Below are positions 1 through 21,696 of a DNA stretch of 21,696 bases, one piece after another. The notes below the pieces were generated by a model. It was not told the DNA's origin. It did no database searches and was given only the letters and a program-made list of their open reading frames with translations. A program made the position numbers and the translations under genes. Numbering within the stretch: the first letter of the stretch is position 1; the number at the start of each line of letters is the position of its first letter. The stretch is from a virus, in IMG/VR virus record IMGVR_UViG_3300025133_000683, positions 1 through 21,696 of that record. One strand, 5' to 3'.

Positions 1-2653
1 TCGGGGTGTAGTCTGCTGTTTTGCGTACCTCTACCCAATTGTCTACGGTCTGACCGTCTATAATGGTGGTATTGCTTTCGTACACCTCAAACCCGTCTGA
101 GTTGATTATGGTTACATCTGAAACACCCGAAGCTACGTAGTTATCACTTCCTGTAATTGTAACCCTTTTTGAACCTTGCCCTATGAAGTTGTCATCTCCC
201 AACACCTTAAAACTGAAAGCTGAATCCTGTATTATATTCCTTTCACCCTTTACTGTTCCTTGAAATTCAGGATAATCATTAAGGTTGATTAGTAGTTTCT
301 TGAATCGGATAGGCTTCTTTTCTATTGTGGTCGTTCCGCTTCCGACAGTTCCAGAAGTACCCAAAGTAAACGTTTCGGTAGTTAACGCTTCTACTTCAAA
401 TATTTTTATCAGCTCAACTTTCGTTAACCCCTTTTTGAATGGATTGTAGTCCATTACTTTGTTCATTCTCCAGTAAGCGTTGTCAATTAGAATTTGATCT
501 CTGAAATCGAGCTTTGCAATGTCCCACGCTGTGAGATCAAAGTAACCCGTCAACACCTTTGAGTCCTTGTTGGTTATTTCTTCTATTTGTCGCTTGTGGA
601 ATTGATTGTATAAATTGTTGTTCGTGTAGAGCAAAGTGCCTGTCCACACGTTAGCCGTATAGTATAACTCTTGAGGGATTCCAAAGTTTATATCCTGTGC
701 AGGTGCTAAAGGATGTGTAAGATGTCCCGCATAAGGATAAAAGGACACAGACCCCGTGCCGCTGAAATAAGAACTGAATACCCAATCTGGTGTTCCTGTT
801 GTGAATATTCGATTATAATACAAGAGCCTGATATTTGAACCCGTTGGAGTGACTCCTTCTGTTATATCTGAATCATATATTTTTGTTATTATCCTCGCGC
901 TATTTCCATCATTTACCAAAGGTGAAGCAGAAAAGATAATGTCTATATCTTTGGTATTGGTCACAAAGTCGTTATCGGTTTCTATCCTTCTACGTCCGTA
1001 TGTGTGTCCGTGTCGATTCTGATAACGTTCGTTGTAATAGTCCCCATCTTCCTTGTACGTGTAAAGATATTCCCTTGCAGCTAAAAGCCCCATAGGTTCA
1101 ATATCTATATTACTACCCCTATCCATTTTTTTAGTCCAATCTCTCGTCACGCCTCCACTATAGAAGTCATCCCTTGTTTCTATTATAATGTCTGATTCAC
1201 TATCGGGATTCGGTAAAAGATAAAGATTGAACATCTTAGCAACAGATAGAATTAAATCAGCCATACCCACATCTACCACCGTTTGATTCATAAAAATCAA
1301 ATCGCTTTCAAAGATTGACCCTTCTGTGTCATTCTTACCCGTTGCTGTTGTAGACGTTACCTCCCAATCGTTCCACATATTTGAGTTAGCTATCAATTGC
1401 CCCGATAGATTGGTAGTTATTAACTCATTGTTGTTTATTACATATCTAAAAATTATCTTTTCACCCGCAAATAGTAAGACGTTATTTGCTGTTGTCCCTA
1501 AATTAATAGACTCATTAAACGTGGTCGGATTGACTGTTGTCGTTAAATCAAATTGAGCAGACATATCAGCTATGACCGTTTCAACTAAAGACAAGTCAAC
1601 TTTAATTATCTGTAAATGGAATTTAATATACCCTTGATACTGTCTGTTGAGATTGAAAACCACCCTCTCCAATCCAATAGTTTGACTTACTGTAAAGGAA
1701 TAAATACCCGCATTCGGCACTAAATAAAGCCATGTCGAAGCGTTCCAGTTATTTCCCGCGTCAAAATTAGGAGATGTAAAGTCGTTATCTAACTTTACTG
1801 TTCTATATCCTGTTTCACTTGTGATTGCAGTCCATGAACCCTCTGATGTTATAGGACCATCAACTACAGTTTGTTCCGCTTGGAACTTTCGTGTATTGAG
1901 TTCTGTATCATCAGCCCACATAGCATCCTCGTTAAAAGGAATAATTAGCTTAGAAAAGAAAGCAGAATCAAAGAAAGTGGATGTGTAAGTAAACCCTGCG
2001 AAGTCGAAGATTCTGTCTATAATGGTCTTTAAGTATACTGCGGGTCTGAAATCACGGACGGAATACACTCGCTTTCCGTTCTCGTATATCATGCTGTCGC
2101 CATAGTCAACCATCGGGTATACGTATTCAGTAGATCCGTACCATGATGTTACTATGTTGTCCCGCGAGTATACATGGTCAAGGTCTGAGAAATCAATGTA
2201 TCTGACAGATTCAAACTCCTCTGTTGCTTCATTCCAAACCTGCTCAACACCATTGAGTTGCTTATCCGCTAACGCTGAAAAGATATTGATAAGCCGACCA
2301 ATAAACACCACCTCATAGATATACTTCTTACTCTTTATCTTGACCTTCCGCAACTGTACAACACCTGCCATCACTTCCACGCCATCCGAGATTACACGGG
2401 CTTCCGCTTTCTTGTTCGGGTTGAAGTTTACTTCTACATTCAGAGCTGTTGAGTCGTACGGGTTGCTGATGTTCACATCGTAAATCTGACCAAATAGAAT
2501 GTCGTTCGCTTTTGTGCTTGGACATTGAATCGTTTTACTATACTCTGTATTGCGTTTGTTAGGGTCGCGAATATCAGCAATGGAGTAGTTAAAGGAGAAG
2601 TCCAGCTCCTGCATTATATCCAACCTACGACCTTCTATAAGTACCTCAGCCAC
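1..2653 (-). CDS. Large virion/tail structural protein (5' part; C-terminus beyond window)
   Basis: An uninterrupted minus-strand frame of about 884 codons begins at GTG 2653 and runs off the left edge, so the C-terminus is missing. GTG 2653 overlaps the stop of the upstream structural gene (2646) and an in-frame TAA lies six codons before it; the first ATG is only codon 14. Visible parts are an N-terminal beta-rich region (VAEVLIEGRRLDIMQEL), a middle segment with IIDRIFDFAGFTYTSTFF, and a conserved-looking stretch MNKVMDYNPFKKGLTKVELI around residues 770-790. After that comes a G/N/D-rich stretch (VLGDDNFIGQGSKRVTI, TGSDNYVASGVSDVTI and so on) with a period near 16 residues, which resembles a beta-helix. 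Proteins of this type in flavobacterial phages are virion or tail proteins, often very large. The exact role (tail hub, fibre or host-binding) is inferred from context only. Confidence 0.8.
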   Translation of the reverse strand, partial: MAEVLIEGRRLDIMQELDFSFNYSIADIRDPNKRNTEYSKTIQCPSTKANDILFGQIYDVNISNPYDSTALNVEVNFNPNKKAEARVISDGVEVMAGVVQLRKVKIKSKKYIYEVVFIGRLINIFSALADKQLNGVEQVWNEATEEFESVRYIDFSDLDHVYSRDNIVTSWYGSTEYVYPMVDYGDSMIYENGKRVYSVRDFRPAVYLKTIIDRIFDFAGFTYTSTFFDSAFFSKLIIPFNEDAMWADDTELNTRKFQAEQTVVDGPITSEGSWTAITSETGYRTVKLDNDFTSPNFDAGNNWNASTWLYLVPNAGIYSFTVSQTIGLERVVFNLNRQYQGYIKFHLQIIKVDLSLVETVIADMSAQFDLTTTVNPTTFNESINLGTTANNVLLFAGEKIIFRYVINNNELITTNLSGQLIANSNMWNDWEVTSTTATGKNDTEGSIFESDLIFMNQTVVDVGMADLILSVAKMFNLYLLPNPDSESDIIIETRDDFYSGGVTRDWTKKMDRGSNIDIEPMGLLAAREYLYTYKEDGDYYNERYQNRHGHTYGRRRIETDNDFVTNTKDIDIIFSASPLVNDGNSARIITKIYDSDITEGVTPTGSNIRLLYYNRIFTTGTPDWVFSSYFSGTGSVSFYPYAGHLTHPLAPAQDINFGIPQELYYTANVWTGTLLYTNNNLYNQFHKRQIEEITNKDSKVLTGYFDLTAWDIAKLDFRDQILIDNAYWRMNKVMDYNPFKKGLTKVELIKIFEVEALTTETFTLGTSGTVGSGTTTIEKKPIRFKKLLINLNDYPEFQGTVKGERNIIQDSAFSFKVLGDDNFIGQGSKRVTITGSDNYVASGVSDVTIINSDGFEVYESNTTIIDGQTVDNWVEVRKTADYTP

Positions 2654-3887
2654 GCTGTCTATGATTAGTTAAAGAATATTCTAAATCAAACTCGTATTGC
2701 ATCAGCTTATCATTAAGGCTCGTTTGTTTCTTAATGCTTCGCCCGTCTATGTTGACCGCTATCATTTCGTTATTCAGTTCCTGGTAGATTACAGGCGAAG
2801 TAAACAGGTCACCCATCCACGCGCTTTCTGATTCTGTCAGGTAGTCCGTGTTGATGGTCAGCTTTTCGGTCATCTCAGTATTGAACTCTGTCCGACCTCT
2901 ACTTGCTTTTGTGTAGTCCCAAGATGTGCCCGTAAAGTTGTGCGATTGCTGAACGTAGCTATCTCTTTTCACTTTGGTTTCTTCCTTACTCTTTAGGTTG
3001 AAATTGAAGGAATCGTAGCCCCCTAACCGATTCAAGAAATGGAGTCTGATAGGTGTGTACTTACTACACTTCTGGTCAATGTTAAAAGTGATTTCTTCGG
3101 ACAACACACTCCCAACCCTTACCCATACCTTATAACTCGCAGCACCAACCAATATCGTAGCAGGGTTGCCCGATGTCCACGCTGACGGGTCGGAATTTTC
3201 TATGTCGTATGTTCCACAAGCTGTATAACAGTATTCGTTATTTATCATTGAAGCACCATCTATTGCACCCGTTGACACTTGTATGCCATCAGAATCATAG
3301 CTTGTTATTCCTATACTTTTATTCACAGCCACGCCAACAGATAAAAAATGAAGGAAAGCCGATTGATCGCTGTCAATGTATCTTGTGGACGGTGCATCAC
3401 TTAGGAACTTCTTACCTACTACTGATGTATCGTAGTCCGTATAGTCAAAGTCTAACCAATCAATAGTATTTCTAACACCGTTCCAGACGCTTTTAACGTT
3501 TACCGTGTATGTTGTACCCCCGACATAAACACCGCCTACTAAATCTTCTTCCTGAACAAATAGAGCGTATTCCTTGTGGGTATTGGGCGCGTTAAAGATA
3601 CCTGCATGGTTCACAGCAGGGATAGCAATATCAGAACCTACCTGAGTCTGTAATATCCGTGAAGGGTCATAGTAAGCTCGGTCCGTAGTTACCACTCCAT
3701 TGGAGTCTATTCCTTGTCGTGGATAAACCCGTGCCGTGCTGATAGCAGGGTCAACTGGAAAGTTAGACGGAAGCACAACAACTTTAAAGCGTTGCGTGGT
3801 GGTGTAGTTGGTAGATCGAAATACGTAAGGGTTATCATTATTGGCTAAACCATACGCTTCGGGCTGCGAGTGGACGAGTATTCCCAT
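2646..3887 (-). CDS. Putative phage tail/virion protein
   Basis: A 413-aa protein, beta-rich, with no signal peptide or membrane segment. The region around residues 280-300 contains FLNRLGGYDSFNFN, a motif I associate with structural proteins of Bacteroidetes phages, followed by a charged stretch and a C-terminal beta domain (TINTDYLTESESAWMGDLF). It sits just upstream of the giant structural gene and overlaps its GTG start by 8 nt, which suggests translational coupling. Start ATG 3887 comes five bases after a TAnnTTTA -7 box, so the message may be leaderless or nearly so. A terminator hairpin lies 34 nt further upstream, which makes this the first gene of a separate late transcript. A baseplate or distal-tail role is likely but not proven by any motif. 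Confidence 0.78.
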   Translation of the reverse strand: MGILVHSQPEAYGLANNDNPYVFRSTNYTTTQRFKVVVLPSNFPVDPAISTARVYPRQGIDSNGVVTTDRAYYDPSRILQTQVGSDIAIPAVNHAGIFNAPNTHKEYALFVQEEDLVGGVYVGGTTYTVNVKSVWNGVRNTIDWLDFDYTDYDTSVVGKKFLSDAPSTRYIDSDQSAFLHFLSVGVAVNKSIGITSYDSDGIQVSTGAIDGASMINNEYCYTACGTYDIENSDPSAWTSGNPATILVGAASYKVWVRVGSVLSEEITFNIDQKCSKYTPIRLHFLNRLGGYDSFNFNLKSKEETKVKRDSYVQQSHNFTGTSWDYTKASRGRTEFNTEMTEKLTINTDYLTESESAWMGDLFTSPVIYQELNNEMIAVNIDGRSIKKQTSLNDKLMQYEFDLEYSLTNHRQRG

Positions 3888-3907
3888 ACCCGTAAATATA
3901 AAAGCAT
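3888..3907 (-). promoter_or_regulatory. Putative -7 box promoter for the late structural genes
   Basis: On the minus strand ATGCTTTTATATTTAC contains TATATTTA (3893-3900), one base off the Bacteroidetes -7 box TAnnTTTG. The next start codon is five bases downstream, so the transcript would start at or next to ATG 3887. It lies directly after the hairpin terminator at 3921-3949. No convincing -33 TTTG is seen. Confidence 0.45.
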
Positions 3908-3920
3908 GGGATATGTTTCT

Positions 3921-3949
3921 AACGAAGAAAGCCCCCGATCAAGGAGGCT
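3921..3949 (-). terminator. Rho-independent terminator for leftward transcription
   Basis: On the minus strand AGCCTCC-TTGATC-GGGGGCT forms a 7-bp stem (one T.G wobble) with a 6-nt loop, followed by TTTCTTCGTT. It lies between the 47-aa gene (3981-4124) and the structural gene starting at 3887, a logical place to end the upstream message. On the plus strand the wobble becomes a C.A mismatch, so the minus-strand reading is favoured. Confidence 0.6.
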
Positions 3950-3980
3950 CTCAACACAACGAACAGAAAACAAAAGTCAG

Positions 3981-4124
3981 TTAAAACTCCAATACAATAG
4001 AATCACTTATATCAAATAACGCTTCCTGTTCGTCTATTGAAGGTGCTTCTGATAGAGTTACAATAATAGCTTCTAACGCTAAATCAGAACCTTCTAATAC
4101 TTCTACATTAATTACTTCTGTCAT
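3981..4124 (-). CDS. Small acidic protein, 47 aa, unknown function
   Basis: ATG 4124 to TAA 3981 encodes a 47-residue, strongly acidic protein beginning MTEVINVEVLEGSDLALEAI, with many Glu/Asp and Val/Ile/Leu and no Cys or Trp. It is supported by its own promoter module upstream (4150-4254), by the leader AAAAACAGAGAAATC directly before ATG (almost the same as the leader AAAAACAGAGAT of the gene starting at 20045), and by a terminator downstream (3921-3949). It therefore appears to be a monocistronic unit inside the late region. I do not recognise the family. Its regulation resembles that of early genes at 20 kb, which hints at a regulatory or host-takeover role rather than a structural one. 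Confidence 0.65.
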   Translation of the reverse strand: MTEVINVEVLEGSDLALEAIIVTLSEAPSIDEQEALFDISDSIVLEF

Positions 4125-4149
4125 GATTTCTCTGTTTTTGTTTGTTTTG

Positions 4150-4254
4150 ATGGTATAAATGTAAGAATAAATCCTTTCCTTTTACATAAGTAAAATATAA
4201 AAGCATCATTTAAGCACAAAATAGTTGCTTATCAATAATGATTCTAAATAAGAA
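4150..4254 (-). promoter_or_regulatory. Promoter/operator module, copy A
   Basis: Reading leftward: the 20-mer ataatgattctaaataagaa (4235-4254, plus-strand spelling; identical at 20141-20160), which contains one arm of an imperfect palindrome TTATTTAGAATCATTAT; then GTGCTTAA (also in the 20 kb copy); then the inverted repeat TTTTACTTATGTAAAA (4180-4195); then a -7-like box TACATTTA (4156-4163). It also shares ATTTATACCAT with the plus-strand promoter at 20230-20241. The A-rich leader AAAAACAGAGA follows before ATG 4124. The inverted repeats are probably operator sites for one regulator. Confidence 0.65.
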
Positions 4255-4262
4255 ATCTGTAT

Positions 4263-4754
4263 TTACTCGATACCCTCAAATAATAAATCCTCCAAGTCTG
4301 CACCTATCGCAGGTTCTAACATCTTCGGAAGGTCACGGGTTACCAGTTTACTGTTGATCACATTGGTGAAGAAGTTAGTGCCATCCCTACCATCTTCTGT
4401 AAGTCTGTTTGCTATATTAATAGCTAATGATGGGATGCTTCTTTCTGTTACCTTAAAACCGCGCTGTTCCATCTTCTGCTTAACGTTGGGATAGGTTAGC
4501 CATTCCGCTATGTCGCTACTCTGAACGGTGTATGATGGTTGTTTTCCTTTGGGTTTCACACCTTCGTCAAGCTCCAGGTAATAGTCAAGCATGGTAACGC
4601 CTATTCCGTCTATATCGCCTGACTTGGTAGGTTTGAATTTGATAGACGAATCTAAATCTGATGAAGCGTCTGAGTTATTGTCTTTAAGCCCTTCTGATAG
4701 TCGTGAGGTTATTAATCCTCCAAAGGTTCTAAGTGCTGATGCTGTGTTCTTCAT
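4263..4754 (-). CDS. Putative phage head-tail/tail completion-type protein
   Basis: A 163-aa protein that starts at ATG 4754 and overlaps the previous gene by 26 nt. No strong motif is visible. The N-terminal half (AlaSerAlaLeu-rich helix, then DYYLELDEGVKPKGKQPSYT at about residues 57-76) followed by a helical region that ends in a hydrophobic, acidic tail is reminiscent of small HK97-gp10-like tail completion proteins, where a similar x-G-x-P-x-G-K-x-P stretch occurs in a loop. The assignment rests on that resemblance and on the position between the tail chaperone and the large tail proteins, so it is tentative. Another virion-associated role is possible. Confidence 0.5.
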   Translation of the reverse strand: MKNTASALRTFGGLITSRLSEGLKDNNSDASSDLDSSIKFKPTKSGDIDGIGVTMLDYYLELDEGVKPKGKQPSYTVQSSDIAEWLTYPNVKQKMEQRGFKVTERSIPSLAINIANRLTEDGRDGTNFFTNVINSKLVTRDLPKMLEPAIGADLEDLLFEGIE

Positions 4755-5064
4755 GCTTTAGTTCGTTTCCTGTTAGTGCGTGGTAGATGTTTTGTAGTTG
4801 GTGAACGTGGTTGATATGTGAGAGTTCCACATCGTTGATATAAACATTCACACCACCTAAAAAAGATACGTCTATATGATAATAACCGTCTTTGTCAATA
4901 TCCATTGAGTAACCCTCAAACCCCAACCTCTCTAACCATTCCTCTGTTAGTGGGATTGGTTCTATGCCTGAAAGCTCATTATCATAAATAGTATCTATTT
5001 GAAACGAACTATTAGAACCAACTAAATCAACCCAATTTCCAATACGTAACTCTGATGCTTTCAT
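4729..5064 (-). CDS. Conserved Bacteroidetes-phage protein with HVHQLQNIY motif, unknown function
   Basis: A 111-aa protein, MKASELRIGNWVDL at the start, PLTEEWLERLGFEGY in the middle, and INHVHQLQNIYHALTGNEL near the C-terminus. I recognise this pattern (xELRIGNxV, LTEEWLxxxGF, HVHQLQNLYxALTGxEL) as a small protein often found in phages and prophages of Bacteroidetes, without a known biochemical role. ATG 5064 overlaps the stop of the upstream 67-aa gene in ATGA style, and its own end overlaps the next gene by 26 nt. It is expected to be soluble and cytoplasmic: there are no membrane segments. Confidence 0.75.
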   Translation of the reverse strand: MKASELRIGNWVDLVGSNSSFQIDTIYDNELSGIEPIPLTEEWLERLGFEGYSMDIDKDGYYHIDVSFLGGVNVYINDVELSHINHVHQLQNIYHALTGNELKHEEHSIST

Positions 5065-5264
5065 AGTGCTTCCTTATAAAATTCCTTTCGTCTATCGTTG
5101 TCAAATATACGTATTACTCCATTCTCTAAACTTCGCTTTGTATAGATTTGCGTGGTCTTCTTCAATAGCTGTTCCATATCCTGACCTTCCATTGGCTCAA
5201 TCCATACATTGTAGTTATTGGTTGTCAGTTTAGCTATCATCTCTTTTTCATCTGGTACGTTCAT
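5061..5264 (-). CDS. Small protein, 67 aa, unknown function
   Basis: Starts at ATG 5264 inside the last codons of the tail-chaperone -1 frame (17-nt overlap) and ends at 5061 with an ATGA-type overlap onto the next gene. The product is soluble and charged (MNVPDEKEMIAKLTTNNYN to RRKEFYKEAL), with an alpha-beta-like pattern and no Cys. The tight coupling on both sides makes it a real gene of the late operon. No family recognised. Confidence 0.6.
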   Translation of the reverse strand: MNVPDEKEMIAKLTTNNYNVWIEPMEGQDMEQLLKKTTQIYTKRSLENGVIRIFDNDRRKEFYKEAL

Positions 5265-6014
5265 ACGCGCCTTTCGCTTTGTGGAATGCTAACCTATTTA
5301 AGAACTCTATTAGATTCATGTCGAAGTAATAGTCCCAAAGTTCAGGTCTTCCATTCGTGAGGTTGTCGACTGTGTTGAGCCATCCGTATTTGCTGATGAA
5401 CGTGCTAACTCCTTTTCCGCTTTGCGTTTGAGCCTCTGTGCCACTATCTCCAAAAAGCGAAGTGTACTGGTTACGGATGTCTCCCAATCCGATAAAAAAA
5501 AATCGGTTAACGGTTTCACTATTGTCATGGGTAGCTCTTTCATATCTTCGGCTGTCTGCTCATGCTTGTCGGCTTCGTGCGTTTTCTTGAACCATTTTCT
5601 ACGGTACGCAAAACAGGCTAAAAGGTTGTGAAGATTCTCATCTATCTTTTCGGGGTCTTGTAGGAAGTGCTGTAATGAAATCCATTGTCCACCGCTTATC
5701 TTCTTAGCTTTCTTCTCGAAATAGTACCGCGTTCCGTTTACCTTGCATTTGGTCTTTACTTTGCCTGTAATCGGATGAGATAGAAAACCCATCATATTGA
5801 TAAGATGTTCTATTCTATACCGTTCCTCGATAAGCAGAAGGTTCATTTCAACGCCTGAGAATAACGACACAATAGCACATTTAATTTCAAAGTCTGTCAC
5901 TTCTTTGTTGGTGCTTTCTTCGCGCTTGGTTTCGGATTCTTTTAACAGATCGTGGTATGCTTGGTATTCTCTGAGGGTTACCCCGTTCCAGTCTGTGGGT
6001 ATGGTTATTTTCAT
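5248..6014 (-). CDS. Tail assembly chaperone, predicted -1 frameshift product (GT-like), about 255 aa
   Basis: The frame ending at 5248 has no good start codon of its own (only TTG at 5487), yet encodes a sensible domain: FISKYGWLNTVDNLT followed by an acidic helix and LIEFLNRLAFHKAK, the kind of YGW...L..L...K helix seen in tail chaperones of flavobacterial phages. This frame is -1 relative to the 5316-6014 gene and stays open back through the T9 run at 5494-5502. A slip there joins residues 1-173 of frame 0 to about 82 residues of the -1 frame. The span is 767 nt plus one reread base, which is exactly 256 codons including the stop. This is the G/GT arrangement of tail chaperones. Frameshift efficiency cannot be judged from sequence. 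Confidence 0.66.
5316..6014 (-). CDS. Tail assembly chaperone, frame-0 product (G-like)
   Basis: A 232-aa protein starting MKITIPTDWNGVTLREYQAY, a T/IPxxWxxxTLxxYQ opening that I associate with tail-assembly chaperones of Bacteroidetes phages. The core to about residue 170 is helical with Lys/Glu-rich segments. Codons 171-174 (GAT TTT TTT TTA, 5504-5493) form a slippery run. Frame 0 continues to 5316 with a basic helix and a Ser/Thr-rich tail of low complexity. In lambda-type phages this chaperone coats the tape measure protein during tail assembly and is made in two forms by ribosomal frameshifting; the layout here fits. ATG 6014 overlaps the stop of the glycosyltransferase-like gene (ATGA). 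Confidence 0.72.
   Translation of the reverse strand: MKITIPTDWNGVTLREYQAYHDLLKESETKREESTNKEVTDFEIKCAIVSLFSGVEMNLLLIEERYRIEHLINMMGFLSHPITGKVKTKCKVNGTRYYFEKKAKKISGGQWISLQHFLQDPEKIDENLHNLLACFAYRRKWFKKTHEADKHEQTAEDMKELPMTIVKPLTDFFLSDWETSVTSTLRFLEIVAQRLKRKAEKELARSSANTDGSTQSTTSRMEDLNFGTITST
5490..5507 (-). other. Programmed -1 ribosomal frameshift site with flanking hairpin arms
   Basis: Minus-strand sequence is CCGAT-TTTTTTT-TATCGG. Read in frame 0 (GAT TTT TTT TTA) it contains the canonical heptamers T_TTT_TTT and T_TTT_TTA. The arms CCGAT and ATCGG are exact inverted repeats around the T run. Both frames are open across the site. Confidence 0.68.
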
Positions 6015-6979
6015 TCTAATCGTTCTTTTCGTTTTTCGTTGATGTCGTGGATGTTGTAGTTAGCAATGGCATATAACCTAAGGGCTTGACCTTCTTCCAT
6101 AATGGTATCTTTAGAAAGTCCTTCCGCTTTACTAATCGCATCTTTCCAGTTCTCCACTTTAAATATTCCTTTACAGTCATCAGTATAGGGATGTATGTTC
6201 TGTACAAAGATAGGCAATCCTTTCATACCTGCCTCGATTATCTTTAGATTGCTCTTGTACGTGTTGAACTTATTATCTACCAACGGGGCTATTGCTATGT
6301 CGAATTGCTCGTATAAATGTCCGTAGTTCCAAACGTCCAAAGCCTCAACGTAAACGGCTGTAAAGTTATCAGCTAACCTTTTCCATTCGGGTTCTTTTTG
6401 GTTGTAACCTGCTATAACAGGTGGACGTGTATAGCACCCATCTGTCAGCATCAGATCAGCGAAGTGAGTTACACCGCCCGCCCATCCTATCCTATTCTGG
6501 TAGTCTGTCTTGGGTTGCCATTGTGCTTCATTCGGGTCTATTGCGTTGGGTATTACGTGCCAATTCTGATTAAGTCTATCAACCGCTTTTCCTAAGTGTT
6601 CATGCGTTACCCATATCTCGTCCGAGTTGATAAGTGCCTCTATACTTTGCCGTTTAAAGAACTCTGAAATACCCTTCGCCACGTGCGCGGTATTCAATAG
6701 CCAATGGTCATCTATGTCGCAGATGACATACGTACCGCGATTCTTTAATTCCTTGATGAACTTTTCTGTCTTGAAGTATGTGCCGTCTTTTTTATTTGCT
6801 TCACCGAATAACGGAACGCGCCTGGAAAAGACTACCGCGTCAAAGTTGTGATCAAATACCTTAGCCGTTGCGCCCTCACATCTGAACACGTCCATATCAT
6901 TACCCAACAAAGAGAATGGCTTATGTAGTCTATGGTAATCAACGCCTGAATAACCTTCGTGAATGTAGCCTACTTTCAT
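6011..6979 (-). CDS. Glycosyltransferase, GT-B fold (family 1/4-like)
   Basis: A 322-aa protein with the outline of a GT-B glycosyltransferase: N-terminal Rossmann-like half (MKVGYIHEGYSGVDYHRL; CDIDDHW at 87-93), a hinge near HVIPNAIDPNEAQW (141-154), and a C-terminal nucleotide-sugar half with IGWAGGVTHFAD (164-175), FDIAIAPL (226-233) and YKSNLKIIEAGMKGLP (241-256), which matches the acidic E region that binds the sugar nucleotide. Family members move a sugar from a nucleotide donor to protein, lipid or DNA. It lies between the orphan DNA methyltransferase and the tail chaperone with 4-nt overlaps on both sides. Its acceptor could be a virion protein or modified DNA; sequence alone does not decide. 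Confidence 0.75.
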   Translation of the reverse strand: MKVGYIHEGYSGVDYHRLHKPFSLLGNDMDVFRCEGATAKVFDHNFDAVVFSRRVPLFGEANKKDGTYFKTEKFIKELKNRGTYVICDIDDHWLLNTAHVAKGISEFFKRQSIEALINSDEIWVTHEHLGKAVDRLNQNWHVIPNAIDPNEAQWQPKTDYQNRIGWAGGVTHFADLMLTDGCYTRPPVIAGYNQKEPEWKRLADNFTAVYVEALDVWNYGHLYEQFDIAIAPLVDNKFNTYKSNLKIIEAGMKGLPIFVQNIHPYTDDCKGIFKVENWKDAISKAEGLSKDTIMEEGQALRLYAIANYNIHDINEKRKERLE

Positions 6980-7740
6980 GATGTAAATAAATCCTTTTTA
7001 TTTATTCGAGCCTCTGTTATCTCGCAATATTCAGAACTCATTTCGCTACCTATCCAATTACGATTATTAATAATTGCCATCTTTGCTGTTGTTCCAGAAC
7101 CCATAAAGCAATCGTAAACTAAATCACCTTCATTACTCCAACTAATTATGTGGTCATTTGCTAATTGCTCTGGAAATATTGCAGGGTGTCCTGTTTTGTT
7201 TTTACCTACGTGAATTTTCCAAATATTAGAACGTCTGCCATATTCATTTCTAATAAAAAAACCATCACCTTTTTTATTCTCTCCTTTATTTATAACACTA
7301 TCTTTTCTTTGTTTTCTGCCACCATTAACACATTTATGGTCTGTGATAAAATTCATTGCTTTTGGTTTTCCTTTACTAAAAACAAACACATACTCAATCA
7401 CATTATAATATCTGTCTTGTGTTGGAACTCTACCTGTTTTCTCCCAAATCATTGTGTCGTGTAAATTAAAACCAATTTCTTTAAAAAATAATGCTTGTCT
7501 AAAACTTGTACCAGTCTCACTTCCTTTTATTGTAGCATCTCCAACTATCCAAACAACTACACCACCATCTTTAGTAACTCTATACAACTCTTTCGCTATA
7601 CTTTCAAAGTCAAAACTATAACCTTTATAATCTCTTAAATTGTCATAAGGTGGTGAAGTAACAGTTAAATCAATAAAGTTATCTTCCATTCGTGCCATTG
7701 TGTCAAGGCAGTTTTCATTGTATATTTTATCTGTAGTCAT
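6976..7740 (-). CDS. Orphan N4-cytosine/N6-adenine DNA methyltransferase (beta-type motif order)
   Basis: A 254-aa S-adenosylmethionine-dependent DNA methyltransferase. Catalytic motif IV is TSPPY at 28-32, followed by HPAIFP at 185-190, and the SAM-binding motif I DCFMGSGTT lies at 210-218 near the C-terminus. The order IV then I marks the beta class. The TSPPY form occurs in both N4-cytosine and N6-adenine enzymes, so the base is uncertain. No restriction endonuclease is adjacent, so it is likely an orphan enzyme protecting phage DNA from host restriction. Base use is clearly more A+T-rich than in the adjoining terminase gene (hand count 17-18 G+C per 60 against 26), a sign of separate acquisition. 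ATGA overlaps join it to both neighbours. Confidence 0.85.
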   Translation of the reverse strand: MTTDKIYNENCLDTMARMEDNFIDLTVTSPPYDNLRDYKGYSFDFESIAKELYRVTKDGGVVVWIVGDATIKGSETGTSFRQALFFKEIGFNLHDTMIWEKTGRVPTQDRYYNVIEYVFVFSKGKPKAMNFITDHKCVNGGRKQRKDSVINKGENKKGDGFFIRNEYGRRSNIWKIHVGKNKTGHPAIFPEQLANDHIISWSNEGDLVYDCFMGSGTTAKMAIINNRNWIGSEMSSEYCEITEARINKKDLFTS

Positions 7741-8894
7741 CTAATCGCGTATTTACCTGAACTACTTTTAAGTTTCTCCATTGCTACATATCTCAAAGCG
7801 TCTAAAGCATGGTTGAAATTATCGACTGGCTGACCTGTCTGCTCGCCTGTCTTGTCCGTTTTCCATACATAACCCCGAAGCTCTTTAATGATGTTGATAC
7901 TTGACGAAGTTACGAATAAAGGAATAGACCTGACCTTGTCAATTCCCGACCTAATACTATCAGCACCTTTCGGGCATCCCCTTATCCTGAATCCATGACC
8001 GCGTACTTCTGCTATGCTCTTTGGTTCTGAGCTATCCGCTATCCATTCGCCCTGTCTGAACCCTTGCAACCTTTCAGCTATTTGGGGGTTTGTTAGCCCT
8101 TTCTCATAAAGTAGCTCGTTAACGTATAAAGCACCATCGAAGTAACACACCTCCACGCCTGCGCTTGGGTCGTTAGAGTAGCCCCAATCGAGTCCAAAGG
8201 CTTTCCACTTCCATGAGTCAGGCATCTTGTCGCATTGCTTCCAGTTGTCATAGACCGCGCCCTGTAATGTTCCAAGTTCACCACATCCGTACACCTTCCA
8301 CCAATTCGCCCAATAGGTAGAGGTCTTTGCTTTCTCCTTTGCTTCCTCTATTGCTTGGACTATTGCAGGTTCTAAGGCTTCGTTATCCTTGTAGGTCAAT
8401 ATCACATGGTCCGCACCGTGTGCAACCAATTCAGTATGTGCCCAGAACTCCTGAGTAGGGTTAAAGTCCACGTAGATGAACTTCCTTGTCCTGATAGCCA
8501 TCTGATGATAAGCAGACCATGAGATGTTATTAGCCTCGTTCACAAATAGAATGTCACGCCTTGCGCCTCTGAGCTTGTCGCTTTGGTCTGCGCTAAAGAA
8601 CTCAATGATAGACCCGTTTAGAAACGTGTAAGTTAACGTGCTTCTATTCCATTGGGTGTAGATGTCGTTACCTATCTCGTCTTGGATTTTTAGGAAGTCA
8701 CGGATAGCACCCCTTCGGAGGTGTGGTATTGATTCAGATACGATGCTGATCTCTGATAGTGGGTTATTAGCCGCGTACATTATCAGAATAGGAATGATTG
8801 AAAAGGTCTTACTTGAAGATGTACCGCCTTGTACTACTCGTTCCCTCGTTCTTAACGCGCCTATCTTAGCTTGTGCCGTTGTCGCTTGGAACAT
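7737..8894 (-). CDS. terL: Terminase large subunit
   Basis: A 385-aa DNA-packaging motor ATPase/nuclease. The N-terminal ATPase has a Walker A GGTSSSKT (23-30), Walker B ILFVNE (115-120) with E120 as the likely catalytic carboxylate, and a YVDFNP motif III-like strand (141-146). The C-terminal RNase H-like nuclease shows FGLDWGYSNDPSA (D236), IADSSEPKSI (D287) and NHALDALRYV (D365). It cuts concatemeric phage DNA and drives it into proheads through the portal. It belongs to the PBSX/Terminase_3-like group. It follows terS with a 29-nt overlap and is coupled to the methyltransferase by ATGA. The length is a little short for TerL but all key motifs are present. Confidence 0.92.
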   Translation of the reverse strand: MFQATTAQAKIGALRTRERVVQGGTSSSKTFSIIPILIMYAANNPLSEISIVSESIPHLRRGAIRDFLKIQDEIGNDIYTQWNRSTLTYTFLNGSIIEFFSADQSDKLRGARRDILFVNEANNISWSAYHQMAIRTRKFIYVDFNPTQEFWAHTELVAHGADHVILTYKDNEALEPAIVQAIEEAKEKAKTSTYWANWWKVYGCGELGTLQGAVYDNWKQCDKMPDSWKWKAFGLDWGYSNDPSAGVEVCYFDGALYVNELLYEKGLTNPQIAERLQGFRQGEWIADSSEPKSIAEVRGHGFRIRGCPKGADSIRSGIDKVRSIPLFVTSSSINIIKELRGYVWKTDKTGEQTGQPVDNFNHALDALRYVAMEKLKSSSGKYAIR

Positions 8895-9300
8895 CTACAT
8901 CAAAAGGATTGAATGGAGTAGCGTCTGTCTTTAGTTGTACGTGCTGCTTATCCGTTAGACCGTTTATTCTTGCGGTTAGGTTGCTGTTATAGTGATTCAC
9001 CAAAGCACCATCCATCTGTTCAGCTCTTATTTCCTCGCGCACGCGATTGATGATTGGGCGATATTCATCATATGCACCATCTGTATTCTTGAAGTAGTGG
9101 TCTAATGTTCCGACATGATAAGCCCCGAAAGTCTTAAACCCTTCAACGGTTAGAGCGCGTTCTATTGGTGTGTGTTTTGTATCTCCATCCTTCCCTACAT
9201 ACTCAACCTTTATACGTGGGTTATCCTTCACTTCCTTTTTATAAGCAAGGAATAGTTCCCACATCTTTTCGGGTGTTTCTATGTATTTATGCTTTGCCAT
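8866..9300 (-). CDS. terS: Terminase small subunit
   Basis: A 144-aa protein directly upstream of TerL with a 29-nt overlap. It starts MAKHKYIETPEKMWELFLAY, contains a segment with LTVEGFKTFGAYHVG that reads as a helix-turn-helix-like recognition part (about 50-64), then an acidic-basic helical oligomerisation region and NSNLTARINGLTDKQHVQL (about 105-123), a pattern I recognise from TerS proteins of Bacteroidetes phages. The small subunit binds the packaging site and hands DNA to TerL. The last residues (DVDVPSDNGTS) overlap the TerL start. Position and motif agree, so the call is good even though TerS families diverge. Confidence 0.82.
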   Translation of the reverse strand: MAKHKYIETPEKMWELFLAYKKEVKDNPRIKVEYVGKDGDTKHTPIERALTVEGFKTFGAYHVGTLDHYFKNTDGAYDEYRPIINRVREEIRAEQMDGALVNHYNSNLTARINGLTDKQHVQLKTDATPFNPFDVDVPSDNGTS

Positions 9301-9457
9301 ATTCTGCTGCTAATCTCCATACTCTATCTTTTTCACTATACCAAATATCTACACCTTTCAGCTCGTTATATTTGATATCACTCTTTAGTAGGTGTTTCTT
9401 CCAATCGGTTATGGCTGCTTCGCGTTTCACTTTATAGCTTTCAATGTGAATCTTCAC
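9287..9457 (-). CDS. Small basic protein, 56 aa, upstream of terS
   Basis: GTG 9457 to TAA 9287 encodes VKIHIESYKVKREAAITDWK and continues with alternating charged residues, ending WRLAAEYGKA. Start support: GTG overlaps the stop of the upstream frame as GTGA (9457-9454), and the end overlaps the terS ATG by 14 nt. There is no upstream ATG in frame, since a TAA lies five codons before the GTG. It is basic, Trp-containing and possibly nucleic-acid binding; no family recognised. Its place just before terS suggests a role in packaging or in late gene expression, but this is inference. Confidence 0.6.
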   Translation of the reverse strand: MKIHIESYKVKREAAITDWKKHLLKSDIKYNELKGVDIWYSEKDRVWRLAAEYGKA

Positions 9458-9620
9458 GGGTAGCAGTCGTTAACGTTGTAACTATTATACGTAGGTTCAT
9501 CCACTATGTAGCCTACCTGAGTATCATCGCAGTTAGTAACCTTTAGCATATACTCAGTATAGGTGTAGGGTTGCCCGTACACATAGGAGAAAGTAAAACG
9601 AATAATAGTAAGTACTTCAT
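9454..9620 (-). pseudogene. Split small secreted/lipoprotein-like ORF (two frames)
   Basis: ATG 9620 opens a frame reading MKYLLLFVLLSPMC, a convincing short signal or lipoprotein-signal peptide, but that frame stops at 9543 after 25 codons. The -1 frame is open from about 9617 to TGA 9454 and reads YGQPYTYTEYMLKVTNCDD then QVGYIVDEPTYNSYNV and DCYP, protein-like and ending in the GTGA overlap with the next gene. Joining the two gives a protein of about 55 aa with a leader and two Cys. So either one base is missing or extra (a mutation or an assembly error), or there is frameshifting near GTTTTAC, or the second frame starts independently at GTG 9582. No function can be given. Confidence 0.45.
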
Positions 9621-9624
9621 GTTA

Positions 9625-9632
9625 CAAAGATA
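9625..9632 (-). promoter_or_regulatory. Putative -7 box for the packaging/late operon
   Basis: TATCTTTG on the minus strand matches TAnnTTTG exactly and ends four bases before ATG 9620, the same near-leaderless spacing as at 3893-3900 and 20228-20235. It would drive the signal-peptide ORF, the 56-aa gene, terS and terL. No clear -33 TTTG is seen. The 9621-9696 spacer holds no other supported gene. Confidence 0.42.
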
Positions 9633-9696
9633 ACAATTTTACGGGCATTCCGACATACGTTCCTGGTTCTGTAATGTCATAATGTATAAATAGTTG

Positions 9697-9912
9697 TCAT
9701 ATCTTGATTTTTAAAAGTCTTCCTACTTGCTGAATGCTACCGCCACAAGTCCAACAGATAGGAAACGACCTACCGTTAATTTTCCATGCGACACTCTCAT
9801 AGGTTGCGCGGTCATCCATTGGAATATGTCCCGAAAAAGACCCTGCCGCCAATTGCTCAATGGTTGTCTTTCGGACTTGAATCCACTCCATTTCTTCGTG
9901 TGTTAGTTCCAT
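9697..9912 (-). CDS. Small protein with CxxC, 71 aa, unknown function
   Basis: Starts at ATG 9912, overlapping the upstream stop by 10 nt. The product has a helical N-terminus (MELTHEEMEWIQVRKTTIEQ), then FPICWTCGGSIQQVGRLLK at the C-terminal end with a single CxxC that could bind half a metal site or act in a dimer. The frame stops at TGA 9697, but the codons after the stop stay open for 24 more triplets to TAA 9622, so the natural C-terminus may have been longer. No family recognised. Confidence 0.6.
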   Translation of the reverse strand: MELTHEEMEWIQVRKTTIEQLAAGSFSGHIPMDDRATYESVAWKINGRSFPICWTCGGSIQQVGRLLKIKI

Positions 9913-10148
9913 TGTTTAAACACTTCTTCATAGTTTGAATTACGACCACACCACCACGATTTAACATTGTCTTTTGTCGTGTCATCTAACCAACACGCTT
10001 TGAAATCAAATGTCCACACGCTTCGCTTTCCAATCCATTCATCATCTACCACCTTCCATACGATTTTATTACTATCTAAAAACGATGATCTATCAGTCGT
10101 TCTGCATATCGCTTCGCTAATGACGTTACTTAAAACATTGTCTTCCAT
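9903..10148 (-). CDS. Hypothetical protein, 81 aa (internal ATG preferred)
   Basis: The open frame extends up to 10271, but that would overlap the upstream membrane-protein gene by 142 nt. ATG 10148 gives an 81-aa product (MEDNVLSNVISEAICRTTDR...) with only a 19-nt overlap, so I take that start. The protein contains IVWKVVDDEWIGKRSVWTFD and CWLDDTTKDNVKSWWCG: rich in Trp, Asp and Lys, soluble, with Cys residues spaced irregularly. The end overlaps the next gene by 10 nt. Function unknown. Confidence 0.55.
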   Translation of the reverse strand: MEDNVLSNVISEAICRTTDRSSFLDSNKIVWKVVDDEWIGKRSVWTFDFKACWLDDTTKDNVKSWWCGRNSNYEEVFKQWN

Positions 10149-10363
10149 ACTCTGAATAATAGTTGCCGTGTAAATATAGTCATTCCAATGAATTGAACCG
10201 CTTGGAATACTGGTAAAGATGTCAACCACTCCAGAAGGAATACAACCAAAGCCACCCAAAAGCATACACACAACTCACAGTTGAACGGTTTTCTGTCCCA
10301 TCGTCTTGTGAATTGGTGAACCGTTAAACCTAACACGGCTGTTGCTATTGCTGTCAGTATCAT
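10130..10363 (-). CDS. Small membrane protein with KPFNCELCVCFWV motif, 77 aa
   Basis: Two hydrophobic segments are visible: residues 1-16 (MILTAIATAVLGLTVH) and about 32-48 (VCFWVALVVFLLEWLT), with a third moderately hydrophobic part near 50-66. Between the first two lies WDRKPFNCELCVCFW, resembling the CxxC-x-x-FW signature of DUF1360-like small membrane proteins. It is probably in the inner membrane. ATG 10363 overlaps the sigma-like gene stop (ATGA), so it is co-translated with it. Similar proteins are common in Bacteroidetes phages; no role is known to me. Confidence 0.65.
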   Translation of the reverse strand: MILTAIATAVLGLTVHQFTRRWDRKPFNCELCVCFWVALVVFLLEWLTSLPVFQAVQFIGMTIFTRQLLFRVWKTMF

Positions 10364-10827
10364 AGTCTTTCCTTTAGAATCTTCTTTACTTCCTTGACGG
10401 TGTGGTAAACGCTAACGTGGTCTATTCCTGTCAGGTCTTCGACTGCTCGATAAGTACCGCAGTCCATGTACGTTCTGAATAGTTCTGATTTGTACCAATA
10501 GATTTCTTTTAGTATTTCCTCTACCCTTTGCGCTTGCTCGTCAATCACAGGGTTATATTTTTCTTCCTCAATGTTAATGGTTTCAGGGATAGGACTGTGT
10601 TTTTTTATCCTACCTATCTGACCCGTTGAGCTTCCCATGTTCATGATCGTTCTTGACACCCAAAAGTTGAAGTAATCGTTTATCTTTTCGAGTTCTTTGT
10701 CTGACTTGTTACAGATAACTTCCGCTACTTCCTGGAGTAGGTCGTCAGCCATGTTACCTGCAAACCTGAAAGCCAACGTCTTGAATGTTCGGTCTTTTAG
10801 CAGTTGCTTGCATAGCTTTTCTTTCAC
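10360..10827 (-). CDS. Sigma-70-like / ECF-type phage transcription factor
   Basis: A 155-aa protein with an N-terminal region 2-like segment (FAGNMADDLLQEVAEVIC at about 22-39, then helix INDYFNFWVSRTIMN at about 49-63) that follows the DxxQExF/xxFxxWxxxIxxN pattern of ECF sigma factors, a variable acidic linker, and a C-terminal helix-turn-helix (YRAVEDLTGIDHVSVYHTVK, residues 126-145) like region 4. It would direct host RNA polymerase to phage promoters or serve as a DNA-binding regulator. It is short for a sigma factor but of normal size for the sigma-like proteins of flavobacterial phages. It lies after the replication genes and before the packaging promoter, a fitting place for a middle/late regulator. 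Confidence 0.7.
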   Translation of the reverse strand: MKEKLCKQLLKDRTFKTLAFRFAGNMADDLLQEVAEVICNKSDKELEKINDYFNFWVSRTIMNMGSSTGQIGRIKKHSPIPETINIEEEKYNPVIDEQAQRVEEILKEIYWYKSELFRTYMDCGTYRAVEDLTGIDHVSVYHTVKEVKKILKERL

Positions 10828-10836
10828 GTTACGAAT

Positions 10837-10923
10837 TTACGCAAAAAAAACAGAAAGAACTAAGCCGACAACCACCACGCCCATTGAAGTAGCGAAAGGT
10901 ATCACCCACTTCCAGAATCTCAT
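10837..10923 (-). CDS. Tiny single-span membrane protein, 28 aa
   Basis: ATG 10923 to TAA 10837 encodes MRFWKWVIPFATSMGVVVVG followed by LVLSVFFA: two positive charges and Trp at the N-terminus, then one hydrophobic span of about 21 residues to the end, an N-in membrane anchor. It fills the gap between the 74-aa gene (ends 10934) and the sigma-like gene (starts 10827), which otherwise would hold nothing. There is no family assignment. Its size makes it provisional; composition and location favour a real gene. Confidence 0.5.
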   Translation of the reverse strand: MRFWKWVIPFATSMGVVVVGLVLSVFFA

Positions 10924-10933
10924 GGTGTTTCTT

Positions 10934-11158
10934 TTATCCCATCGTCTTACTTGGTAGCGTTTCATTTCTTACGATTTTAGTTATCTCATTTGCTAACTCT
11001 CCGACACGTTTCCAGTCCTTGTCTTGTTTGGATTCTTTGGTAACTTGATTAATAGCCATTTTCATAGCATCTACATAACCAAGGTTGTATTCGTCTGAAT
11101 TATCGTTTGGGTTTTGGTGTGCTGTTATCAGCTTTCTAAATATTTTCTCTGCGCTCAT
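10934..11158 (-). CDS. Hypothetical protein, 74 aa
   Basis: The frame opens further upstream (ATG 11194), but ATG 11158 forms an ATGA overlap with the stop of the DnaA-like gene and avoids a 40-nt overlap, so I use it. The product begins MSAEKIFRKLITAHQNPNDN and continues YNLGYVDAMKMAINQVTKES; it is helical, charged, without Cys. It resembles small phage proteins of the form YxxGYxDAmkxAI, of unknown function. It belongs to the replication operon by position. Confidence 0.6.
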   Translation of the reverse strand: MSAEKIFRKLITAHQNPNDNSDEYNLGYVDAMKMAINQVTKESKQDKDWKRVGELANEITKIVRNETLPSKTMG

Positions 11159-11694
11159 GGTTTCATTTTTATGATTAATTTCTCTCCGTTCCATTCGGCT
11201 GATTTACCTAAGTCGTTTATGATTCGCATCATCATTTCTCTCCATTCCCTATCATGTGCATTCAGGTTGTCAATATTACGTACCGAGTGCAGCGTGGTAG
11301 CGTGGTCTTTACCGCCTAAAAGCAAACCCACCTCGCGTAAAGATAGTCTATTTGGTATTATCTTGTTTCTTATCAACCAGGAGAACACTTGTCGAGGTTC
11401 TACTAACTCGCGCTTTCGGCTCTTGCTTGTCAGGTCATCCATCGAAACCCCGAAGTGATCTGTGATATATTCAAATAACATCTTTACGCCTTTGCTTGGG
11501 TCTACTCCTGTCAGTTCACAGCGTATTTCTTCACGTACTCTGACTATCTCAGCATCTAAAGCAATGGCTACAAGCTTGGTTATATCCGATTGATTGTAAA
11601 CCGTTAGCCTTTCTTTGACATCTTGGCTGATTCTGTCGCAAGTGTTCGTTATGAATTGCGCCCTGCTTGCTCTTACTATTTCGCTTTCTTCCAT
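11155..11694 (-). CDS. Stand-alone DnaA domain IV protein (DnaA-box binding)
   Basis: A 179-aa protein with no AAA+ ATPase. Residues about 72-145 match DnaA domain IV: FEYITDHFGVSMDDLTSKSR, KRELVEPRQVFSWLIRN, then LSLREVGLLLGGKDHATTLH; GGKDHATTLHSV (127-138) corresponds to the DnaA signature that contacts the DnaA box. The first 70 residues form a helical, charged extension. It likely binds origin sequences and recruits or replaces host DnaA. Such truncated DnaA proteins are known from phages and prophages of Bacteroidetes. It lies downstream of the replication initiator gene. A role as a repressor or competitor at DnaA boxes is also possible. Confidence 0.85.
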   Translation of the reverse strand: MEESEIVRASRAQFITNTCDRISQDVKERLTVYNQSDITKLVAIALDAEIVRVREEIRCELTGVDPSKGVKMLFEYITDHFGVSMDDLTSKSRKRELVEPRQVFSWLIRNKIIPNRLSLREVGLLLGGKDHATTLHSVRNIDNLNAHDREWREMMMRIINDLGKSAEWNGEKLIIKMKP

Positions 11695-11700
11695 TTTATT

Positions 11701-12249
11701 TCATTTCGTTTTCATAAATTGTTCTACCGCCCGTCTTTCGGGATATTGTAATGCGAAACCACCGTAGCCTTTCTTTATTGGTACAACGGGTTTCATTTGT
11801 TTTGTTTCTACTAAGTGCTTATAAGCTAACTGGTAAGGTGCAAGATAAGCAAACTGTTCATCCTCTTTATACCAACGTTCTACAAGTTCCCACGCTTCCG
11901 CAGGTGTGATAGGGGTGTGTGGTCGTTCTAATTCGCTGCCATAATGCTGAATGTACGCTCTCGGTTCTTGCTTCTTAAAGTCTCTATACGCTGATAATAT
12001 CTTACCAAAGATGGCAACGGAAAGGAACTGCCCGAAGGTGTCAGGCTCTACGGGTTTGTTTCCTATGTTCAATTCCCTTGCAGCCGCAGCCTCAAACGCT
12101 TCTATAACGTCCACGCTTGAAATATGGAATTTCTTATTCACAAACTCATTGATTTGTTCAATCAGTAGTTTTCCTTGTTCCGATTTTGGGAACGGTTGAC
12201 ACCCTACCAAAGATGGAAGGCTTGCTATTGTCGCTTTCAGATCGTACAT
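11701..12249 (-). CDS. Conserved protein between replication initiator and DnaA-like gene, unknown
   Basis: A 182-aa soluble protein. Its start at ATG 12249 overlaps the 3' end of the initiator gene by 92 nt, long for this genome, but no later ATG would give a sensible N-terminus. The middle part is distinctive: VDVIEAFEAAAARELN then VEPDTFGQFLSVAIFGKILS and AYRDFKKQE (about 47-95), followed by a Trp/Tyr-rich segment and a C-terminus with KKGYGGFALQYPERRAVEQF. I associate this kind of protein with flavobacterial phage replication modules, but know no biochemical role. By position it might be a helicase loader or initiator accessory factor; this is inference only. Confidence 0.65.
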   Translation of the reverse strand: MYDLKATIASLPSLVGCQPFPKSEQGKLLIEQINEFVNKKFHISSVDVIEAFEAAAARELNIGNKPVEPDTFGQFLSVAIFGKILSAYRDFKKQEPRAYIQHYGSELERPHTPITPAEAWELVERWYKEDEQFAYLAPYQLAYKHLVETKQMKPVVPIKKGYGGFALQYPERRAVEQFMKTK

Positions 12250-12892
12250 TTTTTAAGTGTTTAAGTAATTCAACGTCTAATTGTTCTTCTCGTGATTCTG
12301 TTGCTTCTACCTGGTTCAGATAGCTTTCAAATTTAGGACTAAATAAAGTCGAAGGTCGAAGGAACTTTGAAAACTTAGCATCTGATTCCCACTCGTTCGC
12401 TTTCTTATCTATCACGGTCTTGAAGTCGTCAACCGTGTAACCGTCATTCAGTCGTGCTTTTATCGGGTCGGCTGTTGCTTTTGAATTGTGCTTGTAATTT
12501 GTGCCTAACCTCACATTAAGATAGTTTACTATCTCTTTAATATCATTAACAGTTACAGTATCATTAACAGTATCAGTTACATTAACACTATCAGCTTTTT
12601 TGGGTTTTGAAATAAAGGGTTGGGTTTTTTGGGTTTTCTTAGGTCGCCCACCCTTTGCACCGTTTTCCCTTTGTTTATCAATATAACCTTCATACTTTTT
12701 AAGGTCACGTTTTAACTGTTGCTTGATAGGTTGAAATGCAATTTTAGTTATCAGGTCATCCGTTACAGGGTTCTCGTCATTAACATAGCTGAGAATGTGC
12801 TTAAATAGTTCTCCTGCTTTATCGTCTGGTAATTCGTTTACCGTGTGGATAAGGTCGCAATACAGAATAAATGATTTCTTACCGTTTGCCAT
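12158..12892 (-). CDS. Replication initiation protein (DUF6291 N-terminus + Phg_2220_C C-terminus)
   Basis: A 244-aa protein. Residues 1-75 match the DUF6291 pattern (KKSFILYCDLIHTVNELPDD, then AGELFKHILSYVND). A basic linker follows (NGAKGGRPKKTQKTQ, 77-91) and then a repeat-rich stretch (VNVTDTVNDTVTVND, 103-117). Residues about 118-195 match Phg_2220_C, the conserved C-terminal domain of phage replication initiators (IVNYLNVRLGTNYKHNSKAT, FKTVIDKKANEW, FLRPSTLFSPKFESYLNQ). It should bind the phage origin and load the replication machinery. The linker DNA carries three 18-bp-spaced repeats, as in lambda O. ATG 12892 overlaps the stop of a 32-aa upstream ORF (TAATG). A Bacteroidetes promoter lies about 140 nt upstream. 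Confidence 0.82.
   Translation of the reverse strand: MANGKKSFILYCDLIHTVNELPDDKAGELFKHILSYVNDENPVTDDLITKIAFQPIKQQLKRDLKKYEGYIDKQRENGAKGGRPKKTQKTQPFISKPKKADSVNVTDTVNDTVTVNDIKEIVNYLNVRLGTNYKHNSKATADPIKARLNDGYTVDDFKTVIDKKANEWESDAKFSKFLRPSTLFSPKFESYLNQVEATESREEQLDVELLKHLKNVRSESDNSKPSIFGRVSTVPKIGTRKTTD
12541..12589 (-). repeat. Iteron-like repeats in the replication gene (candidate origin)
   Basis: The 13-mer tatcattaacagt occurs at 12541-12553 and exactly again at 12559-12571, and a 10/13 match (ttacattaacact) lies at 12577-12589, so the spacing is 18 bp each time. A second direct repeat TTTTTTGGGTTTT follows at 12596-12608 and 12625-12637. They encode the low-complexity linker of the initiator, so they may reflect protein repeats, DNA function, or both. 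Confidence 0.45.
12844..12852 (-). other. DnaA-box match
   Basis: The minus strand reads TTATCCACA, the strict DnaA-box consensus, inside the initiator gene. A second TTWTNCACA match (TTATTCACA, plus strand) lies at 12134-12142. The first codes for a conserved Leu-Ile-His-Thr segment, so protein constraint may explain it. Confidence 0.3.
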
Positions 12893-12990
12893 TATCTAAG
12901 TGAGAAATAAGGGGAGGCGTTGACGCGCCCTAACACGCAACACCTAACAAGGTCGCGGTTAGTTTTATCCCCAAAAAAGTTAATATTCAT
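12892..12990 (-). CDS. Leader ORF, 32 aa, coupled to the replication initiator
   Basis: ATG 12990 to TAA 12892 encodes MNINFFGDKTNRDLVRCCVL followed by GRVNASPYFSLR. The stop overlaps the initiator ATG as TAATG, the same coupling used elsewhere in this genome, and the reading frame fills most of a spacer that otherwise looks non-coding. It could be a leader peptide controlling initiator synthesis or a short protein. An inverted repeat (12942-12950 with 12991-12999) places one arm next to its ATG and the other within codons 14-17, so folding could hide its start. Confidence 0.45.
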   Translation of the reverse strand: MNINFFGDKTNRDLVRCCVLGRVNASPYFSLR

Positions 12991-12999
12991 TTGTTAGGT
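12942..12999 (-). promoter_or_regulatory. Inverted repeat in the initiator leader
   Basis: ACCTAACAA (minus strand at 12999-12991) and TTGTTAGGT (12950-12942) are exact 9-bp inverted arms about 41 nt apart; a related GTTAGG follows just downstream. In RNA they can pair over the ATG of the 32-aa ORF; in DNA they could be paired operator half-sites. A small GGCG-CGTCAA-CGCC hairpin lies further downstream (about 12915-12930). Confidence 0.45.
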
Positions 13000-13028
13000 T
13001 TTTAGATGTCGGGTGTCAATCCGATACG

Positions 13029-13058
13029 CAAATATAGTAATTTTATGTTAAAGTCAAA
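13029..13058 (-). promoter_or_regulatory. Bacteroidetes-type promoter for the replication operon
   Basis: On the minus strand TTTG (13058-13055), 18 nt, then TATATTTG (13036-13029) matches the flavobacterial -33 TTTG / -7 TAnnTTTG pair. It overlaps the last codons of the radical-SAM-like gene. Transcription would begin near 13022 and give a leader of about 130 nt before the initiator ATG. Confidence 0.65.
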
Positions 13059-13807
13059 CCGCACATTTCAATACAATTCTCACACTTTCCAATATAAGCC
13101 TTTCTGTTTAATTTACTGATAAAGCATTTTTTACCTAAAAACTTAGTTTCACTTATATCTATTATTCCTGAAGCGACTAATTCATTTTTCTTAGAAACCC
13201 TAAGAACCGTATCTAATACATTGTAATTCTTAAATAGATTATCCTGGATAGTTCTAAGCCTACGCCCTTCAAGACTAAATAGATTAAAGTCACATGAAAC
13301 AACACGTAAAACAGACCTACAATAAAGCTTTAGTCTTTCGTATTCTCTTAATCCAATATCAAGCATTTTACCATCAAGTGCTGATACAGATGTGTTTATA
13401 CAAACGTTATATTTTGAAAGCCTTTCTAATTGGTCTAAAGTAAGCTGATTCCAATGCTTTGTAATTATCACAATTTCCTTATTAATTTCACCCATCATCT
13501 CTATTATTGAGATTGTATGTTCCCAATCTTCACAAGGCTCACCAGAAGTACCCATTCTTACAAATGGTAGTGATATTTTATTGATTTTATTCGCTATTGC
13601 TTTTGCGTGTTTATCGCTTTTAAAATATCTTAGAACATTCTTTGAAAAGTCATAACCGTATTTCTTCGCATACCTCGCAGCATAGCAGTCACCGTAACAA
13701 CCCTTTTCATTTTGAGTCATACCAGATGAACACCCAAGAATAGGGTCTAAAGAATAGACCCCTCTTGCGTTTTTAGTAAGTGTTATTGTGTTTGTGTATT
13801 CTCTCAT
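13043..13807 (-). CDS. Radical-SAM-like Cys-rich enzyme, candidate DNA hypermodification partner
   Basis: A 254-aa protein. N-terminal Cys cluster: C26, C37 and C41 in LDPILGCSSGM and GCYGDCYAARYAKKYGYDF, a C-x10-C-x3-C pattern, not the classic CxxxCxxC. Then come alternating strands and helices typical of a radical SAM barrel: LPFVRMGTSGEPCEDWEHT (80-98), IVIITKHWNQLT (112-123), VCINTSVSALD (135-145), RSVLRVVSCDFN (164-175). The C-terminus has four more Cys (C228, C242, C245, C249), suited to a second metal or Fe-S site. The pattern is related in style to DUF5131/Gp37-like phage proteins. It is joined by a 4-nt ATGA overlap to the GNAT-methyltransferase fusion, so the two probably act together. 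The exact family and chemistry are unknown to me. The gene is A+T-rich. Confidence 0.6.
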   Translation of the reverse strand: MREYTNTITLTKNARGVYSLDPILGCSSGMTQNEKGCYGDCYAARYAKKYGYDFSKNVLRYFKSDKHAKAIANKINKISLPFVRMGTSGEPCEDWEHTISIIEMMGEINKEIVIITKHWNQLTLDQLERLSKYNVCINTSVSALDGKMLDIGLREYERLKLYCRSVLRVVSCDFNLFSLEGRRLRTIQDNLFKNYNVLDTVLRVSKKNELVASGIIDISETKFLGKKCFISKLNRKAYIGKCENCIEMCGLTLT

Positions 13808-15198
13808 AACCTACCGATATTAGGATAAAGTTCTTTTATCTTCTTCATGTCTCCTTTGTAGAACATATAAATCTTTTGGTCGGCTTTAGGGTACTTTCTG
13901 TGGTGTAGTGTCTTCTTTGCTTGTGAAAACCTTGTGAACTCACTTTCTAAATAAATAACCTTATTGTAAATATGAAGACCTTGCTCTTTGAAAAATAATT
14001 CATGTTCAGCCTCACAACCGTAGTAAGCCCCGTTTTTATCCCTGCTATCTCCAGTCATAACAACAAAGAAAGTATTATCATTCATCGCTTCTATTGCGTT
14101 TTTATAACCCTGGAACAATGTATCTCTAAATTGTTCGTATGTTCCTAAGTGATTTATCTCGCCTTCAGGTGGTAGCCCATCATAATCAATATACTTTTCA
14201 ACCCTGTAATATGGTGGACATGAAAACGTTAAGTCGCTTTTTCTTTTCGGTGTGTATTTTGAAGTATCTGACAAATGCCAATTAACATCATTAAAGTCTT
14301 TGCAAATAGCATTATTCGTGTCACATTGATTCTGTCTTATCTCTGATGATTCATAAGTAAAACCACAACCACCAGAAACAAAACCCATTTGAACACCACC
14401 GCCAAAAGGATTGTAAACATGACTGCCATCTTTAGGCATAAAGAACCGCGCTATTATTTCACAAGCGGTAGGGTCTAATACAGATGCGTTCCCGTTTAAT
14501 GTTTTCTTATCATCATGTACTATTTTACCTTTTACTATTTTATTTTTCGATAACACAACGTTAGAAAAACCTTTAGACCCTTGCCAACACCCTTCCCTGG
14601 ACGCAAACCTCGGATTAATTACGTTATGTTTTTCGCCTGCTTCATCCAATTTAGCGTTCCATGCTCTTTTATTTTGAAGCCATAACCCCGAAGTAGAACG
14701 CCATAGATTCGTCATTGCTGTATGTGCTAACAACTTCATTCTAACTTGTTCAGGTTCTCCATAATAGATGTACTTGAAATCGTTCTTATCTAAATTAACC
14801 TTAAACCCTATTTCTTCAAATACTGATGGTTTTTCTAAATCATGTTTTTTAGAAACTGTCATTATCATAGGGTAGCCGAATGTGTTGCCCTCAATGATTT
14901 TATTTACCATGCTTTGGTAAATTTCTACATCCTTAAATTTAGGATACATTGCAGATTGTAGTAAGCAGTATTCTTTAGCATCGTGGTTTATCTCAAAAGT
15001 GAAGAACCCTGCAAACTCATCGTCAACCTTTAGTATTATAGCTGAATGTATCTGCATATTCTTACGGGCTGCTCGATAAGCTATCTTGTCTTCAATGGCT
15101 AATTTTGCTACGTCTTCTTCGTAACCTGACCCGATAACGCTGTCAACTTTTATCAAGTCGACTTTTTCTGTAAATAGTTTTGGTTGCATTGTTTTCAT
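13804..15198 (-). CDS. GNAT-like acetyltransferase fused to a phage DNA methyltransferase-like domain
   Basis: A 464-aa two-domain protein from ATG 15198 (a GTG at 15234 would put the start inside a hairpin and is rejected). Residues about 48-140 look like a GNAT fold: IHSAIILKVDDEFAGFFTFE, CLLQSAMYPKF, and FEEIGFKVN at the end. The C-terminal half matches the phage methyltransferase family often linked to ParB-like domains: SVLDPTACEIIARFF, motif I VYNPFGGGVQMGFV (Asp replaced by Asn at 263), SSEIRQNQ, catalytic motif IV SCPPYYRVEKY (326-336), VVMTGDSRDKNGAYYG and KIYMFYKGD. It would act on DNA bases, with the GNAT part adding an acyl or related group. It has its own promoter and folded leader and is A+T-rich. 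The enzymatic role is inferred. Confidence 0.68.
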   Translation of the reverse strand: MKTMQPKLFTEKVDLIKVDSVIGSGYEEDVAKLAIEDKIAYRAARKNMQIHSAIILKVDDEFAGFFTFEINHDAKEYCLLQSAMYPKFKDVEIYQSMVNKIIEGNTFGYPMIMTVSKKHDLEKPSVFEEIGFKVNLDKNDFKYIYYGEPEQVRMKLLAHTAMTNLWRSTSGLWLQNKRAWNAKLDEAGEKHNVINPRFASREGCWQGSKGFSNVVLSKNKIVKGKIVHDDKKTLNGNASVLDPTACEIIARFFMPKDGSHVYNPFGGGVQMGFVSGGCGFTYESSEIRQNQCDTNNAICKDFNDVNWHLSDTSKYTPKRKSDLTFSCPPYYRVEKYIDYDGLPPEGEINHLGTYEQFRDTLFQGYKNAIEAMNDNTFFVVMTGDSRDKNGAYYGCEAEHELFFKEQGLHIYNKVIYLESEFTRFSQAKKTLHHRKYPKADQKIYMFYKGDMKKIKELYPNIGRL

Positions 15199-15202
15199 AA
15201 TT

Positions 15203-15248
15203 AAAAACAGCTCAGGCTTTCGGTGATGCAGCACCTACTCGCCCAAGC
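15203..15248 (-). promoter_or_regulatory. Structured leader with bulged-G (sarcin-ricin-like) loop and U tract
   Basis: Minus strand: GCTTGGGC - GAGTA - GGTG - CTGCAT - CACC - GAAA - GCCTGAGC - TGTTTTT. The outer 8-bp stem (15241-15248 with 15210-15217, two G.U pairs) and inner GGTG/CACC stem are separated by an internal loop GAGUA/GAAA that matches the AGUA/GAA bulged-G motif. A U run (15203-15207) follows, five bases before ATG 15198, so it could act as an attenuator, riboswitch-like element or protein-binding site. Confidence 0.5.
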
Positions 15249-15283
15249 CTTAGTGTTTTGTGGTTTACTCTGCATAGCTTTTT

Positions 15284-15291
15284 CAAATGTA
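15284..15291 (-). promoter_or_regulatory. -7 box for the modification cassette
   Basis: TACATTTG on the minus strand fits TAnnTTTG exactly, in the 101-nt spacer after the 99-aa gene. The start of transcription would be near 15277 and the message would carry the hairpin at 15203-15248. No strong -33 TTTG is visible. Confidence 0.5.
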
Positions 15292-15299
15292 TTAAAAAT

Positions 15300-15599
15300 T
15301 TACTTATAACCTAATTCTGTTTGCACGTTTTTCTGTTCCGTTGTTTTCCTCTGTTGGTATGTCTTACCTCTGAGGTGTGGGTGTTCCTCCTGGACTTTCC
15401 TTCTTGCTCGCATGATGCTTTCAGGGTGTGATAGTTCCTTGTTTCCTAATCTGTTCAGAAGTTCTAACGCTGTCAGGTATTTGTTTCTATTCACTTCTAA
15501 CCACCAAACACGAGCTATTAACTTAGTGTAGTCATCCCTGTACTTCGGGTCATTTTCCAGAAGTTGTTTTACGGTTTTGTAGCTGTTTAGAATCTTCAT
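15300..15599 (-). CDS. Small conserved protein with ESIMRARRKVQEEHPHLRG motif, 99 aa
   Basis: The product starts MKILNSYKTVKQLLENDPKY and contains ELLNRLGNKELSHPESIMRA followed by RRKVQEEHPHLRGKTYQQR (about 46-84). I recognise the pattern of SpxSIxRxRRKxQExxPxLRGxxYxxR as a small basic protein frequent in Bacteroidetes phages; it is likely DNA-binding, with a helix-turn-helix-like part around residues 43-70. It overlaps the cytosine methyltransferase by 4 nt (ATGA). A tail of Gln/Lys/Thr follows. No detailed role is known. Confidence 0.7.
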   Translation of the reverse strand: MKILNSYKTVKQLLENDPKYRDDYTKLIARVWWLEVNRNKYLTALELLNRLGNKELSHPESIMRARRKVQEEHPHLRGKTYQQRKTTEQKNVQTELGYK

Positions 15600-16225
15600 T
15601 GGTTAATCTTAAAAAGTCCGTCCCTTTTTGACTCGTTAAATATATGGATTCCTAAATCTGGATGCACACAATTACGAAGAACCTGACCAGGACAATGATT
15701 GTCTTTGTAATAAATATTCCCTTCGTATTGAATACCGAGCCAATCTTTTAGCTTTTGGGTTTCCTCTACCGTTCCTGCATTGATAAACCCTTTAATATTT
15801 TTCCCTTTGTATGGAAACACATTAAAATTCGACCAGAATAAGTGTCTATCTATTTTGAACGTGGGTCTTATTAGTGGTTTATAGTACGGGGTTACATTTT
15901 CAACCACCCATCTACCATTAAAAAAGTTATTTAAGAATAACACCTCTTGGTATAACTTCATATCTGGATAAATGTTTATGTCGTGTCTTGTAGCTTTTAC
16001 CATTCTGCTATGGCTTTGACAAGGTGGAGAACTCCAAATGAAATCAAACTCTTTGTAGTGGTCTAACAGATACTGATGAGCGTCACCTATTACTATTATA
16101 TCGTTGGGGTGTTGTTGTCTGTATATTTCTGCTATGTCTTTTTCCATTTCCACCGCAGTAACATCTACACCTTCCCATAACTTACGATTACCGCCAATTC
16201 CTGCATATAAGTTTAGAATCTTCAT
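15596..16225 (-). CDS. C5-cytosine DNA methyltransferase, compact form
   Basis: A 209-aa protein with C5-methyltransferase motifs: motif I MKILNLYAGIGGNRKLWEG (1-19), motif IV SSPPCQSHS (65-73, catalytic Cys69), motif VI VVENVTPYYKP (107-117), and a late GQVLRNCVHPDLGIHIF (180-196) resembling motif X. It is shorter than typical Dcm-type enzymes and shows no clear QRxR motif VIII and only a small target recognition region, as in compact phage enzymes. It methylates cytosine in DNA, probably to evade restriction. It is embedded in the early operon between NinG and the 99-aa gene with ATGA overlaps, and is more A+T-rich than its neighbours, which suggests acquisition. No endonuclease partner is visible. 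Confidence 0.82.
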   Translation of the reverse strand: MKILNLYAGIGGNRKLWEGVDVTAVEMEKDIAEIYRQQHPNDIIVIGDAHQYLLDHYKEFDFIWSSPPCQSHSRMVKATRHDINIYPDMKLYQEVLFLNNFFNGRWVVENVTPYYKPLIRPTFKIDRHLFWSNFNVFPYKGKNIKGFINAGTVEETQKLKDWLGIQYEGNIYYKDNHCPGQVLRNCVHPDLGIHIFNESKRDGLFKINQ

Positions 16226-16611
16226 AATTCGGATAGCATTTCTTTATACCCTTCAATCATTATTTCAAGCTCTGGAGTGCTGAATTTAACCGTAGTATTT
16301 GAAAGTGAAACAAGTAAATCAGATTGCGTTTCAAGATAGTTCTTATCCAACCATTTAGAAAACTTGTACTGCTGTCCCTGTTGCATGACATTACAGCCGT
16401 AGCATTGAACCTGACAGTTGATTTCATTCCATCGGGTAGCGTATTTGCGCCTGCTCATAAAGTGACCGCATTGCATCTTCTTCCAATGGTTAGACCTTCC
16501 GCAAGTGACACACTCCACAAAGCCGTCTAAGTTTGCGTTGCGTTGCCTGATGTAAAGACTAAAAACCTTATCAAGTTCTTTAACTACTGTTGACCGTTTG
16601 CGCTGTTTCAT
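16222..16611 (-). CDS. ninG: NinG-like recombination endonuclease (Rap family)
   Basis: A 129-aa protein matching lambda NinG/Rap: ELDKVFSLYIRQRNANLDG (12-30), then CVTCGRSNHWKKMQCGHFMS with Cys34, Cys37, Cys48, His50, and a second pair CQVQCYGCN (66-74). The Cys/His set binds zinc in an HNH-like fold, and the conserved aromatic-TRWNEINC segment precedes the CxxC. Rap/NinG nucleases act on recombination intermediates, and this gene lies near the ERF annealing protein and the SSB-like protein, giving a complete phage recombination set. Start ATG 16611; three bases separate it from the upstream gene. Confidence 0.88.
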   Translation of the reverse strand: MKQRKRSTVVKELDKVFSLYIRQRNANLDGFVECVTCGRSNHWKKMQCGHFMSRRKYATRWNEINCQVQCYGCNVMQQGQQYKFSKWLDKNYLETQSDLLVSLSNTTVKFSTPELEIMIEGYKEMLSEL

Positions 16612-16614
16612 GGT

Positions 16615-16938
16615 CTAAAATGGAAGGTCGCTTTCGGGTCTATTATCGTCTATTGTATTTGGCTCAGATTGTTCTTCAACCGCGTCTATCTTCCAAGCGT
16701 TCAGGTTTACAAAGTAACGCCCTTTCCATTCTGAGCCTCGGACATTGAAAGCAACCGTTACCGCTTCGCCTACCTTGAATTTATCTATCTTATCCGTTGC
16801 TTCTTTGAATAGTTCAAACTTCACATCCTGCGGATATTTCTCGTCCGTTGTTATTACAAATTCACGTTTAGTGAAACCGCTTTCAAAGGCTTTAGTTTCG
16901 TTTACCTGCTTGATTGTTCCTGTAATTTCTAAGCTCAT
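16615..16938 (-). CDS. Single-strand DNA-binding-like protein (DUF3127 family)
   Basis: A 107-aa OB-fold candidate. It starts MSLEITGTIKQVNETKAFES and continues GFTKREFVITTDEKYPQDVK, FELFKEATDKI, VAFNVRGSEWKGRYFVNLNA and WKIDAVEE: the family pattern with FxKREfVIxTxExYPQxvxFE and RGxEWxGxYFxNLxxWkI. It ends in an acidic DNRPESDLPF tail like the C-terminal tip of SSB proteins, which recruits partner proteins. It probably protects phage single strands in replication and works with ERF and NinG. It sits between the NinG gene and a small unknown protein in the early operon. Confidence 0.85.
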   Translation of the reverse strand: MSLEITGTIKQVNETKAFESGFTKREFVITTDEKYPQDVKFELFKEATDKIDKFKVGEAVTVAFNVRGSEWKGRYFVNLNAWKIDAVEEQSEPNTIDDNRPESDLPF

Positions 16939-16943
16939 TTTGT

Positions 16944-17267
16944 TTAGTTTTTTGATGTGTTGAATAGATTGTTTTTAGGAAATTCTTTAGTGAGAACTTT
17001 TAGAGTTGATTCCAGTTCTTCGATTGTTTCGATGTAAGTTAATACCATCGGTGTATCCATCCAATGCGCTTGGACACAGAACTCAAAATAATAACCGTTG
17101 TCGATTAGCGAGTATTCTGTCATTCCCGATATTAAATTGTAGGTATCAAATAGCGTGTCCGTTTCGGGGTCTACCAATCGCTTTGATTCCTCGTACATTT
17201 CTTCGTATTCGTGGTTTTCTTTAAAGTTAAAACCATAGTCTTTTAGTTGGCTTGGTGATAGTATCAT
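16944..17267 (-). CDS. Hypothetical acidic protein, 107 aa
   Basis: Product starts MILSPSQLKDYGFNFKENHE, with an acidic Glu-rich helix (EYEEMYEESKRL), a middle beta segment (MTEYSLIDNGYYFEFCVQAH), and a helical end (IEELESTLKVLTKEFPKNN). Soluble, one Cys, no obvious motif. ATG 17267 overlaps the upstream stop by 4 nt. It is of early-operon type; family not recognised. Confidence 0.6.
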   Translation of the reverse strand: MILSPSQLKDYGFNFKENHEYEEMYEESKRLVDPETDTLFDTYNLISGMTEYSLIDNGYYFEFCVQAHWMDTPMVLTYIETIEELESTLKVLTKEFPKNNLFNTSKN

Positions 17268-17617
17268 GTTAATTTGTCTTTATAGTGGTTTATTATTATT
17301 TCCATTTTGTTTAAGTAGTACAGGTTGAAGTCGTTATAACCTCCGTCTGCTTGTTCCCAAAGTCGATATAAAACGTTTCTGAGTCTTTGGCTCGGTGACT
17401 TACTATCGGGTATGTCATCAATTTCAAAAGTAGCATTTTTCAGCAACTCAATCTCATCGGGTGTTAATTCGTTGGTGCTGATTCCAAGCGTTATCAATTG
17501 ACCTTGCAAAGCGAATAACTCAGCAGCTTTAACATTCTCCTGCGTTCCGATAACTATCTTCACCGTTCGGTCTGCTCTGGTGGATAGTCCTTCTACTTGT
17601 GCGTTTAGTATTATCAT
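17264..17617 (-). CDS. Conserved phage protein with SPSQRLRNVLYRLWEQ motif, 117 aa
   Basis: N-terminal strands MIILNAQVEGLSTRADRTVK then IVIGTQENVKAAELFALQ, an acidic middle, and SPSQRLRNVLYRLWEQADGG with YNDFNLYYLNKMEIIINHYK at the C-terminus. The pattern SpSqRLRnVLYxLWEQ, FxxFxxYYxxKMExxIxxxK is one I know from small proteins next to SSB/ERF genes in Bacteroidetes phages, so a role in DNA replication or recombination is likely, but I know no biochemical function. ATGA overlaps connect it to both neighbours. The codon use matches the rest of the early operon. Confidence 0.68.
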   Translation of the reverse strand: MIILNAQVEGLSTRADRTVKIVIGTQENVKAAELFALQGQLITLGISTNELTPDEIELLKNATFEIDDIPDSKSPSQRLRNVLYRLWEQADGGYNDFNLYYLNKMEIIINHYKDKLT

Positions 17618-17853
17618 CGGTTCTCTACTCTTATCTGTGCTTCACGTTCTGACCTTGCTTGCATAGCTTCACTAATCAGCCCGTTGTATTTCTTCCAATG
17701 GTCGTCTTTTTTGTAGAGTTCCTTGAAGTTGGAAGCCTCAATGCTTTTGATCTTCATGTCATCGCGTAGATGTTCGGGAATTTCCATGAATGTAGCTTCT
17801 GACATTTCAGCACGTAGTCGCACCTCCATGAAATCTGTTTTACTTGCGCCCAT
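17614..17853 (-). CDS. Hypothetical protein, 79 aa (internal start)
   Basis: The frame is open further upstream, but ATG 17853 overlaps the DUF551 gene's stop as TAATG, so I use it in preference to ATG 17889, which would overlap that gene by 37 nt. The product begins MGASKTDFMEVRLRAEMSEA and continues EIPEHLRDDMKIKSIE, ending in a charged helix. The phrase KTDFxExRxxxxMxxxxxxxIPExLR occurs in small phage proteins of unknown function located near recombination genes. No metal site and no membrane segment. Confidence 0.6.
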   Translation of the reverse strand: MGASKTDFMEVRLRAEMSEATFMEIPEHLRDDMKIKSIEASNFKELYKKDDHWKKYNGLISEAMQARSEREAQIRVENR

Positions 17854-18065
17854 TACTTTGTCTTTGGGGGTTTGGGTAGTGGCATCCAATGGGTTACTGT
17901 TTCTGAATTATTATTACGAATGGGATTTACTTCAAAGTCCCATACACATTCGTCTTCATAAACCCACCCTATTCCAGTATAAGTACCCTCACCTTCATCT
18001 ACACAGGCTACTAATACGTCTTCGCATCCATCTGGTAATTTATCTTTTACGTCTATCCATTCCAT
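17853..18065 (-). CDS. DUF551-like protein, 70 aa
   Basis: Starts MEWIDVKDKLPDGCEDVLVA, ends VTHWMPLPKPPKTK. The opening WIxVxxxLPxxxxxVLvxc and the closing VTHWMPLPxxP are the hallmark of DUF551, common in phages and prophages and of unknown function. It overlaps both neighbours by one base (TAATG at 18065 and at 17853). It is very well conserved in form but has no known role. Confidence 0.85.
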   Translation of the reverse strand: MEWIDVKDKLPDGCEDVLVACVDEGEGTYTGIGWVYEDECVWDFEVNPIRNNNSETVTHWMPLPKPPKTK

Positions 18066-18664
18066 TACACTACTTCTTTAAGTGATTGAATTGCAAGTTT
18101 CAAAGAACCCTCTACATCTTCGCTGATGTTGTATTTTCCTTTCGCTTGCTCGATTGTTCCTTTGCCCTCAACTACCGCCTTAACGATTGCTAAAAATACC
18201 TTATCCCCATCGGTTACTATTATCCGTTGTCCTATTGGTGTCGGTACTTTTGTCGGTACTTTCTTTTCAACTTTCCCGTGATCGTTAGTAGCGTCTGCGT
18301 CTTTTGTGTCGTCTATTAGAAACAAACCATTCAGAGCGTACTTCCTTGCGTAACTGGAAGAACTCCCGAAACTTTGGGCAATGTCCATTCCTTTTCTATC
18401 GGGGTTTATTCCTGCTTGTGCTGTAACTGATACAATGACTTCTTTATCTTTTGGGTCATTTACCCACGCAGTAGATTCAATAAAAACTAAACCACCTTGT
18501 TCTATCACAGCATCAGATATTGTTAATAGTAATCCATGCTTTTTAAGTAGTGGCTTAACCGCTTCCAGGATGTCTTCGCAAGAACGGTAGTTGTACTTTC
18601 CAAAGTTGTTTCTTTGGTTCTTCGGGGCTTTTAACTCCGCTTGTATTTCAATTAGTTTTTTCAT
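18065..18664 (-). CDS. erf: ERF-type single-strand annealing recombinase
   Basis: A 199-aa protein. Residues about 1-125 match the ERF family: NFGKYNYRSCEDILEAVKPL, FIESTAWVNDPKDKEV, MDIAQSFGSSSSYARKYALN and GLFLIDDTKDADATND, with the SSSYARKYALNGLF block as the signature. A linker (KKVPTKVPTPIGQ) leads to a C-terminal helical domain (TIEQAKGKYNIS). ERF anneals complementary single strands during phage recombination and circularisation, working with SSB and the NinG nuclease here. It is the first gene after the 18665-18694 spacer, whose A-rich leader AAAAAGAGAG stands before ATG. Confidence 0.9.
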   Translation of the reverse strand: MKKLIEIQAELKAPKNQRNNFGKYNYRSCEDILEAVKPLLKKHGLLLTISDAVIEQGGLVFIESTAWVNDPKDKEVIVSVTAQAGINPDRKGMDIAQSFGSSSSYARKYALNGLFLIDDTKDADATNDHGKVEKKVPTKVPTPIGQRIIVTDGDKVFLAIVKAVVEGKGTIEQAKGKYNISEDVEGSLKLAIQSLKEVV

Positions 18665-18694
18665 CTCTCTTTTTATTTTCTAAGTTACTAAATT

Positions 18695-18841
18695 TCAATC
18701 AATTGTGGCTACTTTGTGCCGTAATATTTCGATGGTTTTCGGGTCGTTTCCAAGTCCTGCAAGTTCCATGTACTTCATTGCAGACCGTAGTTGGTCGCGT
18801 GTCTTGCAGGATTCGATTACTCTTTTAACTCGGTCTTTCAT
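18695..18841 (-). CDS. Small helical protein, 48 aa
   Basis: ATG 18841 to TGA 18695 encodes MKDRVKRVIESCKTRDQLRS followed by AMKYMELAGLGNDPKTIEIL and RHKVATID. It is basic, all-helical, with KTRDQLRSAMKYMELA in a pattern seen in small phage proteins. ATG overlaps the Zn-ribbon gene's stop (ATGA at 18841-18838), which strongly supports it as a real gene. It lies just before the ERF gene. Function unknown. Confidence 0.65.
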   Translation of the reverse strand: MKDRVKRVIESCKTRDQLRSAMKYMELAGLGNDPKTIEILRHKVATID

Positions 18842-19137
18842 TTCAGGTTCTTATAAGATTCGCAATTGGTACAGATGACTTCTACGTCTGCGCCATCAAT
18901 ATTCTGCTCGGTTATTCCTTCACCGAAACAATAGTCACACACATACTCACAATGTTCCTTGCAGTCGGTACATATTCTCATGTCTTCGCTTTCGCCTATC
19001 GGCTGTGCGTTGCAGCAATCGCTGACTTTATCTATCGCGTATTTCATTTGTTGTTCTCTAAGTTTTTTAATTGCGTTGTCCATTGTGTCGTAAATTTGTT
19101 GAACTCCTTTGTCCATGTCGTTCCAGATGTCTTTCAT
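18838..19137 (-). CDS. Multi-Cys zinc-binding protein, 99 aa
   Basis: An N-terminal coiled-coil-like helix (KGVQQIYDTMDNAIKKLREQ) leads to a Cys-rich half: C41, C42, C56, C59, C63, C67, C70, C89, C92, read as CCNA, ICTDCKEHCEYVCDYC and CTNC. This resembles paired zinc ribbons in small Bacteroidetes phage proteins (CCNA...iCxDCkEHC). It may serve as a nucleic-acid-binding adaptor; no partner can be named. ATGA overlaps on both sides. Confidence 0.65.
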   Translation of the reverse strand: MKDIWNDMDKGVQQIYDTMDNAIKKLREQQMKYAIDKVSDCCNAQPIGESEDMRICTDCKEHCEYVCDYCFGEGITEQNIDGADVEVICTNCESYKNLK

Positions 19138-19376
19138 TTTCTGAACTCTTTAAAGATTGGTGCTATCATTTCCATCATATCGGCTTTATCTTCAACGCTT
19201 CCTATCGCTGCTGCCGTGTGAAGTTCGCCCGATGTTTCCTTGTCTATTATCGAAAGGATAAAGTCTGTCAGGTCATCGCCTTGATAGTCGATTTCTTCGA
19301 TGTCGAATTGGTTACCGTCTGTCTGACCTGAAACCAGGATAGGATGTCCTCTGAATTTGATTCTAACTGTTGTCAT
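19134..19376 (-). CDS. Hypothetical protein, 80 aa
   Basis: Begins MTTVRIKFRGHPILVSGQTD and continues FDIEEIDYQGDDLTDFILSI with a helical end IAPIFKEFRK. It is acidic overall and soluble. The N-terminal strand pair and an amphipathic helix suggest a small alpha-beta fold. The first codons overlap the end of the HTH gene by 14 nt and its stop overlaps the Zn-binding gene by 4 nt. No family recognised. Confidence 0.58.
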   Translation of the reverse strand: MTTVRIKFRGHPILVSGQTDGNQFDIEEIDYQGDDLTDFILSIIDKETSGELHTAAAIGSVEDKADMMEMIAPIFKEFRK

Positions 19377-19560
19377 GGTTGTTAATATAGTTGGTTATCG
19401 TTTCTATTGTCCTTTGAGTTGAGCCTTCCTTGTTAATGAATCTGTAAAAGGTTCGGCTACTAAGCCCCGTTTCTTCAATTAGAGTGGTGGCTTTTATCCC
19501 CTTGTCCTTCATTTCCATAAGTACATCGTAGGGTTTGGGTGTGTTTAGTTGTAGGGTCAT
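19363..19560 (-). CDS. Small helix-turn-helix DNA-binding protein, 65 aa
   Basis: Residues about 10-50 form a helix-turn-helix of the Cro/CI type: PYDVLMEMKDKGIKATTLIE, then ETGLSSRTFYRFINKEGSTQ with the turn at GLSS and a recognition helix SRTFYRFIN, followed by a helix RTIETITNYI. It is the only obvious repressor-sized HTH protein in the early operon, so it is a candidate for the factor that binds the inverted repeats at 4 kb and 20 kb. It could also bind other sites. ATGA overlap on its upstream side; 14-nt overlap with the next gene. Confidence 0.68.
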   Translation of the reverse strand: MTLQLNTPKPYDVLMEMKDKGIKATTLIEETGLSSRTFYRFINKEGSTQRTIETITNYINNHDNS

Positions 19561-19778
19561 TTGGTGAGTTTAGATATATTCTTAACGCCTTGTTGTTTCC
19601 AGTTCCATGTGTCAGTATTGGTATTATTCCATCCCTCACCACACGTATTACATACCCACCTTTGATATGGCTTACCGAGCATGGTTGTTAACTCGTGGAC
19701 TACATTACTACCGCAACACGGTGACACAGCACCCAGCCAAAAGTCTTCATCACGGTCTTTTCTATTTGGGCGTTCCAT
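19557..19778 (-). CDS. Zinc-ribbon protein, 73 aa
   Basis: Cys21-Cys22 (SPCCGSNVVHEL) and Cys43-x2-Cys46 (WVCNTCGEGWNN) form one zinc ribbon, as in many short phage proteins with the pattern CCxs...yxCxxCgxxW. Product starts MERPNRKDRDEDFWLGAVSP and ends with a Lys-rich tail. It is the second gene of the leftward early operon, with only the stop-start junction (19779/19778) between it and the first. Function unknown. Confidence 0.65.
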   Translation of the reverse strand: MERPNRKDRDEDFWLGAVSPCCGSNVVHELTTMLGKPYQRWVCNTCGEGWNNTNTDTWNWKQQGVKNISKLTK

Positions 19779-20045
19779 TTATTTACCTATTAAGTTATCA
19801 AAGAACATTACAACACATCCGTTAGGTGCTTTCGCCCCCATCCTAACCTTATACCCATCAACTTCCCAAGTAAAAGAAGTGAAGAAATCAATTCCTTCGG
19901 GGTCTTCTTTTTTACACAAAGACCAGAGGAAATTTTGCTGCTTAACTGACAGCCATTTAGACCCTTGAAAAGGTCTACCGTCATCTGCATTCTGCCCCCA
20001 TTCTGCTTGTTTTTTGAAACTCTTAATTAAGTCTATCGCTTTCAT
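19779..20045 (-). CDS. First gene of the leftward early operon, 88 aa, unknown
   Basis: MKAIDLIKSFKKQAEWGQNA starts a basic N-terminus; then GSKWLSVKQQNFLWSLCKKE, FFTSFTWEVDGYKVRMGAKA and a C-terminal hydrophobic strand (GCVVMFFDNLIG). WLSxKQxxFLxxLC is a phrase I know from phage proteins, of unknown role. The start is supported by the leader AAAAACAGAGAT before ATG 20045, nearly identical to that of the 47-aa gene, and by the -7 box TATGTTTG (20073-20080). As the promoter-proximal early gene it is a candidate for host takeover or regulation. Confidence 0.68.
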   Translation of the reverse strand: MKAIDLIKSFKKQAEWGQNADDGRPFQGSKWLSVKQQNFLWSLCKKEDPEGIDFFTSFTWEVDGYKVRMGAKAPNGCVVMFFDNLIGK

Positions 20046-20239
20046 ATCTCTGTTTTTAGTTTTTCGTTACATCAAACATACAGCTATTTTACATAAGTAA
20101 AACATTTAATGTAAAATAATTCAGGGTTAAGCACGTATTTATAATGATTCTAAATAAGAACCCCTACAAAGTTATTTAGAATGATTATAAATTACAGCAT
20201 TCTTTTACTTATGTAAAATATTATACGTATATTTATACC
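20046..20239. promoter_or_regulatory. Divergent promoter/operator region with two mirrored modules
   Basis: Leftward module: palindrome-like TTATTTAGAATCATTATAAATA (20136-20157, minus strand), GTGCTTAA, an extra TTTTAC half-site (20111-20116), inverted repeat TTTTACTTATGTAAAA (20087-20102), -7 box TATGTTTG (20073-20080) and A-rich leader. Rightward module: TTATTTAGAATGATTATAA (20172-20190), TTTTACTTATGTAAAA (20203-20218), -7-like TATATTTA (20228-20235), then ATG 20240. Both share elements with the 4 kb copy. This region likely decides which direction early transcription takes. Confidence 0.7.
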
Positions 20240-20485
20240 ATGAAAGAGTACGAGATACAAGCAACAGACAGTAAAGTCTATGAAGATGGTTCTACTGGCG
20301 CAGGTGATACGGTTGATTGCGCGTATAGAAAGAGCCTTAAATCCGCAAAAAGTACAGCGTTAAGGATGCTATCAAAGAAGGGGATTTATTCAGTATGGGT
20401 AGAAACCCGTGACGAAGATGGCGACCTTGATCTACAACTATCAATCTACAAAGGTGATAAGAAGTTTAGGTCACACGCTCTCTAA
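20240..20485 (+). CDS. Only plus-strand gene; small charged protein, 81 aa
   Basis: Begins MKEYEIQATDSKVYEDGSTG and contains YRKSLKSAKSTALRMLSKKG, IYSVWVETRDEDGDLDLQLS and IYKGDKKFRSHAL: a strand-helix-strand-strand pattern in a highly charged protein of no recognised family. ATG is four bases from the -7 box TATATTTA, so its message is probably leaderless. It is transcribed away from the early operon and ends two bases from the 3' end of the metallophosphoesterase gene, which runs towards it. Its promoter uses the same operator boxes as the leftward one, so it may be a regulator or anti-host factor; this is inference. Confidence 0.65.
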   Translation: MKEYEIQATDSKVYEDGSTGAGDTVDCAYRKSLKSAKSTALRMLSKKGIYSVWVETRDEDGDLDLQLSIYKGDKKFRSHAL

Positions 20486-20487
20486 GG

Positions 20488-21498
20488 TTAGCGAATTTTA
20501 CCGCGTATAATTTTCAAGTTGTCAACCTCAAAACCACCATCATTGAACACTTGGATATAGGAAAAGCCATGATTCCATTTATTGATAGGCATATATTGGG
20601 GGTGCATCTCGCAAAGACAACCCGTTGACCAAGTAGTGACTACCTTTCCTTCTAAGTTGTTCTCAGAGTGCTCGCTTGTCTGGTGGTTGTGTCCACAAAT
20701 AACAGAGGCTTTCGCTCTCATGTAGTAACCTCTTGCAGGGTTAACAGGACTAAAGACAGACCGCCCGAACTCGTGACCGTGTAAGATGTTCAGCTTTCCT
20801 GCCTTTATTATTCGCTTATCTTGGATGAACTCACAGCCTAACTCACCAAAGCGTAAAAGAGCATCTAAGGTAAACTCAGACGTTCCAAGTAGTTCAGGTG
20901 CTTTGGTTCTTAGATATGCCTCATAGCGTTCTTCATGGTTGCCAAGTTTGAAGTAGAAAGGAACTCCAGGAAACTCATTCCTAAACACTTTCAATAGTTG
21001 CCTGCATGATTCTAATTCCTCAGCAAACTTTCTTTTTCGTGGGTCTTTTTCGTATCGGCTCAGAGCGTAGCAGTCCAACGTATCACCATTGAACACAATA
21101 GCGTTCACCTTTTTCTCTTTACCGTATTCAATCGCTCTTGTTATTGCTGTTATATTATGATATGGCACGTGTATATCAGACAGTAAAAGAATACGGGTAC
21201 AGGCTTTTGGTAGTTGGTATGCTTCCCATTCGTCTTCGTCCGTGTCTGGTAGTCCGAAAGGGTTTGATATTCCTAATGCTTTGGCGTGTTGTGCTTTCTC
21301 TGTTGCGTGGGTTGCTTTGTGCTTTCGCGCTTTACCCATCTGACCGCGTTTATATCGTATCGCGCTACGTACAGCTTCCACGTCTTTAAAAGCCTCCATG
21401 TTATCCTTATAGACAAGCCTTGCAAGGGTTAAAGATGGAAGTTTACCCCATTCAGGATGTTCTAAATACTCGTTTACTATTTCTTCGTTTATAGTCAT
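20488..21498 (-). CDS. Calcineurin-like metallophosphoesterase
   Basis: A 336-aa protein with an N-terminal DNA-binding-looking helical part (residues 1-85, basic stretch MGKARKHKATHATEKAQ) and a complete metallophosphoesterase core: LLSDIHVPYH (105-114), IVFNGDTLDCYALSRY (134-149), FKLGNHEERYEAY (183-195), NILHGHEFG (237-245) and SVICGHNHQTSEHS (265-278). Asp, His and Asn of these motifs hold two metal ions for phosphoester hydrolysis; phage members are often annotated as DNA-repair-type or 2',3' phosphodiesterases. It follows the 64-aa membrane protein with a 4-nt overlap and converges on the plus-strand gene. The substrate cannot be told. Confidence 0.85.
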   Translation of the reverse strand: MTINEEIVNEYLEHPEWGKLPSLTLARLVYKDNMEAFKDVEAVRSAIRYKRGQMGKARKHKATHATEKAQHAKALGISNPFGLPDTDEDEWEAYQLPKACTRILLLSDIHVPYHNITAITRAIEYGKEKKVNAIVFNGDTLDCYALSRYEKDPRKRKFAEELESCRQLLKVFRNEFPGVPFYFKLGNHEERYEAYLRTKAPELLGTSEFTLDALLRFGELGCEFIQDKRIIKAGKLNILHGHEFGRSVFSPVNPARGYYMRAKASVICGHNHQTSEHSENNLEGKVVTTWSTGCLCEMHPQYMPINKWNHGFSYIQVFNDGGFEVDNLKIIRGKIR

Positions 21499-21689
21499 CT
21501 CAACATTAGATTAATTATAATTCCTGCTTCAACGGCTACGGCTACACCTAAGCCTATCTCTAAAAGTAAATTCTTGATCTTGTCCTTTCTCCGTTGCTTC
21601 TTTTCCTTCGCTATTATCGTTTCAAGGTTGTCTATTATCTCATCTTGTTCTTCTTGTTTCTTGCGTTCTAAGGTCATAACTTTTTCCAT
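21495..21689 (-). CDS. Coiled-coil protein with C-terminal membrane segment, 64 aa
   Basis: Residues 1-40 are a highly charged coiled-coil-like helix (LERKKQEEQDEIIDNLETII, then AKEKKQRRKDKIKNLL); residues about 43-62 are hydrophobic (EIGLGVAVAVEAGIIINLML), giving a tail-anchored membrane protein. ATG 21689 is 8 bases from the right edge, so an earlier start cannot be excluded. Phage proteins of this shape include Rz-like and other envelope-associated proteins, but usually the membrane segment is N-terminal, so I do not call it a spanin. It overlaps the phosphoesterase gene by 4 nt. Confidence 0.55.
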   Translation of the reverse strand: MEKVMTLERKKQEEQDEIIDNLETIIAKEKKQRRKDKIKNLLLEIGLGVAVAVEAGIIINLMLR

Positions 21690-21696
21690 GTATAGG

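Follow-up and report, generated by a model that had tools for sequence, protein, structure and literature searches.

A run of exactly nine Ts between two overlapping frames of a putative phage tail assembly chaperone gene probably marks a site of transcriptional slippage

Frameshifting in tail chaperone genes is among the most widely conserved recoding events of phages. The window analysed here, which is one 21.7-kb virus record (IMGVR_UViG_3300025133_000683, 21,696 nt), holds a gene of this appearance and raises the question of how one start could give two proteins, and of which machine, the ribosome or the RNA polymerase, would slip. A preliminary description of this DNA had placed a programmed shift at a T9 run, and we recovered the coordinates it gave: the 232-aa frame 0, the run itself at 5502-5494, the -1 frame, which is open from T9 to the stop at 5248, and a fused product of 255 aa. 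This T9 is the only run of at least nine Ts or As within the window, and the heptamers T_TTT_TTT and T_TTT_TTA are both in phase there. The -1 frame had been described as a protein-like domain lacking a normal start. We observed that no ATG precedes the conserved domain in the window, where TTG at 5487 is the sole candidate start, and that the domain is conserved in all relatives. Comparison of the window proteins with Pfam and PHROGs gave no match for either frame. The features of the locus are collected in Table 1. In the window, glycosyltransferase and DNA methylase genes (6011-7740) separate the terminase and chaperone genes, which adjoin in most relatives examined.

Table 1. Features of the window around the two-frame gene
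Feature	Position	Strand	Remark
Frame-0 gene, 232 aa, G-like short form of a putative tail assembly chaperone	5316..6014	-	ORF
T9 slip run, codons GAT TTT TTT TTA	5494..5502	-	exact T9 in 219/219 distinct related sites
-1 frame C-terminal domain, FFFIGLGDIRNQY...YGW...EFLN..., T-like part of the putative long form	5248..5502	-	conserved in all relatives
Inverted repeat CCGAT-T8-ATCGG over the T run	5489..5506	-	arms shared by the window and L002 alone; judged incidental
Next gene, 67 aa	5061..5264	-	shares its first 17 nt, ATG included, with the end of the -1 frame
Tail completion / neck-like protein, P12024S gp42 homologue	4263..4754	-	hhalign, its family vs gp42, 99.1%
413-aa virion/tail protein, P12024S gp44 homologue (phrog_35281)	2646..3887	-	
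Terminase large subunit	7737..8894	-	in most relatives the chaperone gene lies directly after the TerL gene

An 81-aa query covering the -1 domain retrieved relatives from IMG/VR at 77% to about 40% identity, all of them with T9 at the equivalent place. The frame-0 query alone retrieved none there, because the frame-0 subfamily of the window is rare. Wider searches were performed with profiles of the -1 domain and, separately, with the frame-0 domain, and hundreds of contigs were obtained. Each of these searches covered the best 80 loci (of 196-505 confirmed relatives where profiles were used), and the family is larger than the sites read. All fetched DNA was scanned for runs of at least six Ts followed by the correct two-frame arrangement. 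We found exactly T9 in all 219 distinct sites among the best loci of each search, in relatives down to ~25-40% identity, and neither T8 nor T10 at any of them. In the search with the frame-0 domain alone, T9 was present in 79/79 complete sites. The cultured phages P12024S and P12024L have exactly T9 as well. The run and the -1 overlap were kept in every relative whose contig reaches the site, whichever domain had been used as the query. In the fetched loci, which are partly redundant, the spectrum of T runs was T5 2587, T6 804, T7 170, T8 44 and T9 401, with none longer.

All relatives read therefore support the claim, made from the window alone, of a programmed shift at T9 into the -1 frame of a gene resembling tail assembly chaperones. 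The comparison with related phages had been named as a check that could overturn it, and no relative read lacked the T run or carried the two frames fused. No single-ORF fusion of the frames was found in IMG/VR. Three UniProt proteins of ~260 aa each (A0A516L5A8, A0A516L611 and A0A6J5N0W0) matched the models of both domains in the structure searches, and in them the two parts may be naturally fused in one frame. Within the genome collection, only two bacterial MAG contigs had the arrangement; they belong to Flavobacteriales and Chitinophagaceae, which suggests that the hosts are Bacteroidota.

No relative was found when 50,697 records of cultured phages were searched at BLAST level, and P12024S emerged only via structure comparison. 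The AlphaFold model of the frame-0 protein matched gp38 of this Nonlabens phage (structure search, E 2.8e-8). In P12024S, gp38 immediately follows the terminase gene; its T9 is at 23578, and the -1 domain comes next, in frame. P12024L likewise carries exactly T9. Profile comparison by hhalign supported both parts (frame-0 to gp38, 97%; -1 frame to P12024S, 92%). Further, the head and tail module of the window is syntenic with that of P12024S (gp42, gp44, gp45, gp49, gp1, gp2 and gp3; hhalign 97.6-99.9%). P12024S gp42 matches PHROG 5 (tail completion or Neck1), and gp49-like proteins match PHROG tape measure families (E to 2.8e-15). The isolates that PMC8776804 classes as siphoviral in morphology include the Nonlabens phages. 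Thus the gp38/gp39 pair of P12024S and P12024L (genus Inhavirus) resembles our gene in structure, profile, synteny, exact T9 and -1 domain, but it is annotated as two unrelated hypothetical genes and is too distant from the window for BLAST. Flavobacterium phage 6H was rejected as a relative; its match was weak and came without the T9 arrangement.

Which machine slips can be approached through the codons of the run. Indels in it alter the frame, so the absence of T8 and T10 by indel is expected under any mechanism; since this absence is uninformative, only the argument from substitutions separates the mechanisms. The T9 occurs in two codon registers, 190 sites being of the [CG]TT TTT TTT TGN type and 29 of the NNT TTT TTT TTN type (n=219), with one register switch on the tree, so that the two registers count as one natural experiment. 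On a tree of 96 proteins, there were zero changes at all nine Ts vs minima of 8, 10, 13 and 16 changes at control codons. The controls, from the same genes and tree, were third positions at which conserved codons can change silently; the control F codon was TTT in 43 cases and TTC in 52. In the first register (CTT TTT TTT TGC), a change of the 8th T to C is silent in both frames (TTT to TTC; TTG to CTG) and leaves a heptamer, U_UUU_UUC, intact. In the second register (GGT or GAT TTT TTT TTG), the 1st T can change silently while the U_UUU_UUR heptamer (U_UUU_UUG) stays intact. Neither change was ever seen among the sites compared. The U_UU.Y motifs (U_UU.U and U_UU.C) rank in one class among E. 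coli heptamers (PMC4066793), so TTC should suit the ribosome.

A homopolymeric A/T run of nine is thus kept as a unit in either codon register, in 219/219 sites, which includes Ts that a heptamer does not need. Bacterial RNA polymerase slips at high efficiency on nine As or Ts, its RNA-DNA hybrid is 9-10 bp long, and the slippage site of Thermus dnaX is 9 T (PMC5009743). The E. coli enzyme favours poly(T), with 5-10% slippage at T7/T8 (PMC6260861). We infer from these sequence comparisons that the T9 switch is probably a programmed transcriptional slippage, with the polymerase as the slipping machine. The polymerase would realign the weak 9-bp rU:dA hybrid on T9, and some of the mRNAs would thereby gain an extra U (T9 to T10); on these, ordinary translation would run on into the -1 frame. 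One start would then give a frame-0 form of about 200-230 aa and a presumably rarer long form of about 240-260 aa carrying the -1 frame C-terminal domain, and the exact length of the run would set the ratio of the two. Transcripts with a deletion would enter the third frame, where translation would end at a median distance of 9 codons.

The strongest competitor is programmed -1 ribosomal frameshifting on U_UUU_UUU or U_UUU_UUR, as in lambda G/GT, by which a uniform mRNA would give the same two proteins. U_UUU_UUU is in itself a valid heptamer for a -1 shift, all members of the family have it in phase, the direction of the shift fits, and the tail-chaperone shifts described so far are ribosomal (PMC5009743). 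Against this stand the Ts outside the heptamer, which never vary though silent change is possible, and the lack of enriched folding downstream. The preliminary description had proposed a hairpin over the slippery site itself. The arms CCGAT (5506-5502) and ATCGG (5493-5489) do flank the T run of the window, but they are kept only in the window and one close relative (L002), and the hairpin found no support. The 33-nt span over the site folds at -6.5 kcal/mol with an unremarkable z of -1.1. Among 48 representatives, folding was enriched neither on the two sides of the site nor over it (mean z -0.2 to 0.1; downstream 0.06 to 0.13), and we therefore rejected an RNA structure as the stimulator. 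SD stimulators would not be expected to work in Bacteroidota, which we also counted against the ribosome. A purely or mainly translational switch, as had been assumed for this gene, is possible but rather unlikely, because the run is preserved whole in both registers. Ribosomal slipping may nevertheless add to the effect of transcriptional slippage.

We modelled the frame-0 and -1 parts apart, the frame-0 protein from an alignment of 46 sequences, and obtained AlphaFold pLDDT values of 90 for the frame-0 protein and 78 for the -1 domain. When the frame-0 model was compared with 350,542 PDB chains, the top match was 2ob9, the tail assembly chaperone of HK97, and the match was weak (E 0.48, prob 0.41, TMt 0.40). 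Comparison of the frame-0 profile with HK97 gp13 by hhalign gave no match. The order of the tail module is TerL, chaperone-like gene, tail completion, gp44-like, gp45-like and tape measure, so that the chaperone-like gene lies upstream of the tail completion, gp44-like and tape-measure genes and not between the last two. Elsewhere in the window, a long gap between genes (3926-4124) is broken by a 47-aa ORF on the minus strand (3981-4124), and a terminator-like hairpin (3946-3932) follows this ORF.

Architecture, genomic place and the hint from the fold, rather than proven homology, suggest that the gene most likely encodes two forms of a tail assembly chaperone, one short and one long, of the G/GT type, in what would be a siphophage lineage of Bacteroidota. 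The shift could be real and the protein nevertheless another virion or assembly factor, as the gene matches no Pfam or PHROGs family with a function and does not adjoin the tape measure gene. We consider this unlikely in view of its position in the tail module, its two-form architecture and 2ob9 as the top fold match.

Judged by sequence, both overlapping frames are real genes, and they are conserved in all members. The -1 coding is conserved from the T run onward (FF[LF]...Y..LF...WGW...EFLN). In 87/96 relatives the next ATG lies within the end of the -1 frame, at a median of 121 nt past the frame-0 stop; the operon is thus arranged around the end of the -1 frame. Frame 0 stays open about 36-76 codons beyond T9 in the relatives, and its tail is predicted in the AlphaFold model to continue one long helix, which agrees with the earlier proposal that the two forms differ in their C-terminal tails. 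The locus might also be read as two separate genes in an ordinary overlap, the C-terminal domain being started internally. P12024S is annotated in this way, its gp39 (L147 23663-23830) being a separate hypothetical gene that covers the -1 domain in its 3' part alone, and the window offers the TTG mentioned above. We regard this as very improbable, as conserved -1 coding starts within T9 (FF[LF]..L......Y..LF) with no conserved start codon before it, and the invariance of T9 would be left unexplained. A sequencing or assembly error, or phase variation of the homopolymer at the DNA level, to both of which homopolymers are prone, is hardly credible, since none of the distinct sites has T8 or T10 in place of T9 and the genomes of cultured phages agree with them.

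The gene shares with lambda G/GT and HK97 gp13/gp14, which use a -1 ribosomal frameshift, one start, a putative short form and long form with a -1 domain, and a place in a siphophage tail module; the HK97 chaperone 2ob9 is also its top, though weak, fold match. It differs from HK97 gp13 in showing no sequence similarity, and from both systems in that frame 0 extends well past the site, the shift site is an invariant T9, and the gene lies after the terminase, with several others between it and the tape measure gene downstream. Thermus thermophilus dnaX and Shigella mxiE/spa13 resemble it in having an A/T homopolymer (nine in dnaX), no translational stimulator and two products per gene (PMC5009743). 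Unlike these genes of replication and secretion, the present one is a phage tail gene, its slippage is proposed from sequence, and its run length is fixed at nine across a very deep family. In the literature searched, which covered few subscription papers, we found no report of transcriptional slippage in a phage tail chaperone.

Selection has frozen T9 through a family whose proteins drifted past recognition by BLAST. It is probable that in this Bacteroidota siphophage lineage slippage of RNA polymerase on a T run fixed at nine sets the ratio of the chaperone forms, so that the length of a homopolymer, not a ribosomal signal, would be decisive. If this is true, the host RNA polymerase sets an assembly ratio of the phage, and the long form is missed by gene finders, as the annotation of P12024S gp39 would illustrate. 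With P12024S, a cultured member of the family opens the mechanism to direct testing.

We also noted a region of Croceibacter phage P2559S (L393, 14349-15114) in which gp20 and gp21 lie just before the tape measure gene. An A8 run is located there at 14747, the frame of gp21 is open from A8 in the +1 frame, and its annotated start is late. This may be a second flavophage tail chaperone with a homopolymer shift, here in the opposite direction.

Follow-up and report, generated by a model that had tools for sequence, protein, structure and literature searches.

A radical-SAM-fold protein and a GNAT-methyltransferase fusion form a linked viral gene pair, a candidate nucleobase-hypermodification module

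Genes and features of the locus

The window analyzed here is a 21,696-nt stretch of viral DNA (IMG/VR record IMGVR_UViG_3300025133_000683, positions 1 to 21,696). A sequence-only reading had placed a two-gene cassette at 13043-15291, and both open reading frames are real, spanning 13043-13807 (254 aa) and 13804-15234 on the minus strand. For the second, homologues favor an ATG start at 15198, giving 464 aa, over the GTG at 15234. The two genes share the ATGA overlap that had been read as translational coupling, and in 78 of 80 loci the genes lie −4 to +1 nt apart; in L006 and L075, interrupted methyltransferase frames leave the gap unmeasurable. The features of the locus are as follows.

13043..13807, minus strand: RS, the radical-SAM-fold protein, 254 aa (ORF, AF2 model and VIA structural matches)
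13804..15198, minus strand: GNAT-methyltransferase fusion, 464 aa (ORF open from GTG 15234; ATG 15198 preferred)
13804..13807, minus strand: ATGA stop-start overlap of the two genes (sequence)
13685..13732, minus strand: C26-x10-C37-x3-C41 of RS, putative [4Fe-4S] site in the loop after strand 1 (invariant in 52/52 aligned relatives)
13529..13549, minus strand: TSGEPCE of RS, an SGDPSEDW-type motif after strand 2 (G89, P91, E93 and W95 invariant in RS alignment A3)
13061..13084, minus strand: C242-x2-C245-x3-C249, C-terminal Cys triad of RS (invariant in 52/52, including a Thorarchaeota homologue)
14752..15168, minus strand: GNAT-fold domain, residues 11-149 (VIA Z 15.7 to NatC, 15.4 to RimI)
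13807..14730, minus strand: amino-methyltransferase-fold domain, residues 157-464 (VIA Z 17.1 to Trm11, 17.0 to TrmN; phrog_12517, E 4.9e-36; phrog_498, E 7.4e-36)
14395..14412, minus strand: altered motif I, NPFGGG, residues 263-268 (126/128 distinct genes)
14206..14223, minus strand: motif IV, SCPPYY, residues 326-331 (motif comparison)

Two regulatory features that had been attributed to the pair are at chance level, and the arguments built on them were dropped. Sites like the proposed −7 box (TACATTTG, minus strand 15284-15291) number 21 in the window, itself included, where chance alone would give 23.2, and the supposedly structured leader folds no better than its shuffles (z = −0.92; 35 of 200 shuffles equally good).

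The AF2 model of RS (mean pLDDT, 95.4) has a radical-SAM fold with a (beta/alpha)6 barrel core, and all 50 structural matches listed by VIA are radical-SAM enzymes, which bears out the barrel suggested from the sequence. The best match among the 50 is spore photoproduct lyase (Z 12.3; 3.8 Å over 216 residues), compared with 10.4 for viperin; these scores imply no function. In BFVD, the four matches with E ≤ 0.001 bear the names Radical_SAM or COG0535/AslB Fe-S oxidoreductase (also radical-SAM families), and Foldseek found no match in the PDB at that threshold (best, 5.5e-3). At the sequence level the window RS belongs to no recognized family: it matched neither PF04055 nor any other radical-SAM family, its sole PHROGs match was phrog_26275 (E 0.016), and among annotated phages there was no match at E 0.01. 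In its 52 relatives, phrog_13321, which has no assigned function, was matched by eight (best, 4.9e-5), Fer4_12 weakly by one (E 4.6e-3), and DUF5131 by one (E 1e-3). We rejected DUF5131 (Gp37/Gp68) as a parent family, as it was supported by one weak scan match and a profile comparison with one member that was meaningless.

In place of the canonical CxxxCxxC cluster motif, RS carries C-x9-11-C-x3-C. The first spacing over 114 distinct RS ORFs is x10 in 94, x11 in 12 and x9 in 5, with no such spacing located in the other 3. The nonstandard cluster noted earlier is present, and the AF2 model places it between strand E23-25 and helix H42-49. The TSGEPCE motif sits where radical-SAM enzymes carry their GGE motif. 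Four C-terminal cysteines had been pointed out; C242, C245 and C249 are invariant and probably form a second cluster or a zinc site, but the fourth, C228, is Cys in only 7 of 52 relatives. The C-terminal CxxCxxxC is missing near the end of 15 of the 114 ORF strings, mostly because RS is not terminal in fusions; the others are truncated or frame-broken.

VIA comparison confirmed both folds of the fusion protein. The GNAT motif A for CoA binding is R/Q-x-x-G-x-G/A; here it is degenerate, with KDKxIY replacing the KGNGLA of a paralogue at locus L133. As the glycines are lost, the donor may not be acetyl-CoA, or the GNAT domain may be noncatalytic. Many invariant polar residues are kept in this part of the protein, and annotated phages gave no match to the GNAT domain of locus L150. 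The methyltransferase-fold domain matches PF01555 under the curated cutoff (20.3 versus 26.7 bits; E 5.7e-4). The DPF.G motif I of N6/N4 amino-methyltransferases is replaced by NPFGGG, and the Asp-to-Asn change holds across the family (NPFGGGVQ in 126 of 128 distinct genes, absent or truncated in 2). Motif IV, also as previously described, reads CPPYY in 125 of 128 genes (absent or truncated in 3); it corresponds to the (D/N/S)PP(Y/F/W) of N6/N4 amino-methyltransferases, with C as the residue before PP, as in PF01555-matching relatives with SCPPY. Plasmids yielded one distant methyltransferase match.

Linkage, partner exchange and fusions

We examined the neighborhoods of both families for co-occurrence. 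All 80 best-matching viral loci found with RS contain the partner gene, which exceeds chance; L032, L035 and L056 begin inside it. Conversely, RS adjoins 101 of 115 distinct GNAT-methyltransferase genes: it lies directly downstream of 87 and upstream or fused in 14, while 11 have a canonical radical-SAM gene downstream and 3 have neither. Distances to the partner exceed 60 nt in six of the 115, namely, five fusion linkers and the frame-broken L149. The 115 genes were drawn from 153 loci with two methyltransferase queries (best of 243 and 213 relatives), A4 built from RS-linked loci and A5 from loci without RS; identical genes were merged and near-copies were not. Since the collection searches found 95, 131, 243, 213, 264 and at least 550 relatives and at most the 80 best loci of each were used, the counts apply to the top-scoring portion of each family. 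Among the genes with neither partner, L258 and L282 begin close to the upstream contig end, and L133 has another Cys-cluster protein upstream without a Pfam match.

The radical-SAM part is replaceable by a canonical radical-SAM protein. This substitute carries CxxxCxxC in 10 of 11 cases, the eleventh being L149; all three substitutes tested matched PF04055, two of them over the cutoff, and matches to the PA0069, Rv2578c and photoproduct-lyase models all fell under cutoffs. RS and the substitute share only a weak profile link (E 7.8e-4; probability, 25%; 72 columns). On a quick tree of 98 rows with SH-aLRT support only, from which truncated and frame-broken genes and those >88% identical were left out, the substitute partner needs 11 changes, of which at least 8 gains or losses are forced by starred branches. 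The AT-rich composition of the pair had been taken as a sign of acquisition as a unit. The richness is real but modest (34.7% GC versus 39.6% for the window; none of 196 overlapping same-size windows is as low), and the claim is only half right because the radical-SAM partner has been swapped repeatedly.

In 12 loci (11 distinct), a single ORF encodes radical SAM, GNAT and methyltransferase, one example being L256:4197-6392; the window itself has two genes. The three folds (radical-SAM barrel, GNAT and amino-methyltransferase) thus travel as one unit. No third conserved neighbor was found within 3.5 kb (ORFs of ≥60 aa); the commonest, a replication-initiation-like gene, occurs in 48 of 106 loci at varying positions. 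A search for second GNAT genes like that of L133 returned only L133's own. The idea of a known defense system was dropped, as PADLOC matched neither protein. Together, co-occurrence, partner replacement and fusions support a dedicated multistep modification module. We read the pair as a self-contained nucleobase-hypermodification module that most likely acts on the phage's own DNA, with a probability of roughly 0.6. Two of the outcomes that the sequence-only reading had named as refuting it, a missing barrel or GNAT fold and families that do not occur together, did not arise. Its hypermodification proposal retains its folds, its co-occurrence and its multistep character, and loses its promoter and leader arguments.

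Sister methyltransferases and the transferred group

The transferase domain is homologous to methyltransferases that adjoin SAM decarboxylase (hhalign E 5.4e-36). These relatives have their own altered motif I, D.FAGD, and SAM decarboxylase adjoins 74 of 80 of them in the best-matching loci. Of 76 ordinary, DPFAGG-type relatives, none carried a tested partner within 1.5 kb; the models used covered RS, its canonical substitute, GNAT, SAM decarboxylase and a single PLP enzyme. In this comparison, a looser search placed 3 of 80 decarboxylase-set loci in another motif class, 1 of 79 control loci was unclassable, and one contig is common to both sets (L420, L331). PMC9992855 describes the decarboxylase of Croceibacter phage P2559S as a functionally shown AdoMetDC. 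Other members of the family have PLP-enzyme domains inserted in them or next to them. With altered-motif classes having distinct partners and ordinary ones having none of those tested, the family seems to have been repeatedly retooled for non-methyl groups.

The transferase has its nearest annotated kin among phage proteins labeled ParB or DNA methyltransferase. ParB-type phage methyltransferases (phrog_498/phrog_12517), including those linked to AdoMetDC, have a homologous transferase domain; the present proteins differ in having an N-terminal GNAT rather than ParB, NPFGGG rather than DPFAGG or D.FAGD, and a radical-SAM partner. Of two decarboxylase-set proteins scanned for ParB in Pfam, that of P2559S had no match and ZRG1 lay just under the cutoff.

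In one alternative explanation, the module tailors its donor or product around the transfer of a non-methyl alkyl group. The methyltransferase-fold domain would move a larger SAM-derived group (e.g., 3-amino-3-carboxypropyl) or use a SAM analogue, the GNAT would acylate the amine, and the radical-SAM enzyme would trim. In motif I, the replacement of Asp by Asn removes a charge, as would suit a donor with an altered amine; the decarboxylase beside the sister enzymes would offer decarboxylated SAM, and the PLP-enzyme domains are in keeping with such tailoring. For the second GNAT gene at L133, the top-scoring model is diaminobutyrate acetyltransferase (E 3.8e-9, under the curated cutoff), but this EctA match concerns a neighboring paralogue outside the GNAT-methyltransferase family. 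There is also no direct sign of which SAM moiety moves, and tailoring alone does not explain the strict retention of the radical enzyme. We consider this explanation rather unlikely, although it survives better than the other alternatives.

A candidate DNA-modification module and its likely target

Under the hypermodification reading, the methyltransferase-fold domain would bind DNA, present an amino base in the SCPPYY pocket and hold SAM or a SAM derivative, while the GNAT domain would bind and deliver a small acyl-type group. The radical-SAM partner would make a 5′-deoxyadenosyl radical, activating either the acyl-type group or the freshly alkylated base, and the radical step would form a bond out of reach of simple methyl or acyl transfer, so that the base would end up with a group bigger than methyl. 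The likely benefit would be protection of phage DNA from host nucleases. That the module modifies a nucleobase appears quite probable, and if it does, there is a good chance that the nucleic acid is DNA. DNA is the most likely target, judging from the kinship of the methyltransferase domain and the genomic setting. The earlier order of steps, in which a base is alkylated or acylated and then rearranged, is a guess. The proposed sharing of tasks among the domains resembles that in Elp3; acyl-derived, Elp3-like chemistry, as opposed to another order, is somewhat less likely than not.

The pairing of radical SAM and GNAT is a tRNA theme according to PMC13315578, in which Elp3 joins radical-SAM and GNAT/KAT domains and places an acetyl-CoA-derived carboxymethyl group on tRNA uridine (cm5U). 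The phage proteins share this pairing, and the fused ones share the rSAM-GNAT order, but they add a methyltransferase-fold domain, have a degenerate GNAT CoA motif, and are split into two genes in most loci. A target in RNA (tRNA or rRNA), as for Elp3, TYW1/TYW2 and the structural neighbors Trm11, Trm14 and TrmN, would suit the best structural matches of the methyltransferase domain, which are tRNA enzymes. However, no tRNA gene was found in the window or in 46 loci scanned (longer ones were chosen), and both the DNA methyltransferase and ParB names of the nearest kin and the replication-initiation-like neighbor point away from RNA, which we regard as an improbable substrate.

Elp3 has a non-CxxxCxxC cysteine motif, as does RS. 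Direct homology to Elp3 or Mu Mom was not seen in hhalign comparisons: the fused proteins showed no profile similarity to three archaeal Elp3 proteins (E 0.12; probability, 0.5%), and the GNAT domain did not match Mom (E 0.17; probability, 0.3%). The canonical substitute partner compared with Elp3 at E 1.5e-3 (probability, 17%). The 50 structural matches listed for RS do not include Elp3, which excludes nothing. Spore photoproduct lyase, the best of those matches, and related radical-SAM proteins differ from RS in Cys spacing, in size, and with respect to the C-terminal Cys triad.

A plain orphan DNA methyltransferase, its GNAT vestigial and its neighbor unrelated, would account for the weak PF01555 match and the degenerate motif A. 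The tight linkage, fusions and repeated partner swaps, together with the invariant polar GNAT residues and the near-universal altered motif I, make it very improbable. Proteins and peptides are substrates of GNATs and of many radical-SAM enzymes, and several peptide enzymes are among the listed RS matches, but modification of a protein or peptide, or disarming of a host defense protein with nucleic acid merely as guide, is just as remote given the retained DNA-methyltransferase motif IV, the lack of a PADLOC match for either protein, and the absence of a conserved precursor-like neighbor among ORFs of ≥60 aa.

Phage base hypermodification is itself already known: GNAT-type and radical-SAM enzymes act on phage DNA bases in Mu Mom modification and thymidine hypermodification. 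The thymidine pathways come with base-making and pyrophosphorylase/kinase genes; beside the module proposed here, no further gene is conserved within 3.5 kb. In the open-licence literature, we found no described enzyme joining radical-SAM, GNAT and methyltransferase folds. A wider proposal, which we hold to be speculative and on balance doubtful, casts the module as the DNA equivalent of Elp3, in which radical-SAM, GNAT and transferase parts, joined in one protein in some phages, attach a carbon group derived from acyl-CoA or SAM to a DNA base. On this view, phages would have refitted a single family of DNA "methyltransferases" along at least three lines, pairing it with SAM decarboxylase, with PLP enzymes, or with a GNAT and one of two radical-SAM families that can stand in for each other, and would thereby place custom alkyl groups such as aminopropyl on DNA. 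If the hypermodification reading is right, radical chemistry and acyl delivery would be added to DNA modification, viruses would have a new way to disguise their DNA, and restriction and defense research would gain a new evasion mark; a sister mark, aminopropylated DNA, would be predicted for the phage enzymes that adjoin SAM decarboxylase. Because the fused proteins are each encoded by one gene, a single gene would suffice to examine the question.

Beyond viruses, 9 of 195 genomes in the phylum to which the Thorarchaeota genome belongs carry RS homologues. No GNAT or methyltransferase domain was found on these mostly short loci, and GNAT-methyltransferase alignment A4 gave one weak match in 190 genomes of the phylum, in a genome without RS. 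The archaeal loci thus indicate that RS can work in another setting.

Two overlapping genes and their predicted folds

In the virus record of 21,696 bases (IMG/VR), a radical-SAM-fold protein, RS, and a GNAT-methyltransferase fusion are encoded by genes that overlap by the sequence ATGA:

13043-13807, minus strand: RS, ORF of 254 aa
15198 (preferred ATG) to 13804 (end), minus strand: GNAT-methyltransferase gene, 464 aa

Homologues favour this start over a GTG at 15234. RS had no match in Pfam or PADLOC, a single chance-level match in NCBIfam and one match in PHROGs (E = 0.016), and its profile retrieved nothing convincing from PDB sequences (best E = 0.25). Among 52 relatives of RS, eight matched phrog_13321, a family of unknown function (best E = 4.9e-5), one matched DUF5131 (1e-3) and one matched Fer4_12 (4.6e-3). 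The GNAT-methyltransferase protein matched the phage methyltransferase families phrog_12517 and phrog_498 (E < 1e-35), and PF01555 below the cut-off only.

The fold of RS, predicted with the 52 aligned relatives as input, has a mean pLDDT of 95.4 and a pTM of 0.91. When the model was searched with Foldseek, no PDB entry reached E ≤ 0.001; the radical-SAM epimerase EpeE came closest (5.5e-3). VIA realignment placed spore photoproduct lyase first (Z = 12.3; 3.8 A over 216 residues), followed by viperin and pyruvate formate-lyase activase (Z about 10). All 50 of the matches listed are radical-SAM enzymes, most so titled; MtaB, MgmA and one NifB entry we take to be such enzymes. BFVD yielded four matches with E ≤ 0.001, which bear the names Radical_SAM or Fe-S oxidoreductase (COG0535/AslB type). 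In radical-SAM enzymes, the cluster is located after strand 1 and the GGE motif after strand 2. In the predicted RS model, the invariant C26, C37 and C41 sit in the loop that joins strand 1 to helix 1, and an SGDPSEDW-like motif follows strand 2. C242, C245 and C249 are likewise invariant, including in the Thorarchaeota homologue.

The predicted fold of the GNAT-methyltransferase is less even (pLDDT 81.9). Compared with known structures, this model resembles GNATs over residues 11-149 (Z = 15.7 to NatC and 15.4 to RimI), and Trm11 and TrmN over its methyltransferase part (Z = 17).

Elsewhere in the window, a glycosyltransferase-like gene (phrog_7162) overlaps a canonical N6/N4 methyltransferase at 6011-7740, adjoining the terminase, and is possibly part of a second DNA-modification pair. 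At 15596-16225 lies a short C5-cytosine-methyltransferase-like protein (209 aa) whose PF00145 match is confined to the first 77 residues; a similar-looking ORF occurs at 8217-8903 of another locus, L002.

Linkage and exchange of the radical-SAM partner

Counts refer to the best-matching 80 loci per scan. A methyltransferase gene was present in all 80 viral loci found with RS, the GNAT part being visible in 77 and interrupted by a contig end in the other three. In 78 of these loci, the two genes are separated by -4 to +1 nt; the other two have broken frames. From the methyltransferase side, queries (one of them built from RS-linked loci) returned 153 loci with 115 distinct GNAT-methyltransferase genes. 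RS lies directly downstream of 87 of these and upstream or fused in 14; a different radical-SAM gene takes the downstream position in 11, and 3 have neither.

These substitutes carry CxxxCxxC in 10 of 11 cases, and all three tested scored PF04055, two of them above the cut-off. In a tree built from 98 GNAT-methyltransferases, the substitutes (11 in all) are as scattered as shuffled labels; they require 11 changes, and starred branches force no fewer than 8 of these. Profile comparison links RS and the substitutes weakly at most (E = 7.8e-4; probability, 25%). The interchangeability of two such dissimilar proteins is good evidence that RS provides radical-SAM activity even with its odd cysteine spacing. 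Exchange has affected RS itself as well: methyltransferase domains 86 to 90% identical can pair with RS proteins merely 49 to 55% identical. One viral locus, L133 (87-818 and 5254-5871), has a different Cys-cluster protein upstream, with no Pfam match, and a second GNAT-methyltransferase-like gene in tandem, which is truncated at the contig edge and has an intact GNAT motif A.

Within the phylum to which the Thorarchaeota genome belongs, 9 of 195 genomes carry RS homologues, in tandem in one:

L082:7809-9754 and L219-L234: RS homologues of this phylum

No GNAT or methyltransferase domain was found on the mostly short loci covered, which shows that RS is not tied to the GNAT-methyltransferase setting everywhere.

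In 12 loci (11 distinct ORFs of 732 to 812 codons, stop to stop; 10 were aligned), RS, GNAT and methyltransferase are joined in that order in one reading frame. Elp3 has the same rSAM-GNAT domain order; it is described as taking acetate from acetyl-CoA through a radical reaction to addition on tRNA uridine (PMC13315578). Since the fused phage proteins have no profile similarity to archaeal Elp3, the parallel is one of design and not of membership. We found no enzyme joining radical-SAM, GNAT and methyltransferase folds described in the open-licence literature.

Partner enzymes of related transferases

Named relatives of the transferase are mostly annotated with a ParB-type N terminus where the window protein has GNAT. 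A SAM decarboxylase follows the transferase gene in both Croceibacter phage P2559S and Pseudomonas phage ZRG1:

L301, L302, L315-L394 (L301:2470-4111 in P2559S): methyltransferase (D.FAGD) and SAM decarboxylase cassette

An E. coli speD mutant regained spermidine with the P2559S decarboxylase (PMC9992855); the word "methyltransferase" is absent from the main text of that paper. The subfamily is represented by 80 retained IMG/VR loci, including P2559S. Of these, 74 have the decarboxylase, in all save one within 250 bases of the end of the methyltransferase frame, and all 80 have D.FAGD as the SAM-binding motif I. Among 79 control loci, a search reaching 1.5 kb found no decarboxylase, RS, canonical radical-SAM partner or PLP enzyme beside the 76 of DPFAGG type; two had D.FAGD, both with the decarboxylase, and one, of unassigned motif class, had no partner within 1.5 kb. 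Because the P2559S enzyme is a functionally shown AdoMetDC, the pair is a candidate DNA aminopropylation system. A PLP-dependent domain (PALP, PF00291) is inserted within the methyltransferase of Pseudanabaena phage Pam4 and of Erythrobacter phage ZS04, and in mycobacteriophage AlanGrant a PLP-enzyme gene is adjacent to the methyltransferase:

L310:1012-3501: Pam4
L311:1090-3528: ZS04
L306:1-2275: AlanGrant

In 126 of 128 distinct genes of the GNAT family, motif I takes a form peculiar to that family, NPFGGGVQ. Across these transferases, an altered SAM-binding motif thus accompanies a partner enzyme that might change SAM or the transferred group, and it is mainly for this reason that we would expect a non-methyl group.

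Proposed mechanism and target

In the module that we favour, the methyltransferase-fold domain would hold DNA and the target amino base; an acyl-type group would be delivered by the GNAT domain and activated by the radical-SAM partner. The clearest difficulty for acyl delivery is the CoA-binding motif A of the GNAT domain, which has lost its glycines; the neighbouring L133 paralogue retains them. Either the acyl donor is bound to CoA in an unusual way or not at all, or the GNAT domain has another role. Because of this loss, we keep as a strong rival, at perhaps one chance in four, donor tailoring around non-methyl transfer, in which the methyltransferase-fold domain would transfer a larger SAM-derived group or use a SAM analogue, with the GNAT acylating and the radical-SAM enzyme trimming.

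RNA as the target is improbable and mildly disfavoured by the absence of tRNA genes from the 46 loci scanned. Given nucleobase modification, we put DNA as the target of the favoured module at about 0.8, on the basis of the nearest sequence kin and of the commonest neighbour of the module, a replication-initiation-like gene (48 of 106 loci).
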